Source: Streptacidiphilus anmyonensis (GTDB lineage Bacteria > Actinomycetota > Actinomycetes > Streptomycetales > Streptomycetaceae). From it: a DNA stretch of 64,000 bases. The stretch covers positions 246,025 to 310,024 of the forward strand of contig NZ_BBPQ01000001.1 in assembly GCF_000787855.1 (NCBI RefSeq), given 5' to 3'. The notes beneath the pieces were generated by a model that was given only the letters and a program-made list of their open reading frames with translations, did not search any database and was not told where the DNA came from. A program made the translations under genes and the position numbers. Shown piece by piece: positions 1 to 64,000 of the stretch (the stretch's first letter is position 1; the number at the start of each line of letters is the position of its first letter).

Positions 1-44
1 GCGCAGATTAGTGCGTCTTAGGACGGTACCGACACAGCAGACAC

Positions 45-85
45 AGCGGAGGGGGACCGGCCACCCGGGCCGGTCCCCCTCCGCT
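45..85. terminator. Strong hairpin, probable bidirectional terminator
   Basis: A perfect stem of 17-18 bp (arms 45-62 and 68-85, each reading GCGGAGGGGGACCGGCC or its complement) closes a 5-nt loop. It lies about 70 nt past the stop codon of the leftward gene at 153 and could also serve a rightward gene beyond the window edge. There is no U-tract, which is common for Streptomyces terminators. Confidence 0.7.
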
Positions 86-116
86 CTTCCTCAGTCCAGC
101 TCAGCGCGTAGCGCAA

Positions 117-148
117 TGCGCGCAGTGCGCGCAGTGCGCGCAGTGCGC
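117..148. repeat. 9-bp tandem repeat, about 3.5 copies
   Basis: TGCGCGCAG is repeated three times (117-143) with a partial fourth copy. It sits between the terminator hairpin and the stop codon of the first gene. No coding function is seen; it looks like slippage-generated intergenic sequence. Confidence 0.75.
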
Positions 149-152
149 CGCG

Positions 153-3077
153 CTACAGCAGGCCGTCCCAGAACTGCTCCAGGACCACGGCCCACCAGTT
201 CTCCGGCGAGGCCAGCGCCGCCGGGTCGATGGCGTTGACCTCGTTCTGGAAGTCGGTCGTCCAGCGGCCCGCCTGCTCCTGGGTCAGGCCGTAGCGGAAG
301 CGCCACAGCCGCCCCAGAACAGCGAGGCAGCGGACGAACTGCGGCAGGCCGGTGTTCACGAAGCGCGGCTGCGCCCCCTCCGGACCGGCCGGCTGCCCCG
401 GCGTCCCCAGATCGACCGCGACGATCGCGTTCGTGCCGTACTGGACGCAGAGCTGTCGCCCGTAGTCGTTGCCGACGACGAGGTACGTGCCCGCGTCCGG
501 ACCGGCGGCCAGACCGCGCTCCGCGGCCAGCTCCGCCAAGGTCGGGATCGGCCGGCCGGGCTGCGCCTGCGCCCAGAAGAACGGACCGAAGTCACGCGGC
601 AGGCCCGCCCAGGCCAGCGTCGACTGGACCTCCGGCGGCACCCCCGCCCGCGAGACCGCCTGCTGCTCGAAGCGGAACAGGTTCTGGTCGCCGAACGCCG
701 CCTGCAACTCCTGGGCGAGCGCCTGCGGCGGCGGCACCGGGGCCGGTTGCGCGGCCGGCGCGAGCGGCGCCTTCGAGGACGCGATCGGCGCCGGACCGGC
801 GGCGTGGGTGTGCAGCTCACGCAGGTGCTCCAGCAGGTGGTCGACCCCGCGCCGACGCGCCGCGGCCTCCCGCCCGTACGGGGCGGTGTGCGTGATCCGC
901 ACGTTCGGCCACGCCTCCTTGACCATCCGCGCGCAGTAGCCCGCAGGCAGGTCGCAGCACTCCAGCTCGGTGTGCAGCTCCAGCACCTGCTCCGGCGGCA
1001 CGTTCAGACGCCGCACCTCCTGCAGGATCTGCCACTCCGGGTGCGGCTGGCCGAGCGCGGAGCGCTGGATCACCTGCTGCTCCGAGCCGTCCGGGCCCCG
1101 GTAGCGCAGCACGGCCATGTAGCCGGGCCCGACCGTCGGGACACCGGGCGCGGGCGCGGGCGCTCCGACCGGCGCCCCGGGCTGCACGGGCCCGGACTGA
1201 CCGCCGAAGGACGCCCCGGGCGGGGGCGGGGGCATGCCGGGGCCACCCAGCGGCGCACCCGGCGGGGGCGGCGGAGGCATCCCCGGACCACCCATCGGCA
1301 CACCCGGCGAAGCCGGCATGCCCGGAGGCGGCGGGGGCATGCCCGGGCCGCCCAGCGGCGCACCCGGGGGCGGCGGCGGAACCGCCGCGCCCCCCAACGG
1401 GCCGGGCGGAGGAGGAGGCGGCACACCGGGCCCACCCAACGGCGCGCCCGGAGGCGGCGGGGGAACCCCCGGTCCACCGACCGGAGCCGCAGGGGCACCC
1501 GGCGCACCGGGCGCGCCGGGGCGGCCGGGAACGCTGCCCGGGGTCGCGAACATCGTCGGCGCGAAATCCAGACCCTCGGCCTGCAGCCCGCCCATCATGC
1601 CCGGCGGGGGCGGCGGCACACCGGGCCCGCCCAGCGGACCACCCGGAGGCGGCGGAGGCATCCCCGGACCACCCGCCGGCATGCCCGGCACCCCTGGCAT
1701 CCCCGGCACTCCCGGCGGAGGCGGTGGCATGCCGGGCCCTCCGAGCGGAGCGCCCGGAGGGGGCGGAGGCACCCCCGGACCGCCCAGCGGTCCAGGCGGC
1801 GGAGGCGGCGGCACACCGGGGCCGCCCAGCGGAGCACCGGGAGCGCCCGGCACACCCGGGGCGCCCGGACGACCGGGAACACTCCCCGGAGTCGCGAACA
1901 TCGTCGGCGCGTAGTCCAGCCCCTCGGCCTGCGGCCCGCCCATCACACCCGGCGGGGGCGGCGGCACACCGGGCCCGCCCATCGGCACACCCGGAGGCGG
2001 CGGAGGCATCCCCGGACCACCCAGCAGATCAGCGGGCGTCCCCGGGGCGCCCGGCATGCCCGGCACTCCGGGCGGCGGAGGCGGCGGCATGCCGGGACCG
2101 CCCAGCGGGCCACCGGGGAACGGCTGGCCACCCGGCAGACCCGGGGGCGGCGGAGGCATGCCCGGAACGCCCATCGGCGCACCTGGCGCCGGGGCGGCTG
2201 CGTTCGCGCCCGGGAACGGCTCGGCGACCGGCCCACCGGGCGGAGGCGGAGGGGTTCCGGGCACGCCCTGCTGCGCGGGCACGCCCACAGGCGCGCCCGC
2301 CGCGGGCGGGAAGCCGTACGAGCCGGACGCCACGGCGCCTTCCTGCGGGAAGCCGTAGCCGCCGCCCGAGCCGGGCGCCTGCCCGGGCTGCGGGTAGCCG
2401 TAACTTCCAGCGGCCGCCGGAGCAGCGGCGGAGCCCTGCGGATACCCGTACCCCGGCGTACCGGCACCGGCCGAGCCGGGCCCGGCGTGGGCCTCGGACG
2501 ACGACGGCGCGAACGGCGATCCGCCGTCAGACGCGGACACGGACTCGGACGTGGACGCAGGCACTGGCGCAGGTGCGGCCGCCGGCGCGGGCTCGCTCGG
2601 ATGCGGGACGGGCGTCGGCGGCGCGAGCATCGTCGGCACCTCGGCCGGCGGACCCGCGGAGACCGGCGGGGCCACCTGGAGGCTCGCCGCCTCCTCCTCG
2701 CGGGCCCGGGCCGCGGCCTCCTCCAGCCACTGCGGCGGGCTGAGCAGGAAGGACGTCGCCTCGACGAGATCCCGGTCCCCGGTCACCTGCAACGGCGACT
2801 GCGGCGTCGCGCCCGCCGGGCGGCCGTAGACCTCCTCGTAGCGCCGGACCACGTCGTTGATCGGCAGGGCGGGCCAGAGCGTGGTCGCGCCCGTCTCCCG
2901 GGCGATCACCATCCGTGCCGCGCCGCCGTCCGAGGACGGACCGTCGGTGCGGTCGACCGCCCAGGCCACGAAGCCCAGGTCGAACTCGCGCACGCGCACC
3001 TCGCGGCGCAGCCACGCGGGCGCCCCGGCGTTGATCCATTCCTCGGCGCGCTGCTGCGCCTCCGCGTACGTCACCAC
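153..3077 (-). CDS. Multidomain protein: Imm35/YrhB-like domain, long Pro/Gly-rich linker, deaminase-fold domain, SUKH-4 immunity domain
   Basis: 974 residues. Residues 1 to about 115 resemble the YrhB/Imm35 immunity family. Residues about 120-645 are low-complexity Pro/Gly/Ala repeats (GGPGMPPPPPG type). Residues about 650-760 form a compact domain with a deaminase-like zinc signature: H679-P-E681, then C707/C708 and C715 in CCDLPAGYC. Residues about 790-974 resemble SUKH-4 immunity proteins (core around TYLVVGNDYGRQLCVQYG). Such zinc motifs are typical of nucleic-acid or nucleotide deaminase toxin domains, possibly the XOO_2897-type, but the exact family is uncertain. No signal peptide or membrane segment is visible, so a cytoplasmic protein is inferred. 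The next gene upstream (3091) is on the same strand with a 13-nt gap, so the two are probably cotranscribed. The linker contains two near-identical EGLD(Y/F)APTMFATPGSV segments. Substrate and biological role are unknown. Confidence 0.75.
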   Translation of the reverse strand: MVTYAEAQQRAEEWINAGAPAWLRREVRVREFDLGFVAWAVDRTDGPSSDGGAARMVIARETGATTLWPALPINDVVRRYEEVYGRPAGATPQSPLQVTGDRDLVEATSFLLSPPQWLEEAAARAREEEAASLQVAPPVSAGPPAEVPTMLAPPTPVPHPSEPAPAAAPAPVPASTSESVSASDGGSPFAPSSSEAHAGPGSAGAGTPGYGYPQGSAAAPAAAGSYGYPQPGQAPGSGGGYGFPQEGAVASGSYGFPPAAGAPVGVPAQQGVPGTPPPPPGGPVAEPFPGANAAAPAPGAPMGVPGMPPPPPGLPGGQPFPGGPLGGPGMPPPPPPGVPGMPGAPGTPADLLGGPGMPPPPPGVPMGGPGVPPPPPGVMGGPQAEGLDYAPTMFATPGSVPGRPGAPGVPGAPGAPLGGPGVPPPPPPGPLGGPGVPPPPPGAPLGGPGMPPPPPGVPGMPGVPGMPAGGPGMPPPPPGGPLGGPGVPPPPPGMMGGLQAEGLDFAPTMFATPGSVPGRPGAPGAPGAPAAPVGGPGVPPPPPGAPLGGPGVPPPPPPGPLGGAAVPPPPPGAPLGGPGMPPPPPGMPASPGVPMGGPGMPPPPPPGAPLGGPGMPPPPPGASFGGQSGPVQPGAPVGAPAPAPGVPTVGPGYMAVLRYRGPDGSEQQVIQRSALGQPHPEWQILQEVRRLNVPPEQVLELHTELECCDLPAGYCARMVKEAWPNVRITHTAPYGREAAARRRGVDHLLEHLRELHTHAAGPAPIASSKAPLAPAAQPAPVPPPQALAQELQAAFGDQNLFRFEQQAVSRAGVPPEVQSTLAWAGLPRDFGPFFWAQAQPGRPIPTLAELAAERGLAAGPDAGTYLVVGNDYGRQLCVQYGTNAIVAVDLGTPGQPAGPEGAQPRFVNTGLPQFVRCLAVLGRLWRFRYGLTQEQAGRWTTDFQNEVNAIDPAALASPENWWAVVLEQFWDGLL

Positions 3078-3090
3078 GTCGACGCCCCCC

Positions 3091-4119
3091 TCAACCCTTC
3101 ACCGGGACGGCGCGCGCGAAGCCGCCGTCCACCATCAGTTCGGCCACTGTCTGCAGCTCCGGCGGGCTGCCCGCCAGCCGGAGCAGGAACGCGTCGAAGT
3201 CGTCGCCGCAGGGCAGCAGCAGGCGCTCGCAGCGCTGCTGCGGCGTCAGGGACGGGTCGCCGTCGTCGCGCGCGTCGTCGTAGGGCAGGAACCAGACCGT
3301 GCCGATCCGGTCGCCGCGGACCTTGACCGCCAGCAGGCCGCCCTGGACGAAGCCGACGCCGAGGTAGTCCTTGGTGATGTGGTCGCGCAGGCACTTGTTG
3401 ACGTATGCGAGGTCCGCCGTGGACCGCTCCGTGGGCAGCCCGAAGAAGGGCTGGTCCACGAGGATGCCCAGCTCGGTGTCGAGCCCGAGGCCCTTGGGGG
3501 CGCGGCCGCCGGCCGCCTTCAGGAAGGTCCGGTAGGGCCCGGGCAGGGTGTAGCCGAGGGCCTCCTCGACGGCCTGCAAGCGCTGCTCGATCTCCTCCGG
3601 GCTGGGCGGCGGGGCGGCCTCGCCGCCGTCGCCGCCCTCTCCGGCCTCCGCCACGCCGGGGAGGGCGAAGTGGACGGGGCGTCGCTCCTGGAGCGGACGC
3701 GTGCCGCGCTTGCCGTGGTCCGCGCGTGAGCCGGCCAGGCCGCCGTGGTGCCGCAGCAGCGCCTTGACGTCGACGGGGACCAGCTCGAGTCGACGGCTGC
3801 CCGGCGTCGCCGGGTTGACGGAGTGGTGCCAGGTCCAGCCGGCGGGTGTGCCAACCGGGCTCTCCACGTCCGCCCACAGCTCGTGCCCGTCGGCGCGCAG
3901 CGCGGCGTTGGCGGAGACGTAGTCGGTGAGCCGCAGCTCGTCGACGCCGAACCCCTCGGGTGGGTCCGCGACCTCCGCCGCGGCTCGGGCGTACGGGGAG
4001 AAGTCGGGGCGACCGTCCGCGTCGACCCTCACCCCGCCCGGGTACTGCTGCGCGCGCAGCGGATCGGGAAAGTGCACGACCTGCCCGGCGTAGGCCGCGT
4101 TGGGCCGACCTGTCGTCAT
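3091..4119 (-). CDS. WHH/HNH-type nuclease domain fused to a SMI1/KNR4 (SUKH-1) immunity domain
   Basis: 342 residues. The N-terminal part (about 25-130) matches the HNH/Endonuclease VII toxin layout: YPGGVRVDADGRPDF opening, DY at 66-67, W97-H98-H99 in GWTWHHS, the ELVPVD strand and RHHGG at 123-127. Residues about 175-340 are a SMI1/KNR4-type SUKH domain (PSPEEIEQRLQAVEEALG, LPGPYRTFLKAAGG). In polymorphic toxin systems WHH domains are DNases and SUKH proteins neutralise such nucleases; here both lie in one chain, which implies a self-restrained nuclease or a decoy. No export signal is seen. It is the first gene of a leftward pair and is divergent from the YwqJ-type deaminase gene at 4337. 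ATG start at 4119. Confidence 0.8.
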   Translation of the reverse strand: MTTGRPNAAYAGQVVHFPDPLRAQQYPGGVRVDADGRPDFSPYARAAAEVADPPEGFGVDELRLTDYVSANAALRADGHELWADVESPVGTPAGWTWHHSVNPATPGSRRLELVPVDVKALLRHHGGLAGSRADHGKRGTRPLQERRPVHFALPGVAEAGEGGDGGEAAPPPSPEEIEQRLQAVEEALGYTLPGPYRTFLKAAGGRAPKGLGLDTELGILVDQPFFGLPTERSTADLAYVNKCLRDHITKDYLGVGFVQGGLLAVKVRGDRIGTVWFLPYDDARDDGDPSLTPQQRCERLLLPCGDDFDAFLLRLAGSPPELQTVAELMVDGGFARAVPVKG

Positions 4120-4336
4120 GGAGTTTGCCCCCTGCTGGAACTGACTGCCGCGCCCAAGCCTAGGGGCTCACCGGCCCGTGGGGATCTCCCCGGTCGGCCG
4201 GAAGGCGGGGGGAGGGCGGTCCGCGCGCACCGGTCCGTCGTCGAACGAGACCCCGACTTCAGTATCTGCGTACGGATTTGGCAGTCTGATCCACAGCACG
4301 TTGACGGGGGTTAACGGGGGAAGGGGACTACCGTTC

Positions 4337-4804
4337 ATGGAGATCATGCAGCACCAGAACAGACAGGCGCCGGCACCGCTGCTGCGCCACCGCCGGGACA
4401 GCCTGATGCCGATCGTCGCCGCGGCGCTGTCGGTGCGGGGTGATACCTATACGCACGTGAGCGAGAAGGGCGGGGCCCCGCAGCTCCACCCGCTCGTGGA
4501 CGAGTTCCTGGCCGGGCTGCCCGTCGGGCAGTTGGAGCGGTTCACCGGGCGCTGCCCGGAGGCCGTGCTGCTGTCCCAGTTCCTGGACCACGCCGAGTCC
4601 GGGCGCTCCGGCCGGGCCGCGCGGAAGTCCTTCGGCGAGGGGGAGGCCCGAAAGGCGCTGCGCGGGGCGAAGATGACGACGGTCCGGATCCGCGAGGAGG
4701 GCGATCCGGCCCACGGCACCCACCAACCGCCGTGCCGCAGCTGCGAGCCGTTGCTGGCCCACTTCGGGGTCAGGACCATCTCGCTGCGCCCGAGGAAGAA
4801 GTGA
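4337..4804 (+). CDS. YwqJ-type putative deaminase
   Basis: 155 residues. The zinc-binding deaminase signature is intact: C73-P-E75 (GRCPEAVLLS) and C133-R-S-C136 (PPCRSC). This matches the YwqJ-related toxin deaminase family. The start was set to the ATG at 4337 because GGGGGAAGGGGA lies just upstream and because family members begin at about MxxMQH; the in-frame upstream extension looks non-coding. The protein lacks a secretion domain, so it is the bare catalytic domain. The SUKH-3 gene follows after 19 nt, giving an effector/immunity-like pair. The substrate (nucleic acid, nucleotide or other) cannot be read from the sequence. Confidence 0.85.
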   Translation: MEIMQHQNRQAPAPLLRHRRDSLMPIVAAALSVRGDTYTHVSEKGGAPQLHPLVDEFLAGLPVGQLERFTGRCPEAVLLSQFLDHAESGRSGRAARKSFGEGEARKALRGAKMTTVRIREEGDPAHGTHQPPCRSCEPLLAHFGVRTISLRPRKK

Positions 4805-4823
4805 CGAGGGGAGGTCGGACACC

Positions 4824-5312
4824 ATGCAGGCACGTTTCCCTGCGGACGTCGCGTCCGCTCTCGCCAAGGCGGGCTGGTACCCGGACCGGCGACGCGTGGC
4901 CACCGCGGAGTCCTGGGCGGAGCAGCTGTCCGCCTACGTCTCCCCGGAGGGCCACCGCCACACCGTCTTCCCCGCCGCGCTGGAGGCCTGGGCGGAGTTC
5001 GGCGAGATCGGCGTCTCGCTGGACGGCGCCGGGGTCGAGGTCGCCCGCACGCCCTTCGTCATCGACCCGCTGCGAGGTCTCCACCAACCCCGCACGCTTT
5101 CCGACCTGGGCCGCGCGCTGGAGCTGCCGGTGGCCCCTCTGGGCGAGGAACGGGAGGGTGCGGCGCTGCTGGCGATCGACGCGGTCGGCCGCGTCTACAG
5201 CCTCGACCACGCGGGCGAGTGGTTCCTCGGGCACACGATGGACCAGGCGCTCACCGTGCTGATCAACGGCCTGCGGGCGGAGCGGCTCCGGTTCCTGACC
5301 GAGGCGCTGTAA
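4824..5312 (+). CDS. SUKH-3 family immunity protein
   Basis: 162 residues, cytoplasmic. The pattern (AGWYPDRR, AEQLSAYVSPEG, FPAALEAWAEFG, DPLRG, then LGRALELPVAPLGEE and VYSLDHAGEWFLG) is that of the SUKH-3 branch of the SMI1/KNR4 superfamily. SUKH proteins are usually immunity factors for nuclease or deaminase toxins. It follows the YwqJ-type deaminase after 19 nt and has GAGGGGAGG ahead of its ATG, so it is cotranscribed and is the natural partner of that deaminase. Confidence 0.85.
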   Translation: MQARFPADVASALAKAGWYPDRRRVATAESWAEQLSAYVSPEGHRHTVFPAALEAWAEFGEIGVSLDGAGVEVARTPFVIDPLRGLHQPRTLSDLGRALELPVAPLGEEREGAALLAIDAVGRVYSLDHAGEWFLGHTMDQALTVLINGLRAERLRFLTEAL

Positions 5313-5339
5313 CGAGGCCGGTCGCGGTACGCGGGCGGC

Positions 5340-5364
5340 GCGGCGCGGCGATGAGCCGCTCCGC
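5340..5364. terminator. Possible bidirectional terminator between convergent genes
   Basis: An imperfect hairpin (GCGGC/GCCGC core at 5345-5359 with a GGCG/CGCC extension after one mismatch) lies between the convergent SUKH-3 and GntR genes. There is no U-tract. Confidence 0.4.
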
Positions 5365-5390
5365 CGCCCCGTGCGGCCGGTGCGGCGCGG

Positions 5391-5762
5391 CTACGCCTCG
5401 CCGTACGCCTCGCGCAGGGCCGTGTCGACCACGGCGCGGGCCTGGTCCGGCGGCAGGCCGAGGGACTTCGCCCGCTGCGCGTACGCCGCCGCCGCGCGGG
5501 CGATCTCGGCGAGCGACCGGTCGCCGGAGGCCGCGACGACCGTGCCCGCGCGGCCGCGGGTCTCGACCACGCCCGCGGCCTCCAGCTCGCGGTACGCCTT
5601 GGCGACGGTGTTCACCGCGAGCCCCAGGTCCTCGGCGAGCTTGCGGACGGTGGGGAGCTTCGTCCCGACCGGAGCCTCCCCGCTCGCCGCGGCGGCGGCG
5701 ACCTGCGCCCGGATCTGCTCCGACGGCGGGACATGGGACGCGGGGTCAAGGGCGATCAGCAC
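5391..5762 (-). CDS. GntR family transcriptional regulator, YtrA-like
   Basis: 123 residues, GTG start. The winged-helix GntR domain occupies about residues 5-78 (PSEQIRAQVAAAAASG, LPTVRKLAEDLGLAVNTVAKAYRELE, GVVETRGRAGTVVA). The C-terminal part is only about 40 residues and holds no large effector domain, as in the YtrA subfamily. YtrA-type regulators typically repress adjacent membrane protein or ABC transporter genes. Here the gene follows a predicted membrane protein by 17 nt and is last in a kinase-membrane protein-regulator run, so autoregulation of that run is inferred. Confidence 0.85.
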   Translation of the reverse strand: MLIALDPASHVPPSEQIRAQVAAAAASGEAPVGTKLPTVRKLAEDLGLAVNTVAKAYRELEAAGVVETRGRAGTVVAASGDRSLAEIARAAAAYAQRAKSLGLPPDQARAVVDTALREAYGEA

Positions 5763-5779
5763 GCGGCGCTCTCCGGCAC

Positions 5780-6679
5780 TCAGGACGACGACAGCCTCCT
5801 ACGGTAGTGCCGTCGCACACCCGGAGCGCTGACGATCGTGTTGACGGTGAACGCGCCGAGCACGACGAGGACCGACCATCCCTGGAACAGGGCGAGCACC
5901 CAGGGACCGGCGCCGTTCAGCGAGTAGCAGCAGGCCGCACCCGCCAGGGCGACCAGCAGCGGCACGGTCATCACCGTCGACAGCAGCGTCGTCACCCGGA
6001 ACGCCTCGTCGAAGGCGAGTTCCGGCCCGGTCTCGGCAACCCGGCCGGAATTCATCAGATACAGCTGCCCACGCTCGATCCCCCACACCGACACCCCGGC
6101 GGCGACCGCGAGCGCGGCGAACATCAGCGTCTGCTCCGTCTTCGCGTGCACGGCGCAGAGCACGGCCGCACCGGCGGGCGGAAGGACGGCGAGCAGGCGG
6201 GAGATCCAGGTCAGCCACGGCGGCACCACTTGGCCCAGCCGGGCGGGGGTGCGGACGACGGTCGGCGCGTCGGCTCGACGCGACCCGCCCCGGGCGACGT
6301 CCCAGACGTGCACGGCCACGTTGAGCAGCCCGAGGGGCAGGACCAGCACGACGAAGAGCATCGGCCCGGGAAAGAAGGAGAGCCTGTCGGGGACCAGCGG
6401 GGTGCCGAGGCCGCGGGCCATCGACGTCACGTACCAGCCGAAGACCGGCGCGCCGACGAGCCCCGACAGGAGCTGGCCGAGCCCCGCGCGGCGGCGCAGC
6501 CGTGCACCGACCGATCGGGCGAACTCGGGCGGCAGCCACAGGTCCTGCTCGCGGGCGAACCTGTCGGCCCACTTCAGTTCGGCGCGTTCACCGCTCCGCA
6601 GGAGTGTGAACATACCGGTGCCAACGAGCACGACACCGATGCCGACCGCGGCACCCACTCCGACTTCCACCGCGGACAT
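5780..6679 (-). CDS. Multi-pass membrane protein of unknown function
   Basis: 299 residues from the ATG at 6679, chosen because a hydrophobic segment follows at once (MSAVEVGVGAAVGIGVVLVG). Six or seven membrane segments can be seen, for example LFVVLVLPLGLLNVAVHVW, TLMFAALAVAAGVSVWGI, MTVPLLVALAGAACCYSL and WSVLVVLGAFTVNTIV. A polar stretch with DLWLPPEFARSVGARLRRR separates the first segment from the rest. I do not recognise the family with certainty; it resembles DUF1648-like membrane partners of YtrA-type GntR regulators. It lies between a sensor kinase gene and the GntR gene in the same orientation. Confidence 0.7.
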   Translation of the reverse strand: MSAVEVGVGAAVGIGVVLVGTGMFTLLRSGERAELKWADRFAREQDLWLPPEFARSVGARLRRRAGLGQLLSGLVGAPVFGWYVTSMARGLGTPLVPDRLSFFPGPMLFVVLVLPLGLLNVAVHVWDVARGGSRRADAPTVVRTPARLGQVVPPWLTWISRLLAVLPPAGAAVLCAVHAKTEQTLMFAALAVAAGVSVWGIERGQLYLMNSGRVAETGPELAFDEAFRVTTLLSTVMTVPLLVALAGAACCYSLNGAGPWVLALFQGWSVLVVLGAFTVNTIVSAPGVRRHYRRRLSSS

Positions 6680-6740
6680 CGCCGCCCACCCTCCCACCGA
6701 CCGCGTCCCTCGCAGGTCAGGCGAGCGTTCTAGCACATCA

Positions 6741-8051
6741 TCAGGTCGCCGTCAGCAGGCGGGCCTCGACGCGGAAGCCGCCCTCGGCCGTCGGGCCGGC
6801 GGCGAAGCTGCCCCCGAGGGCGTGCACGCGCTCGCGCATGCCGAGCAGCCCGTTGCCGCCGCTGGGCAGACCGCGGTCGGCGGCGGGCACGGTGTCGGCG
6901 GCGGGGCAGGTGTTGGAGACGGCGAGGGCGACGCCGCCGGAGACGTAGGCGACGACGACCTCGACGTCCGTGCCCGGGGCGTGCTTGAGCACGTTGGTGA
7001 GCGCCTCCTGGACGACGCGGTACGCGGTCTGCTCGGCCTGGGCGGGCAGCGCGCTGCGCAGGCCGCCCAGGGTGTACCGGACGCCCAGGCCCGCCGCCCG
7101 CGACTCGTCGACGAGCTTCGGCAGGTCCGCCAGACCGAGCCCGGCGGCCCCGGAGCCCTCGACGGGCGAGCCCAGGCCCACCGGCGTCGCCGTCGTCCCG
7201 GTGGTCCCCGCCGCCCCGGGCTCCGCCTGCGGCTCGACGGTCCGCAGTACGCCGAGGATCTGCCGCAGCTCGTCCAGCGCCTGGCGGCCGATGTCACCCA
7301 TCAGCTTGGCGCTCTGCGCGGCACGCTCCGGATCCTTGTGGACCACCCGCTCCAGCGCGCCCGCGTGGACGACGAGCAAGCTGACGCGGTGGGCGACCAC
7401 GTCGTGCATCTCACGGGCGATCCGCGTGCGTTCCTCCACGCGTGCCCGGCGCGCACGCTCGTGCGCCTGGTCGGCCAGCAGGCTGAGCTCCGTCTCCAGT
7501 CCCTCCGCGCGCTCCCTGAGCGCGACCAGCAGCCGTCTCTTGGCCCCGATGTAGAGGCCGAGGATCGCCGGCGGCACGCTGATCGCCACGGCGACCAGCA
7601 CCGACAGGATGACCAGCACGTACTCGGCCACGCCGTGGCGCAGCGCCTCCTGCTGCTGGGTGCCGAGCGTCAGCGTGGAGACGATGACGGTCTCGGCGAT
7701 CGCCAGCGCGCACAGCGCGCTCATCACGCGCCGTTCGGCGAAGCGACTGGCGGCGCCCTCGGGGCGGTACGCCCCGAGCGTGTAGAGGCCGATCATCAGC
7801 AGCGTGTAGCCCGCGTCGAGCGGGATCGTCGCGAGCGCCGCCGCGACCGGGATCAGCGGCCAACGCCGCCGCACCAGCAGCGTCGAGCCCGCGACCAGCC
7901 CGAACACCGCGACCGCCGCCACCGCGGCGGTGCCGAGGCCCTGGCGGAACGCGAAGACGGCCGCCGACCACGCGCACTCACCTGCCGCGACCACCGCGAG
8001 GCCGATGTCCAGCCACATGCTCCGTCGGCGCGTCCACGCTCCCACCCTCAT
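6741..8051 (-). CDS. Sensor histidine kinase, NarL-associated (HPK7) type, with no adjacent response regulator
   Basis: 436 residues. An N-terminal block of about five membrane segments (residues 12-170) is followed by a dimerisation/phosphoacceptor helix with H216 in RIAREMHDVVAHRVSLL. A GHKL ATPase domain follows, with the N box at TAYRVVQEALTNVLKHAPG and the G box at GGNGLLGMRERVHALGG. This is the HisKA_3 type that normally phosphorylates LuxR/NarL regulators. No such regulator is next to it; the following genes encode a membrane protein and a GntR regulator. Its signal is unknown. ATG start at 8051. It diverges from ppc. Confidence 0.9.
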   Translation of the reverse strand: MRVGAWTRRRSMWLDIGLAVVAAGECAWSAAVFAFRQGLGTAAVAAVAVFGLVAGSTLLVRRRWPLIPVAAALATIPLDAGYTLLMIGLYTLGAYRPEGAASRFAERRVMSALCALAIAETVIVSTLTLGTQQQEALRHGVAEYVLVILSVLVAVAISVPPAILGLYIGAKRRLLVALRERAEGLETELSLLADQAHERARRARVEERTRIAREMHDVVAHRVSLLVVHAGALERVVHKDPERAAQSAKLMGDIGRQALDELRQILGVLRTVEPQAEPGAAGTTGTTATPVGLGSPVEGSGAAGLGLADLPKLVDESRAAGLGVRYTLGGLRSALPAQAEQTAYRVVQEALTNVLKHAPGTDVEVVVAYVSGGVALAVSNTCPAADTVPAADRGLPSGGNGLLGMRERVHALGGSFAAGPTAEGGFRVEARLLTAT

Positions 8052-8264
8052 GCGACAAGGGTAAAAGGAAGCTCAAAGGCGGCGCGGGCGACCGCCCCGT
8101 TGTCCGGATAGCGGCCATTCCCGTGGACGGTCACACCCCGCAACCTATGCTGGACCGCGAGAGATCAACCATCTCGAGCGCAAGGCAGGCGACTGCATCT
8201 TGGGCGGACAGCGTGGTCCGCACACGCCCCTGTCCGTTCCCCCACCCCGCAAGGGAGCACCAGC

Positions 8265-11033
<2,769 letters not shown>

Positions 11034-11087
11034 CATCCCGGTTCACACGTCGACGGTGACGAGTCGTCGGTAACGATTCGTGCATCA

Positions 11088-11136
11088 ACTGCGGTCGGTT
11101 TCCGGATCATTCCGGACACCGGCCGCAGTCCGTTTT
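11088..11136 (+). terminator. Rho-independent terminator of ppc
   Basis: A long interrupted hairpin (ACTGCGG...CCGCAGT outer arms, TCCGGA/TCCGGA inner arms, TCAT loop) at 11088-11129 is followed by CCGTTTT. It sits 55 nt after the ppc stop codon. Confidence 0.8.
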
Positions 11137-11222
11137 CGGCCACGGGATTAGGCTCGCGCGCACACCTCTCATGCTTCGCACAACCGTTGCACATGAGCCA
11201 CAGACTCCGGGGGGATCTCAGC

Positions 11223-12995
11223 GTGGGGCTCCGTTCCGCCATGTCCGCCGCCGCAGCCGCCGCGCTGCTGACGGCATTCCTCGCCATGCCGACCCAGGCC
11301 CTGGCCGAAACCTCCGCGGGCGCGAGGCCGCACGACACGGCGCCCGGCGCGCCGACGCCCGGGCCGACCGATCCGGCCACCGTCGTGACCACACAGACCG
11401 CCGGACTCCCGTGGGCCTGGGGAGTCGGCACCGCCGCCTCGGACCCGCACCAGTTGCAGATCGAGGCGTGGCTCGCCGCGAGCGACCCGTCCTTCGCCGC
11501 CCCCGGCGAGATCACCTCGGTGACGGCCCATCTGCGTCCGCACGGCTCGGCCGTCGGCACGCCGGACGCGGTGACCCTCACGCTGACCCACCCCGACACG
11601 GCCTCCACGTCCTGGTACTCCGCCGGCGACGTGCAACCGCCGCAGCTCGGCGTCTACGACGTGGACGCCGAGCTGACGGACGACCAGGGCCATCACGTAC
11701 TGGTCCCGGACGCAGGCCAGTTCACCGAGGCGGCCGACGTGACGCTCTTTGGCCTCGCACCGCGTCAGGCGACCGTCGACTTCGACCACCCCACGGTCAC
11801 CCTGACCGGCCAGGTGACCGTCACCGATCCGCGGACCGGCGCCGCGCTCACCCCTGACCACCTCGCGATCGACCTCACCGACACCTTCGGCCACGAGGGC
11901 GACTACACGGTCAACCCGGGTGCCGACGGCAGCTTCTCCGTCACGGTTCCGCCCTTCGTCTACGGCATGCAGGCCGACTTCGTGGTACGCGCGGTGTACG
12001 GGACGGGATCCGTCCCGTACCGCCTCGCCAACGCGACCGCCGTCGGTGACAGCTACGTCGCCATCCAGTCCGAGCAGACCCGCGTGCGCTATCTGACACC
12101 GACGAACGTCTACGGCCCGCAGGGCGGTACGGCCACCGTCACCGGCGTGGTCGAGCACGAGGTCGGGTCCGCCTGGCTACCCGCGGCGGGCGTCCAGGTC
12201 GCCTACCACCAGTGGCTGGGTACGCCCTCGGGAACGCTGACCACGGACGCCCAGGGCCACTTCAGCATCGCTCTCGGCGTCCCGGGACCCTACTGGTTCG
12301 ACACCGTCGGCTCGACCTACCTCCAGTCCTCGTACCCCGGCACCCCTGAGGTCGACGTCCACATCCCGCAGCCGACCGCGTTCACCGGCCTCCAGATCAC
12401 GGAGGACCAGTACGGCGAGGCCGCGATCGACGGGCATCTCAAGCTCAACGGCAACGTCTACCAGGGCACCAACGGCGCCAAGATCTACGTGCAGTTCTCG
12501 CCGGACGGGCGGACCTGGCGCTCGGTCGGCTACACCGTGGTCGGCGGCCAGGGCCGGGCCACGGACGAGTTCAAGTGCTACGCCCGGCTGGGCGCCAACG
12601 CGAACGGCTACTGGCGGGTCTCGTACTCGGGCACGGCCGACTGGCGTCCCGTGCTCAGCCAGGCGGTCCGGATCTGGCGCTACCCCACCGCCGTGACCGG
12701 CGGCAAGCCCAGCACCACCAGGGCGCGCAAGGGACAGACGCTGAGCTTCAGCGGCACCGTCGCGCAGCGCATCTCGTCCTGGCGACCGCTCGCCCACGCC
12801 AAGGTGATGCTGCTCTTCCGTCCGCGCGGGAGCTCGACCTGGTATTGGGTCACGATCGGCTGGACCGACTCACGCGGCCGATACAACCTGCGAGGCCGGG
12901 CCTACACGGGCGGCACCTGGGCCGTTCTCTACACCGCCACCGACGCCACGCACATCGACTCGACCGGGCCGCAGACCTACGTGTCCGTGAGCTGA
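11223..12995 (+). CDS. Secreted repeat protein with bacterial Ig-like modules, paralogue A
   Basis: 590 residues from the GTG at 11223. This start was chosen because GGGGGGA precedes it by 8 nt and the paralogue at 13079 has the same leader. A Sec signal peptide follows (VGLRSAMSAAAAAALLTAFLAMPTQALA, cleavage after ALA). The mature part is rich in Thr, Tyr, Gly and Asp and looks like successive beta-sandwich modules (TVTLTGQVTVTDPRTG, GTATVTGVVEHEVG, AAIDGHLKLNGNVYQG). The last about 100 residues start at GGKPSTTRARKGQTLSFSG and match the end of paralogue B (GGKPNTTSAYRGQTLRFSG). The role is unknown; surface or extracellular adhesion or binding is a guess. Confidence 0.8.
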   Translation: MGLRSAMSAAAAAALLTAFLAMPTQALAETSAGARPHDTAPGAPTPGPTDPATVVTTQTAGLPWAWGVGTAASDPHQLQIEAWLAASDPSFAAPGEITSVTAHLRPHGSAVGTPDAVTLTLTHPDTASTSWYSAGDVQPPQLGVYDVDAELTDDQGHHVLVPDAGQFTEAADVTLFGLAPRQATVDFDHPTVTLTGQVTVTDPRTGAALTPDHLAIDLTDTFGHEGDYTVNPGADGSFSVTVPPFVYGMQADFVVRAVYGTGSVPYRLANATAVGDSYVAIQSEQTRVRYLTPTNVYGPQGGTATVTGVVEHEVGSAWLPAAGVQVAYHQWLGTPSGTLTTDAQGHFSIALGVPGPYWFDTVGSTYLQSSYPGTPEVDVHIPQPTAFTGLQITEDQYGEAAIDGHLKLNGNVYQGTNGAKIYVQFSPDGRTWRSVGYTVVGGQGRATDEFKCYARLGANANGYWRVSYSGTADWRPVLSQAVRIWRYPTAVTGGKPSTTRARKGQTLSFSGTVAQRISSWRPLAHAKVMLLFRPRGSSTWYWVTIGWTDSRGRYNLRGRAYTGGTWAVLYTATDATHIDSTGPQTYVSVS

Positions 12996-13078
12996 TGGCG
13001 ATCCGCGCCTCAACTGCGGCGACCAGGCATGACTCAACGGCTGTTCAGGAATCACGTTTCTTCAGGGGGAATCTCAGC

Positions 13079-14857
13079 GTGAGACTCCGTTCCACTCTTC
13101 CCGCCGTCGCGGCCACCGCACTGCTGGCGGCGACGCTCGCGGTGCCGGCTCAGGCGATGGCCGACACCTCCCCGAGCCCGACACCGTCCGCCGCCACCGG
13201 CGGCGGCACCCCGGCGCCGTCGTCAGCGTCGTCAGCGTCGTCGGCGCCGATCTCGGCGCGGACCTCGGCGCCGTCCTCGGCGCGGACCTCGGCGTCGTCG
13301 TCGGCACCGACGACGACGGCTGCCACGGCCCCGGTCATCGACCAGGTCGGCCTGGTCAGGACGGACAGCGGTACCGCGCTCAAGGTCGTCACCGACACCG
13401 GTGACCCCGTGGACACGCTGACCGTGGCGATCAACACGTCCGGGCAGACGCCCACGCCGGTCAAGACCGTCACCGCGTTCACCCAGGAGTCCCCCGGGGT
13501 CTGGCAGAGCGCTCCGCTCCAGCTGGGCAGCCACGGCTACTTCGGCTACTCCGCCACCGCGACCGACGCGGCGGGTACCGCCACGGCCACCGCCACGAGC
13601 GGCTACTTCATCTACGACACCTCGCCCGTCTTCCACGACCTGACCGGCTCACCGGCGCTCCTGTCGTACGGCCATGAGCTGGTCACCGTCAGCGGGCACC
13701 TGACGACCTACGACCCCGACCTCGGAGTCACCAGCGCACCGTACGCGGGTGCCGACATGGGCTTCGCGGGCAACGCGTTCTGGTCCCAGCCGGACGGGTC
13801 GTTCAGCGACACCCTCTACATCGGTCGTCCGGCCACGAGCACGTTCACGACCACGGTCGACGCGAACGGCAAGGACAACGCCGAGATCGTCAGCTCCCCG
13901 GTGAGCTGGCAGGTCGGCGCCGACCAGCAGACCCGCATCGTGCTCGACAGTTCCTCGGCCTCCGGCCTCGTGGTCGGCACCACGCTCAAGATCCGCGGCC
14001 TGGTGCAGTTCCAGGACACCGACGGCTCCTGGAAGCCGCTCACCGACTACGCGGTACAGCTGGGCAACAGCGGCTTCACTCCCGACGCGTCGGCCACCAC
14101 GGACGCGAACGGGCGCTTCGAGCTGTGGACCACGGTGCCGAAGGCGGCCGGGAACCTCGGGCTCTACCTGCCGAACACCTACGCCTCCGACCGGTGGCTG
14201 GTGCCCTCGACGGCGACGTTCCAGGTGCAGTCCGTGCTCCAGAGCATCGGCCTGTACGCGTCGAACGCGAGCGTCGACGAGTTCTCCGACCTCAGCTTCA
14301 ACTACGCCGTCACCAGCACCGACGGCAAGGTCCCGGGCGGCCGGATCTACGTGCTCGAGTCGCCGAACGGGTCGACCGGCTGGAAGAACCTCGGCTACCT
14401 CCAGGTCAACGGCCCCGGCTCGCCGGCGAAGCCGATCACCGCCTGGGTCGACAACCCGCACGGCTACTGGAAGCTCTGGTACCCCGGTGCGACCGGATAC
14501 GCGCCCGCCTACAGCGGCGTGATCCACACCTTCCGGTACCTGACCGACATCACCGGCGGGAAGCCCAACACCACCTCGGCCTACCGCGGCCAGACTCTGC
14601 GCTTCAGCGGCGGCCTGTGGGAACAGGGCATGGGCAACTGGTTCCGCATGGGCGCCAACTGGCGGGTCTACCTCTTCTTCGAGCCTGCCGGCAGCAAGAC
14701 CTGGAAGCTCGTCAGCTACACCCGGACCGACCGCAACGGCTACTGGAACCTCTCCGGAAAGGCCACCGCGGCCGGCACCTGGGAGGTCGCCTGGTTCACC
14801 GGTGACACCAACCACGTCGACGCTTTCGGCCCGAGGACCTACGTGCACATCCGCTGA
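13079..14857 (+). CDS. Secreted repeat protein with bacterial Ig-like modules, paralogue B
   Basis: 592 residues from the GTG at 13079, chosen because AGGGGGA sits 8 nt upstream and the leader equals that of paralogue A. Signal peptide VRLRSTLPAVAATALLAATL...AMA is followed by a Ser/Thr/Ala/Pro-rich linker (residues about 28-80, with SSAPTTT and ISARTSAPSSARTSA), possibly an O-mannosylation target given pmt in this window. Beta-rich modules follow, ending in the shared about 100-residue domain (GQTLRFSGGLWEQG, WKLVSYTRTDRNGYWNLSGK, TWEVAWFTGDTNHVDAFGPR). It is 83 nt downstream of paralogue A and clearly arose by tandem duplication with later divergence. Confidence 0.8.
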   Translation: MRLRSTLPAVAATALLAATLAVPAQAMADTSPSPTPSAATGGGTPAPSSASSASSAPISARTSAPSSARTSASSSAPTTTAATAPVIDQVGLVRTDSGTALKVVTDTGDPVDTLTVAINTSGQTPTPVKTVTAFTQESPGVWQSAPLQLGSHGYFGYSATATDAAGTATATATSGYFIYDTSPVFHDLTGSPALLSYGHELVTVSGHLTTYDPDLGVTSAPYAGADMGFAGNAFWSQPDGSFSDTLYIGRPATSTFTTTVDANGKDNAEIVSSPVSWQVGADQQTRIVLDSSSASGLVVGTTLKIRGLVQFQDTDGSWKPLTDYAVQLGNSGFTPDASATTDANGRFELWTTVPKAAGNLGLYLPNTYASDRWLVPSTATFQVQSVLQSIGLYASNASVDEFSDLSFNYAVTSTDGKVPGGRIYVLESPNGSTGWKNLGYLQVNGPGSPAKPITAWVDNPHGYWKLWYPGATGYAPAYSGVIHTFRYLTDITGGKPNTTSAYRGQTLRFSGGLWEQGMGNWFRMGANWRVYLFFEPAGSKTWKLVSYTRTDRNGYWNLSGKATAAGTWEVAWFTGDTNHVDAFGPRTYVHIR

Positions 14858-14873
14858 CACGACGGCGTGAGAC

Positions 14874-14909
14874 GAACGGCCGGACCCGCTGCTGCAGGCC
14901 CGGCCGTTC
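14874..14909. terminator. Hairpin between convergent genes
   Basis: Ten-bp arms GAACGGCCGG (14874-14883) and CCGGCCGTTC (14900-14909) enclose a 16-nt loop. It lies just after the stop of secreted paralogue B and before the stop of pth on the other strand, so it may serve both. Confidence 0.6.
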
Positions 14910-14952
14910 GCCGTTCAGTTCGCCGTTCAGTTGGCCGTTCAGTTGGCCGTTC
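14910..14952. repeat. 12-bp tandem repeat, 3.6 copies
   Basis: GCCGTTCAGTT(C/G) is repeated from 14910, starting directly after the terminator arm and ending 7 nt before the pth stop codon. The unit includes the GCCGTTC of the hairpin arm, so it probably grew by slippage from it. Confidence 0.75.
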
Positions 14953-14959
14953 CGGCGGC

Positions 14960-15532
14960 TCAGCTGTTGTAGACCGACTGGGCCCGCTCCAGGCCGTCCT
15001 GCATCAGCGACTCCACCGAGTCCGCGCAGCGGTCGACGAACCAGGGCAGTTCCTTGCGCTCGGTGGACGAGAAGTCGCGCAGCACGAAGTCGGCGACCTC
15101 CATCCGGCCGGGCGGGCGCCCGATGCCGGCGCGGACCCGGAGGTAGTCCGGGCCGAGGGACTTGGTGATCGACTTGAGCCCGTTGTGGCCGTTGTCGCCG
15201 CCGCCGCGCTTGAGGCGCAGGGTCGCGTAGTCGATGTCGAGCTCGTCGTGGATCACGATCAGCCGGTCGACGCCCGACTTGTAGAAGTCGCGGAGCCCGA
15301 CGACCGGGCCGCCGGAGAGGTTCATGAAGGACATGGGCTTGGCCAGCACGACCCGCTGCCCGGCCAGTCGGCCCTCCAGGACCTGGGCGCGGCTCTTGTG
15401 CGCCTTGAACTTGCCGCCGACCCGCTCGGCCAGCAGGTCGGCCACCATGAAGCCGATGTTGTGGCGGTTGCCCTCGTACTGCCCACCGGGGTTTCCGAGG
15501 CCGACCACCAGCCAGGGGCCCTGCTCGCTCAT
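14960..15532 (-). CDS. pth: Peptidyl-tRNA hydrolase
   Basis: 190 residues, normal length. It releases tRNA from peptidyl-tRNA dropped by ribosomes. Signatures: [19 protein letters not shown] with catalytic H24, [19 protein letters not shown] with the catalytic Asp, and [12 protein letters not shown]. It follows rplY by 94 nt on the same strand, the usual actinobacterial arrangement. Confidence 0.97.
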
Positions 15533-15626
15533 CTGCTGCGACTCCTGTCGTGCTGCGGCTGGTGTGAACGCGGGACTGCCCCGGCCGTCACAGCGGACGG
15601 CCGGGGCAGCTTCACGCGGATGAGGC

Positions 15627-16220
15627 TCAGGCCTCGGCCTCGGCCTCGGCGGCCTCCTCGGCCTCCTCCTCGACGGCCTCGACCTGGGCGCCGATGACCT
15701 GCAGGACGACCGCGTCCTCGTCGACGGCCAGGGTGGCGCCGGACGGGAGGGTGATGTCCTTGGCGAGGATGGAGGCGCCGGCCTCCAGGCCCTCGACGGA
15801 GACCGTGACGGCCTCGGGCAGGTGGGTGGCCTCGGCCTCGATCGGCAGGGCGTTCAGGACGTGCTCGAGCAGGTTGCCACCGGGGGCCAGCTCGCCCTCG
15901 GTGTGGACCGGAACCTCGACGGTGACCTTCTCGCCACGCTTGACCAGCAGCAGGTCGACGTGCTCGATGGTGCGCTTGATGGCCTCACGCTGGACGGCCT
16001 TCGGCAGCACGAACTCCTGCTTGCCGTCGATCGGCAGGGAGATCAGCGCGTTCGGGGTCTTCAGCGCCAGCATCAGGTCGTGGCCCGGCAGGTTCAGGTG
16101 GACCGGGGCGTGGCCGTGGCCGTAGACGACGGCGGGGACCAGGCCGGCGCGACGGGCGCGACGGGCGGCACCCTTGCCGAACTCGGTGCGGGGCTCAGCG
16201 GCAAGGCGAATCTCGGACAT
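15627..16220 (-). CDS. rplY: 50S ribosomal protein L25/general stress protein Ctc
   Basis: 197 residues. An N-terminal L25 domain that binds 5S rRNA (about 1-95, [34 protein letters not shown]) is followed by a TL5-type beta domain (about 100-180) and an acidic [14 protein letters not shown] tail. This is the long CTC form. The start is the ATG at 16220, with AAGGAGC about 8 nt upstream; a longer frame upstream has no matching family sequence. It lies between prs and pth. Confidence 0.95.
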
Positions 16221-16334
16221 GGAAGCGCTCCTTGTCTCGTTGTGAACGGGTGAGCGCTCGGCGGCCATCTCACACGTCTTGGAACAAGAAGCGCGTCGAT
16301 AACGGAGTTTGTTTCTGTGTACCGGGGCACACAG

Positions 16335-16388
16335 AAAAGCTCCCTCGCCGGGCAGGTACCCCAGAGTACCCAAGCCCGCCGAGGGAGC
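16335..16388 (-). terminator. Rho-independent terminator after prs
   Basis: Read leftward, the arms GCTCCCTC and GAGGGAGC, continued by GGGC/GCCC after one mismatch and with an inner GGTAC/GTACC pair, are followed by TTTT (AAAA on the plus strand at 16335-16338). This partly separates prs from rplY. Confidence 0.8.
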
Positions 16389-16422
16389 CAAAACGATCAG
16401 TACGCCGACCAGGCGGTGCGGA

Positions 16423-17406
16423 TCAGGCGCGCTCGTCGAAGAGGCTGGTGACCGAGCCGTCGTCGAAGACCTCGCGGATCGCGCGGGCGATCAGCGGGGC
16501 GATGGAGAGCGTGGTGACCTTGTCGATCTCCTGGGACAGCTCGCCCGGGGTCGGCAGGGTGTTGGTGAAGACGAACTCGCTGGCGCGCGAGTTCTTCAGA
16601 CGGTCCGCGGCCGGGCCGGAGAGCACGCCGTGGGTCGCGGCGACGATGACGTCCTCCGCACCCTGCTCGAACAGCGCGTCCGCGGCGGCGACGATGGTGC
16701 CACCGGTGTCGATCATGTCGTCGACCAGGACGCAGACGCGGCCCTTGACGTCACCGACGACCTCGGCGGACATGACCTTGTTGGCCACGTTCGGGTCGCG
16801 GCGCTTGTGGATGATGGCCAGGGGCGCGGCCAGACGGTCCGACCACTGGTCGGCCACGCGCACGCGGCCGGCGTCCGGGGAGACGACGGTGAGCTTGTCG
16901 CGGTCGACCTTGGAGCCGACGTAGTCGGCCAGGATCGGCAGCGCGAACAGGTGGTCCACCGGGCCGTCGAAGAAGCCCTGGATCTGCGCGGTGTGCAGGT
17001 CCACGGAGATCAGCCGGTCCGCGCCCGCCGTCTTCAGCAGGTCCGCTATCAGGCGGGCGGAGATGGGCTCGCGACCGAGGTGCTTCTTGTCCTGACGGGC
17101 GTAGCCGTAGAACGGCATGATCACGGTGATGGTCTTGACCGACGCGCGCTTGAGCGCGTCGATCATGATCAGCTGCTCCATGATCCACTGGTTGATCGGA
17201 GCGGTGTGGCTCTGCAGCACGAAGGCGTGCGCGCCACGGACCGACTCCTGGTAGCGGACATAGATCTCACCGTTGGCGAAGTCCAGTGCCTTGGTGGGGA
17301 CCAACTCGACGCCCAGCTGCTCGGCCACCTCGTGCGCGAGGGCAGGGTGTGCACGGCCGGAGAAGAGCATCAACTTCCGAGAGCCGGACGATTTGATCCC
17401 GGTCAC
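16423..17406 (-). CDS. prs: Ribose-phosphate pyrophosphokinase
   Basis: 327 residues, normal length. It makes PRPP from ribose-5-phosphate and ATP for nucleotide, histidine and tryptophan synthesis. Seen: KLMLFSGRAHPALA near the N-terminus, FANGEIYVRYQESVRG, the DLHTAQIQGFF signature and the PRPP-binding loop CVLVDDMIDTGGTI. The start is the GTG at 17406 with AAGGAG 9 nt upstream, rather than a longer frame. It lies downstream of glmU with a 138-nt gap. Confidence 0.97.
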   Translation of the reverse strand: MTGIKSSGSRKLMLFSGRAHPALAHEVAEQLGVELVPTKALDFANGEIYVRYQESVRGAHAFVLQSHTAPINQWIMEQLIMIDALKRASVKTITVIMPFYGYARQDKKHLGREPISARLIADLLKTAGADRLISVDLHTAQIQGFFDGPVDHLFALPILADYVGSKVDRDKLTVVSPDAGRVRVADQWSDRLAAPLAIIHKRRDPNVANKVMSAEVVGDVKGRVCVLVDDMIDTGGTIVAAADALFEQGAEDVIVAATHGVLSGPAADRLKNSRASEFVFTNTLPTPGELSQEIDKVTTLSIAPLIARAIREVFDDGSVTSLFDERA

Positions 17407-17544
17407 TGCAACCGTCTCCTTGTTGCTTTGACACCCAGGTTTGCTGATCATCCGCAGGCGGACACTGGCCTGGCGCGGCCCTGTGGTGTGTGGATGACCA
17501 CCAGGTTACGCGGCCGTGGAGGTTCCCGTCGCGCCCGGGTCGCC

Positions 17545-19014
17545 TCAAGGAGTGGTCGAAGCAGCCCCTTCGGCCCCGTCGGCCGCTGCCTTCGCAGCAG
17601 CCGCGGCCTGCGCCGACGCCGTCCCCGGACGCTTGCGCTCCACCCAGCCCTCGATGTTGCGCTGCTGCGGACGGGTCACGCCGAGCGCGCCCGCCGGGAC
17701 GTCCTGGTAGATCACGGAACCGGCCGCCGTGTAGGCGCCGTCCCCGACCGTCACCGGGGCGACGAACATGTTGTCAGAGCCGGTCCGGCAGTGGGCGCCG
17801 ATGGTGGTGCGGTGCTTGTTGACGCCGTCGTAGTTGACGAAGACCGAGGCGGCCCCGATGTTCGTGCCCTCACCGATCGTCGCGTCACCGACGTAGGTCA
17901 GGTGCGGCACCTTGGCGCCGTCGCCGACCACGGCGTTCTTCATCTCGACGTAGGTGCCCGCCTTGGCCTTCACGCCGAGCACCGTGCCGGGGCGCAGGTA
18001 GGCGTACGGGCCGACGTTCGCGCCCGCGCCGATCACCGCGCGCTCGGCTGTGGCATTGATCACAACGGCGCCCGCGCCGATCTCGGTGTCGCGCAGCGTG
18101 CAGTTCGGGCCGACCTCGGCGCCCTCGCCGACGCTGGTCGCGCCGTGCAGCTGGGTGTTCGGGTGGATCACCGCGTCCCGCTCGTAGGAGACCTGGACGT
18201 CCAGCCAGGTGGTGGCCGGGTCGACGACCGTGACGCCGGCCCGCATCGCGGCGTCCAGCAGGCGGTCGTTCATGATCCGGCGGGCCTCGGCGAGCTGCAC
18301 CCGGTCGTTGATGCCCAGGATGTCGCGGTAGTCGCCCGCCACGACGGCGCCGACGCGGTGCCCCGCCTCGCGCAGGATGCCGAGGACGTCGGTGAGGTAC
18401 TCCTCGCCCTGGCTGTTGTCCGTCCGGACCTCCGCCAGGCCCTGGGCCAGCAGCTTTCCGTCGAAGGCGAAGACACCCGAGTTGATCTCACGCACGGCGC
18501 GCTGCTCGTCGCTGGCGTCCTTGTGCTCGACGATCGCCTGCACCGCGCCGTCCGCGCCGCGGATGATCCGGCCGTAGCCGGTGGCGTCGGGCACCTCGGC
18601 GGTCAGCACGGTGACGGCGTTGCCGTCCTGGCCGTGGGCCGCGACCAGCGCCTGCAGGGTCGTGCCGGTCAGCAGCGGGGTGTCCCCGGTGGTGACGACG
18701 ACGGTCCCGTCGAGGGCGACGCCCTCGGCGCCCAGCGCCTCCAGCGCGACGCGCACGGCGTTGCCGGTGCCGTTCTGCTGCTCCTGCACGACCGTGCGCA
18801 CACCCGGGTCCGCCTCGGCCAGATGGGCCGTGACCTTGTCCCGCATGTGGCCGACGACCACGACCAGCTGCTCCGGCGTCAGTTCCCGGCCGGCCGCGAC
18901 GGCGTGCCCGACGAGCGTCCGCCCGCACAGGGGGTGGAGCACCTTCGGCAGTACGGCCGACTTCATCCGGGTGCCCTCGCCGGCGGCGAGAACGATCACA
19001 GCGGTGGGAGTCAT
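17545..19014 (-). CDS. glmU: Bifunctional N-acetylglucosamine-1-phosphate uridyltransferase/glucosamine-1-phosphate acetyltransferase
   Basis: 489 residues. It forms UDP-GlcNAc for peptidoglycan precursors. The N-terminal uridyltransferase has LAAGEGTRMKS, VVTTGDTPLL and the EINSGVFAF motif. The C-terminal part is a left-handed beta-helix with hexapeptide repeats (GAGANVGPYAYLRPGTVLG, GEGTNIGAASVFVNYDG). The start was set to the ATG at 19014 (MTPTAVIVLAAGEG), with AGAGGAG upstream. The C-terminal tail after the acetyltransferase is Ala-rich. Confidence 0.97.
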   Translation of the reverse strand: MTPTAVIVLAAGEGTRMKSAVLPKVLHPLCGRTLVGHAVAAGRELTPEQLVVVVGHMRDKVTAHLAEADPGVRTVVQEQQNGTGNAVRVALEALGAEGVALDGTVVVTTGDTPLLTGTTLQALVAAHGQDGNAVTVLTAEVPDATGYGRIIRGADGAVQAIVEHKDASDEQRAVREINSGVFAFDGKLLAQGLAEVRTDNSQGEEYLTDVLGILREAGHRVGAVVAGDYRDILGINDRVQLAEARRIMNDRLLDAAMRAGVTVVDPATTWLDVQVSYERDAVIHPNTQLHGATSVGEGAEVGPNCTLRDTEIGAGAVVINATAERAVIGAGANVGPYAYLRPGTVLGVKAKAGTYVEMKNAVVGDGAKVPHLTYVGDATIGEGTNIGAASVFVNYDGVNKHRTTIGAHCRTGSDNMFVAPVTVGDGAYTAAGSVIYQDVPAGALGVTRPQQRNIEGWVERKRPGTASAQAAAAAKAAADGAEGAASTTP

Positions 19015-19173
19015 GGGACGCAGGCTCCTCTGCAGGGGGCTGACTCTTTCGAAGACCCCGAAGGGGCCCGCCGGGCCCGTCACACACCCACGAAGGGAGC
19101 CGCACAGACGTACCCGAACACAGTGAGGATAGCCGTCACCGGAGGGATCGATCAGAACCGATCAGAGGCTGTG

Positions 19174-19245
19174 CTCCGCCGCAAGGACTCGAACCTTGAA
19201 AACTGGATCCAAAGACCAGCGTGTTGCCAATTACACCACGGCGGA
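19174..19245 (-). tRNA. tRNA-Gln (anticodon TTG)
   Basis: 72 nt. The acceptor arm is TCCGCCG/CGGCGGA with a G discriminator. The D-loop holds AATTGGCAACAC, the anticodon loop is CTTTGGA with TTG, and the T-arm contains GGTTCGAGTCC. The anticodon stem has a T-T pair at its loop end. CCA is not encoded. It lies upstream of glmU on the same strand. Confidence 0.93.
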
Positions 19246-19455
19246 TCGTCCGTCCACCCGTGCGGGCCGAACGGCGGCTCCTACTATGCCGTACTACCAG
19301 CCCTCCACGCGACGGTACGACCGGCGGCACGACCCGCGGTACGCCGGACATCCGGGAGTCGGCATCCGGCGAATTCCTGCGGTGACGGGAATTCTGACAA
19401 TTCACCCGCTCGACACGTCCGGCGAGGGTGGGCTTCCACCGGCACGGGCACAGAA

Positions 19456-19486
19456 CCTACGATGCCGTAAGTTACGGTTCCGTAGG
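19456..19486. promoter_or_regulatory. Palindromic operator upstream of the desaturase gene
   Basis: A 31-bp imperfect palindrome centred on the G at 19471: outer arms CCTACG/CGTAGG and inner arms CCGTAA/TTACGG. It ends 19 nt before the desaturase ATG. The TetR-family gene two positions downstream is the probable ligand-responsive repressor. TTACGG/CCGTAA half-sites are of the type expected for TetR regulators of lipid genes; the link is inferred. Confidence 0.7.
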
Positions 19487-19505
19487 TGAGGCCGAGGGGC
19501 GACCC

Positions 19506-20507
19506 ATGACCAGCATGCCGAGCACAGAGACCGACCTGCGTCCGGTGGCGGACGCACGCCCGTCGATGGATCCGCTGCCCGACGCCACCCGGGGCGGCGA
19601 GCGCGCGAGCCTGCTCCAGCGGTTCGCGATCGGGATCTTCATCGTCGTCCCGTTCGCGGCGCTGGTCGCCGCCGTCCCGGTGGCCTGGGGGTGGGGGATC
19701 GGCTGGCACGACATCGCGATCGCGACGGTGATGTACTTCCTGACCTGCCACGGGGTCACCGTCGGCTACCACCGGTACTTCACCCACAGCTCCTTCAAGA
19801 CCGCCCGCCCGCTGCGGATCGCCCTGGCGGTGGCGGGCAGCCTCGCGGTCGAAGGTCCGGTCGTCAGATGGGTCGCCGACCACCGCAAGCACCACAGGTT
19901 CTCCGACCGCGAGGGCGACCCGCACTCGCCGTGGCGCTACGGCGAGACCGTGCCGGCCCTGCTGCGCGGCCTGTGGTGGGCGCACATGGGCTGGCTGTTC
20001 GACGAGGAGCAGACGCCGCAGCAGCAGTACGCGCCGGACCTGGTCAAGGACCGGGCCATCCACTGGATCTCGCGTCAGTTCTTCGCCTTCACCATCGCCT
20101 CCCTGCTGCTGCCGGCGCTGGTCGGCGGGCTGTGGTCGTGGTCCTGGCAGGGCGCGGCGACCGCCTTCTTCTGGGGCTCGCTGGTCCGGATCGCGCTTCT
20201 GCACCACGTGACGTGGTCGATCAACTCCATCTGCCACGCGGTCGGCTCGCGCCCGTTCCGGTCGCGTGACCGCAGCGGCAACGTGTGGTGGCTGGCGATC
20301 CTGTCCTGCGGCGAGTCCTGGCACAACCTGCACCACGCCGACCCCACCTCGGCCCGCCACGGCGTGCTGCGCGGTCAGATCGACTCCTCGGCCCGGCTGA
20401 TCCGCTGGTTCGAGCTGCTCGGCTGGGCCCGCGACGTGCGCTGGCCGAGCGCGGACCGGTTGGACATGAAGCGGGTCGCCGAGCCGACGGGCGCGGCCTC
20501 GCTGTAG
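19506..20507 (+). CDS. Membrane acyl-CoA/acyl-lipid delta-9 desaturase
   Basis: 333 residues from the ATG at 19506 (a longer upstream frame would run through the operator). The three His boxes of membrane di-iron desaturases are present: H89-RYFT-H94, H126-RK-HH130 and H273-NL-HH277. There are about four membrane segments (FAIGIFIVVPFAALVAAVPV, IAIATVMYFLTCHGV, and two after residue 190). It introduces a double bond into saturated acyl chains, adjusting membrane fluidity. A palindromic operator precedes it and a TetR regulator follows on the same strand. Confidence 0.93.
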   Translation: MTSMPSTETDLRPVADARPSMDPLPDATRGGERASLLQRFAIGIFIVVPFAALVAAVPVAWGWGIGWHDIAIATVMYFLTCHGVTVGYHRYFTHSSFKTARPLRIALAVAGSLAVEGPVVRWVADHRKHHRFSDREGDPHSPWRYGETVPALLRGLWWAHMGWLFDEEQTPQQQYAPDLVKDRAIHWISRQFFAFTIASLLLPALVGGLWSWSWQGAATAFFWGSLVRIALLHHVTWSINSICHAVGSRPFRSRDRSGNVWWLAILSCGESWHNLHHADPTSARHGVLRGQIDSSARLIRWFELLGWARDVRWPSADRLDMKRVAEPTGAASL

Positions 20508-20577
20508 CGCCGGACCAAGGAAGCGGGAAGGGCGACACGAACAACCAGAGCAACCAGAGCGAGCGGGAAACGAGCAA

Positions 20578-20619
20578 GGGCCCGACAGGCAGGGGCCCGA
20601 GAGGCAAGGGCCCGAAAAG
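20578..20619. repeat. GGGCCCGA-rich degenerate tandem repeat
   Basis: About three copies of GGGCCCGA(C/G/A)AGGCA with period 14-16 in the 178-nt gap between the desaturase and the TetR gene. A smaller AACCAGAGC duplication lies just upstream (20543-20560). No coding function is apparent. Confidence 0.6.
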
Positions 20620-20685
20620 CCGGAAGCGTCGGGCCGAGAGCGCCCGGAGGCGAGGGCCGGAGGAGCAGCGCGGCATGATGGTCCT

Positions 20686-21378
20686 GTGAACGAGAGCAGT
20701 GGCGACAGGGACGCGGGAGGCGACGCCCCCTCGTCCAAGCGGGGGGCGTCGACACGTCGGGGCACACGTGTGCGGATGAGCGGCAAGGAGCGCCGCGAGC
20801 AGCTGCTGGACATCGGACGGAGCCTTTTCGCGGAGCGAGGCTACGACGCGACGTCGGTCGAGGAGATCGCGGCGAAGGCGGGCGTCTCCAAGCCGGTGGT
20901 GTACGAGCACTTCGGCGGCAAGGAGGGGCTGTACGCGGTCGTCGTGGACCGCGAGATGCAGCTGCTGCTGGACATGGTCACCGGGTCGCTGACCGGTGGC
21001 CATCCTCGTGAGCTGTGCGAGGAGGCGGCGTTCGCGCTGCTGGACTACATCGAGACCTCGACGGACGGGTTCCGCATCCTGACCCGGGACTCGCCGGTGA
21101 CCCAGTCGACCGGCACGTTCGCCTCGCTGATCGGGGACATCGCGAACCAGGTCGAGGACATCCTCGGCCTGGAGTTCAAGTCCCGTGGCTACGACCCGAA
21201 GCTGGCGCCGATGTACGCGCAGATGCTGGTGGGCATGGTGGCGCTGACGGGTCAGTGGTGGCTGGACGTCCGCAAGCCGAAGAAGGCCGAGGTCGTGGCC
21301 CATCTGGTGAACCTGGCCTGGCACGGCCTGGAGGGCATGGAGCGGCGGCCGCATCTGGTGGGCCGCCGCAAGGCGTAG
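20686..21378 (+). CDS. TetR/AcrR family transcriptional regulator, probable desaturase repressor
   Basis: 230 residues. The helix-turn-helix domain lies at about residues 31-90 (ERREQLLDIGRSLFAERGYDATSVEE, AKAGVSKPVVYEHFGGKEGLYAVVV). The C-terminal half is an all-helical ligand domain. The first 30 residues (Ser/Arg/Gly-rich) are not conserved in the fold, and the ATG at 20776 (MSGKERREQ) is a credible alternative start; neither site has a strong ribosome binding site. Its position after a desaturase gene with a palindromic operator suggests control of membrane lipid unsaturation. Confidence 0.88.
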   Translation: MNESSGDRDAGGDAPSSKRGASTRRGTRVRMSGKERREQLLDIGRSLFAERGYDATSVEEIAAKAGVSKPVVYEHFGGKEGLYAVVVDREMQLLLDMVTGSLTGGHPRELCEEAAFALLDYIETSTDGFRILTRDSPVTQSTGTFASLIGDIANQVEDILGLEFKSRGYDPKLAPMYAQMLVGMVALTGQWWLDVRKPKKAEVVAHLVNLAWHGLEGMERRPHLVGRRKA

Positions 21379-21473
21379 CGCCGCGAGGCATGACACCGCC
21401 TGGCACAGCGCTGCGGGGCAGAGTGCTGCGAGGTACAGCGCTGCGCGACTTGGTGCTGCGTCCACGGCTGGAC

Positions 21474-21839
21474 TCAGCGCGGCTCCAGGAACTCGATCCG
21501 GTTGCCGACCGGGTCGAAGGAGTAGAAGCGGTCATGGCCCGGCAGGTTGTCGTCCCAGACGACCTCCGCCCCGTTGGCTGCCAGCGTCTGCGCGTAGGCG
21601 TGGATGCCGCGGATCCGCAGGGCCGGGTGGGCCTTCTTCGCGGGCGTGAACGGCTCCTCGACGCCGACGTGGACCTGGACCGCGCCGTCGGCCGAGGCGA
21701 ACCAGCAGCCGCCGCGCGCGGCGAGCACCGGGGGCTTGGGGATCTCGCGCAGGCCGAGCACACCGACGTAGTAGGCGCGCAGGAGGTCCTCGGCGCCCAC
21801 CGGAGCGGCGAGCTGGACGTGGTCGAGAGCGACGATCAT
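21474..21839 (-). CDS. VOC superfamily (glyoxalase/bleomycin-resistance fold) protein
   Basis: 121 residues, a single VOC unit with two beta-alpha-beta-beta-beta modules: MIVALDHVQLAAPVG, LRAYYVGVLGLREIPKPP, GCWFASADGAVQVHVGVEE, then HPALRIRGIHAYAQTLAANG and RFYSFDPVGNRIEFLEPR. H7 and a C-terminal E118 are candidate metal ligands. The specific function cannot be given. It is on the same strand as tam but ends 95 nt past repeats and starts 55 nt from the tam stop, so cotranscription with tam is possible. Confidence 0.85.
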   Translation of the reverse strand: MIVALDHVQLAAPVGAEDLLRAYYVGVLGLREIPKPPVLAARGGCWFASADGAVQVHVGVEEPFTPAKKAHPALRIRGIHAYAQTLAANGAEVVWDDNLPGHDRFYSFDPVGNRIEFLEPR

Positions 21840-21893
21840 GGTCGGTCTCCTTCCGTTCTCGATCTTCAGTACTTGATCTTCAGCGTCTGGTCT

Positions 21894-22682
21894 TCAGCGC
21901 TTGACCGCGACGGCGAAGACGCGGCGGAAGGGCAGGACCGTCCCGTACGGACGGCGCGGGTAGGCGTCGTCGAGCAGTGCGGCGTACTCGGCGAGGAACG
22001 CGGCGCGCGCGTCGGGATCGGTCAGCGCGCCCAGGACGGGGCGCAGCCCGGTGCCGAGCATCCAGTCGAGGACCGGCCGCTCACCCTGGAGGACCTGGTG
22101 GTACGTCGTCTCCCAGACGTCGGCCGCACAGCCGAGACCGGCCAGCACGTCGAGGTACTCCCCCGGCTCCGGCGCGGCGGCGCGGTGCGGTCCGCCGACG
22201 CGCTCGGCCCAGCGGGGCGAGTTGCGCAGGTCGTGCAGGAGCGTGTGCGTCGGATTGTCGAAGTTGCCGGGCACCTGGAAGGCGAGCACGCCTCCGCTCG
22301 GCAGCGCGTCGATCCAGGCGGGGAAGAGCCGAGTGTGCCCCGGGACCCACTGGAGCGCGGCGTTGGAGACGATCAGGTCGGGTGCGTCCGCGGCCGGGTC
22401 GTACTCCGCGATGTCGCCGAGTCGGAACTCGACGCCGGCGGAGTCGGTCGCGCCGAAGTCGCGCCGCGCACGGTCGATCATCTCGGCCGAGTTGTCCACG
22501 CCGACGACGTGGGCGTCGGGCCAGCGGGCAGGAAGCGTCGCCGTGGTGTTGCCGGGACCGCAGCCGAGGTCCACGACGCGCGTCGGGGCGCCCGGGATCC
22601 GGTCGACCAGCTCGAAGAAGGGACGACTTCGCAGGTCGGCGTGGCGCAGGTACTGCTGCGGGTCCCACTGAACGCCTGCCAT
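21894..22682 (-). CDS. tam: Trans-aconitate 2-methyltransferase
   Basis: 262 residues from the ATG at 22682. It methylates trans-aconitate, a spontaneous product that inhibits aconitase, using S-adenosylmethionine. The N-terminus WDPQQYLRHADLRSRPFFELV is characteristic of the Tam family, followed by the SAM-binding VVDLGCGPGNTT (residues 36-47), GVDNSAEMI and SNAALQWVPGH. Divergent from a MarR-type regulator, with two palindromic operators between them, which matches the known TamR/tam arrangement of Streptomyces. Confidence 0.93.
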   Translation of the reverse strand: MAGVQWDPQQYLRHADLRSRPFFELVDRIPGAPTRVVDLGCGPGNTTATLPARWPDAHVVGVDNSAEMIDRARRDFGATDSAGVEFRLGDIAEYDPAADAPDLIVSNAALQWVPGHTRLFPAWIDALPSGGVLAFQVPGNFDNPTHTLLHDLRNSPRWAERVGGPHRAAAPEPGEYLDVLAGLGCAADVWETTYHQVLQGERPVLDWMLGTGLRPVLGALTDPDARAAFLAEYAALLDDAYPRRPYGTVLPFRRVFAVAVKR

Positions 22683-22697
22683 CGCGACCTCCAGGTA

Positions 22698-22750
22698 TCT
22701 TGATATCGAGACATCTTCAGCATGGCGTCCGTAAATTCTTGATGTCAAGA
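22698..22750. promoter_or_regulatory. Two palindromic TamR-type operator sites
   Basis: Site 1 at 22698-22711 is TCTTGATATCGAGA and site 2 at 22737-22750 is TCTTGATGTCAAGA, both 14-bp near-palindromes 39 bp apart between the divergent tam and tamR genes. A weaker related element (ATGTCGATAGATAT) follows at about 22757-22770. The sequence type fits MarR-family TamR binding sites. Confidence 0.8.
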
Positions 22751-22788
22751 GACTTCATGTCGATAGATATCCGACTACACTGATCAGC

Positions 22789-23286
22789 ATGGAGGACGAG
22801 GTCGATCGGCTGGTCGCAGCATGGCGCCGGGAGCGCCCCGACCTCGACGTGGAACCTCTCGAGGTACTGAGCCGGGTCAGCCGGCTCGCCCGTCACCTCG
22901 ACCGCGCCCGCCGTGCCGCCTTCGCCGAGCACGCGCTGGAGCCGTGGGAGTTCGACGTGCTCACCGCGCTGCGCCGGGCCGGCGCCCCGTACCAGCTCTC
23001 CCCTGGCCAGCTGCTGACGCAGACCCTGGTCACCTCCGGCACCATGACCAACCGCATCGACCGTCTGGCCGGCAAGGGCCTGGTCCAGCGCCTGCCCGAT
23101 CCGGACGACCGCCGCGGTGTGCTGGTCCGGCTGACCCAGGGCGGGCAGGAGCGCGCGGACGCAGCCCTCTCGGGCCTGCTCGACCACGAGCGCGCGATCC
23201 TCGGCGAGCTGTCGACCTCCCAGCGGGGCGACCTCGCCGGGCTGCTGCGCCAACTCGTCGCCCCCTTCGACAACCTGACGGACTAG
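22789..23286 (+). CDS. tamR: MarR family regulator TamR
   Basis: 165 residues. Winged-helix MarR fold: AFAEHALEPWEFDVLTALRR, recognition helix region TLVTSGTMTNRIDRLAGKGLV, wing RLPDPDDRRGVLVRLTQGG, and C-terminal dimerisation helices. In Streptomyces coelicolor TamR responds to citrate, aconitate and isocitrate and controls tam and aconitase; identity here rests on the divergent tam gene and on the operators between them. It probably represses both itself and tam. Confidence 0.88.
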   Translation: MEDEVDRLVAAWRRERPDLDVEPLEVLSRVSRLARHLDRARRAAFAEHALEPWEFDVLTALRRAGAPYQLSPGQLLTQTLVTSGTMTNRIDRLAGKGLVQRLPDPDDRRGVLVRLTQGGQERADAALSGLLDHERAILGELSTSQRGDLAGLLRQLVAPFDNLTD

Positions 23287-23422
23287 GGCAGCACCGGGCG
23301 GCCCCGCTCCCGCCACTCCGCGTTCCCCTGCTGCACGCCTCTTGTCAGCGGTTACCGGCCGGTTGTCTACTCCCTTCCCATGAGTCCGCGACAGCGCGGG
23401 CTCCCGAAGGGGGGACCACCCG

Positions 23423-24349
23423 ATGACCGCACTGCCGCGGCTCGCGCGCGTACTGGCCGCAGCCGCCTGCTCCACCCTGCTCGCAGCCGGCCTGGCCGGC
23501 CCGGCCTTCGCCGAGGGCTCGACCTCCGCGACGGCGACGGCGCCAGCGACAGGAAGTACCGCGTCGTCGCACCACCGGAACCCCGACTACTACGTCTCGC
23601 TCGGCGACTCGCTCGCCGCCGGTTACCAGCCGAACATCGGGCACGACACGAACGTCTCCTACACCGACCAGCTCTACGCCCAGCTCAAGAAGCACGACCC
23701 GGACCTGGTCCACATCAAGCTCGGCTGCTCGGGTGAGACCACCGAGACGATGATCGCCGGCGGCATCTGCCACTACCCCGGCGCGACCTCGCAGCTCGAC
23801 GCCGCCGTGAAGTTCCTGCGGGCGCACCGGGGTCACGTCAGCTACGTGACGCTCGACATCGGCGCCAACGACGTGGACGGCTGCCTGAAGGGCGGCGCCG
23901 TCGACGTCAGCTGTGCGCTCAAGGGCATCGCCACCGTCGCCGCGCAGGTCCCGCAGATCACCACCGCACTGCACCGCGCGGGCGGCAGCCACCCGCGCTA
24001 CGCCGCGATGAACTACTACGACCCCTTCCTCGCGGTCTGGCTGACGGGCCCGGCCGGGCAGCAGGCGGCACAGGAGTCGGCGCAGCTGAGCGTGGGGCTG
24101 AACGACGCAGTCGAGCTCGGCCTGAAGGCGGGCGGCTTCCGGCTCGCGGACGTGTCGACGGCGTTCTCGACGCTGGACTTCACCGACCAGGCCACCCTCC
24201 CCGGCGTCGGCCAGGTGCCCCTGAACGTGGCGCGGATCTGCACATGGACGTGGATGTGCACGCCCTACCAGGACATTCACGCCACTCCGACCGGCCACGC
24301 GGTGATCGCGGGGGTGTTCCTGGACCTGTTCCGGCACCGCCGGCACTGA
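23423..24349 (+). CDS. Secreted SGNH/GDSL-family hydrolase
   Basis: 308 residues. Sec signal peptide (MTALPRLARVLAAAACSTLL, cleavage after AFA at residue 30), then a short Ser/Thr/Ala linker. SGNH blocks: catalytic S63 in SLGDSLAAGY, GCSGETTETMI, block III GANDVDGC and the catalytic Asp/His block HATPTGHAVIA near the end. Two cysteine pairs are likely disulfides. It probably hydrolyses esters or lipids outside the cell; the substrate cannot be told. A suitable GGGGGGACC ribosome binding region precedes the ATG. Confidence 0.92.
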   Translation: MTALPRLARVLAAAACSTLLAAGLAGPAFAEGSTSATATAPATGSTASSHHRNPDYYVSLGDSLAAGYQPNIGHDTNVSYTDQLYAQLKKHDPDLVHIKLGCSGETTETMIAGGICHYPGATSQLDAAVKFLRAHRGHVSYVTLDIGANDVDGCLKGGAVDVSCALKGIATVAAQVPQITTALHRAGGSHPRYAAMNYYDPFLAVWLTGPAGQQAAQESAQLSVGLNDAVELGLKAGGFRLADVSTAFSTLDFTDQATLPGVGQVPLNVARICTWTWMCTPYQDIHATPTGHAVIAGVFLDLFRHRRH

Positions 24350-24476
24350 ACGGCCGAGGCCCCTGCGGCCGGTCAGGCCGTCGCCCAGGCCGTCGCGCAG
24401 GCCCGTCGTCCGGGCCGCCCGGCGGCCGAGGCCGACCGGCTTCCCTGCTTCCCCCGGCTGCACCAGCTGATGTCTG

Positions 24477-24529
24477 ATCCATCCCGTTCTGGTGTGCAAT
24501 CATGAAGATTGCCCCAGAACGGGATGGAT
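24477..24529. repeat. 16-bp perfect inverted repeat overlapping the start of the MprF-like gene
   Basis: ATCCATCCCGTTCTGG (24477-24492) and its exact complement (24514-24529) flank a 21-nt spacer. The right arm contains the likely ATG at 24524. On RNA it would hide the start codon; on DNA it could be a two-half-site operator. It is not a simple terminator: no T-run follows and it lies 128 nt beyond the previous stop. Confidence 0.8.
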
Positions 24530-26668
24530 GCGCACGTGTCGACCGATAGTCCGGCCAGCAACCGTGAGAAATGGCAACGCCGAGCCGCTTGGGCGGCCAT
24601 CTGGTATCTGCGCCTCGCCGCCGCGCTCAACCTGCTCGGGGCCTTCTCTGCGCCGTTCCGCCGCCAGGTCACCCGACACAACACCGGCGAGCTGTTCACG
24701 CCGTACCTGCTGACGGCCGGCTTCACCTCCGCCGCGCTCGCCTGGTTCCTGGCGATCATGATGCGACGGCGCAAGCGGGCCGCCTGGATCTTCAACATCG
24801 TGCTGTCCGGCGCCTACCTGCTGCTGGTCGCCCTGGCGCTGATCGTCGCGCCCGAGGTACGCGAGCACACCTTCAACTGGATCTCAGCCGCGATCAGCGC
24901 CTTCTTCGTGGCCGCGCTGCTGGTCGGACGGCGCGAGTTCCACGCGAAGGGCGACCGCTCCAACCCGCTGCTCGCCATCCTCACGCTGATCGTCGGCGGT
25001 GCCGTCGGCATGCTGATCGGCACCGCGCTGGTGACCGTCACCAACACCGCCACCGGCTCCACGCTGTGGGACCGGATGAACTACGCGCTGATGCGCGTCT
25101 ACACCCTCGCCCCCGCCGGCTCCGAGCACGCGGGCGTGCGCATCCCGCACTGGGTGGACATCGCGATCAACGTGCTCAGCGTGATCCTCTTCCTGCTCGT
25201 GCTCTACGTGCTCTTCCGCGCCCCCAAGGGCAAGGAGTACCTGTGCGACGACGACGAGCGGCGGCTGCGGGACATGCTCGACCGCCACGGCGACCGCGAC
25301 TCCCTCGGCTACTTCGCGCTGCGCCGCGACAAGAGCGTCGTCTTCTCCTCCAGCGGCAAGGCCGCCGTCGCCTACCGCGTGGTCGGCGGCGTCTCGCTCG
25401 CCTCGGGGGACCCGATCGGCGACCTCGAGGCGTGGCCGGGCGCGATCGACCAGTGGCTGGAGCAGGCCCAGGTGCACGCCTGGACCCCGGCGGTGATGGG
25501 CGCCAGCGAGGAGGGCGGCACCGTGTACGCCCGCCACGGCCTGAACGCGCTGGAACTCGGCGACGAGGCGATCGTCGAGGTGGACGAGTTCACACTCGAC
25601 GGCCGCGCGATGCGCGGCGTCCGGCAGGCGCACAAGCGCGTCGGCCGCGCCGGCTACACCGTCCGGATCCGCCGCCACGCGGCGATCCCGGAGGACGAGA
25701 TGGACGCGCTGCTGCAGCTCGCCGACCACTGGCGGGACGGCCAGACCGAGCGCGGCTTCTCCATGGCCCTCGGCCGTCTCGGCGACCCCGCCGACGGCCA
25801 GTGCGTGATGCTGGAGTGCCACGACGGCGAGGGCCGGCTGCGCGCCCTGCTGAGCTTCGTCCCCTGGGGTCGTGAGGGCCTCTCGCTCGACCTGATGCGC
25901 CGCGACCGCGAGTCCGACAACGGCCTGATGGAGTTCATGGTCATCGAGCTGATCCGGCAGGCCGACACCGTCGGCGTGAAACGGATCTCGCTGAACTTCG
26001 CCATGTTCCGCGCCGTCTTCGAGCGCGGCGGCAAGCTCGGCGCAGGCCCCGTCCTGCGCCTGTGGCGCGAGGTGCTGATCTTCCTCTCGCGCTGGTGGCA
26101 GATCGAGTCCCTCTACCGGGCCAACGCCAAGTACCGCCCGATCTGGGAGCCGCGCTACCTGCTGTTCGAGCGCAGCAGCGACCTCCCCCGGATCGGCATC
26201 GCCTCGGCCCGCGCCGAAGGCTTCATCACCGCGCCCAGCCTCCCCGCGCTGTTCAAGCGACGCCATGTCCCGGCGGCCGCGGCCGAAGCCGTGAGTGCGA
26301 CCCCGGCCGCAGCCCCAGCCACAGCCCCCACCGCTCCGCGCACAGGAGCCGCGGCAGCCGCTGAGGCGGCTGAGGCGGCTGAGGCGGCTGAGGCGGCGAG
26401 CATGACGACCGGTGCTCCGGCCGGGAACCGGCAGGCCGGTCGTCCGAAGGACCAGGCCGGTGTGGCGGCCACGAACGGGCACGGTCGCGGACGCGCAGAC
26501 GGACGCGGTGACGGACCCGGAGACCGTGACGCAGACGGCGACGGGCGCCGGGGCCGGGATCCGCGGCGGCCAGGGCAGGACCCCGGGCGCGGCGCCGCCG
26601 AGTCCTCGCAGACCTCCGCCGCCCCCGCCGAAGGTCCCGCACCGAGGGCGACGACTCCTCCGGAGTAG
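24524..26668 (+). CDS. MprF-like membrane protein with C-terminal DUF2156/phosphatidylglycerol lysyltransferase domain
   Basis: About 714 residues. An N-terminal membrane part has six segments (residues about 20-225: LRLAAALNLLGAFSAPF, LLLVALALIVAPEV, LLAILTLIVGGAVGMLIGTALV, INVLSVILFLLVLYVLF). A soluble GNAT-like DUF2156 domain follows (about 245-570: YFALRRDKSVVFSSSGKAAVAYRVV cut in parts, SLASGDPIGD, RRDRESDNGLMEFMVIELI, ISLNFAMFRAVFERG). DUF2156 proteins transfer amino acids from tRNA to phosphatidylglycerol, lowering surface charge. The tail (about 590-714) is disordered Ala/Glu/Gly/Arg. The ATG at 24524 is preferred; a TTG at 24509 or a GTG at 24536 is possible because no clear ribosome binding site is present. 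Confidence 0.85.
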   Translation: MDAHVSTDSPASNREKWQRRAAWAAIWYLRLAAALNLLGAFSAPFRRQVTRHNTGELFTPYLLTAGFTSAALAWFLAIMMRRRKRAAWIFNIVLSGAYLLLVALALIVAPEVREHTFNWISAAISAFFVAALLVGRREFHAKGDRSNPLLAILTLIVGGAVGMLIGTALVTVTNTATGSTLWDRMNYALMRVYTLAPAGSEHAGVRIPHWVDIAINVLSVILFLLVLYVLFRAPKGKEYLCDDDERRLRDMLDRHGDRDSLGYFALRRDKSVVFSSSGKAAVAYRVVGGVSLASGDPIGDLEAWPGAIDQWLEQAQVHAWTPAVMGASEEGGTVYARHGLNALELGDEAIVEVDEFTLDGRAMRGVRQAHKRVGRAGYTVRIRRHAAIPEDEMDALLQLADHWRDGQTERGFSMALGRLGDPADGQCVMLECHDGEGRLRALLSFVPWGREGLSLDLMRRDRESDNGLMEFMVIELIRQADTVGVKRISLNFAMFRAVFERGGKLGAGPVLRLWREVLIFLSRWWQIESLYRANAKYRPIWEPRYLLFERSSDLPRIGIASARAEGFITAPSLPALFKRRHVPAAAAEAVSATPAAAPATAPTAPRTGAAAAAEAAEAAEAAEAASMTTGAPAGNRQAGRPKDQAGVAATNGHGRGRADGRGDGPGDRDADGDGRRGRDPRRPGQDPGRGAAESSQTSAAPAEGPAPRATTPPE

Positions 26669-26835
26669 GCCGCTCCGCTGTCCGCCGCGTCCACCGCATC
26701 CGCCGGATCCGCCGTGGACCGACCTGCCACCATTCCGACTTATCGGACATTCCGGCTTACCGTGGAGAGAGGCATTCGTCCTCGAACTTCCTGGCACTTC
26801 CTCGAACATGCCTGGCCCCTGGAGGAACAGCGCGC

Positions 26836-27591
26836 ATGCAGAGGGACGGAACGGCAACCGTCGGTGGTGGCGCGGGAGTGGCCCTGCGGTCGAGCTTGCG
26901 TGCCGCCGCGGAGCACGAGTGGGGCGCGCTGGCGCGCGCGATACGCAGCGGCCTGCGCGGGCGCGGCCTCGCGGCGATGCCGCTGACCATCTGCGCCACC
27001 CTCGCCATCCTCGCGTTCCAGGTCTGGCAACAGTCCCCGCGGGGTGCGGCGATCGTCGAGCAGGTGGGCGTGGTCCGCGCCTCGCTTCCTCTCGGTGTCG
27101 CGCTGTCGCGCACGCCCCTGTCGCTCTTCGTGCCCGCGCCCGACCTGCCGGTCTGGGGCGCGGCCCTCCAGGTGTTCCTCGTTTTCGGCATCGCCGAGCT
27201 CACCCTCGGACGCGTACGCACCCTGGCCGTCGGCTACGCGGCCACCCTCGCCGGGACCATGTACACACGCCTCGGCACCTCGATGGGGCCGGACCGCTTC
27301 TTCGGCCTCTCCTACAGCGCCGAGTTCGTCCGGGACACCGGCCCCTCCGTGGCGGTCGTGGCCCTCGCCGTCTGCATCGCCTGGCGCTACCGGGCGCTGG
27401 TGACGGGCGCGCTGGTCGTCGCCTCGATGGTGGCCGAGGCCCTGATCCTGCCGAACATGGCCGGCGCCGAGCATCTCGTCGCCATCCTCACCGCGCTCAC
27501 CGTGGCCCTGGGCGCGGAACTGGTCCAGCGGCAGACGCGCCGCACGACCGCCGCACTCAACGCCGTCCTGCTGGTGCGGCGCCGGATCTGA
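26836..27591 (+). CDS. Rhomboid-like multi-pass membrane protein
   Basis: 251 residues with about six membrane segments (MPLTICATLAILAFQVW, VWGAALQVFLVFGIAELTLG, VRTLAVGYAATLAG, SVAVVALAVCIAW, ALVTGALVVASMVAEALIL, HLVAILTALTVALGAELV). The layout, with a terminal EHLVAILTALTVA helix, recalls rhomboid-like proteins that often follow DUF2156/MprF genes in streptomycetes. The canonical GxSG serine motif is not seen (DTGPSV at the expected place), so proteolytic activity is doubtful. It lies 167 nt after the MprF-like gene, same strand, and may work with it in the membrane. Confidence 0.65.
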   Translation: MQRDGTATVGGGAGVALRSSLRAAAEHEWGALARAIRSGLRGRGLAAMPLTICATLAILAFQVWQQSPRGAAIVEQVGVVRASLPLGVALSRTPLSLFVPAPDLPVWGAALQVFLVFGIAELTLGRVRTLAVGYAATLAGTMYTRLGTSMGPDRFFGLSYSAEFVRDTGPSVAVVALAVCIAWRYRALVTGALVVASMVAEALILPNMAGAEHLVAILTALTVALGAELVQRQTRRTTAALNAVLLVRRRI

Positions 27592-27617
27592 ACGCCGCTC
27601 CGTCGAGGGGCTCCGCC

Positions 27618-27652
27618 GTGGGGAGCGCAGCTCGTCCGGGCGGCCTCCCCAC
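27618..27652. terminator. Bidirectional terminator hairpin
   Basis: Arms GTGGGGAG (27618-27625) and CTCCCCAC (27645-27652) flank a 19-nt loop between the convergent rhomboid-like gene and the LuxR-type regulator gene. Confidence 0.6.
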
Positions 27653-27664
27653 TACCGCCCGAGG

Positions 27665-28456
27665 TCAGGCGTCCGCCGGACCGACGCCCGCTCGGCGCGC
27701 GAGCGCGACGGCCGCCAGCGTCGAGTGGACCCCGAGCTTGCCGAGGACGTTCTGCATGTGCGTGCGCACGGTGTGCGGGGACAGGTAGAGCCGGTCCGCG
27801 ACGGCCTGCCGACCGAGCCCCGCGACCATGCAGCGCAGCACCTGCTTCTCGCGGGGCGTGAGGGTGTCCACCAGCCGCTCGCTCTCGGTCCGGTCCCGGC
27901 GCGCGGCGGTCAGTTCGCGTATGACGCCGGTGAGCAGGCTCGGCGCGAGGTGCGTCTCGTCCCGCATCACGCCGCGGATCACGGCCATCAGCCGTCCGAG
28001 GGAGCTCTCCTTGGCCACCCAGCCGCCCGCCCCGGCCTGCAGCGCGCGCACCGCGCGGTGCGGGTCGTCCGCGGTGGCCAGCACGATCACCCGCAGCTCG
28101 GGATGGGCGGCGCGAGCCCTGGAGATCAGCGCGATTCCGTCGGCGCCGACCGGCCCGGGTGCCGCCGGGGGCTGGGGCGCGGCGCCAGCCGAGCGCCGCT
28201 GGGCGGGCAGGCGGACGGGTCCGCCGAGGACGGGCGCGGGCAATCCGGCGGCACCGGCGCCGACGCCCAGATCCGCGTCGACCAGCATCACCTGGAATCC
28301 GCGCGCCTCCGCCGCGGCACGTTCCAGCGCGCGCTCCGCACCCGCGGCGCTGCCCGCCGCGGCGACCTCCACATCCGGCTCCGCGGCGAGCGCCGTCGCC
28401 AACGCCTCCGCGAAGATCCGGTGGCCGTCGGCCACCAGCACCCTGATCCGCCCCAC
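27665..28456 (-). CDS. LuxR/NarL-type response regulator with an interrupted receiver domain
   Basis: 263 residues from the GTG at 28456 (GGGGGGAGC 7 nt upstream; a longer frame has no receiver sequence). The receiver starts IRVLVADGHRIFAEAL; the phosphoacceptor would be D60 in MLVDADLG. About 40 Pro/Ala/Gly-rich residues (about 63-104) are inserted between this Asp and the usual DG(I) position (GADGIALISRAR). The rest follows the normal pattern (VIVLATADD, GAGGWVAKE). The C-terminal LuxR helix-turn-helix is intact (LTPREKQVLRCMVAGLGRQ, LYLSPHTVRTHMQNVLGKLG). There is no adjacent kinase, so it is an orphan regulator with unknown targets. Confidence 0.85.
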   Translation of the reverse strand: MGRIRVLVADGHRIFAEALATALAAEPDVEVAAAGSAAGAERALERAAAEARGFQVMLVDADLGVGAGAAGLPAPVLGGPVRLPAQRRSAGAAPQPPAAPGPVGADGIALISRARAAHPELRVIVLATADDPHRAVRALQAGAGGWVAKESSLGRLMAVIRGVMRDETHLAPSLLTGVIRELTAARRDRTESERLVDTLTPREKQVLRCMVAGLGRQAVADRLYLSPHTVRTHMQNVLGKLGVHSTLAAVALARRAGVGPADA

Positions 28457-28970
28457 GCCCGCTCCCCCCGACGCAGCACCGCCTCCTCCAGCACCCAGCG
28501 TAGGGTCGCGCCCGCGATGACGCGGCGTTATCACCCGAACGAGCGCGGTCACCGATGCACGCGGGGAGACGGCACCACTCGGGGGGCGCAGAGCCGGACC
28601 GAGCGCCGTGCGGTCCGCCTGGGAGCCCCATGCCACCCCGCAGTGGGCTGACAGCCCTGGTCAGCGGCGGACAGGCCGGTGCGCGGGGACCCGGACGGGG
28701 ACCGCCCGCCACCCCTGCCCGCTGCTCGCGCGGCTCCCCCGCAGGGCGGAGACGAGCCGAGGCGGGACACGAGCAGAGATGAGCAGAGATGGCACCGACA
28801 CCGGTGGAGCGGAGGCGGCGCGGACACCGGTGGAGCGGAGAAGACGCGGACATGGGTGAAACGGGAACGCCAGGCGTGGCCCGGAGCGACCCTGAGTACC
28901 CGGGGTCAGCCGGGACCGGCCGGGATCGGGCGCGTGGGCACGCCCGGTGCACCGGGCGTGCCCACGCGGC
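28457..28970. other. 514-nt intergenic region with short direct repeats and a terminal palindrome
   Basis: Upstream region of the orphan LuxR-type gene and downstream region of the ferredoxin reductase gene. It holds a 17-bp direct repeat, GACACCGGTGGAGCGGA at 28797-28813 and 28823-28839, a duplicated GAGCAGAGAT (28771-28790) and the palindrome at 28931-28968. Reading frames through it have no family-like sequence, so no gene is called. Confidence 0.6.
28931..28968. terminator. 38-bp perfect palindrome, probable terminator of the ferredoxin reductase gene
   Basis: Arms CGCGTGGGCACGCCCGG (28931-28947) and its complement (28952-28968) flank TGCA, giving full twofold symmetry. It begins 2 nt past the leftward stop codon at 28971. 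No T-run follows. Confidence 0.75.
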
Positions 28971-30314
28971 CTACGCGCCCGAGGCGTCGAGCATCTCGTC
29001 GCGGGGCACGATCTTGACGCGCTCCCGGCCTTCCGCAGTACCGAGCTCGCGCTCACGCGCGTCCAGGCGCTGCCAGCCATCCCACGTCGTGAAGCGGACG
29101 CCACGCTCGCGCAGGAACGCGTCCACCGCCTCCGGCTCCGGGAGCGCCGCGGGCGTCAGCTCTCCCCCGGCGTAGTCGGAGAGCAGGGAGGCGACGGTCT
29201 CGTTCGCGTCGCCCTTGGTGTGGCCGATCAGGCCGACCGGGCCGCGCTTGATCCAGCCCGTCACGTACGTGCCCGGCTCGACGCGGCCGGCGTCGTGCGG
29301 CACCGTGCCGGAGTCGGGGTCGAAGGGGAGCTTCGCGAGCTCCTCGGAGTAGTACCCGACGGCCCGGTAGACGGACTGGAGGTCCCACTCCTTGAACCGC
29401 CCCGTGCCGCGGACGTTGCCGCTGCCGTCCAGCTCCGTGCGCTCGGTGCGCAGGCCGACGACGCGCCCGCCCTCGCCCAGCACCTCCACAGGGGACTCGA
29501 AGAAGTGCAGGTAGAGCCGGTGGGGGCGGGTGCCCACATCGCGGATGGCCCAGTTCTCCAGCGTGGAGGCGACCATGTCGGCCTGCTTGTTGCCGCGCCT
29601 GGTCGCGATCGAGCCCTCGTCGTAGTCGATGTCCTCGGGGTCGACGATGACCTCGATGTTCGGCGAGTGGTCGAGCTCGCGCAGCTCCATCGGACTGAAC
29701 TTCGCCTGCGCCGGACCCCGGCGGCCGAAGACGTGGATCTCCTTGGCGGCGTTCTGCTTCAGGCCCTCGTGGACGTTGGCCGGGATCTCCGTCGGCAGCA
29801 GTTCGTCCGCCGTCTTCGCCAGGATGCGCGCCACGTCCAGAGCCACGTTGCCGACCCCGAGCACGGCGACCTTCTCCGCCGTGAGCGGCCAGGTGCGCGG
29901 GACGTCCGGGTGACCGTCGTACCAGAACACGAAGTCGGCCGCGCCGTAGGAGCCTTCGAGCTCGATGCCGGGTATGCCCAGGTCGCGGTCGGCATTGGCG
30001 CCGGTGGCGAAGATCACCGCGTCGTAGAACCGGTGCAGTTCGTCGAGGGTGAGGTCGTTCGGGTAGTCGACGTTGCCGAAGAGGCGGATCTGCGGCTTGT
30101 CCATCACCTGGTGCAGGGCGGTGATGATGCCCTTGATCCTGGGGTGGTCGGGCGCGACACCGTAGCGGATCAGGCCGAAGGGGGCCGGCATGCGCTCGAA
30201 GACGTCGACGGACACGCCCGGGTCCTGCGCCACGTCCGACTTGAGCAGGGCGTCGGCGGCGTAGATGCCGGCGGGACCGGACCCGACGACGGCGACCCGG
30301 AGAGTGCGTGTCAT
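28971..30314 (-). CDS. Ferredoxin/NADP+ reductase, FprA type (adrenodoxin-reductase family)
   Basis: 447 residues, ATG at 30314 with AAGGAG upstream. FAD-binding Rossmann motif RVAVVGSGPAGIYAADALL (residues 5-23), FERMPAPFGLIRYGVAPDHP, ATGANADRDLGIPG, NADP-binding VAVLGVGNVALDVARIL, and the C-terminal FAD contact TGWIKRGPVGLIGHTKGDA. It transfers electrons between NADPH and ferredoxin, feeding P450s or iron-sulfur enzymes. Monocistronic, ending at a 38-bp palindrome. A possible iron box lies 60 nt upstream. Confidence 0.93.
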   Translation of the reverse strand: MTRTLRVAVVGSGPAGIYAADALLKSDVAQDPGVSVDVFERMPAPFGLIRYGVAPDHPRIKGIITALHQVMDKPQIRLFGNVDYPNDLTLDELHRFYDAVIFATGANADRDLGIPGIELEGSYGAADFVFWYDGHPDVPRTWPLTAEKVAVLGVGNVALDVARILAKTADELLPTEIPANVHEGLKQNAAKEIHVFGRRGPAQAKFSPMELRELDHSPNIEVIVDPEDIDYDEGSIATRRGNKQADMVASTLENWAIRDVGTRPHRLYLHFFESPVEVLGEGGRVVGLRTERTELDGSGNVRGTGRFKEWDLQSVYRAVGYYSEELAKLPFDPDSGTVPHDAGRVEPGTYVTGWIKRGPVGLIGHTKGDANETVASLLSDYAGGELTPAALPEPEAVDAFLRERGVRFTTWDGWQRLDARERELGTAEGRERVKIVPRDEMLDASGA

Positions 30315-30373
30315 GGAAGAGGACTCCTTGGAGCGACAGGACGACTGACGAGCGGAGGGCGGCGAGGCTACCT

Positions 30374-30387
30374 GGTAAGGCAACCCT
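30374..30387. promoter_or_regulatory. Possible iron box (DtxR/DmdR-type site) upstream of the ferredoxin reductase
   Basis: GGTAAGGCAACCCT matches the core GGTTAGGCTAACCT of the DtxR/DmdR/IdeR consensus at 11 of 14 positions and lies 60 nt upstream of the start codon. An additional CATAAG/CTTATG inverted repeat sits at 30432-30448. Both are read by eye only. Confidence 0.35.
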
Positions 30388-30472
30388 CACCTCCGCCAGC
30401 CTGCCACAGTAGTCAGTCCTGCTTTATGACCCCATAAGCCCGACTTATGTGTAGCCCCCGCCCCGACTGCCC

Positions 30473-31645
30473 CTACCGCATGCGTCGCGCGCCGGGTGCG
30501 GGCGTCGCGGTGAAGAACGCGGGGGCGTTCCAGCTCTCCTGGGCCGCGTAGGCGGCCGCAATCGCCGCGGTGATGCCGGGCACCAGAGCGGGTTCGGTCA
30601 GCACGATCACGCAGCCGCCGAAACCGCCGCCCGTCTGCCGCGCCCCGAGGGCGCCCGCGACGAGCGCGGTGTCGACCGCGGTGTCGGACTGTGCGCAGGA
30701 GATCGCGAAGTCGTCGCGCTGCGAGGCGTGCCCGGCCGTCAGGACGGGGCCGAGGGCACGCAGCCCGCCCTCGTCGAGCAGTCGGACGGCCTCCAGCACC
30801 CGCGCGTTCTCGGTGACGACGTGTCGGGTGAGGCGGCGCAGTTCCTCCTCGGGGAGCCGGTCGAGCAGGGCGTCCAGGTCGGGGCCCGAGGCCGCCTCCA
30901 CATCGCGCAGCGCCTTGACGCCCAGCAGGTCCGCGGAGCGTTCACAGCCCTCACGGCGCTGCCGGTAGGCGCCGTCCGCGTGGCCGTGCTCGACGCGGGT
31001 GTCCACGACGAGCAGCACCAGCCCGGCGGCGGCGAGGTCCAGGGGGACCTGCCGCTGCGACATGTCCCGGGTGTCCAGGAAGAGGGCCGCACCCTCGGCG
31101 CAGCACAGGGAGGCCGTCTGGTCCATCACACCGACGGGGGCGCCGACGTAGTCGTTCTCGGCGCGCTGGGCGAGCCTGGCGAGGCTGGGCCGGTCGATGC
31201 CGAGGCCGAGCAGCTCGTCGCAGGCGAGCAGCACCGCGCACTGCAACGCGGCGGAGGAGGAGAGCCCGGCCCCGAACGGCACGTCGCTGTCGAGGTGCAG
31301 GTCGATGCCGGGGACGGCGTGCCCGCCCTCACGCAGCACCCACAGGGCGCCCGCGGGATAGGCGGCCCAGCCGGCGACGGAGCCGGGTGCGAGCGATTCC
31401 ACTGTGAACTCGACCACGGAGCCGCCGCCTTGTGAACTGTGCACCCGCACCACGCCGTCGTCACGCCTGGCCACGGCGACGCGGGCCGCGTGCGGCAGGG
31501 CGACCGGCAGCACGAAGCCGTCGTTGTAGTCGGTGTGCTCGCCGATCAGGTTGATCCGTCCCGGCGCCTGCCACACGCCCTCGGGCTCCCGCCCGTACAG
31601 CGCGGCGAACTCCTCGGCGACCACGGCGGCGTGCGGCTGGTTCAC
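30473..31645 (-). CDS. galK: Galactokinase
   Basis: 390 residues, GTG start at 31645. First Leloir step: ATP-dependent phosphorylation of galactose. GHMP-kinase signatures: GRINLIGEHTDYNDGFVLP (galactokinase box), PFGAGLSSSAALQ (ATP loop), GVMDQTASL with the catalytic Asp region, and RQTGGGFGGCVI near the end. Third gene of galTEK, separated from galE by a 143-nt repeat-rich spacer. Confidence 0.97.
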   Translation of the reverse strand: MNQPHAAVVAEEFAALYGREPEGVWQAPGRINLIGEHTDYNDGFVLPVALPHAARVAVARRDDGVVRVHSSQGGGSVVEFTVESLAPGSVAGWAAYPAGALWVLREGGHAVPGIDLHLDSDVPFGAGLSSSAALQCAVLLACDELLGLGIDRPSLARLAQRAENDYVGAPVGVMDQTASLCCAEGAALFLDTRDMSQRQVPLDLAAAGLVLLVVDTRVEHGHADGAYRQRREGCERSADLLGVKALRDVEAASGPDLDALLDRLPEEELRRLTRHVVTENARVLEAVRLLDEGGLRALGPVLTAGHASQRDDFAISCAQSDTAVDTALVAGALGARQTGGGFGGCVIVLTEPALVPGITAAIAAAYAAQESWNAPAFFTATPAPGARRMR

Positions 31646-31788
31646 GGGCGGCTCTCCTACCTCTGCGGCTTCGGGTGGTGCGGGCGACTGCGGGCGCTGC
31701 GGGTGCTGCGGGTGCTCCCGAGGGTGCCGGTGCTTCGGGTGCTGCGGGTGCTCCCGATGCTGCGGGTGCCGCCTGGGCGCCGGCAGGG
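31646..31788. repeat. galE-galK spacer with degenerate GCTGCGGGTGCT-type repeats
   Basis: The 143-nt spacer contains several imperfect copies of CGGGTGCTGCGGGTGCTCCCGA-like units (about 31677-31768). In an otherwise compact operon such a spacer is unusual. No gene or strong hairpin is seen; the repeats look slippage-derived. Confidence 0.6.
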
Positions 31789-32805
31789 TCAGGGGTGCTG
31801 CGGTGCGGTGGAGGCTCCCGCGGCCTCCGGCCGGGGGAGCTCCTGCTCGCCCGCCAGGGAGAGCGCGAACTCCCAGGCGTCGGCGACGATGCCGTCCAGG
31901 TCGGCACGGCGCGGACGCCAGCCGAGGGTCTCGTGCGCGCGCTCGGCGGAGGCCACCAGCACGGCCGGGTCGCCCGGGCGGCGCTCGGCGGTGACGGCCT
32001 GGATCTCACGGCCCGTCACGCGGCGCACGGCCTCGATGACCTCGCGCACCGAGAAGCCGTTGCCGTTGCCGAGGTTGCAGATCAGGTGCCGGCCCGGCGC
32101 CGCGGCGTCGAGGGCGAGCAGGTGGGCGTCGGCCAGGTCGGCGACGTGGATGTAGTCGCGCACGCAGGTGCCGTCCGGGGTCGGGTAGTCCTCACCGAAG
32201 ACGGAGATGTGCGGGCGGCGGCCCAGCGCCGCCTGGATGACCAGCGGGATGAGGTGCGTCTCGGGGTCGTGCCGCTCGCCCTGGCGGCCGTAGGCGCCCG
32301 CCACGTTGAAGTAGCGCAGCGAGACCGCGGCCAGGCCGTGGGCGTTCGCCTCACTGGTGATCATGTGGTCCACGGCGAGCTTGCTCGCCCCGTACGGGTT
32401 GGTCGGGCTGGTCGGCGCGGTCTCGAGGATCGGCGTCGTCGCGGGCTCGCCGTAGACGGCGGCGGTGGAGGAGAAGACCAGGCGGCGCACGCCCGCCTTG
32501 CGCATCGCGGTCAGCAGCTCCAGCGAGCCGGCCACGTTGTTGCGCCAGTACTTCTCCGGGTCGGCGACGGATTCGCCGACCTGGGAGCTGGCCGCGAAGT
32601 GGAGGACTCCGTCGAAGGAGCCGTCCAGCACCTCGGCGGCGTCCTGGACGCGGCCCTGCACGAAGGTCGCCCCGGCCGGCACCGACTCGCGGAAGCCGGT
32701 CGACAGGTCGTCCAGGACGACGACCTCGTGGCCGGCCTCGAGAAGGTGCGCCGCGACGACGCCGCCGACGTAGCCGGCGCCACCGGTGACCAGGTACTGA
32801 CTCAT
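31789..32805 (-). CDS. galE: UDP-glucose 4-epimerase
   Basis: 338 residues. Extended short-chain dehydrogenase: NAD-binding [20 protein letters not shown] (residues 4-23), active-site YxxxK in [12 protein letters not shown], and VCNLGNG-like [15 protein letters not shown]. It interconverts UDP-galactose and UDP-glucose. Its start overlaps the galT stop by 4 nt (ATGA), so the two are translationally coupled. Confidence 0.97.
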
Positions 32806-33944
32806 GCCTTGACCTCCCGCAGGCGTCGCGCTGCGTTCTCGGGCGCGACGTCGTTGATGAACACGTCCATGCCGGACTCTGAACCGGCCAGGAACTTGAG
32901 CTTCCCTACGGTACGACGGATGGTGAAGAGCTCCATGTGGAGCGCCAGCTCGTCGGCGCCCTGGGCGCGGTCCGCACCGCGCCGCACCGGGGCCTGGTGC
33001 CAGGCCGCGATGTACGGCGTCCTGCTGGACGCCTTGGGCGTGCTGTTGACGCCGTCCACGGCTTCGTCCGCTGTGAACAGCAGATCGAAGCGCTGCAGCA
33101 GGTCGAGGTAGAGGTGGGCGAACTCGGTGCGCTCCGCCTCGTCGAGCGCGAGCAGGTCCGCGACCCGGCGGTTGGGATACACATGCACCTCATAGGGCCA
33201 GTGGGCGGCGAACGGCACGAAAGCGGTCCAGTGCTCGCCGGCCACGACGATCCGCTCGCCGCTCCGGCGCTCGGCCTCCAACTGGTCCTCGAAGAGGTTC
33301 CGGCCGGTACGGACGCGATGGGCGACGGCCGCGGCGATCATCCGCTCGGTGCGGGGGGTGACGAAGGGGTAGGCGTAGATCTGCCCGTGCGAGTGCTCCA
33401 GGGTGACGCCGATCTCCACACCGCGGTTCTCGAAGCAGAAGACCTGCTCGACGTCGGGGAGTGTGGACAGCTCGGCGGTGCGGTCCGTCCACGCCTCCAG
33501 CACGGTGCCGACCTGACGCGGACTGAGGTCGGCGAAGGAGGCGTCGTGTTCGGGGGTGAAGCAGACCACCTCGCACCGTCCGGCGGCGGGGCGGATCGCG
33601 TGCGGCGGGGCCGCGCTCACCTGCTCGGGGTGCGGGTGCGCGGCGAGCGACGGGAAGCGGTTCTCGAAGACGACGACCTCGTAGTCGGATTCGGGGATCT
33701 CGCTCAGCCGCCCGTCCCGCGAGGGGCAGAGCGGGCACTCGTCCGCCGGCGGGTGGTAGATCCGGCCCTGCCGGTGCGCGGCGATGACCACCCACTCGTC
33801 GAGCACGGGGTCGTGGCGCAGTTCGGAGAGGGTCTCACTGTGGGGCAGCGGCCGCTGGTCCTGGGCGCTGCGGACGGCGTCGTCACGGGAGTCGTAGTAG
33901 ATCAACTCACGGCCGTCGGCCAGTCGCGTGCTGGTCTTCTTCAC
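32802..33944 (-). CDS. galT: Galactose-1-phosphate uridylyltransferase
   Basis: 380 residues from the GTG at 33944 (TTGGAG 9 nt upstream). It exchanges UMP between UDP-glucose and galactose-1-phosphate. Seen: zinc-ligand pair [19 protein letters not shown], the catalytic HxH in [13 protein letters not shown], and [16 protein letters not shown]. First gene of galTEK. A longer in-frame start at 34037 would place the promoter inside the gene and was not used. Confidence 0.95.
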
Positions 33945-33998
33945 TACGGGAATCTCCAAGGTCGGCCTCGCTCGCAGACGTTCAAGCTCGCTCGGTTC

Positions 33999-34030
33999 AA
34001 CATAATCGAACATAAACAAGCAGCAGTCAA
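33999..34030 (-). promoter_or_regulatory. Probable galTEK promoter and TATGTT direct repeats
   Basis: Read leftward, TTGACT (34025-34030) is a good -35; TATGTT occurs twice (34009-34014 and 33999-34004) within TATGTTCGATTATGTTGAA, 10 bp apart. The best -10 is ATTATG at 34001-34006 with an 18-bp spacer. Ten-bp-spaced direct repeats overlapping the -10 suggest an operator for a DeoR-type gal repressor. Another TGTTCG direct repeat lies at 34101-34116. Confidence 0.5.
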
Positions 34031-34127
34031 CAGGCATGCGCGACGTTCATGGCACAACTGAGCAGCAGGCATCGTCAGGCCCCCGCGAATCGGATGGCAC
34101 TGTTCGGAAGTGTTCGTTTTCGCCGAC

Positions 34128-34802
34128 TCAGTCGGCGGTGCGTCCCACCTGCTCCAGCAGGCCGGTCCGGGCCGCGACGGCCGCGGCCTCCAGTCGCGTC
34201 CGCGCCCCGAGCTTCACCAGCACGCGCTGGACGTGGGTACGCGCGGTGCTCGGCGCGATCCGCATGCCCTCGGCGATCTCCTGGGTGTCCTGCCCGTCGG
34301 CAATCCGCGCCAGCACCTCGGCCTCGCGCCGGGTCAGCAGCCGAAGCAGGCGCAGCGCCTCGTCGTCCGGCTCGGCCGACGGTCGCAGCAGCTGGTCGAA
34401 CGAGGCCCGCAGCAGCTCCGGGGAGACCGCCGCCTCCCCCGCGCGGACGCGCCCGAGCGCGCGCTCCACGACCTCGATGCGCTCGTCCTGCCGCACGTAC
34501 CCGGCCGCGCCGGCGGCGAACGCCGCGGCCACCCCCGCGAGGTGGTCCACATTGCCCATCACCACGACCGAGACCTCGGGCCGCTCCCGCCGGATCCGCC
34601 GGATCGCGTCGAACGCCGCGCCGTCCTCCGGCCGTGCCACACCCAGCAGACACGCCTCCGGCCGCCGGCTCACCACGAGGTCAGCGGCGACCCCGGTCGG
34701 CGTCCCGACGGCCAACACCCGGTGTCCACGCAACTGCAGGGCGGCCGCCAGTGCCTCCGCGAGTAACCGGTGGTCGTCCACGACCACGAGCCGAACACCC
34801 AC
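34128..34802 (-). CDS. LuxR/NarL-type regulator with a degenerate receiver domain
   Basis: 224 residues from the GTG at 34802 (GGAGGG 5 nt upstream). The receiver begins VRLVVVDDHRLLAEAL, but the phosphoacceptor Asp is replaced by G54 (ACLLGVARPEDG), the switch Thr/Ser position reads VVVMGNVD and the conserved Lys is Arg (GYVRQDE). The C-terminal LuxR helix-turn-helix is intact (LTRREAEVLARIADGQDTQ, GMRIAPSTARTHVQRVLVKL). It is therefore probably controlled by ligand, protein contact or level rather than phosphorylation. It lies upstream of galTEK on the same strand, 183 nt apart; a link to gal control is possible but unproven. Confidence 0.85.
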   Translation of the reverse strand: MGVRLVVVDDHRLLAEALAAALQLRGHRVLAVGTPTGVAADLVVSRRPEACLLGVARPEDGAAFDAIRRIRRERPEVSVVVMGNVDHLAGVAAAFAAGAAGYVRQDERIEVVERALGRVRAGEAAVSPELLRASFDQLLRPSAEPDDEALRLLRLLTRREAEVLARIADGQDTQEIAEGMRIAPSTARTHVQRVLVKLGARTRLEAAAVAARTGLLEQVGRTAD

Positions 34803-34923
34803 AGCGCCCTCCGCCCTCCCCTGGCACGATGTGTGACGAACCATCACAACGCATTCTGCCTGCGGATCGCTACAGCGCAGCCCTCGTTCGGGGGATCATT
34901 TCGGGAACTCCCGCGAAAACGCC

Positions 34924-34958
34924 GAAGGCCCGCATCCGAACACCGGATACGGGCCTTC
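34924..34958 (-). terminator. Rho-independent terminator of tRNA-Thr
   Basis: Arms GAAGGCCCG-ATCCG and CGGAT-CGGGCCTTC, with one bulge on each side and a 5-nt loop, lie just downstream of tRNA-Thr in the leftward direction. TTTT follows shortly after (34915-34918 read on the minus strand). Confidence 0.75.
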
Positions 34959-34964
34959 CTGGCG

Positions 34965-35037
34965 AGCCCCCATGCGGAATCGAACCGCAGACCTTCTCCT
35001 TACCATGGAGACGCTCTACCGACTGAGCTATAGGGGC
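34965..35037 (-). tRNA. tRNA-Thr (anticodon GGT)
   Basis: 73 nt. Acceptor GCCCCTA/TGGGGGC with a G-T-type mismatch tolerated at the seventh pair, D-arm AGCTCAGTCGGTAGAGC, anticodon arm TCTCC-ATGGTAA-GGAGA with GGT, variable AGGTC, T-arm GCGGTTCGATTCCGC. Discriminator T, no encoded CCA. Confidence 0.95.
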
Positions 35038-35277
35038 GAACGAGGAAGACCATACCTGGTCAGCGGCCGGATGGGAAATCCGCGATCTTCGGCCGGTGCC
35101 GTGCCCGCCTCCGGGCCCGCCGACGATCCGGATGTCCGGATCCGTCGCCACGGGCCGAGCACGCCGGCTGACGGGCCATCGGCTACGACCTGCGTCGACA
35201 CCGGACGGCAGGCACCTGTCCGACCTGCTCATATGCGGCTGTGTACACTTCAAGGCCCAAATGACCAAGGGGGGGCG

Positions 35278-35808
35278 ATGGCATCGGGCTTCGAGGTCGA
35301 CGTGCAGGCGTTGCAACGGCTCGCGAGCGATCTGGGACAGGCCGTGCACTCCATGGCCGCCGCACGCGCCGAGCTGAGCGCGGCTTCACACGGCCGGACC
35401 GGCGACGGCTCGCTCGACCGGGCCTGCGACGAGTTCCAGCACAAGTGGGGCTACGGGCTCCAGCAGCTGGAGAAGACGGCCGGCGCCTTCGTGGAGGGCC
35501 TGGGCGCCACGGCCAAGGCGTACCAGACGGTCGAGGAGGAGATCCAGAAGTCCTTCGGCGGCAGCGGAAGCGGAGGCGGCCACGGGATGCTCACCCCGAT
35601 CGACCAGGGTCCGCGCTATGAACCCGGCCCGGTGCACCGCCCCGTCATCGAACCGGGACCGATCGAACAGCCCGGCCCCATCGAGCGCCCGGGCCCGGTC
35701 GGCGAGCCGCCGGTCGGCGAGCCGGTGGGCTTCATCCCCCCGCCGCGGATCCGTTTCGGACCGACACCCGAGCCGACCGCCCCGCAGAACGGAGGAGCCG
35801 CGCAGTGA
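35278..35808 (+). CDS. ESX/WXG100-like helical protein, first gene of a five-gene operon
   Basis: 176 residues; ATG at 35278 preceded by AAGGGGGGG. Residues 1-100 form two predicted helices with a turn (ALQRLASDLGQAVHSMAAAR, then FQHKWGYGLQQLEKTAGAF with W57 in the turn region) and end with Y82-QTV-E86, a YxxxE motif like the type VII export signal. Residues 100-176 are a Gly/Pro-rich tail with EPGPIEQPGPIERPGPVG. The layout resembles EspC/WXG100-type secreted proteins. The stop overlaps the next start (GTGA). Confidence 0.75.
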   Translation: MASGFEVDVQALQRLASDLGQAVHSMAAARAELSAASHGRTGDGSLDRACDEFQHKWGYGLQQLEKTAGAFVEGLGATAKAYQTVEEEIQKSFGGSGSGGGHGMLTPIDQGPRYEPGPVHRPVIEPGPIEQPGPIERPGPVGEPPVGEPVGFIPPPRIRFGPTPEPTAPQNGGAAQ

Positions 35809-36974
35809 GCGACTCGATGGTCAGCTGGCCCGGCCTCGGCTTCGACCCGGCGCCCGGTTCCGTCGCCTCCGTGGCACAGCTCGCCCAGGCCATGACCGCG
35901 TCGCAGCGCCAGCTGACGGAGGCGCTGCACCTCATTTCCAGCGTCGGCCAAGGCGGCACGTGGACGGGCGACGCCGCGAACGCGTTCCTCAGCCGGGTGG
36001 GCGAGCTGCCCAGGCATCTCCAGCAGGCGGAGGACTCCTTCGGTGCGGCGGCGCACGAACTGACCGGCTGGCAGAGCCAGCTGGCCTCGCTGCAGCAGAA
36101 GGCCCAGGAACTGGAATCCGAGGCGGTCGACGCCCGCGCCCGCCTGAACGGCGCGGAGATGAACCCGGTCCTGGGCCTTCGAGGACACGTCTTCACCAAC
36201 CCCCAGGACGCACAGGAGGCCCAGCAGCGCTACGACGCAGCCCTCCAGGAGATCAACACCGCCCAGGCCGATCTCAACGCCCTGATCGAGCAGGCGAACC
36301 GGCTCCTCGCCCAGCACCGCGGCCTCGCGGAGGAGGCCGCCAAGGCGATCGACGCGGCGTCCCACCTGGCCCCGGACTCCCCGGGCCTGTTCGCGAGCCT
36401 GCTCGGCGACCTGGAATCGGTGATCCAGGGCAACATCAAGATGGCCGAGGACGCGTGGAACTGGGTCAAGGCCCATGCGAACGCGATCAACGCGGTCGGC
36501 GACATGCTGGCGACGGCGAGTACCGTCGTCGGCACCGTCGGCCTCGCCTTCGACGCCTGCGGCGCAGTGGAGATCGGCGGTCCGCTGGACGCGGTCTCGG
36601 CCGGCCTGTCCGGTGCCGCACTCGGCACCCACCTGCTGGCCAAGGCAGCCGGAGCCCCCGTCTCCGACAAGACCATCGCGGAGGACTCGCTGGGCCTGGC
36701 GAGCTTCGGGGTGAGCAAGACCGTCGACGCCGCCGTGGACGCCGGCAAGGTCGCCGAGTACGCCGGCAGGACCATCGAGGCGGGCGGCAGCATCGGCAGC
36801 CTCGCCCCTTCCTGGCAGGACATGGCGAACAGCCCGTCCAGCGTCGGCGTCTTCGTGCCGCACAGCTGGGGACAGGCGGGCGAGCTGGCGCTCGGCGGCC
36901 CGCTCCTGGTCGGCTTCGACAACGCCTGGCGCGAGGGCTCCGCCAAGGACCGTGCAGCACACGGCGGGAGCTGA
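35805..36974 (+). CDS. Putative type VII-secreted protein with N-terminal WXG-like helical domain
   Basis: 389 residues. GTG at 35805 overlaps the previous stop by 4 nt, with GGAGG 9 nt upstream. Residues about 15-225 are heptad-rich helices including W53-T-G (GTWTGDAANAF) and long coiled-coil-like stretches (WQSQLASLQQKAQELE, AALQEINTAQADLNALIEQA). The later part is Gly/Ala-rich with hydrophobic helices (MLATASTVVGTVGLAFDACG, LDAVSAGLSGAALGTHLLAK). No clear toxin domain ends the protein. It fits the T7SS signal-domain protein family; partner of the preceding ESX-like protein. Confidence 0.75.
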   Translation: MSDSMVSWPGLGFDPAPGSVASVAQLAQAMTASQRQLTEALHLISSVGQGGTWTGDAANAFLSRVGELPRHLQQAEDSFGAAAHELTGWQSQLASLQQKAQELESEAVDARARLNGAEMNPVLGLRGHVFTNPQDAQEAQQRYDAALQEINTAQADLNALIEQANRLLAQHRGLAEEAAKAIDAASHLAPDSPGLFASLLGDLESVIQGNIKMAEDAWNWVKAHANAINAVGDMLATASTVVGTVGLAFDACGAVEIGGPLDAVSAGLSGAALGTHLLAKAAGAPVSDKTIAEDSLGLASFGVSKTVDAAVDAGKVAEYAGRTIEAGGSIGSLAPSWQDMANSPSSVGVFVPHSWGQAGELALGGPLLVGFDNAWREGSAKDRAAHGGS

Positions 36975-36979
36975 GCGGG

Positions 36980-37492
36980 ATGCACGTCGACACGCACGAG
37001 GAATTCGCCATCCGCCTGCTGACCCTGGCGCCCAGGGCCAACTTCACCGGCAGGCGCGTCGCCAGGGACTACTCGCTGGCCATCTGGCTGGCCCGCCAGT
37101 ACGGGTACACGTACCCGGACATCCACCGCCCGTGGTCCAACCAGTCCTCGCTGACCGGCTCGGGGCGCGGGCACGTGCTGGAGTTCTGGCGAGACGACGA
37201 CCCCCTCGCGCGTCGCCGCGGCGAGTGGATGCGCAACCCCAACGGGGACCCGTCCTTTCCACCACCCATCGCCTGGACCGTGAACGGCGGCCCGGGGATC
37301 CATCCTCCGGGCTGGTTCCCCTCCGTCCGCCTGCTGATCACCCCGGAGATCGAGGCCGAACTGCGGAACCTGGACCAGGCCGTCGGCCGATCGCTGGACC
37401 TGCACTGGTTCAACGGTGTCCCGGGCAACCCCCCGCCGCTGGGACCTTCCGGTCCCGTCCCTCCGCCTCCTCCGGGAACCTGGTCGGCATGA
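36980..37492 (+). CDS. Small conserved-looking protein of unknown function, paralogue 1 (RRRxEWMRNP family)
   Basis: 170 residues; ATG at 36980, 5 nt after the previous stop. No signal peptide. A core LARRRGEWMRNPNGDPSF-PPPIAW, followed by NGGPGIHPPGWFPSVRL and LITPEIEAELRNLD, is shared with the next gene product. The tail is PPPLGPSGPVPPPPPGTW. I do not recognise the family. It is inside an ESX-like operon and its stop overlaps the next start (ATGA), so a chaperone or accessory role for the secreted partners is a plausible guess only. Confidence 0.7.
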   Translation: MHVDTHEEFAIRLLTLAPRANFTGRRVARDYSLAIWLARQYGYTYPDIHRPWSNQSSLTGSGRGHVLEFWRDDDPLARRRGEWMRNPNGDPSFPPPIAWTVNGGPGIHPPGWFPSVRLLITPEIEAELRNLDQAVGRSLDLHWFNGVPGNPPPLGPSGPVPPPPPGTWSA

Positions 37493-38013
37493 TCTTCCTC
37501 GAAGAGGTTGCGGTCGAGATGCTGCGGCTCACGCCCTCCTTCACCCGGCGCTGGACCGAGGCCCCCTACGCGTACGCCACAGCGGTGTGGGTCAGCAGGC
37601 TCTACGGCTACGACGTGACCGTCCGCCGCAGCTTCCCGGACGATCCGGGCGGGAGGCACCTCCTTCTGGACGCGGTCTACACGCGCGTCGACGAACCGGG
37701 GGCGCGGCGTCGCGCGGAGTGGATGCGAAACCCGGCCGCAGACCCGGGCTATCCGCCGCCGGTCAGCTGGCGGCTGGACGGCGGATTCGGATTCCACCCG
37801 CCCGGCTGGCACCCCGCAGCCCGGTTGGCGATCACACCCGAGGTCGAACGGTCCCTCCGCTACAACGAGGAGCAGTTCATCCGCCGGTTCCACGACACGT
37901 ACGGGTTCTCCCTCCACTCGCTCCCCCACCGCCGCGCTCCGCTTCCTCCAAGTCCGCCGCCACCACCGCCGCCGGACACCATCGCCTACCCCGACGAGGA
38001 ACGACCCCGATGA
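37489..38013 (+). CDS. Small conserved-looking protein of unknown function, paralogue 2 (RRRxEWMRNP family)
   Basis: 174 residues; ATGA overlap with the previous gene. It shares the core ARRRAEWMRNPAADPGYPPP, then W-LDGG-GFHPPGWHP-RLAITPEVE, with paralogue 1, and also ends in a polyproline tail (PLPPSPPPPPPPDT). The N-terminal 60 residues (EEVAVEMLRLTPSFTRRW, AVWVSRLYGYDVTV) align with paralogue 1 (FAIRLLTLAPRANFTGRR, IWLARQYGYTYPD). Function unknown; the tandem pair suggests a heterodimer. The stop overlaps the following start. Confidence 0.7.
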   Translation: MIFLEEVAVEMLRLTPSFTRRWTEAPYAYATAVWVSRLYGYDVTVRRSFPDDPGGRHLLLDAVYTRVDEPGARRRAEWMRNPAADPGYPPPVSWRLDGGFGFHPPGWHPAARLAITPEVERSLRYNEEQFIRRFHDTYGFSLHSLPHRRAPLPPSPPPPPPPDTIAYPDEERPR

Positions 38014-38711
38014 CCGAGACCACGCCCGCCGCCGTCGACGTCGAGTTCGAACTCCCCACCGAGTTCCACCCGCTGACTCTCGGCAGCAGCCCGGAGGAGG
38101 CCCGCGCCGAACTGGTGGCGCGAATCGGCCGACGCGTCAGTGACGTGCCGGCCGCGGCTCTGGACCGGCTGGCGCAGGAGTACGCCGCGGCGTCACAGTG
38201 GCTGGACCAGGCCGGGGTCTGTTACGCCGCCACCTGCCTCGGGCTGCTGGACGGGGAGTTGACGCTCGCCACGCTCACCCTGGCCCGCGCGGAGCTCGAC
38301 TGCCGGGACCCGGAGGTCGTTGACAGGATCGTCGAGGTCCTCGGGGCTGGTGACCCCGAGAAGCGGCAGGCCAAGCGGTACGACCTGCCGTGCGGGCCCG
38401 CCGCCGTCGCGGTCGGGGCCGCCGTGGAGACGGTGCTGCCGGCCGCCGAAGCCGGGACGGACGAAGACTTCCCTGTGCCGATCGCGTCCTTGGAGGCCTG
38501 GGTACCGGTACCGGCGGCGGCAGATCCCACCCGGAGGAGTGCGATCGTGCTGCGGTTCAGCACGCCGAGCCTGCGGCACTGGGAGGCGTACTGCCCCGTC
38601 CTCGTCGAGGCCCTGCGGACGCTCCGCTTCCCGGCCGCCGGAGGCGGCGCCCCGGCGGCCGATCCGGAGCCCGCTCAGGCCACCAGCCGGATCGCCGCCG
38701 CGCTCGGGTAA
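38010..38711 (+). CDS. Protein of unknown function closing the ESX-like operon
   Basis: 233 residues; ATGA overlap with the previous gene. It is soluble, with no signal peptide. The pattern FELPTEFHPLTL, a helical middle (ALDRLAQEYAAASQWLDQAG), a repeat of beta-type segments (YDLPCGPAAVAVGAAVETVL) and the end VLRFSTPSLRHWEAYCPVLV-EALRTLRF recalls Mog1/PsbP-like or LpqN-like folds, which bind proteins or lipids in type VII contexts. That similarity is by eye only. It ends 34 nt before the convergent ABC-F gene. Confidence 0.65.
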   Translation: MTETTPAAVDVEFELPTEFHPLTLGSSPEEARAELVARIGRRVSDVPAAALDRLAQEYAAASQWLDQAGVCYAATCLGLLDGELTLATLTLARAELDCRDPEVVDRIVEVLGAGDPEKRQAKRYDLPCGPAAVAVGAAVETVLPAAEAGTDEDFPVPIASLEAWVPVPAAADPTRRSAIVLRFSTPSLRHWEAYCPVLVEALRTLRFPAAGGGAPAADPEPAQATSRIAAALG

Positions 38712-38745
38712 GGCCGCAAGCAGGAGCCGCCGGCCGGGACGCCGT

Positions 38746-40530
38746 TCACGCGTCCTCGGCGAGCTCCAGCCACTGCATCTCCAGCTCGTCGCGCTCGTCC
38801 TTGACCGCGCGCAGCTGAGCGTCCAGTTCGGCGATCTTGCCGAAGTCCGCGGCGTGCTCGGCCATCTGGGCGTGGAGCTTGGTCTCCTTCTCCTCCAGCT
38901 TCGCGAGCTGGCGCTCGATCCGCTGGAGTTCCTTCTTCGCCGCACGGGTGTCGCCGCCCGACTTCTTCGGGGCCGGGGCCGGGGCCGCGGCCTCGACCAG
39001 GGCCGCGCGGCGCTCCAGGTACTCGTCGATGCCGCGCGGCAGCATCCGCAGGCGGCGGTCGCCGAGGAGCGCCCACACCGTGTCCGTCGTGCGCTCAATG
39101 AAGAAGCGGTCGTGCGAGATCACCACGAGCGAGCCGGGCCAGCCGTCGAGGAGGTCCTCGAGCTGGTTCAGGGTCTCGATGTCGAGGTCGTTGGTCGGCT
39201 CGTCCATGAACAGCACGTTCGGCTCGTCCATGAGCAGGCGCAGCAGCTGGAGCCGGCGCCGCTCACCACCCGAGAGGTCGGCGACCGGCGTCCACTGCTT
39301 CTCCTTTGTGAACCCGAACGTCTCGCAGAGCTGGCTCGCGGACAGTTCACGGCCCTTGCCGAGGTCGACGCGCCCGCGCACCTGCTCCACGGCCTCCAGC
39401 ACACGCAGCGTGCCGGGAAGCTCGGCGACCTCCTGGGAGAGGTAGGCGAGCTTGACGGTCTTGCCGACCACGACCTTGCCGCCCTGCGGCTGCTTCTCGC
39501 CGTCGCTGGCCCAGGCCACCTGCATCGCGCGCATCAGCGAGGTCTTGCCCGCGCCGTTGACGCCGACGAGGCCGATGCGGTCGCCCGGCCCGAGCTGCCA
39601 GGTGAGACGTTCCAGCAACAGCTTGTCACCGGCCTGGACGGTCACGTCCTCCAGGTCGAAGACGGTCTTGCCGAGCCGCGAGTTGGCGAACTTCATCAGC
39701 TCGACCTTGTCGCGCGGCGGCGGGACGTCCGCGATCAGCTCGTTGGCCGCCTCGACGCGGAACCGCGGCTTGGAGGTGCGGGCGGGCGCGCCACGCCGCA
39801 GCCAGGCCAGCTCCTTGCGGACCAGGTTCTGGCGCTTGGTCTCCTCCGTCGCGGCGACGCGGGCACGCTCGGCGCGGGCGAAGACGTAGTCGGAGTAGCC
39901 GCCCTCGTACTCGTGGACGGCGCCCGCCTGCACATCCCACATGCGGGTGGCGACCTGGTCGAGGAACCAGCGGTCGTGGGTGACGACGACCAGCGCGCTG
40001 CGGCGCGCCTGGAGGTGGCGGGCGAGCCAGGCGATGCCCTCGACGTCGAGGTGGTTGGTGGGCTCGTCCAGGACGAGCAGGTCGTGGTCCTCGATCAGCA
40101 GCTTCGCCAGCGCGATGCGGCGGCGCTCACCACCGGAGAGCGGACCGATGACGGTGTCGAGGCCCTGCGGGAACCCGGACAGGTCCAGGCCGTCGAAGAG
40201 GCCCGTGAGCACGTCGCGGATCTTCGCGTCGCCCGCCCACTCGTGGTCGGCCTTGTCGCCGACGACCTCGTGGCGGATGGTGGCCTTCGGGTCCAGGGCG
40301 TCGCCCTGGGCCAGCACGCCGATGCGCAGGCCGGTCACGTGGGTGACGCGGCCGCCGTCCGGCTCCTCCCGCCTGGCCATGATCAGGGTCAGCGTGGTCT
40401 TTCCGTCGCCGTTGCGACCGACGACGCCGATCCGGTCGCCCTCGCTCACGCCGACGGACACGCCGTCGAGCACGGCTCGGGTGCCGAAGATCTTGCTGAC
40501 GTCTTCGACGGTGACGAGGTTGACTGCCAC
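38746..40530 (-). CDS. ABC-F family ATPase (Uup/EttA-like translation factor)
   Basis: 594 residues from the GTG at 40530 (MAVNLVTVEDVSKIFG). Two ATPase domains in one chain: Walker A GRNGDGKTTL and GVNGAGKTSL, signatures LSGGERRRIAL and LSGGERRRLQL, Walker B LLVLDEPTNHLD and VLFMDEPTNDLD. There are no membrane segments. A linker with charged residues joins the domains and a coiled-coil tail (KKELQRIERQLAKLEEKETK) matches the Uup C-terminus. ABC-F proteins act on ribosomes; some give antibiotic resistance. The position next to ispE and rsmA is the usual actinobacterial context. Confidence 0.95.
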   Translation of the reverse strand: MAVNLVTVEDVSKIFGTRAVLDGVSVGVSEGDRIGVVGRNGDGKTTLTLIMARREEPDGGRVTHVTGLRIGVLAQGDALDPKATIRHEVVGDKADHEWAGDAKIRDVLTGLFDGLDLSGFPQGLDTVIGPLSGGERRRIALAKLLIEDHDLLVLDEPTNHLDVEGIAWLARHLQARRSALVVVTHDRWFLDQVATRMWDVQAGAVHEYEGGYSDYVFARAERARVAATEETKRQNLVRKELAWLRRGAPARTSKPRFRVEAANELIADVPPPRDKVELMKFANSRLGKTVFDLEDVTVQAGDKLLLERLTWQLGPGDRIGLVGVNGAGKTSLMRAMQVAWASDGEKQPQGGKVVVGKTVKLAYLSQEVAELPGTLRVLEAVEQVRGRVDLGKGRELSASQLCETFGFTKEKQWTPVADLSGGERRRLQLLRLLMDEPNVLFMDEPTNDLDIETLNQLEDLLDGWPGSLVVISHDRFFIERTTDTVWALLGDRRLRMLPRGIDEYLERRAALVEAAAPAPAPKKSGGDTRAAKKELQRIERQLAKLEEKETKLHAQMAEHAADFGKIAELDAQLRAVKDERDELEMQWLELAEDA

Positions 40531-40570
40531 GGGTGCTGCGCTCCTGCGGGGGCTCGGATGAGGTGCCGAC

Positions 40571-40860
40571 CTACCAGCGTAGTGGCCCGCCCGCTCGGTC
40601 CCGTCCGCCGATCCGGCTTTGGAGATCGCCGAGCAGCCGGTCGAGCCGTCCGGTGAGCAGTTCCTGCTGCTCCGGTTCGAGCCCCGCGACCAGCTCGGCC
40701 TCCCGGCCGAGCACCGCGTCCACCGACCGTTCGACGTTCGACGTTCGACGTTCGACCAGGGCGTGCCCGGCCCCGGTGCGGCGGACCGCGATCGCGCGCG
40801 GACCGTCTTCGGGGGCGCCGGCCGCTCGACGTCGCGGAGACCGTCCAGTCCTCGCCTCCC
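40571..40860 (-). pseudogene. MarR family regulator remnant (truncated and frameshifted)
   Basis: Read leftward, one frame gives GLRDVERPAP and the next gives PEDGPRAIAVRRTGAGHALVE, which together form a MarR wing; the switch of frame falls in a run of five G (plus strand 40811-40815). The frame continues as VDAVLGREAELVAGLEPEQQELL-TGRLDRLLGDL, the MarR dimerisation helix. The N-terminal helix-turn-helix is missing because ispE ends 84-100 nt upstream. A 7-bp tandem repeat interrupts the frame after the wing. A sequencing error in the G run could restore only part of the gene. Confidence 0.6.
40729..40756. repeat. Heptanucleotide tandem repeat GTTCGAC x4
   Basis: Four exact copies of GTTCGAC (40729-40756) inside the MarR remnant, adding seven residues (RTSNVER) relative to a single copy. 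Seven-bp units change frame with each gain or loss unless three move together. Confidence 0.9.
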
Positions 40861-40956
40861 GCGGCGCGCGCAACCGGCCGAGTCTTGCTGCCTCAGCCCA
40901 CGCTCCCGTAGGAAGGAAGTCACGAAGCGGGCCCGAGGCGGCCGGAGGCGGCCGGC

Positions 40957-41925
40957 TCAGACGAGGGCCGCGCCGGGGACCGGGCCCTGCGCGCGGCGGA
41001 CCTCCCGGCAGGTGCCGGACTGCGCGAGGGCGGCCGCGACGGCCGAAGCCGCAGCGTCGTTCTTGGCCAGGAAGGCGCAGGTCGGGCCGGAGCCGGAGAC
41101 GAGAGCGCCGATGGCGCCCGCCGCCGTGCCCACGCGGAGCGTCTCGGCGAGGGCGGGGCGCAGCGAGAGCGCGGCGGGCTGCAGGTCGTTGCTCAGGGCC
41201 GCGCCCAGCGCGGCGGCGTCGCCCGAGGCCAGGGCCTCCAGCAGGGCGGCGTCGGCGGCGGGCGTGGGGACATGCGACTCGTCCGCGCCTCCGGGGCCCG
41301 CCGCCTCCTCACGCAGGCGGTCGCACTCCCCGTACACGGCAGGCGTGGACAGACCGCCGTCGGCGACGGCGAAGACCCAGTGGAACGCACCGCCGACCGG
41401 CACCGGCGTCAGCACCTCGCCACGCCCCTCGCCGAGCGCGACGCCGCCCTGGAGGGAGAACGGCACGTCACTGCCGAGCTCGGCGGCGAGCGCGAAGAGC
41501 GTCGACCGGTCCGTGTCGAGACCCCACAGCGCGTCACAGGCGAGCAGGGCCGCCGCGGCGTCCGCGCTGCCGCCCGCCATACCGCCGGCGACCGGTATGT
41601 CCTTGTCGATGTGGAGGGCGACGTTCGCCTCGACGCCGTGGTGCGCGGCCAGCGCCCGCGCCGCACGGGCGGCCAGGTTGCTCTCGTCGGTCGGCACGAC
41701 GGCGGCGTCGCGGCCGGCGACGGTCAGCGAAAGGCCGTCGGCCGGGCGCGCCGTGACGGTGTCCCACAGACCGACGGCGAAGAAGACCGTGGCGAGCGCG
41801 TGGAAGCCGTCGGCGCGCCGACCGCCCACCGCCAGTTGCACGTTGACCTTGGCCGGCACCCGGACGGTGACGCTGTCGGGCGCGGACGCGGACGTCGGTT
41901 CGAGCGTGGACTCGGACGCGTTCAT
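40957..41925 (-). CDS. ispE: 4-diphosphocytidyl-2-C-methyl-D-erythritol kinase
   Basis: 322 residues. MEP-pathway kinase for isoprenoid precursors. GHMP signatures: VPAKVNVQLAVGGRRADGFH (catalytic Lys/His region), PVAGGMAGGSADAAAAL (ATP loop), DVPFSLQGG and the C-terminal LVSGSGPTCAFL. The first about 17 residues are a Ser/Glu-rich extension before the conserved VTVRVPAKVN. It follows rsmA by 153 nt, the order usual in actinobacteria. Confidence 0.96.
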   Translation of the reverse strand: MNASESTLEPTSASAPDSVTVRVPAKVNVQLAVGGRRADGFHALATVFFAVGLWDTVTARPADGLSLTVAGRDAAVVPTDESNLAARAARALAAHHGVEANVALHIDKDIPVAGGMAGGSADAAAALLACDALWGLDTDRSTLFALAAELGSDVPFSLQGGVALGEGRGEVLTPVPVGGAFHWVFAVADGGLSTPAVYGECDRLREEAAGPGGADESHVPTPAADAALLEALASGDAAALGAALSNDLQPAALSLRPALAETLRVGTAAGAIGALVSGSGPTCAFLAKNDAAASAVAAALAQSGTCREVRRAQGPVPGAALV

Positions 41926-42078
41926 CGGCGGGAGCTCCTGGGGAGACGGGGCGTGCGGTGCAGGAGAGAGATGCGGTGCAGGAGACAGGTGCGGTCGGGT
42001 GCGGTCGGTGCGGCCCGGCCCGGCGCGGTGCGGCGCGGTGCGGTGCGGGAGTCGGGACGAAGAAGAGGGCCCGGCGGC

Positions 42079-42990
42079 TCAGGACTGGGGTGAGGGCTGC
42101 GGCTTGTGCTCGGCGATCGCAGCGAACTGCTCCACCGTCAGCGCCTCGCCGCGCAGGCGGTGGTCGATCCCGGCGGCGGTCAGCGCCGTCTCCGCCGCGG
42201 CCGCGCTGCCGGCCCAGCCGGCCAGCGCCGCGCGCAGCGTCTTGCGGCGCTGCGCGAACGCCGCGTCGACGACGGCGAAGACCTCGGTGCGCGCGGCGGT
42301 CGTCTTCGGCGGCTCGTCGCGGCGGACCAGCGAGACCAGCCCGGAGTCGACGTTCGGCGCGGGCCAGAAGACGTTGCGGCCGATCGCCCCGGCCCGCTTG
42401 ACGCGCGCGTACCACTGGGCCTTGACCGACGGAACGCCGTAGACCTTGTTGCCGGGCTGCGCGGCGAGCCGGTCGGCGACCTCGGACTGCACCATCACCA
42501 GCGTGCGTTCGATGGTGGGGAACCGCTCCAGCATGTGCAGCAGCACGGGCACGGCGACGTTGTAGGGCAGGTTCGCGACCAGTGCGGTCGGCGCGGGCCC
42601 CGGCAGCTCCGTGACCGTCATCGCGTCCGCGTGGACCAGCGCGAACCGGTCCGCCTTCGCCGGCATGCGGGCTGCGACGGTGGTCGGCAGATGCTCGGCG
42701 AGCAGCGGGTCGATCTCGATGGCGGTGACCCGGTCGACGGCCTCCAGCAACCCCAGCGTCAGCGAGCCGAGGCCGGGCCCGACCTCGACGACCACGTCGT
42801 CGGGCCGCACCTCCGCCGCCCGCACGATGCGGCGGACGGTGTTCGCGTCGATGACGAAGTTCTGTCCGCGCTGCTTGGTCGGCCGCACTCCCAGCCGACC
42901 GGCCAGTTCACGGACGTCGGCGGGGCTCAGCAGAGCGGAGTCGTTCGACGCGGCGGAAGGCTCGACGGACTCGGGATCGGTGGTGCTCAC
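42079..42990 (-). CDS. rsmA: 16S rRNA (adenine(1518)-N(6)/adenine(1519)-N(6))-dimethyltransferase
   Basis: 303 residues from the GTG at 42990. It dimethylates two adjacent adenines near the 3' end of 16S rRNA (KsgA). Seen: [23 protein letters not shown] motif [30 protein letters not shown], catalytic [17 protein letters not shown], and [14 protein letters not shown]. Family-normal length. Between rpf and ispE. Confidence 0.97.
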
Positions 42991-43097
42991 CCGGCAAGGA
43001 TACGGGGCCCACCCCGGCGCGACGCGCCGCCGCACGCCCCTCGGCCAGGCCCGCGCGAACGAGCTCGCAAGTGAGGGTCGGGGTGCCCCTGAGCGAC

Positions 43098-43137
43098 CCG
43101 GTGCCCCGGCGCGTGTTGCCGGTGCCCCGGCGCGTGT
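43098..43137. repeat. 19-bp direct repeat with 21-bp period in the rpf-rsmA spacer
   Basis: CCGGTGCCCCGGCGCGTGT occurs at 43098-43116 and 43119-43137, in the 184-nt spacer between the rpf stop and rsmA start. Further CGGGTGCC-like fragments follow. No hairpin with a T-run is seen. Confidence 0.75.
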
Positions 43138-43174
43138 GTGCGGGTGCCGCCCGCGTCGTCCTGCGCCTCTGTTG

Positions 43175-43873
43175 TCAGTGCTCGGCGCGTGTGCCGCAGA
43201 CCGGCCAGGGGGACAGGCCCCGTTCCTGGAAGAGGGCCCGCGCGCGGGTGGTCTGCTCGGAGACCGAGGCGTTCTGCGGCAGGCCGTGGCCGCCGAGGCT
43301 GTGCCAGGTGCCGGCATCGAACTGGTAGAGCCCGCCGTAACGGCCGCTCGGGTCGGTGATGTGCGGGTTGCCGCCGGACTCGCAGCGCGCCAGCGCCGCC
43401 CAGTTGATCTCGCCGGTCCCGAAGTGCACCAGAGGGGAGACCGCGCGGTGGCGCCCACGGCTCGCGGCATGACGGTCGAGACCCTGCGGCCGGACCTCCT
43501 CGGCCGCGCGCAGGCGGGGTCTGGCGTGCCGGGGGCGGGACGGCATCTGCGGCGCGGCGGGCGCTCCGGGGACATGCGGCAGCACGAGCGCCTCGACCGT
43601 GCGCGGTGCGGGTGCCGCGCCGTCGAGGGTTGCGAACGGATCCTTCGTGGCGAGGCTGTCGGTCGTCGACGTAGCCCCCGCCGTCGTGGCACCCGCATCT
43701 GCCCCCGCGACGGCGACAGCGCCGTCCGGCAGGATGTCGGCGGCCTCGGTCGCCCGGTCGCCCTCCGCGCTCTGCGCCTCCTCGGCCAGGAACGCACCGG
43801 TGCCGCCCACCAGCAGAGCCAGGATCAGCGCCTGCGGCAGCGCCCGCCTGGAGGTGTCAGAAGAAACGTTCAC
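43175..43873 (-). CDS. Short resuscitation-promoting-factor-like transglycosylase
   Basis: 232 residues from the GTG at 43873, preferred because GGGAG lies 7 nt upstream; an ATG at 43897 is possible. A hydrophobic signal or anchor ([19 protein letters not shown]) is followed by an Ala/Thr/Pro linker with basic residues (about 35-160). The Rpf domain is at the C-terminus: [17 protein letters not shown] with the catalytic Glu, [19 protein letters not shown] and [14 protein letters not shown]. It cleaves peptidoglycan and promotes germination or regrowth. Unlike RpfB it has no G5 or DUF348 domain, although it sits in the rpfB position beside rsmA. Confidence 0.9.
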
Positions 43874-43990
43874 GCGCGCTCCCACCTGGCCGTTCATCCT
43901 TGCCCGGTCACTCGACCGCGGACTGTCCAACGACCTCCCGGCGCGACCGTCACGTCACCTTGAGAGTGGTTCCTGCCGAAAGAGCGTGGG

Positions 43991-44869
43991 TCAGTAATCG
44001 AACGCGCGCGCGGTGTTCGCCGCCACCGCGGCCGCCAGCTCGTCCTCTTCCACGCCCTTCACCTGCGCCATCGCCCGCAGGGTGACCGGGATCAGGTACG
44101 GCGCGTTCGGCCGCCCCCGGAACGGCGCCGGAGTGAGGAACGGCGCGTCGGTCTCCACCAGGACGCGGTCCATCGGGGTGACGGCGAGCGCCGCCCGCAG
44201 GTGACGGTTGGCCGGGAAGGTGACGGGCCCCGCGAACGACAGGTAGTAGCCCGCCTCCGCGCAGATCCGGGCCATCTCCTCGTCCCCGGAGTAGCAGTGG
44301 AAGACGGTGCGCTCCGGCGCGCCCTCCTCGGTGAGGATGCGCAGCACGTCCTCGTGCGCGTCCCGGTCGTGGATCACCAGCGCCTTGCCGTGCTTCTTCG
44401 CCAGCGCGATGTGCCGACGGAACGACTCCTGCTGGATCTCCACGCCCTCAGGCCCGGTCCGGAAGTAGTCCAGTCCCGTCTCCCCGACGCCGCGCACCTG
44501 CGGCAGCGCGGCGAGCGCGTCGATCTCCTCGATCGCCACGTCCAGCGCGGCCGTGCCGCCCGGTCCGCGCCGCTGCCCGCTCCACCCGTCGGGGTCGCCG
44601 AGCACGATCCGCGGCGCCTCGTTCGGGTGCAGCGCCACGGTGGCGTGGACGTTGTCGTGCTTCGCCGCGATCTCCGCCGCCCACCGTGAACCCGGGATGT
44701 CGCAGCCGACCTGCACGACCGTGTTCACGCCGACGGACGCCGCCCTGGCGAGGATCTCCTCCGGCGTGGCGTCCTGCATGTCCAGGTGCGTGTGCGAGTC
44801 CGCGACCGGCACGCGCAGCGGCTCGGGTGCCGGCGGCGGCGTGCTGTTGTCACCCTTGGAGCGGGCCAC
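43991..44869 (-). CDS. tatD: TatD family metal-dependent deoxyribonuclease
   Basis: 292 residues, GTG start at 44869 with AAGGAAGG upstream. TIM-barrel hydrolase motifs: VADSHTHLD (metal ligands), GVGETGLDYFR, KALVIHDRDAHEDVL, VFHCYSGD and VLVETDAPFL. TatD enzymes are 3'-5' DNases linked to DNA repair and degradation. It follows metG by 172 nt, with a strong hairpin between them. Confidence 0.95.
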   Translation of the reverse strand: MARSKGDNSTPPPAPEPLRVPVADSHTHLDMQDATPEEILARAASVGVNTVVQVGCDIPGSRWAAEIAAKHDNVHATVALHPNEAPRIVLGDPDGWSGQRRGPGGTAALDVAIEEIDALAALPQVRGVGETGLDYFRTGPEGVEIQQESFRRHIALAKKHGKALVIHDRDAHEDVLRILTEEGAPERTVFHCYSGDEEMARICAEAGYYLSFAGPVTFPANRHLRAALAVTPMDRVLVETDAPFLTPAPFRGRPNAPYLIPVTLRAMAQVKGVEEDELAAAVAANTARAFDY

Positions 44870-44967
44870 GTGGGAAACCTTCCTTAGCCGTGTGCAGGGC
44901 GCGAGCCGAGTGCGAGGCGCCAGCCGTGTGCAGGGCGCAAGCGGTGTGCGGGGCGCCGGCCGAGCGC

Positions 44968-45013
44968 GGGGAGCGAGGGACCGCGGGCAGTTCCTCGCGG
45001 TTCCTCGCTCCCC
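44968..45013. terminator. 18-bp stem hairpin between metG and tatD
   Basis: Arms 44968-44985 and 44996-45013 pair over 18 bp with one G-T pair and a 10-nt loop (GGGGAGCGAGG and CCTCGCTCCCC outer parts, ACCGCG/CGCGGT inner parts). It lies 29 nt past the metG stop codon, with no U-tract. Confidence 0.75.
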
Positions 45014-45041
45014 CGGGTAGGCGCGCCTACCCCATGGCTCC

Positions 45042-46646
45042 TCAGTCCTTCTTCTCCTCGAGACGCGGGAAGAGGATCTCGCCCTTGGTGACGGTGACGC
45101 CCGCCGGGAGGCGACCCCACTGCGCGGCCTCGTCGATCCGCTGGTCGGCGAGCGCGCCCAGCGCGCTCTCCGCGCCGAGGGAGTCCCACAGCAGCCCCGA
45201 CACCCGCGGCATGACCGCGTTCAGCAGGACCGCCACACCGCGCAGCGACTCCGCCGCCGCGTAGAGGACGGTCGCCAGGCGGGCCTGGCCCTCGGGGGAC
45301 TCGTCCTTGGCGACCTTCCACGGCTCCTGCTCGGTGAGGTAGCCGTTGACCTGCTTGACGAATTCGAAGATCGCGGCGATGCCGCCCGCGAAGTCCAGCT
45401 TCTCGCCGATCTTGTCGTCGGACTCGGCCACGGCCTTCGCCAGACCCTGCGCCAGCGCGTCCTCCGCCGGGCCGGACGCGGTCGCCTCCGGCAGGACCCC
45501 GCCGAAGTACTTGCCCACCATCGCCGCCACGCGCGAGGCGAGGTTGCCGAAGTCGTTGGCCAGCTCGGAGGTGTAGCGGGCGGAGAAGTCCTCCCACGAG
45601 AACGAGCCGTCGGTGCCGAACGGGATCGCGCGCAGGAAGTAGTAGCGGTAGGCGTCGACGCCGAAGTGGGCGGTCAGGTCCTGCGGCGCGATGCCGGTCA
45701 GGTTGGACTTGCTCATCTTCTCGCCGCCGACCATCAGCCAGCCGTTGGCGACCACGCGCTTGGGCAGCGGCAGGCCGTTGGCCATCAGCATGGCCGGCCA
45801 GATCACCGCGTGGAAGCGCAGGATGTCCTTGCCGACCAGGTGCACGTCGGCCGGGAAGGTGTCCTCGAACTTGGCCTGGTCGGCGCCGTAGCCGACCGCC
45901 GTGGCGTAGTTGAGCAGCGCGTCGACCCAGACGTAGATGACGTGCTTCGGGTCCCAGGGGATCTGCACGCCCCAGTCGAAGGTGGAGCGCGAGATCGAGA
46001 GGTCCTGGAGGCCCTGCTCGACGAAGCGCACGACCTCGTTGCGCGCCGACTCCGGCTGGATGAACCCGGGGTTGGCGGCGTAGAACTCCAGCAGCTTGGG
46101 GCCGTACTCGGAGAGCTTGAAGAAGTAGTTCTCCTCCTTCAGCATCTCCACCGGCTTCTTGTGGATGGCGCAGATCTTCTGACCTGCGAACTCACCCTCG
46201 CCGTCCAGCAGCTCGCCCGGGGCCTTGTACTCCTCGCAGCCCACGCAGTACGGGCCCTCGTAGCCGCCCTGGTAGATCTCGCCCTTGTCGTAGAGGTCCT
46301 GGACGAACTCCTGCACCCGGGCCGTGTGCCGGTCCTCGGTGGTGCGGATGAAGTCGTCGTTGGCGATCTCCAGGTGCTCCCAGAGGGGCTTCCACGCCTC
46401 CTCGACGAGCTTGTCGCACCACTCCTGAGGCGAGACGCCGTTCGCCTCGGCGGTGCGCATGATCTTCTGGCCGTGCTCGTCCGTCCCGGTCAGGTACCAC
46501 ACCCGCTCGCCGCGCTGGCGGTGCCAGCGGGTCAGCACGTCTCCGGCGACGGTGGTGTACGCGTGACCGAGGTGCGGGCGGTCGTTGACGTAGTAGATCG
46601 GCGTCGAGACGTAGTAGCTCTTGCCGGGGTTCTGGACGGCGGTCAT
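45042..46646 (-). CDS. metG: Methionyl-tRNA synthetase
   Basis: 534 residues. Class Ia synthetase: YYVNDRPHLGHAYTT with HLGH at 25-28 (HIGH motif), insert with a single metal-knuckle pair CVGCEEY...KICAIHKKP, FDWGVQIPWDPKHVIYVWVDAL, and the KMSKS loop at about residue 310. The anticodon-binding domain follows (WDSLG..., FVKQVNGYLTEQEPWKVAKD). There is no C-terminal EMAP/tRNA-binding extension, as expected for the short actinobacterial type. Confidence 0.97.
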   Translation of the reverse strand: MTAVQNPGKSYYVSTPIYYVNDRPHLGHAYTTVAGDVLTRWHRQRGERVWYLTGTDEHGQKIMRTAEANGVSPQEWCDKLVEEAWKPLWEHLEIANDDFIRTTEDRHTARVQEFVQDLYDKGEIYQGGYEGPYCVGCEEYKAPGELLDGEGEFAGQKICAIHKKPVEMLKEENYFFKLSEYGPKLLEFYAANPGFIQPESARNEVVRFVEQGLQDLSISRSTFDWGVQIPWDPKHVIYVWVDALLNYATAVGYGADQAKFEDTFPADVHLVGKDILRFHAVIWPAMLMANGLPLPKRVVANGWLMVGGEKMSKSNLTGIAPQDLTAHFGVDAYRYYFLRAIPFGTDGSFSWEDFSARYTSELANDFGNLASRVAAMVGKYFGGVLPEATASGPAEDALAQGLAKAVAESDDKIGEKLDFAGGIAAIFEFVKQVNGYLTEQEPWKVAKDESPEGQARLATVLYAAAESLRGVAVLLNAVMPRVSGLLWDSLGAESALGALADQRIDEAAQWGRLPAGVTVTKGEILFPRLEEKKD

Positions 46647-46700
46647 GCCGCAATGGTATCGGCCGACAGAGGTGCAACCCGCCGGGTGACCGCCCCTCGG

Positions 46701-47126
46701 TCAGTCCGCTCGACGGGCGCTCCACCAGTGACGGCGATGCGGCTTCTGATCGGCCGGCTGCGCCGGATCCTTCGGGCTCTCCGCCGGGCTCTCGGTCGGG
46801 CTGTCCGCCATGTGCTCGGCCAGCAGCTGCGCCTGCCGCGCGCTCTCGTCCTGGTACCGCCCCGCGTTCGCCCTGGCCACGCGCCCGGACGCCATGATCC
46901 GCACGTGCGGACCGCCACAGCCCGGACAAGCCGGGTGCGTCAGCGGCGAGGCGACAGGTACGCCGTCGGCCTTGTAGCGGTAGACCATCTGGCCGTTGTG
47001 GTCGACGACGTGCTCGATCTCGTACGCCTGCTCCCAGACGAACCCGCAGTTCAGGCAGGCGAAGGAGTAGGCCTCGTGGGCCGGCTCGAGCTTCGCTCGC
47101 CGTGTGGGCGCGGAGGTTTCGCTCAT
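46701..47126 (-). CDS. Small zinc-ribbon protein of unknown function
   Basis: 141 residues, ATG at 47126. It has two Cys pairs forming a zinc ribbon: C24-LN-C27 (FACLNCGFVWEQAY) and HPACPGCGGPHVRI. Between them are YEIEHVVDHNGQMVYRYKADG. The C-terminal 40 residues are polar and repeat-like (ADSPTESPAESPKDPAQPADQ). No enzymatic motif is seen. It is upstream of metG on the same strand with a 54-nt gap, so may be cotranscribed with it. Function unknown. Confidence 0.75.
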   Translation of the reverse strand: MSETSAPTRRAKLEPAHEAYSFACLNCGFVWEQAYEIEHVVDHNGQMVYRYKADGVPVASPLTHPACPGCGGPHVRIMASGRVARANAGRYQDESARQAQLLAEHMADSPTESPAESPKDPAQPADQKPHRRHWWSARRAD

Positions 47127-47397
47127 GACGTGCTCCCAGTGCCCGGCGGGCGTCCGCCCGGAGCGGGACTTTCTCGTCCCCAATGATTTCCCCGTGGCAC
47201 AGGCGATCCGCAGTGTCACGGGCTTTCTTTGGGGAGAGTTGGCTCTTCTTGGCGTCCCCGAGACCTCGCGTGGGGATTGCGAGGGCGCTTCTTTGTCCGC
47301 TATTTGCCTATTCCGACACCGTACGCCACGTTCGGGGGAAAGGTAAGCAGAGCCGGAATCCGTCAGAAGAGGTGCAACAACGCAGGTCAGAAGCGCC

Positions 47398-48243
47398 TCA
47401 GGAAGCCGACTTCGCCGCCACGACGGCGTCGAAGACCTCCCGCTTGGGCAGCCCCGCCTCGACGGCGACGGCGGCGATCGCCTCCTTGCGGTGCTCGCCG
47501 GCGTCCACGCGCAGAGCGACCCGCCGGGCCAGCTCGGCGGCGTCCACCGCCGTCGGCGCGGCGGCGGGCGCGCCCGCGACCACGACGGTGATCTCGCCGC
47601 GCACCCCGTCCGCCGCCCAGGCGGCGAGCTCGCCGAGACCCCCGCGCTTGACCTCCTCGTAGGTCTTGGTCAGCTCCCGGCAGACGGCCGCGTCGCGCTC
47701 CGCGCCGAAGGCCTCGGCCATCGCCTTGAGCGACTCCTCGATCCGGTGCGGTGACTCGAAGAACACCATGGTCCGCGGCTCGGCGCCCAGCTCCCGAAGG
47801 CGGGCGGCGCGCTCACCGCCCTTGCGGGGCAGGAAGCCCTCGAAGCAGAAACGGTCCACCGGCAGCCCCGACAGCGCGAGCGCCGTCAGCACCGCGGAGG
47901 GCCCCGGCACGGCGGTGATCCGCACACCCGCCTCGACGGCGGCGGCGACGAGGCGGTAGCCCGGGTCGGAGACGGACGGCATCCCGGCGTCGGTCACCAG
48001 CAGCACGCGGGCGCCGCCGCGCAGGGCCTCGACCAGCTCGGGTGTGCGGCCGACCTCGTTGCCCTCGAAGTAGGAGACGATCCGCCCGGTCGGCGCCACG
48101 TCCAGCGCCTGCGCGAGACGCCGCAGCCGCCGCGTGTCCTCCGCGGCGACGACGTCGGCCTCGGCGAGCTCCTTCGCCAGCCTCGGCGGCGCGTCCTCGA
48201 CGTCACCGATGGGGGTTCCAGCCAGCACGAGTAGACCTGTCAC
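47398..48243 (-). CDS. rsmI: 16S rRNA (cytidine(1402)-2'-O)-methyltransferase
   Basis: 281 residues, GTG start. Tetrapyrrole-methylase fold: LLVLAGTPIGDVEDAPPRL, ADVVAAEDTRRLRRL, VLLVTDAGMPSVSDPGYRLV, VRITAVPGPSAVLTALALSG and FEGFLPRKGGERAARLREL. It 2'-O-methylates C1402 of 16S rRNA. Divergent from pmt, as is common in actinobacteria. Confidence 0.97.
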   Translation of the reverse strand: MTGLLVLAGTPIGDVEDAPPRLAKELAEADVVAAEDTRRLRRLAQALDVAPTGRIVSYFEGNEVGRTPELVEALRGGARVLLVTDAGMPSVSDPGYRLVAAAVEAGVRITAVPGPSAVLTALALSGLPVDRFCFEGFLPRKGGERAARLRELGAEPRTMVFFESPHRIEESLKAMAEAFGAERDAAVCRELTKTYEEVKRGGLGELAAWAADGVRGEITVVVAGAPAAAPTAVDAAELARRVALRVDAGEHRKEAIAAVAVEAGLPKREVFDAVVAAKSAS

Positions 48244-48479
48244 CCGCCCATCCTCCCACCCGCTCGACCCTGTCCCCCGCCGCTCACCCCGCCGCCCCGG
48301 CGGACTGCCCGGCCGGCCCGGCAGCCAGTCCGGCAGCCAGTCCGGCCGAGCCTCCGCCCCTGCCTCCGGAGCCCGAAGCGGGAACGCGGCGGCCTCGGAG
48401 CGCGTGGGAACCGGCCGGGCGAAATGTCTCCGTGTGCCGAAGATCCCGTGGATCCTCTGGTCTGGACAGGATCGGCCCC

Positions 48480-48492
48480 TACGATGCTCGCG
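48480..48492 (+). promoter_or_regulatory. Probable leaderless promoter -10 of pmt
   Basis: TACGAT at 48480-48485 fits a -10 box and lies 6 nt before the GTG at 48492, so transcription would start at or next to the start codon. There is no ribosome binding site ahead of the GTG. The -35 is weak (CTGGTC-like about 17 bp upstream). Confidence 0.5.
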
Positions 48493-50279
48493 TGCATGAA
48501 GACAGGACGGACACGCTGACCGCCGCCACCGCGCAGGGGACGACGCCGCCCTCGCCGTGGGCGCGCAGACTCACGCGGTACGGGTACCGGCCGGGCGAGC
48601 GGACGTCGCTGCGGGGGCGACTGGTGCCGCCGATGCCGGACGGGCCCGGCGTGCCGACCGGCGCGCCCTCGCCGGTGCTGGCGCGGCTCGGCCTGCACGT
48701 CCCGGCGCGGCTGTGGCAGATCGCCTGCCGCTGGGCGGGCTGGCTCGGGCCGCTGGTCCTCACCGGGTTCGCCGCCGTGATGACGTTCTGGAAGCTCGGC
48801 ACCCCGAACGCGATCATCTTCGACGAGACGTACTACGCCAAGGACTCCTGGTCCATCTGGCACTACGGCTACGAGCGCAACTGGCCGGACAACGCCAACA
48901 CGCTCATCATGCAGACGCCGCAGCACATCCCCACGCCCACCGGCCCCGAGTTCATCGCGCACCCGCCGGCCGGCAAGTGGGTGATCGGGATCGGCGAGGA
49001 GCTCTTCGGCCTGAACCCGTTCGGCTGGCGCTTCATGGTCGCGCTGCTGGGCGTCCTCGCCGTGCTGATCGTCTGTCGCATCGGCCGCCGGCTGTTCCGC
49101 TCCACGCTGCTGGGCTGCCTCGCCGGGCTGCTGCTGGCCGTGGACGGCATGCACTACGTGATGAGCCGCACCGGGCTGCTGGACCAGATGGTGATGTTCT
49201 GGGCCCTGTGCGCCTTCGGCCTGCTGCTGATCGACCGCGACCGCAGCCGCGCGCGCCTCGCCGACCTGGTCGGAGCGACCGTCGACAACCCCGACGCGCC
49301 GCCGAACGACGAGCTGGCGACCTCGGCCCGGCTCGGCTGGCGGCCCTACCGGATCCTCGCGGGCGTCTGCCTCGGACTCGACTGCGCGACCAAGTGGAAC
49401 GGCCTGTGGTTCCTGGCGCTGTTCGGCATCATGACGGTGGTCTGGGACGCGACCGCCCGCAAGGCCGCCGGCGCGCGCCGTCCCTACCTGACGGCCGCCC
49501 TCCACGACGCGCCGTGGGCGGTCGTGTCGATGGTCGTCGTGGCGCTGCTGACCTACATCGGCTCCTGGTCCGGCTGGCTGGCCACCTCCGGCGGCTACGA
49601 CCGCAACTGGGCCGCGGGCCGCAAGGGCCTGTCCCCGGACTCCATCGGGCCGCTGCACCACCTGCCGCAGTTCGACATGACGTGGGTGCCCGAGGCGCTG
49701 CGCAGCCTGTGGCACTACCACTCGGAGATCTGGGACTTCAACACCAACCTGCACACCCCGCACACCTACATGTCCAACCCCTGGAGCTGGCTGGTCAACG
49801 CGCGGCCGGTGTCCTTCTACTACGAGTCGCCGACACTGGGGAAGAGCGGCTGCACCGCGGCGCAGTGCTCCAGCGAGGTGCTCGGCATCGGCACGCCGCT
49901 GCTGTGGTGGACGGCGACGTTCGCGCTGCTGTACTGCCTGTACCGGTGGTTCTTCCGGCGTGACTGGCGCGCCGCCGCGATCTGCGTCGCCGTGGCGGCC
50001 GGGTACCTGCCCTGGTTCCAGTGGCAGCAGCGGACGATCTTCCTCTTCTACACGATCGACTTCGAGCCCTACCTCGCCCTCGCCGTCGCCTTCATGATCG
50101 GCGCCATGTTGGGCCATGCCCGCGCCCGCGGCGACCGCCGACTGCTCGGTGCGATCGGAGCGGGCATGCTCGTCCTCGCGATCATGGCCAATTTCCTGTA
50201 TTTCCTCCCGCTCTACGACGCCCAGGTCATTCCGGTCGACGATTGGCGCGCCCGAATGTGGTGGCCCTCCTGGATCTGA
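48492..50279 (+). CDS. pmt: Dolichyl-phosphate-mannose-type protein O-mannosyltransferase
   Basis: 595 residues from the GTG at 48492. GT39 family: catalytic D111-E112 in IFDETYYAKD at the first extracytoplasmic loop, about ten membrane segments (FMVALLGVLAVLIVCRIG, LLDQMVMFWALCAFGLLLID, WAVVSMVVVALLTYIGSW, LLGAIGAGMLVLAIMANFLYF), and HYGYERNWPDN. It transfers mannose from polyprenyl phosphate to Ser/Thr of exported proteins. The PBPs, GDSL and other Thr/Pro-rich secreted proteins in this window could be substrates. Divergent from rsmI. Confidence 0.95.
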   Translation: MHEDRTDTLTAATAQGTTPPSPWARRLTRYGYRPGERTSLRGRLVPPMPDGPGVPTGAPSPVLARLGLHVPARLWQIACRWAGWLGPLVLTGFAAVMTFWKLGTPNAIIFDETYYAKDSWSIWHYGYERNWPDNANTLIMQTPQHIPTPTGPEFIAHPPAGKWVIGIGEELFGLNPFGWRFMVALLGVLAVLIVCRIGRRLFRSTLLGCLAGLLLAVDGMHYVMSRTGLLDQMVMFWALCAFGLLLIDRDRSRARLADLVGATVDNPDAPPNDELATSARLGWRPYRILAGVCLGLDCATKWNGLWFLALFGIMTVVWDATARKAAGARRPYLTAALHDAPWAVVSMVVVALLTYIGSWSGWLATSGGYDRNWAAGRKGLSPDSIGPLHHLPQFDMTWVPEALRSLWHYHSEIWDFNTNLHTPHTYMSNPWSWLVNARPVSFYYESPTLGKSGCTAAQCSSEVLGIGTPLLWWTATFALLYCLYRWFFRRDWRAAAICVAVAAGYLPWFQWQQRTIFLFYTIDFEPYLALAVAFMIGAMLGHARARGDRRLLGAIGAGMLVLAIMANFLYFLPLYDAQVIPVDDWRARMWWPSWI

Positions 50280-50477
50280 GATCCGACGGATCCGACGGCT
50301 TCATCGGAATTGGCGGTCCGTCAGCTGAATGCGGACGGATAACGGTTTCCCCGATTCGCCTTCCTTGACTGTGAACGCACACGTACCATCCCCGCGACAG
50401 CCGACGGTGCACAGAGGTCGGCACAGGCCACAAGGGCCACGGACGCACCGTCACGAAGGACAGGGGGGAACGGGGCC

Positions 50478-52148
50478 GTGCACAAGGGAGCGAAGATCGC
50501 CGTCGCCACAGTGGTGGCAGCCATGCTGGCGGGAGGCGGGTACGCCGCGTTCAACGTGGGAAACGCGCTGCTCGGCTCACCGGGCGGCCCGGCGACGTTC
50601 AACGCGTCGGACCTGTCGACCGCGCCGCCCACCAGCACGGCCGCGCAGCAGCAGGCCACCGCCTTCCTCCAGGCGTGGCAGGCGGGGCCCGAGCACTACG
50701 CGGACGCGGGCAAGGCCTCGGACTCCCCGCTGACCACCGCGGCGGCGCTGCAGAAGTTCCACGACGGCCTCGGTCTGACGAGCGTCTCCTTCTCCCACAT
50801 CACCACGACCGGGGCCTCCTCGCAGGGCGGTGCGGCGGAGACCGTCGGCTTCGACGTCACCGCGCAGGTCAAGGGCGGTACATGGACCTACAAGGGCTCG
50901 CTCGACGTGGTGCAGAGCAGCAACGGCAAGACGGCGGTCCGCTGGGCCCCGTCGGTGCTGTACCCGTCGCTGGCCGCCGGCCAGTCGCTGCAGGCGGGGC
51001 CGGTCACGACCAGCGCCGCGTCCACGACCGTCACGGACCAGAACGGCGCCACGCTCACCGGCGCCCAGTTCCCCTCCCTGCAGGGGATCCTCTCGACGAT
51101 CGCCCAGAACGGCACGGCCGCCGGTGGAGCGAGCGGCACCGGCGTCGAGGTGGTCGACGGCTCGGGCTCCGGTGTCGCCGCGGCCAAGGTCTTCACCCAG
51201 CCGAAAGCGGCGACGATCAAGACCACCATCGACGCCAAGCTCCAGGCCGCGGCCGAGCGCGCGGTGAAGCTCCCTCAGGTGGGAGGGAAGAGCGCCGGAG
51301 TGGTCGTCGTCCGCCCCTCGGACGGGCACATCCTCGCGATCGCCTACAGCGGCGCGGACGGCGACATCGCGATCAACACGACGCAACCGCCCGGCTCCTC
51401 GATGAAGATCCTCACCTCGGCCGCGCTGTTCGACCAGGCCGGGATGACGCCGAACTCCACCGCGCCCTGCCTGACGACACAGCCCGCCGAGTCGGAGACG
51501 TTCCACAACGAGGCGGACGTGCCCAACCTCCCGCAGGCCACGCTCATGGAGGACTTCGCACGCTCCTGCAACACCGGCTTCATCTGGGCCGCGTTCGACA
51601 AGCTGGTCCAGCACGGCCAGCCCTCGCCCGCCCTGGCCAACGAGGCCACGAACGTCTTTGGCTTCGGCGACTGGCACATCGGCGGCGGCGTCCAGACGAC
51701 GGACCCGAGCGTGCCGACCGACGAGCAACTCGGCGACAACCCGGCCCAGTTCATCGGCCAGGGCAAGGTCACGCTGAGCCCGCTGGTGATGGCCTCCGTC
51801 GCGGCCACCGTGCAGCACGGCTCGTTCAAACAGCCGATCCTGCTGCCCGACCAGCAGCAGGCGCCCGCCCCCTCGTCCCTCTCCCCCACGACCGACAGGT
51901 ACTTGCAGGAGATGATGCGCGCCGTGGTCCGGCAGCCCTACGGCACCGCGAACCCGGTCCTCGGCAACCTGTCCGGCGCCGTCGGCGCCAAGACCGGCAC
52001 CGCGGAGACCCCGAACAACGGCACGGACGGCTGGATGACCGCGTACAACGACGACATCGCCGTGTCGTCCGTCGTGCTCGGCGGCAGCTCGGGGGCGGGG
52101 ACCGCGGGCTACGTCGTGCGCGAGCTGCTGCAGGCGACCGGCTCCTGA
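50478..52148 (+). CDS. Class B penicillin-binding protein with MecA_N/NTF2-like domain
   Basis: 556 residues; GTG at 50478 with GGGGGGAACGGGG upstream. N-terminal anchor (IAVATVVAAMLAGGGYAAF) is followed by an NTF2/MecA_N-like domain (about 50-170, QATAFLQAWQAGPEHYADAG). The transpeptidase domain has S307-S-M-K310 in PPGSSMKI, S363-C-N and K505-T-G (GAKTGTAET). The middle dimerisation region is short. It crosslinks peptidoglycan outside the membrane. Lying next to pmt, which glycosylates exported proteins, it could be a substrate. Confidence 0.93.
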   Translation: MHKGAKIAVATVVAAMLAGGGYAAFNVGNALLGSPGGPATFNASDLSTAPPTSTAAQQQATAFLQAWQAGPEHYADAGKASDSPLTTAAALQKFHDGLGLTSVSFSHITTTGASSQGGAAETVGFDVTAQVKGGTWTYKGSLDVVQSSNGKTAVRWAPSVLYPSLAAGQSLQAGPVTTSAASTTVTDQNGATLTGAQFPSLQGILSTIAQNGTAAGGASGTGVEVVDGSGSGVAAAKVFTQPKAATIKTTIDAKLQAAAERAVKLPQVGGKSAGVVVVRPSDGHILAIAYSGADGDIAINTTQPPGSSMKILTSAALFDQAGMTPNSTAPCLTTQPAESETFHNEADVPNLPQATLMEDFARSCNTGFIWAAFDKLVQHGQPSPALANEATNVFGFGDWHIGGGVQTTDPSVPTDEQLGDNPAQFIGQGKVTLSPLVMASVAATVQHGSFKQPILLPDQQQAPAPSSLSPTTDRYLQEMMRAVVRQPYGTANPVLGNLSGAVGAKTGTAETPNNGTDGWMTAYNDDIAVSSVVLGGSSGAGTAGYVVRELLQATGS

Positions 52149-52154
52149 GAACGT

Positions 52155-52174
52155 CGCCCGGCTCCCCTCGGGCG
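52155..52174. terminator. Short hairpin between convergent genes
   Basis: CGCCCG/CGGGCG arms with an 8-nt loop sit between the PBP stop (52148) and the convergent lipoprotein stop (52182), followed rightward by GCTCGTTT. Confidence 0.5.
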
Positions 52175-52181
52175 GCTCGTT

Positions 52182-53903
52182 TCAGCCGTAGACGGCCTGG
52201 ACGTTGTCCTTGGGCGCCGGCCGGTGGTTCTCGGCCGGCCCCAGGGCGAAGGCGTTCAGCAGGTTCTCCGTCACCTTGGTGACGAAGGCAGCCGTGCGGG
52301 CGTCCATACCGTGGTCGCCGCCGTCGTCGTGACCGCCCGCCATCAGACCCTCGACCCAGCGCATGGTGCCCGAGGCGAAGACCCCGGCGCCGCTGCGCGC
52401 GGTGTAGTAGGCCGTGTCGGAATGGCTGTGGTCGCCGTTGCAGACCAACGGCGAGTGGGCCAGGATCTCGATCGGCCGCGGCGTCGGCGCTCCGGGCGTG
52501 ACCCGGTCGTACTCGACGCCGACGAGGTGGTCGAAGGAGTCGCCGGCGCGGACGCCCGTGCCTTCGAACAGCCAGTGGTCGGGGCTGTGCACGACGTAGG
52601 GCGCGTCGGTCGGGTAGCCCTCGTAGAGGACGCCGGTCATGGACGACTCCGGGTCGGCGGCCGGACCGGAGCGGAAGTCGGTGGTGGTGAGCGCGCGGTC
52701 CAGCATGTAGGCGGGGTCGTCGCGGTAGTCGGTCTTGTAGCAGACCACGGTGCGGCCGTCGTCCTCCACGCGGATCCGGCGGAAGCAGGTGTTCGCGCCG
52801 AGGAAGGCGATGTTCGTGCCCGCGTCGCGGGCCTTGGTGACGGACTGCCGCTGCTGCGGCGTCCAGTACTCGTCGTGCCCGAGGCAGAGCACGGCCGTCG
52901 CGCCGCCGAGGATCGACGGGTCGGTGTGCACGTCGATCCCCGTGGTGTAGGCCAGCGGCAGCCCGAGACGTTCGGCCAGGACGACCAGGGCCCGCTCGTA
53001 GACGAGGAACTTCTCCGCGCCCTCGTCCGTGTACGGGCGGTCGAAGGAGACCTTGAGGGCGCGACTGCCGTAGCTGCCGTTCACGCCCTGGTAGAGGCTG
53101 GTGCCGCCCCACGTGTTGTACGCCTGCCACGTCGCCGTGCCGTGCATGACCAGGACCCGCCCGTGCGCGTCCTGTGAACGCAGCACCAGGGGCACCCAGC
53201 GCTGACTGCCGTTCACGGCGTCGAGCCGCAGCAGGTAGGCGCCCTCGGGCCAGTCGCGGGTGTCCAGCGTGAGCGAGGGCTTCCAGCCCGCCTTGACCGT
53301 CCGGGTGGCGGGCTCGATCACGGGCGCGGCCTGGCGCTTGCCGGGCATGCGCGCCGACCGCCACACCAGGCGGGCCTGTGCGCCCCCGTACCAGCCGACG
53401 CGGTAGGCGGAGACGGTGAACCCCGACGCGGTCGTCGACACGCTCAGGGCGACGGGCTCTCCGGGCCTGGCCGACGCCTTGTCGGTGTAGCCCTCGATGG
53501 CGTCGGGCGCACCGAGTCTGGCGATCCGCCAGTCCGCGGATCCGGGCTTGGCGTTCTCGGCGAGGGTGGCGGCCGACTGCACGCCCGTCGGCACGGGTCC
53601 GCTCGCCTGGGCGGTGCGCTGTCTCCCGTGCGCGGAGCGAGCGGTCGCATCGCCCGAGCCGCAGCCGCTCAGCCCCGCCACCCCGACGACCGCCCCCGCG
53701 ACGGCTGCCGCCCCCAGCACGCCACGCCGCGTCAGCCCCCGTCCCGTTCCGGCGCCCGGAACCGACCCGTCGTCCGCCTCCGGGGCCATGTCCGGGGCCA
53801 TGTCCGAGCCCCTGTCGGCGCCCTTGTCCGCGCCCTTGTTCATGGCATTGCCCGTGCCGTTGTCCGTGCCTATGCCCGCACCGGTCTCCGTGCCCCGTTC
53901 CAC
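52182..53903 (-). CDS. Tat-exported lipoprotein with N,N-dimethylformamidase beta-subunit-like domain
   Basis: 573 residues from the GTG at 53903 (GGAGG 10 nt upstream). An unusually long hydrophilic N-region with repeats (MNKGADKGADRGSDMAPDMAPE) precedes a Tat motif LTRRGVLGAAAVAGAVVGVAGL and lipobox LSGC. The mature part has an immunoglobulin-like domain, then the conserved DMFase beta-type domain (HGTATWQAYNTWGGTSLYQG, GHDEYWTPQQRQSV, SFDRPYTDEGAEKFL). Genuine amidase activity is not proven by this similarity; many such proteins are uncharacterised. Confidence 0.8.
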   Translation of the reverse strand: MERGTETGAGIGTDNGTGNAMNKGADKGADRGSDMAPDMAPEADDGSVPGAGTGRGLTRRGVLGAAAVAGAVVGVAGLSGCGSGDATARSAHGRQRTAQASGPVPTGVQSAATLAENAKPGSADWRIARLGAPDAIEGYTDKASARPGEPVALSVSTTASGFTVSAYRVGWYGGAQARLVWRSARMPGKRQAAPVIEPATRTVKAGWKPSLTLDTRDWPEGAYLLRLDAVNGSQRWVPLVLRSQDAHGRVLVMHGTATWQAYNTWGGTSLYQGVNGSYGSRALKVSFDRPYTDEGAEKFLVYERALVVLAERLGLPLAYTTGIDVHTDPSILGGATAVLCLGHDEYWTPQQRQSVTKARDAGTNIAFLGANTCFRRIRVEDDGRTVVCYKTDYRDDPAYMLDRALTTTDFRSGPAADPESSMTGVLYEGYPTDAPYVVHSPDHWLFEGTGVRAGDSFDHLVGVEYDRVTPGAPTPRPIEILAHSPLVCNGDHSHSDTAYYTARSGAGVFASGTMRWVEGLMAGGHDDGGDHGMDARTAAFVTKVTENLLNAFALGPAENHRPAPKDNVQAVYG

Positions 53904-54094
53904 CCGCCCCGCCCTCCTCCCAGCCGACACTCAGCCTCGGGTCGTCACCGAACGACATTACGCGCACGGGGCGACACGGCCACTCGGGCGTCAAGGCAGC
54001 GGCGGGGCTGCCGGAGGCCGCATCAGACGGGGCGTGGCATCGGTGCGACGGCAGCGACGTGAAAGGCAGGGTGTGATGGTGCGGCGACGCGGTG

Positions 54095-55555
54095 CTACGA
54101 CCGGGAGGCGGCACTCGCCGTGCGATCGGAGCGAACCGCTGCGAGCGCGTGCACCGCATCCCGGCTGTGAACCGAGTCATCGGACTCTGCCATGCCGTGA
54201 GCAGAGGCGGAGGCGTGTACGCCTGGCAGTGGCGCCGCGCTGTGAACCGCGCCGACCTCGCGCCGTTGGTCCTCGCTCGTCGCCACCAGGACCGGCCCGC
54301 CGTCGGGTCGTCGGGTCCGTACCGCCAGGCGCGGCCACAGCACGAGCAGCACGGGCAACTGGAGGTAGCCGAAGCGTCCCGCCGGGGCCAGCAGGAAGGC
54401 GAGCGCCACGCCGAGCGCCAGCCGGTCGCAGGCCGCGCGCGCGTCGCGGGGCGGCCGGACCACCAGCCAGACGCAGACGAGCAGACCGCTCAGCCCGAAC
54501 AGGACCAGCGAAGCCGTCCTCCCGTAGGGGCCCATCTGGGCGAGGATGTGTCCCGGCAGCGGGCTGCCCGCAGGCGTCCGCACCTTCGACAGCCCCAGCG
54601 GGAAGCGGACCACCTGCTCCAGCATGGCCTGCGGGAAGGCCAGCGCGAACGGCAGCACCAGCGCGCCGCCGACCAGCCCCGTCCACACCAGCCCGCGCAG
54701 CGCCGTCTTGCGCCCGCCCACCTGCAGGAGCAGCAGCAGCGCGACCGGCACGGCCGGCCACGCCGTCCACTTGAGCGCGCAGACCAGCCCCAGCACCACC
54801 CCGGCCCGCGCCGCGTTCCCGCGTCCGGCGAGCGCCAGTGCCAGGATGCAACCGCCGATCATCGGCAGGTCCACCCCGCTGACGGCCGCGGGCAGCGCGA
54901 CCAGCGGCGAGGCGACGACGGCCGCGAACGGCACCGCCAGCGGCCCGCCGCGCAGGATCCGCCAGGCCAGGACGAGGCAGACCAGGAAGGCCAGCAGGAA
55001 CCAGATCCGCGCGTCACCGAGGACGGCGGGGAGCACCAGGTGCGGGAAGCCGAACAGCGCCATGCCGGGCAGATACGGCGTGTAGCCCGTCCAGTTGGCC
55101 GGGTGCGGCAGGTACGGGCTGCCGGTGTGCACCAACCGGACGGCCGACTGCTGCACCACGAAGACCTCGGACTGCGCCTGGCCGAGCACCAGCAGCAGCA
55201 CGAGCGGCACCACGACCCCGCCCAGCAAGGCGATCGCCACCGCGGCGCGGATCGGTCGGGCGGCGCCGGCCGACCGACCGTGCGGAAGCAGGGCGGCGAC
55301 CAGCGCGGCCAGCACGTACCCGACGCCCGCCGACCAACCCCAGGCGCGCTGCGAGGCGAGGTTCGAGATCAGTGGGAACGCGAAGGCCCACCCGGCGCAG
55401 ACCAGGGCTCCCAGCACCCAGGGGGCGCGGCTGTAGGCCCCCGCGGCGCCGGTCCACCGAAGCCCTGCACCGAACTGCCGCACCCGCTGACGCGGCAGCA
55501 GCAGACGCGCGGCGGCTCGCCGTGTCTCCCCGGAACGGGCATGAGTCGTCGTCAC
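54095..55555 (-). CDS. Membrane glycosyltransferase, GT87-like (DUF2029)
   Basis: 486 residues, GTG start. About ten membrane segments, e.g. WVLGALVCAGWAFAFPLIS, VAIALLGGVVVPLVLLLVLG, IWFLLAFLVCLVLAWRIL. An extracytoplasmic loop contains VHTGSPYLPHPANWTGYTPYLPG, typical of polyprenyl-phosphate-mannose-dependent GT-C enzymes of the GT87 type. The C-terminal 70 residues are polar and probably cytoplasmic. Acceptor unknown; mannolipid or cell-wall glycan synthesis is plausible. Confidence 0.8.
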   Translation of the reverse strand: MTTTHARSGETRRAAARLLLPRQRVRQFGAGLRWTGAAGAYSRAPWVLGALVCAGWAFAFPLISNLASQRAWGWSAGVGYVLAALVAALLPHGRSAGAARPIRAAVAIALLGGVVVPLVLLLVLGQAQSEVFVVQQSAVRLVHTGSPYLPHPANWTGYTPYLPGMALFGFPHLVLPAVLGDARIWFLLAFLVCLVLAWRILRGGPLAVPFAAVVASPLVALPAAVSGVDLPMIGGCILALALAGRGNAARAGVVLGLVCALKWTAWPAVPVALLLLLQVGGRKTALRGLVWTGLVGGALVLPFALAFPQAMLEQVVRFPLGLSKVRTPAGSPLPGHILAQMGPYGRTASLVLFGLSGLLVCVWLVVRPPRDARAACDRLALGVALAFLLAPAGRFGYLQLPVLLVLWPRLAVRTRRPDGGPVLVATSEDQRREVGAVHSAAPLPGVHASASAHGMAESDDSVHSRDAVHALAAVRSDRTASAASRS

Positions 55556-55795
55556 GCTGCCACATTAGGAAGACCCGGCCCGGCCTGTCGTCACACCACA
55601 GGGTTGTTCACCCATCCTTCCCGGGTAGGGGGCACACGCACGCGCGGGCACGCTGGGTGACGAACCGTTCCGCCTGTGCACAACCGCCATCCGGGCGCCA
55701 CCCGAACGGCGGTTCACCTCCCCCTGCGCGTCACCGTCGGGCGCGTCAGCGTCGGCGGAACAACCCCGCGGCGTCGGCGGAACAGCGAAAAGCCC

Positions 55796-55843
55796 CTCGG
55801 CCCTCGGCCCGTCGAGCCGCACTCAGCGGTTCACAGGCTCGAC
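55796..55843 (-). terminator. Terminator downstream of the two-component operon
   Basis: Read leftward, GTCGAGCC (55836-55843) pairs with GGCTCGAC (55811-55818), followed by GGGCCGAGGGCCGAGGGGC and TTTT (AAAA at 55796-55799). It is 11 nt downstream of the response-regulator stop. The 298-nt gap also holds two GCGTCGGCGGAACA copies (about 55749-55785). Confidence 0.55.
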
Positions 55844-55853
55844 CACGCGGACG

Positions 55854-56705
55854 TCACTCCCCGCCCGCGAGGCCGTGCTCGTAGGCGAACACGACCGCCT
55901 GGGTGCGGTCCCGCAGCTCCAGCTTGGCGAGGATCCGGCCGACGTGGGTCTTGATGGTCTGCTCCGACAGCACCAGTTCGTCGGCGATCTCGGAGTTCGA
56001 CAGCCCGCGCGCCACTTGCCGCAGCACGTCCAGCTCGCGTGCCGTCAGGCTCGCGACCGCCTCGGGCCGCAGGTTGCCGGCGCGTCGGCGGCGGGCCACG
56101 TCCGCGATGAGACGACGCGTCACCGAGGGCGCGAGCAGCGCCTGACCGGCCGCGATGACCCGGACAGCGTTGATGAGATCGCGTGCGGGGGCGTCCTTGA
56201 GCAGGAACCCGCTGGCCCCGCGCGCCAGCGCCTCGTACACGTATTCGTCGAGGTCGAAGGTGGTCAGGATGAGAACGCGCGGCCCCTGCTCGCCGCCCGC
56301 GTCCACGATCGCACCTGTCGCCGTGAGCCCGTCCATGCCGGGCATCCGGACGTCCATGACGACCACGTCGGGGGAGAGCTCCCGGGCCAGGTGGACGGCC
56401 TTGACCCCGTCGCCCGCCTCACCGACCAGCTCGATATCGGGCGCGCTCGACAGCAGCGCACCGAGCCCGTCGCGGACCATCTCCTGGTCGTCGACCAGGA
56501 GCACGCGGATCGTCTCCTGCGCGTCCCGCACGTCCCGCTGCACGTTCTGCCGCGTCTCCGCCTGCACGTCCCCGTGCACGCCCGCATGCATACCTGCGTG
56601 CATGCCCGTGTGCATGCCCACGTGCACACCCGGACGCACGTCCGGCGCGGACGCCGTCGTGCCGTCGGGCTGCGCCATGTCCGCGGGCTCCACCGCCTGA
56701 GTCAC
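55854..56705 (-). CDS. NarL/LuxR-type response regulator with a His/Met/Gly repeat extension
   Basis: 283 residues. The receiver starts at about residue 66 ([20 protein letters not shown]) with phosphoacceptor D118 in [14 protein letters not shown]. The LuxR domain is intact ([40 protein letters not shown]). The N-terminal 65 residues are unusual, with [18 protein letters not shown] at 28-45, which could bind metal. The start GTG at 56705 overlaps the kinase stop (4 nt); an internal start near residue 60 would remove the extension. Partner of the adjacent kinase. Confidence 0.9.
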
Positions 56706-58282
56706 CGTTCCCCCTGTCCGTTCGGCCGTTCACCGGCGTGCCCGTCCCGCTGTCCGTTCACGTGCCCGTCGCCCATCTCCACGTCGAGGTGACCGCCCAG
56801 CGCGTCGAGGCCGCCGCCGGGGTGTCCCGTGCCGGCGAGATCGACCCCGGCCGGTCCGCCGGTTCCGTTCCTGCTGTTTCCGTCCGAGCTCTCGCCCTCG
56901 GCGGCGGTGTGGTCCACGCCGACACCGACGGCGGTGATGCCGATGTCGCCGACGGTGATGCCGTTCGTGCTCGATTCTCCATGCTCGTCGCGCGTCCGCA
57001 CCCGAGGACCGTCCGTCGGCAGCCACGCCGTCACCGTGAAGCCGCCGCCCCGGCGGCGGCCGGCGCGCAGAGTCCCGCCGAGCAGCGCGGCGCGCTCACG
57101 CATGCCCGTCAGCCCGTGGCCGCCGTTGCCCCCCGGCGGCAACGGCGCGCGACTGCCGCCCGGCCCACCGTCGTCGATCACCTCGATCCGCACGCCGCCG
57201 GAGGAACGCTCCACCTCGATGGCCACGTGGGCGCCCGGCGCGTGACGACCGGCGTTGCTCAGGGCCTCCTGGACGATGCGGTACACGGACACATCGACGA
57301 CCGACGGCACCCGGTCCGGGCCGCCGGTCAGCGTCAGGTCCACCTGCATGCCGGCCCCGCGCGCGGCCCGGACCATGTCCGGGATTCCGTCGATGCCGGG
57401 CTGGGGCGCGCGCTCCGCCCCCTCGTCCTCCTCGCGCAGCAGACCGATGACGCGGCGCATCTCCGTCAGAGCGGTGGTGGACGCCTCCCGGATCGCCGTG
57501 AAGGTCCGCCGGGTCTGCTCGGGCAGCCCGGGCTCCTTGTAGGGGGCGGCCTCGGCCTGGATGGCGATCATCGACATGTGGTGTGCGACCACGTCGTGCA
57601 GTTCCCGGGCGATCCGGCTGCGCTCCTCCAGGACCGCCTGCCGCGCAAGCCCGGCCCGGCGCTGCTGCTCGGCCTGCTCCAGATGCCGTTCCGCCTCGAG
57701 CCGCGAGTGAATCGACTCGCCGAGGACCAGCACCAGCGTCACCGCGACGACGGCGACGCCCAGCACCACCGGCGGCAGGTCGACCAGCAGCAGGGCCGGC
57801 AACAGCACGGCCCCGGCCGTGAGCAGGTCGACGCCGATGGCGATGTCCCGGCCGTACCGCTGGGCGGTCACGAACACCAGGACCACGAACGCGATGCACG
57901 AGCTGACAGGCCACGGCCAGAACGGCGTCGGCGCGTGCCCGACCTCGGCGAAGGTCGCCAGCGTCAACCCGAGTGCGCTGAGTCGCCAGGCGGCCAGCGG
58001 CCGTGAGACGACGAGCAGCAGCGGCAGCGCCTGCAGCGCCGCCAGCGCCCAGGCCAGGCTGCTGGGTACGAGCTCCACCAGCTGCTGGTCCGCGCTGGCC
58101 GCCAGCACGAGCACGGCCACGAGCCCCGTCAGGCCCAGCGCCAGCCGCGTCGTGCGCCCGAGCTGCGGCGCGAACGGCACATGCCGGTCCGGCGCCGCCC
58201 AGGCGGCATCCCCGAGCAGCCGCGCGACGCGGCGACCCCGCCCCCACGCGCGACCCACAGCGTTCCGCAGTGCGCTCCCCAT
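56702..58282 (-). CDS. Sensor histidine kinase (HisKA_3 type)
   Basis: 526 residues from the ATG at 58282, chosen because the conserved membrane part begins soon after; the ribosome binding site is weak. About five membrane segments (residues about 45-180), then the phosphoacceptor helix with H229 in [19 protein letters not shown], and a GHKL domain with N-box [18 protein letters not shown] and G-boxes [20 protein letters not shown]. The C-terminal 110 residues are low-complexity and Gly/Asp/Asn-rich ([17 protein letters not shown]), not part of the kinase. Coupled to the response regulator by a 4-nt overlap. Signal unknown. Confidence 0.92.
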
Positions 58283-58785
58283 GACGGAGCCAGCGTAATC
58301 CGCTCCCAGGCCGCGGACATCCGGGGCACAGCCTGGCATTGCGACCGGGCGGGTTTCGGACGCCTGCCTTCCACCGGTCTTCACCCGTCTTCCGGCTGTC
58401 CTCACCCGCTCGTGTGTCTCCCGGCTCGTCGTCCCCGCCTGCCGTCGCACCGGGATCGCCTCCGGGGAGTCGAGGACAGCGGCCCGGATCGCGGCTGGAC
58501 AGCTGCCCGGATCGCGCTCGGTTCCGGGCTTGGTTCGGGGCTTGGTTCGCTCCTCCTGGTGGGCTCGCACCGGGCGGCCGGACGGCCCGCCGCACCGAGG
58601 CAGTACAGCCATTGACCCCCCGGCAGATTGGCCTATACCTTCCCTCTCATTGGTCTACGCCAATGAACGCTCCGACGCTCAGTCCCGCGCTGCCGCGCCC
58701 CCGCGCCCCGCGCTCCCGTGCCGCCACCCGACGTGTGCGCACAGGGCGCCCCTTCTGCTTCGAGGCATCCCGTCGAGGAGAGTCC
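58283..58785. other. 503-nt divergent intergenic region
   Basis: Between the sensor kinase start and the chitinase start. Its right half holds the chitinase promoter and repeats. The left half contains a GGGCTTGGTTCG duplication (about 58528-58555) and pyrimidine-rich tracts (58368-58440). No convincing gene is seen. Confidence 0.6.
58612..58666 (+). promoter_or_regulatory. Chitinase promoter with two DasR-type direct repeats
   Basis: -35 TTGACC (58612-58617), 16-bp spacer, -10 TATACC (58634-58639). TTGGCCTATACC (58628-58639) overlaps the -10 and TTGGTCTACGCC (58650-58661) lies 22 bp on; both resemble the 12-bp direct repeats of Streptomyces chitinase promoters. The second is inside TCATTGG-N6-CCAATGA (58647-58666), matching the DasR site ACTGGTCTAGACCAGT at 12 of 16 positions. 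Confidence 0.75.
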
Positions 58786-60135
58786 ATGCCAGCGAACCGT
58801 CGTGCCGCCTTTCGTTCCGTGGCCGTTCGTCGCGCCGCCGTCGCCGCGGCGACGGCCGCCTGCGCCGCCGCGCTGATCGGCACCACGCCCGCCCACGCCG
58901 CCGCCCACGCGTCCGGCGTCGGGGGTGACCAGGGCCGCTCCCAGAAGCAGCTCATCGGCTACTTCACCCAGTGGGGCATCTACTCCGGCAACTTCGAGAA
59001 GAACCTGATCAGCAGCGGAGAGATCAGCCACCTCACCGAACTGGACTACGCGTTCAGCGACGTCTCCGCCGACGGCCTGTGCTCGAGCGGCGACAGTTGG
59101 GCCGACTACCAGCGCCCCTTCGCCGCCTCCGAATCCGTGAACGGGCAGGCCGACGCCGCCGGGCAGGCGCTGATGGGCAACTTCAACCAGCTGCGTGAAC
59201 TCAAAGCGCGCTATCCGCACCTGAAGATCGTGATGTCCATCGGCGGCTGGTCCTGGTCCGGTCAGTTCTCGCAGCTCGCGGCCACCGCCGCGTCGAGGCA
59301 GAAGTTCGTGGCCTCCTGCGTCGACCAGTACCTGAAGGGCGACATCCCCGGTCTCCCGGCGGGCGCAGCCGCAGGCATCTTCGACGGCTTCGCCGTCGAC
59401 TGGGAGTACCCGGGCCTGCCCGGCAACGGCAACCCCTACGGCCCGCAGGACACGCCCGACTTCACCTCGCTGATGCAGGAGTTCCGTCACCAGCTCGACG
59501 CCGCCGGCCATGCGAGCGGCGAGCGCTACCTGCTCACCGCCAACACCTCCGCCAACCCCACCGCCGCCGCCAAGCTGCAACTGCCGCAGCTCGCCAAGGT
59601 CGTGGACTGGTTCAACGTCATGACCTTCGACTACCACGGCAGCTGGGAGGCCACCGGCCCCACCGACTTCGCCTCCGCGCTCCACCAGGACCCGCGCGAC
59701 CCGAACCCGGCGGACAACCAGTACAGCATCGACCAGGCCGTGCGGTACTACGAGCAGCACGGAGTGCAGCCCGGCAAGATCGGCCTCGCCATCCCCTACT
59801 ACGCCCACACCTGGACGGGCGTCGCGCCCGGCCCGCACGGCGACGGACTCTTCCAGCCGGCCACCGCGGGCGGCGGTACGCCCGACTACAACCAGGTCGT
59901 CACCGCGCCGGGGAAGACCTACTGGGACCCGATCGCCAAGGAGCCGTACAAGTACGACCAGGCCAGCGGCACCTTCTACACCTACGACAACCCGCTCTCC
60001 CTCTGGTACAAGGGCCAGTACATCCGGGAGCAGGGGCTGCGCGGCACCTTCGTGTGGTCGATGGACGGCGACACCGCCGACGGCAGCCTGACAGCCGCAC
60101 TGGGCGCCGCGCTCGGCACCGGCCAGGACGGCTGA
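58786..60135 (+). CDS. Secreted GH18 chitinase
   Basis: 449 residues from the ATG at 58786 (GAGGAG 7 nt upstream). Signal peptide (VAVRRAAVAAATAACAAALIG, cleavage near AHA at residue 39). GH18 motifs: LIGYFTQWGIYSGNF, SIGGWSWSG, catalytic D200-GFAV-D205-W-E207 (DxxDxDxE), MTFDYHGSWE and FVWSMDGDTAD. It has no separate chitin-binding domain. It hydrolyses chitin to oligosaccharides outside the cell. Expression is probably under DasR control through the upstream repeats. Confidence 0.95.
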   Translation: MPANRRAAFRSVAVRRAAVAAATAACAAALIGTTPAHAAAHASGVGGDQGRSQKQLIGYFTQWGIYSGNFEKNLISSGEISHLTELDYAFSDVSADGLCSSGDSWADYQRPFAASESVNGQADAAGQALMGNFNQLRELKARYPHLKIVMSIGGWSWSGQFSQLAATAASRQKFVASCVDQYLKGDIPGLPAGAAAGIFDGFAVDWEYPGLPGNGNPYGPQDTPDFTSLMQEFRHQLDAAGHASGERYLLTANTSANPTAAAKLQLPQLAKVVDWFNVMTFDYHGSWEATGPTDFASALHQDPRDPNPADNQYSIDQAVRYYEQHGVQPGKIGLAIPYYAHTWTGVAPGPHGDGLFQPATAGGGTPDYNQVVTAPGKTYWDPIAKEPYKYDQASGTFYTYDNPLSLWYKGQYIREQGLRGTFVWSMDGDTADGSLTAALGAALGTGQDG

Positions 60136-60193
60136 CGTCCTGCCGCCTCGTCTCGGAGGCGGCGCTCACGACGTCCACGGGACGTCACGATCG

Positions 60194-60234
60194 TGCGCGG
60201 CGCGGATCGGCGTCCGGCTGGTCCGCGCCGCGCA
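60194..60234. terminator. Bidirectional terminator between chitinase and ribokinase
   Basis: Thirteen-bp perfect arms TGCGCGGCGCGGA (60194-60206) and its complement (60222-60234) flank a 15-nt loop between the convergent genes. Confidence 0.7.
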
Positions 60235-60249
60235 GGCGCGAGTGCCCGT

Positions 60250-61152
60250 TCACTCCCCGAGCGCCTGGGCGACTTCCGCGCGGGTCGGCAGGGAGGGCTG
60301 AGCCCCCGCCAGCATCGTGCTGAGCGCGGCGGCGACGTTCGCGCGGCGGACGGCCTCGTGCAGACCGTGACCGTCGATCAGACCGCAGGCCAGGGCGCCG
60401 CAGAAGGCGTCGCCCGCCGCGGTGGTGTCGAGGGGTGTGACCGGATGGGGCGGGACGAAGACGACCGCCCCATCCTCGCAGAGCAGCGCGCCCTCCGCGC
60501 CCAGGGTCACCACGACGGCCCCGGGTCCGCGCAACTGACGTGCCGCGTCGGCGACCGCGTGCAGGTCGGGAAGGCGGTGACCGACCAGGCTCGCCAGCTC
60601 CTCGCGGTTCGGGACCAGGATGTCGACCATGTGGAGCAGATCGAGGGTCAGCTTGCGGGCCGGCGCAGGGTTCAGCAGAACCGTTCCGCCCGCCAGCCGT
60701 GCCGCCGCGGCGACGGTCTCCGGCGGCACCTCGTGCTGCAGGAGAGTGACGGTCGCGTCACGGAGCAGTGCTCCCTCCGAGGCGCAGTGCTCCGGAGAGA
60801 GAGCGGTGTTCGCACCCGGACTGACGATGATCGAGTTCTCGCCGGTGGTGTGATCCACGGCGATCAGCGCCCGACCCGTCGGAAGCCCGTCGACCGCCAG
60901 GACCCGGGTGGTGTCCACGCCCTCCAGGTCCAGCACGCGCCGCAGTCGGGTGCCTGCGTCGTCGGCCCCGACGCGGCCCAGCATCGCCACGGACGCGCCG
61001 AGCCTCGCCGCGGCCACCGCCTGGTTCGCGCCCTTGCCCCCCGGGTGCTCGGCGAGGTCGCCGCCCAGCACGGTCTCCCCCGGCCGCGGGTGCCTGGGCA
61101 CCGGCACCACCAGGTCGAGGTTGATGCTTCCGACGACAGCGATCTTCGGCAT
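60250..61152 (-). CDS. rbsK: Ribokinase (PfkB family)
   Basis: 300 residues. PfkB signatures: KIAVVGSINLDLVVPVPRHP, substrate/ATP loop HPGGKGANQAVAAARLG, and the C-terminal PLDTTAAGDAFCGALACGL with the catalytic Asp. The N-terminal GSINLDLV pattern and GETVLG favour ribokinase over other PfkB sugar kinases. ATP-dependent phosphorylation of ribose. No ribose transport gene is adjacent. Confidence 0.93.
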   Translation of the reverse strand: MPKIAVVGSINLDLVVPVPRHPRPGETVLGGDLAEHPGGKGANQAVAAARLGASVAMLGRVGADDAGTRLRRVLDLEGVDTTRVLAVDGLPTGRALIAVDHTTGENSIIVSPGANTALSPEHCASEGALLRDATVTLLQHEVPPETVAAAARLAGGTVLLNPAPARKLTLDLLHMVDILVPNREELASLVGHRLPDLHAVADAARQLRGPGAVVVTLGAEGALLCEDGAVVFVPPHPVTPLDTTAAGDAFCGALACGLIDGHGLHEAVRRANVAAALSTMLAGAQPSLPTRAEVAQALGE

Positions 61153-61301
61153 GCAGCCACCCTAGGCCCTGGATGCCCCGCACAACCCGTCCACCCCCGA
61201 CTCTTCTGACCGTGGGCAGTCATGCGCCCCCCGGGGATGGGAGAGGAGTCCGGCACTGCGACGCAGGGACTCCGACGCCGGGACTCGGACACCGGGACCT
61301 C

Positions 61302-62846
61302 TCACCCCGACAGCACGGCCTGCATGACGGCCTTCGCGATCGGAGCCGCCAGACCGCCGCCGCTGACGTCGGCCCGGTTGGCGTCGCTGTCCTCGATCAC
61401 CACGGCGACCGCGACCGGCGAGACGGCCGTGGCGCTGGGCTTCGCGTAGGAGATGAACCAGGCGTAGGGGACACCGCTGTTCCCGACGCCGTTCTGGGCC
61501 GTCCCGGTCTTCCCGCCGACGACGACCCCGGGGATCTGCGCGCTGGTCCCCGTCCCGCTGTCGACCACACCCACCATCGCCTGCTGGATCTGCGCGGCGA
61601 CGCCCGCCGAGAAGGGCCGGCTGAAACTCCTGTTCCCGAAGCTCTGCACGGTGGCGCCGTCGCTGCGGGTCACCTTGTCCAGCAGCCGGGGCTGCATCAG
61701 CGTCCCGTTGTTGGCCACAGCGGCCGCGACCTCGGCCATCTCCAACGGCGTGGCCGCGGTGTCGTACTGGCCGATGGAGGAGAGCGCGAGAAGGGCCTGG
61801 CTGGTCAGGTCGGTGTCGAAGTTGCTCCTGGCCACGGCCACCGGGATCGTCTGGAGCGACTGATTGAAGCCGAACGCCTCCGCCATCCGCACCATGTTCT
61901 GCGCGCCGACGTCCACGCCGACCTTGCCGAAGACGGTGTTGCACGACACCTGGAGCGCGTAGGCCAGCGTCGCGTTCGTGCACGCGTCGCTCGCCGACTC
62001 GTTGGTGATCGCATGGTCGGTGTCCTTGGGCGTGTACGGATCCGGCGAGTTCGTCGGGACGTCGATCCCGCTGTAGAGCCCGTACTGCAGGGCTGCCGCG
62101 AGCGTCACCACCTTGAAGGTCGAGCCCGGCGGATAGGTCTGCCGCAGGGCGCGGTTCAGCATCGGCTGCGTGGAGTCCGCGTTCAGCCGCGTCCAGTCGG
62201 CGACCGTGGCCGGTCCGGTGCCGGTGATGCCGTTCGGGTCGTACGACGGGGCGCTGGCCAGGGCCAGGATCCGCCCTGTCGCCGGTTCGATGGCGGCGAC
62301 CGCGCCGCGTTTGCCGCCGAGCCCCTGAAACGCGGCGCGCTGCACCCTCGGATTGATCGTCGTGAACACGTTTCCGCCCGGCACCGGGGCACGCGAGATC
62401 GCGTCCCAGACCGGGTTCGTCGACAGACGGCTGTCCTGACCGGTGAGGATCCGGTCCTCGACGCCCTCGATGAGGGTGTTCCCGTAGGTCTGCGAGGAGA
62501 ATCCGGTGACCGGCGCGTAGAACGCGCCGTCGGTGTAGGTCCGCTGGTAGGCGAGAGTGCCGCCGGTCTTCTTGGAGCCGGTGACGGCCTCTCCCGCTAC
62601 CAGGATGTTCCCCCGGGGCTGGCTGTAGCGGGCGATGACGGTGCGTTGGTTCGCCGCGTTCTCGTTGAGCGACTTGCCCTGGAAGACCTGCAGCCGCGTG
62701 GCGTTGGCCAGCAGGAGCAGGATCAGGGCCAGGCAGAAGAGCCCGGCGCGGCGGCCGGTGCGGCTCAGGGAGAGCCGCACCGCGCCGCGAGGCGGCCCGG
62801 GCCGCTGGGCCGGGCCGCCCTGGTTCCGCGCGGTCCTCCGGTTCAC
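61302..62846 (-). CDS. Class B penicillin-binding protein (PbpA-like transpeptidase)
   Basis: 514 residues. Cytoplasmic basic N-terminus (about 33 residues with RTARNQGGPAQRPGPPRG) then one membrane anchor (GLFCLALILLLLANATRL). Dimerisation domain (SQPRGNILVAGEAVTGS), then the transpeptidase: PPGS242TFK245, S301-C-N and K446-T-G (GGKTGTAQ). Crosslinks peptidoglycan with the RodA/FtsW partner immediately upstream; the GTG overlaps that stop by 4 nt, so the two are translationally coupled. Confidence 0.95.
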   Translation of the reverse strand: MNRRTARNQGGPAQRPGPPRGAVRLSLSRTGRRAGLFCLALILLLLANATRLQVFQGKSLNENAANQRTVIARYSQPRGNILVAGEAVTGSKKTGGTLAYQRTYTDGAFYAPVTGFSSQTYGNTLIEGVEDRILTGQDSRLSTNPVWDAISRAPVPGGNVFTTINPRVQRAAFQGLGGKRGAVAAIEPATGRILALASAPSYDPNGITGTGPATVADWTRLNADSTQPMLNRALRQTYPPGSTFKVVTLAAALQYGLYSGIDVPTNSPDPYTPKDTDHAITNESASDACTNATLAYALQVSCNTVFGKVGVDVGAQNMVRMAEAFGFNQSLQTIPVAVARSNFDTDLTSQALLALSSIGQYDTAATPLEMAEVAAAVANNGTLMQPRLLDKVTRSDGATVQSFGNRSFSRPFSAGVAAQIQQAMVGVVDSGTGTSAQIPGVVVGGKTGTAQNGVGNSGVPYAWFISYAKPSATAVSPVAVAVVIEDSDANRADVSGGGLAAPIAKAVMQAVLSG

Positions 62847-64000
62847 GGGCGCGGCACCGCCTGGGTCTCCTCGCCGCCCGGATCTTCGTCGGCCGGTGTC
62901 CCCTCGCCCGGCACCCCCTCGCCCGGCACCCCCTCACCCGGTTCCCCCTCATCCGGGCCCGATTCGCCGCGGGCCGCCGAGTCCGCGTCAGAGCCCGGGG
63001 GCGGCGTGAGCAACTGCGGGACTGGTAGGCGGGGGCGTCGTGCGGCGTCGCCCAGCTTCACCAGCAGGGCGATCAGGATCCAGTTCGTCACCAGCGAGGA
63101 GCCGCCCTGGGCCAGGAACGGCATGGTCATTCCGGTCAACGGGATCAGATCGGTGACCCCGCCCGCCACCACGAAGACCTGGAGTGCCAGCAGGGAGGCG
63201 AGTCCGATGGCCAGCAGACGCCCGAAGGGGTCGCGGAGCTCGCGGCCGATCCGGTAGCCGCGGACCACGACGATGGCGTAGAGGAGGAACAGGGCGGCCA
63301 GGCCGACCAGCCCGATCTCCTCGCCGAAGGTGGCCAGGATCCAGTCCGACTTCATCGCGAAGCCGATCAGGTAGGAGTGGCCGAGCCCGAGGCCGGTGCC
63401 GAGCAGGCCGCCGGCCGCGAAGGCGAACAGGGACTCGGCGAGTTGACTGGGCCCCTGCCCGAGCCGAATGGTGCGCATCGGATCGAGCCAGTCGAGGAAA
63501 CGGACATGGACGTGGGGCTCCCACAGGGCCACCGGCACGACCGCGACGCCGACCAGGACCAAACCCACCGCGATCCAGCCCGTCCGGGCCGTCGCCACAT
63601 AGAGCATGACCACGAAGAGGCCGAAGAAGATCAGCAGGGTGCCCAGGTCCTGCTCCAGGAAGAGGATCGCGGCACCGACCAGCCAGATCAGCACAATCGG
63701 GCCGAGATTGCGGCCGCGCGGCAGCTCCAGCCGCCAGATCCGACGTCCGGTCAGCGCCAGGGCGTCGCGATGCTGGGCCAGGTAGGAGGCGAAGAAGATC
63801 GCCAGCGCGATCTTGGCGATCTCACCGGGTTGGAACGAGAGAGGGCCGATCTTGATCCAGATCTTGGCCCCGTAGACCGCGGGCAGGAAGGCCGGAACGA
63901 TCATCAGCAGCAGCGTGGTCAAGGCCACCACGTAGGCGTAGCGCTGCAGCACGCGATAGTCGCGGAGCAGCACGACGACGGCGATGAACAGGCCGACGCC
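62843..64000 (-). CDS. RodA/FtsW/SpoVE family peptidoglycan polymerase, 5' end outside the window
   Basis: Partial; the frame runs into the window edge (residues G-V-G-L-F-I-A-V-V-V just before LLRDYRVLQRY). About nine membrane segments are visible. SEDS motifs: IKIGPLSFQPGEIAKIALAI, EQDLGTLLIFFG (catalytic Asp region), SQLAESLFAFAAGGLLGTGL, YLIGFAMKSDWILATFGEEIG, IPLTGMTMPFLAQGGSSL. The C-terminal 60 residues are cytoplasmic and repeat-rich (GEGVPGEGVPGEGTPADEDP). It is a glycosyltransferase that polymerises lipid II with the coupled PBP. Confidence 0.95.
   Translation of the reverse strand, partial: GVGLFIAVVVLLRDYRVLQRYAYVVALTTLLLMIVPAFLPAVYGAKIWIKIGPLSFQPGEIAKIALAIFFASYLAQHRDALALTGRRIWRLELPRGRNLGPIVLIWLVGAAILFLEQDLGTLLIFFGLFVVMLYVATARTGWIAVGLVLVGVAVVPVALWEPHVHVRFLDWLDPMRTIRLGQGPSQLAESLFAFAAGGLLGTGLGLGHSYLIGFAMKSDWILATFGEEIGLVGLAALFLLYAIVVVRGYRIGRELRDPFGRLLAIGLASLLALQVFVVAGGVTDLIPLTGMTMPFLAQGGSSLVTNWILIALLVKLGDAARRPRLPVPQLLTPPPGSDADSAARGESGPDEGEPGEGVPGEGVPGEGTPADEDPGGEETQAVPRP

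What the first reader, a model, noticed from the sequence alone, without database searches (positions are those of the whole stretch)
3091..4119. Nuclease and its SUKH antidote fused in one chain
WHH motif (W97-H98-H99, RHHGG at 123-127) and SUKH-1 domain lie in a 342-residue protein. If the HNH site is active, the fused SUKH must gate it. In the classical model immunity is a separate protein, so this is either an autoinhibited DNase released by a trigger or an inactive decoy.
Basis: partly seen in the sequence, partly recalled or inferred. Interest (0 to 1): 0.58.

Follow-up and report, generated by a model that had tools for sequence, protein, structure and literature searches.

The report
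Core pseudo-nuclease fused to its antidote
A protein joining a toxin-type DNA-cutting domain to its usual antidote domain is kept by almost all Streptomyces relatives examined, but its cutting site lacks a key metal-holding residue, so it is more likely a tamed, inactive toxin doing a new job than a weapon held in check.

Summary
The autoinhibited-DNase reading is not favoured. Unfused WHH toxins have a middle His before the final His-x-Gly; here that position is Lys in 81 of 81 aligned Streptomycetaceae rows. Fused proteins of two other families instead lack the first His of HH, 13 of 13 and 3 of 3. Eleven of eleven unfused WHH domains keep the middle His. The fusion is a core gene (242 of 249 Streptomycetaceae genomes) under purifying selection. 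It lies in a four-gene locus with two deaminase/SUKH units, same order and orientation in 58 of 58 loci with full flanks. In one genus it sits beside a type-VII-type toxin with an intact WHH tip and a separate SUKH-1. Best reading: a domesticated, probably catalytically dead nuclease-immunity fusion acting by binding. No activity was tested.

The parts
3091..4119 (-). WHH-SUKH-1 fusion gene, 342 aa
   Evidence: homologues
3733..3849 (-). WHH (HNH/Endo VII) core, residues 91-129
   Evidence: Pfam PF14414; same coordinates as the genome hit
3823..3828 (-). codons of H98 and H99
   Evidence: both invariant in 81 of 81 rows
3763..3765 (-). codon of K119, at the position of the middle His of unfused WHH toxins
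3184..3588 (-). SUKH-1 domain, residues 178-312
   Evidence: Pfam PF09346
153..3077 (-). next gene, 13 bp after the fusion's stop: N-terminal domain without a Pfam match, Pro/Gly-rich middle, XOO_2897-type deaminase, SUKH-4 (974 aa)
828..1130 (-). XOO_2897-type deaminase domain, residues 650-750
   Evidence: PF14440, E 3.1e-34
174..716 (-). SUKH-4 domain, residues 788-968
   Evidence: PF14435, E 1.5e-48
4178..4804 (+). divergent YwqJ-type deaminase ORF (domain at about 4382-4768; the true start may lie further in)
   Evidence: PF14431, E 1.2e-28
4824..5312 (+). SUKH-3 immunity-type gene after the YwqJ deaminase
   Evidence: PF14433, E 4.5e-46

Best explanation
The gene encodes a domesticated toxin-immunity fusion whose nuclease half has most likely lost metal-dependent DNA cleavage. 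Proposed origin (inferred): an ancestral type-VII-type polymorphic toxin locus held a WHH nuclease tip and its separate SUKH-1 immunity gene; a copy of the tip was joined to SUKH-1, had no delivery domain and then lost one ligand-type His (Lys at 119 in Streptomycetaceae; Ala, Val or Thr at 98 in two other families). Proposed function (inferred): an intracellular binding protein. The retained WHH surface binds DNA and/or live WHH-type nucleases, and the SUKH domain binds nuclease or deaminase partners. It would act as a standing, nucleoid-placed immunity or assembly factor for the neighbouring deaminase/SUKH modules, not as a gated DNase. Shown: architecture, missing residue, core conservation, purifying selection, locus order, an intact unfused relative next door in one genus. 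Not shown: lack of activity, any binding partner, any phenotype.
For: K119 in 81 of 81 rows; pattern H-H-K-H-H in 157 of 158 Streptomycetaceae loci, the remaining one not matched by the pattern, genomes overlapping. Profile-profile alignment of fused and unfused groups (99.7% probability) puts K119 on the invariant His of the unfused toxins. Fused proteins of family f3 lack H98 in 13 of 13 and of f87 in 3 of 3. Unfused domains: middle His in 11 of 11; all three ligand-type positions His in 10 of 11, the other (L211) with Asn at position 98. Fused and unfused proteins fall on two sides of one branch, support 79/89. Core gene: 242 of 249 genomes, 16 of 17 genera. Median dN/dS 0.10 (WHH), 0.24 (linker), 0.13 (SUKH) in 60 pairs drawn from 1632. 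No second WHH domain at E<=0.001 in the window's own genome. A WHH toxin paper states, from a predicted model, that Zn is held by three His as in ColE7 and that this Zn is essential in the superfamily (PMC13224477, passages). Precedent: teneurin GHH domains lack the conserved His, are called inactive, and nucleic-acid binding is suggested for them (PMC3482391, passages).
Against: H98, H99, H124 and H125 stay invariant together with K119 in Streptomycetaceae (81 of 81), more than a wholly dead site needs; an altered, still active site is not excluded. (One search pattern contained the RHH[GA]G stretch, so invariance at 123-127 in that set is partly by selection; residues 98, 99 and 119 were not in the patterns.) Lys occurs in the motif name of another HNH-type toxin, Tox-DHNNK; its place in the site is recalled, not tested. 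The tree rests on a short domain with long branches and 13 of 27 inner branches open. Only about two independent losses can be argued. The structure model was too poor to use (mean pLDDT 43.7). DNA or partner binding has no direct support here.
Confidence: 0.62

Rival explanations
1. Autoinhibited DNase: the WHH domain is active and the SUKH domain in cis holds it off until a trigger frees it. Lys119 would take part in a changed metal or phosphate site.
For: H98, H99, K119, H124 and H125 are all invariant in 81 of 81 rows and the domain is under strong purifying selection. SUKH is a listed immunity partner of Tox-WHH (PMC3482391 table), and separate SMI1/KNR4 genes follow the WHH genes in L070, L071 and L072.
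Against: The middle His is absent in 81 of 81 fused Streptomycetaceae rows and H98 in 16 of 16 fused proteins of the two other families, while 11 of 11 unfused domains keep the middle His. Pfam finds no protease or sensor domain in the window protein.
Confidence: 0.2
2. Part of an active self-directed system: two catalytically intact deaminases with SUKH partners and a WHH-SUKH-1 scaffold act on the cell's own or invading nucleic acid (defence, programmed death or mutagenesis).
For: All four genes in the same order and orientation in 58 of 58 full-flank loci. Deaminase-type motifs are conserved at 97% or more: H-P-E and C-x6-C in the XOO_2897 type (67 loci with a match, of 80) and C-x-E and P-C-x-x-C in the YwqJ type (77 of 80).
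Against: No PADLOC match for the two proteins scanned. In four family-f3 loci the fusion stands without the deaminases within 17 kb, so it can be kept without them. No functional evidence. That these motifs are the catalytic ones is recalled.
Confidence: 0.12
3. Passive remnant: a decaying toxin cassette with no function.
For: One genome of the window's genus has a copy in pieces (G007, completeness 76); genus g2 lacks the gene in 3 of 3 genomes drawn.
Against: Median dN/dS 0.10-0.13 in the two domains; 242 of 249 genomes; the most conserved of the pieces compared in the locus, 47% of positions at 97% or more against 27-40%.
Confidence: 0.05

Closest known systems
Tox-WHH polymorphic toxins (Pfam PF14414), e.g. 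the Rhs toxins in PDB 8bd1 and 8h8a-c
   Same: The module (from about residue 6 to 139) aligns with unfused WHH toxins at 99.7% probability; W97, H99, H124 and G127 are shared.
   Different: No delivery domain, middle His replaced by Lys, immunity domain in the same chain, fixed core gene instead of a variable tip.
SUKH-1 (SMI1/KNR4) immunity proteins
   Same: Pfam SUKH-1 over cut-off; SUKH-1 genes sit directly beside unfused WHH domains in L070, L071, L072, L205 and L058.
   Different: There a separate gene; here C-terminal in one chain with its toxin type.
Teneurin/Odd Oz inactive Tox-GHH domains (animals)
   Same: A toxin nuclease domain without its conserved His, kept for another role (PMC3482391, passages).
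   Different: Different HNH clade, animal adhesion receptors, no SUKH.
SUKH fusions to Tox-GHH and other domains
   Same: A SUKH domain fused to a toxin domain in one protein (PMC3482391 table).
   Different: Given as occasional; a WHH-SUKH-1 core family of Streptomycetaceae is not named in the passages I saw.

Membership tests
Tox-WHH nuclease (PF14414) | Profile match over curated cut-off | tested here: met
   40.2 bits against 25.1
Tox-WHH nuclease (PF14414) | W-H-H triplet (motif given as 'WHH, L, H, HxG' in PMC3482391) | tested here: met
   W97 H98 H99 in 81 of 81 Streptomycetaceae rows; H98 lost in f3 and f87
Tox-WHH nuclease (PF14414) | Conserved H between L and HxG | tested here: not met
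   K119 in 81 of 81; His in 11 of 11 unfused domains
Tox-WHH nuclease (PF14414) | HxG | tested here: met
   H124-H125-G126 in the window protein; position 126 is Gly in 73% of 30 rows
Tox-WHH nuclease (PF14414) | Nuclease activity | not testable with these tools
   needs the bench
SUKH-1 immunity domain (PF09346) | Profile match over curated cut-off | tested here: met
   39.5 bits against 25.4
SUKH-1 immunity domain (PF09346) | Neutralises a toxin | not testable with these tools
   needs the bench
Polymorphic toxin (secreted effector) | N-terminal delivery domain ahead of the toxin tip | tested here: not met
   The chain begins with the WHH module; Pfam finds no delivery domain
Polymorphic toxin (secreted effector) | Separate adjacent immunity gene for the tip | tested here: not met
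   SUKH-1 is in the same chain; the next gene is a deaminase-SUKH-4 protein
Known anti-phage defence protein | Match to a PADLOC model | tested here: not met
   0 families for the fusion and the deaminase-SUKH-4 protein; the YwqJ and SUKH-3 proteins were not scanned

The most novel reading that the evidence does not exclude
Streptomycetaceae carry, as a core chromosomal locus, a domesticated toxin arsenal turned inward: two active nucleic-acid deaminases kept under SUKH control and organised by a catalytically dead WHH-SUKH-1 protein that places them on DNA, serving defence, programmed hyphal death or controlled mutagenesis.
Probability: 0.13. Interest if true: 0.8.

Novelty: new variant of a known kind. 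Interest (0 to 1): 0.52.

Why it matters
If right, it is a bacterial counterpart of the teneurin case: a weapon's nuclease tip joined to its own antidote, disarmed, and fixed as a core gene across a whole family. It gives a natural series (intact unfused toxin, fused copy with Lys, fused copy without the first His) for asking how toxins are tamed. It also points to a conserved deaminase/SUKH locus, for which I found no experimental study in the searches, in the main antibiotic-producing bacteria.

Tried and rejected
Structure: AlphaFold2 with 42 rows (the window protein and 41 loci of the search for related loci) gave mean pLDDT 43.7, pTM 0.29, so no fold search was run; only the strand-strand-helix order at 95-124 was seen.

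PDB sequence search with the window protein alone gave one hit at E 0.46. Unfused relatives gave the Rhs toxins 8bd1 and 8h8a-c; the fused profile matched 8bd1 only weakly, E 0.002.

NCBIfam and PADLOC gave no match for the fusion or the deaminase-SUKH-4 protein. The idea that the fusion is immunity for a WHH toxin of the same genome is not supported in the window's genome (one WHH hit, the fusion itself).

Rows dropped or unresolved: L210 (G885, a sixth PF14414 hit) matched none of my motif patterns and is left out of the unfused count. L209 and L205 are one place, as are L229 and L231. Downstream genes of L208, L211, L212 and L213 were not looked at. Of the seven records, H1, H3 and H7 were used as unfused controls, H2 is the fused plasmid copy (same place as H8), and H4, H5 and H6 were not examined. 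Some genomes score well below the rest (for instance G352, G457, G491) and were not examined.

The C-terminus of the 1469-aa protein beside the fusion in L204 looked NucA-like to my eye (a DKGH stretch), but Pfam gave no match; not used.

Papers: two 2011 papers on SUKH and on deaminases, looked up from recalled identifiers, are not held, nor is the RhsP paper; whether they describe this locus could not be checked. Searches for the locus in print: (listings). None of the listed titles describes it; of those papers I saw passages of PMC3482391 only. Passages of PMC7033585, PMC13224477, PMC7170923 and PMC12724144 were also seen. No paper was read whole.

Full report
What is there. The ORF at 3091-4119 lies on the minus strand and encodes 342 aa. 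Pfam finds WHH at residues 91-129 and SUKH-1 at 178-312, both over their curated cut-offs; the other three listed families (Colicin-DNase, SUKH_6, SUKH_5) overlap these and stay below theirs. The window's genome holds one WHH match, the fusion itself, and ten SUKH-1 matches, nine over the cut-off, the fusion among them.

The neighbourhood. Thirteen bases after the stop comes a 974-aa gene with an XOO_2897-type deaminase and SUKH-4, a second toxin-immunity fusion. Divergently, 4178-4804 holds a YwqJ-type deaminase and 4824-5312 SUKH-3. Further out lie, among others, a GntR regulator, a histidine kinase and PEP carboxylase on one side and a TRCF (Mfd-type) protein on the other. Of 80 named-genome loci, 58 carry about 6 kb on both sides; all 58 have all four genes in one order and orientation. 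Of 13 further Streptomycetaceae loci (L040-L052), 12 have all four, with extra sequence inside the cluster in L049 and L052; L047 lacks the YwqJ/SUKH-3 pair within its 17 kb.

Distribution. 48 of 61 genomes of relatives and 242 of 249 Streptomycetaceae genomes in 16 of 17 genera, own genome counted in both. The seven misses are three of three genomes of genus g2 and four assemblies in 410 to 1650 contigs. Further: 13 of 14 genomes of family f3 and 3 of 35 of family f87. In a draw of 296 genomes of the class, 36 match: 28 Streptomycetaceae, two f87, one genome (G746) with WHH and SUKH in separate frames, and five weak SUKH-only matches. Contigs of two same-genus genomes (G006, G009) have the lengths of contigs of Streptacidiphilus melanogenes and S. 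jiangxiensis, whose proteins are 92% and 88% identical to the window's, so the window is probably a Streptacidiphilus. That f3 is Catenulisporaceae is my recall, from a genome size. In four f3 loci the fusion stands without the deaminases: next to the Mfd-type gene in all four, with PEP carboxylase on the other side in two.

The active site. PMC3482391 gives the Tox-WHH motif as 'WHH, L, H, HxG' (passages). PMC13224477 says, from a predicted model of a WHH toxin, that Zn is held by three His as in ColE7 and is essential in the superfamily (passages). In the window family the middle His is K119: 30 of 30 rows, 81 of 81, and 157 of 158 loci in a pattern search that overlaps those sets. The fused copies in genus g4 (two) and on a Streptomyces plasmid (one) also have Lys. 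In f3 the first His of HH is Ala, Val or Thr in 13 of 13, and the 119 position is His or Asn; in f87 it is Ala or Thr in 3 of 3, with His at 119. W97, H99, R123, H124, H125 and G127 are kept across the 25-row alignment, which has no f87 row; the f87 proteins have Leu or Arg at 125. Unfused WHH domains (P0003, P0004, L070, L071, L072, L205, L208, L211, L212, L213, L231) have the middle His in 11 of 11; L211 has Asn at position 98, the other ten His. A profile-profile alignment of the two groups puts K119 on that His. So every fused protein whose motif I could read lacks a ligand-type His that the unfused domains have, in two different ways. Which residue does what in the site is by analogy with colicin DNases, not tested. 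One pattern of the scan that gave the 80 named loci contained RHH[GA]G, so their invariance at 123-127 is partly by selection; 98, 99 and 119 were free.

Selection and ancestry. Median dN/dS (NG86), over 60 pairs drawn from 1632 with 86-97% protein identity, is 0.10 for the WHH part, 0.24 for the linker (59 pairs) and 0.13 for SUKH. Of the pieces compared, the fusion is the most conserved: 47% of positions at 97% or more (80 loci), against 40% (deaminase, 67), 37% (SUKH-4, 66), 30% (YwqJ, 77) and 27% (SUKH-3, 75); local alignment ends lower all of these. In the WHH tree fused and unfused proteins separate on one branch with 79/89 support and in 78% of bootstrap trees; the tree has long branches and 13 of 27 inner branches open.

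An origin caught in place. In genus g4 (L058) an ORF weakly like WXG100 (below cut-off) is followed by a 2301-aa ORF with WXG100_2, Gln_amidase and a C-terminal WHH with all three His, then SUKH-1, then the fused WHH-SUKH-1 with Lys, then YwqJ deaminase, then SUKH-3. L057 shows the same order from the toxin's end onward. In f87 (L204) a fused gene with an N-terminal extension overlaps the end of a WXG100_2 protein by four bases. The core locus thus resembles a type-VII-type toxin locus without its delivery gene. Deaminase-type motifs stay conserved while the nuclease motif does not; reading these motifs as catalytic rests on recalled family knowledge.

How it most likely works. Shown: architecture, missing residue, constraint, synteny, an intact unfused relative next door in one genus. 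Inferred: loss of cleavage, retained binding of DNA or nuclease partners, and an immunity or assembly role in the cytoplasm. A point mutant of another DNase toxin, YeeF-CT, described as its active-site mutant, still binds DNA, and its immunity protein is described as an exosite inhibitor that leaves DNA binding intact (PMC7033585, passages); a dead nuclease-immunity chain could therefore sit on DNA. The main counter-evidence is that H98, H99, H124 and H125 remain invariant in Streptomycetaceae, which leaves room for an altered active site.

Comparison. It is a SUKH-1 protein by profile, and a WHH domain by profile that fails one defining residue, so I do not file it as a working Tox-WHH nuclease. 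SUKH-toxin fusions and inactive toxin domains are both on record (PMC3482391, passages). I found no description of this core locus in the listings; two 2011 papers likely to mention it are not held.

Noticed in passing
window 153-3077 (-): Second toxin-immunity fusion: XOO_2897-type deaminase plus SUKH-4, with a long Pro/Gly-rich repeat middle and an N-terminal domain that has no Pfam match.
   Followed up: partly
window 4178-5312 (+): Divergent YwqJ-type deaminase and SUKH-3 pair, conserved with the fusion in 58 of 58 full-flank loci.
   Followed up: partly
L057 5934 onward, L058 10064 onward; window 2778-3077: The N-terminal domain of the window's deaminase protein recurs at the C-terminus of the SUKH-3 protein in genus g4: a shuffled, unnamed, perhaps immunity-like domain.
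   Followed up: partly
L058 473-10309: Genus g4 keeps a type-VII-type toxin ORF (WXG100_2, Gln_amidase, WHH with all three His) directly upstream of SUKH-1 and the fused WHH-SUKH-1.
   Followed up: yes
L204 6314-12651: In family f87 the fused gene has an N-terminal extension with two CxxC pairs and overlaps the end of a 1469-aa WXG100_2 protein with a DKGH stretch.
   Followed up: partly
genomes G014, G030, G355 (genus g2): The one Streptomycetaceae genus in the draw without the gene, 3 of 3 genomes.
   Followed up: no
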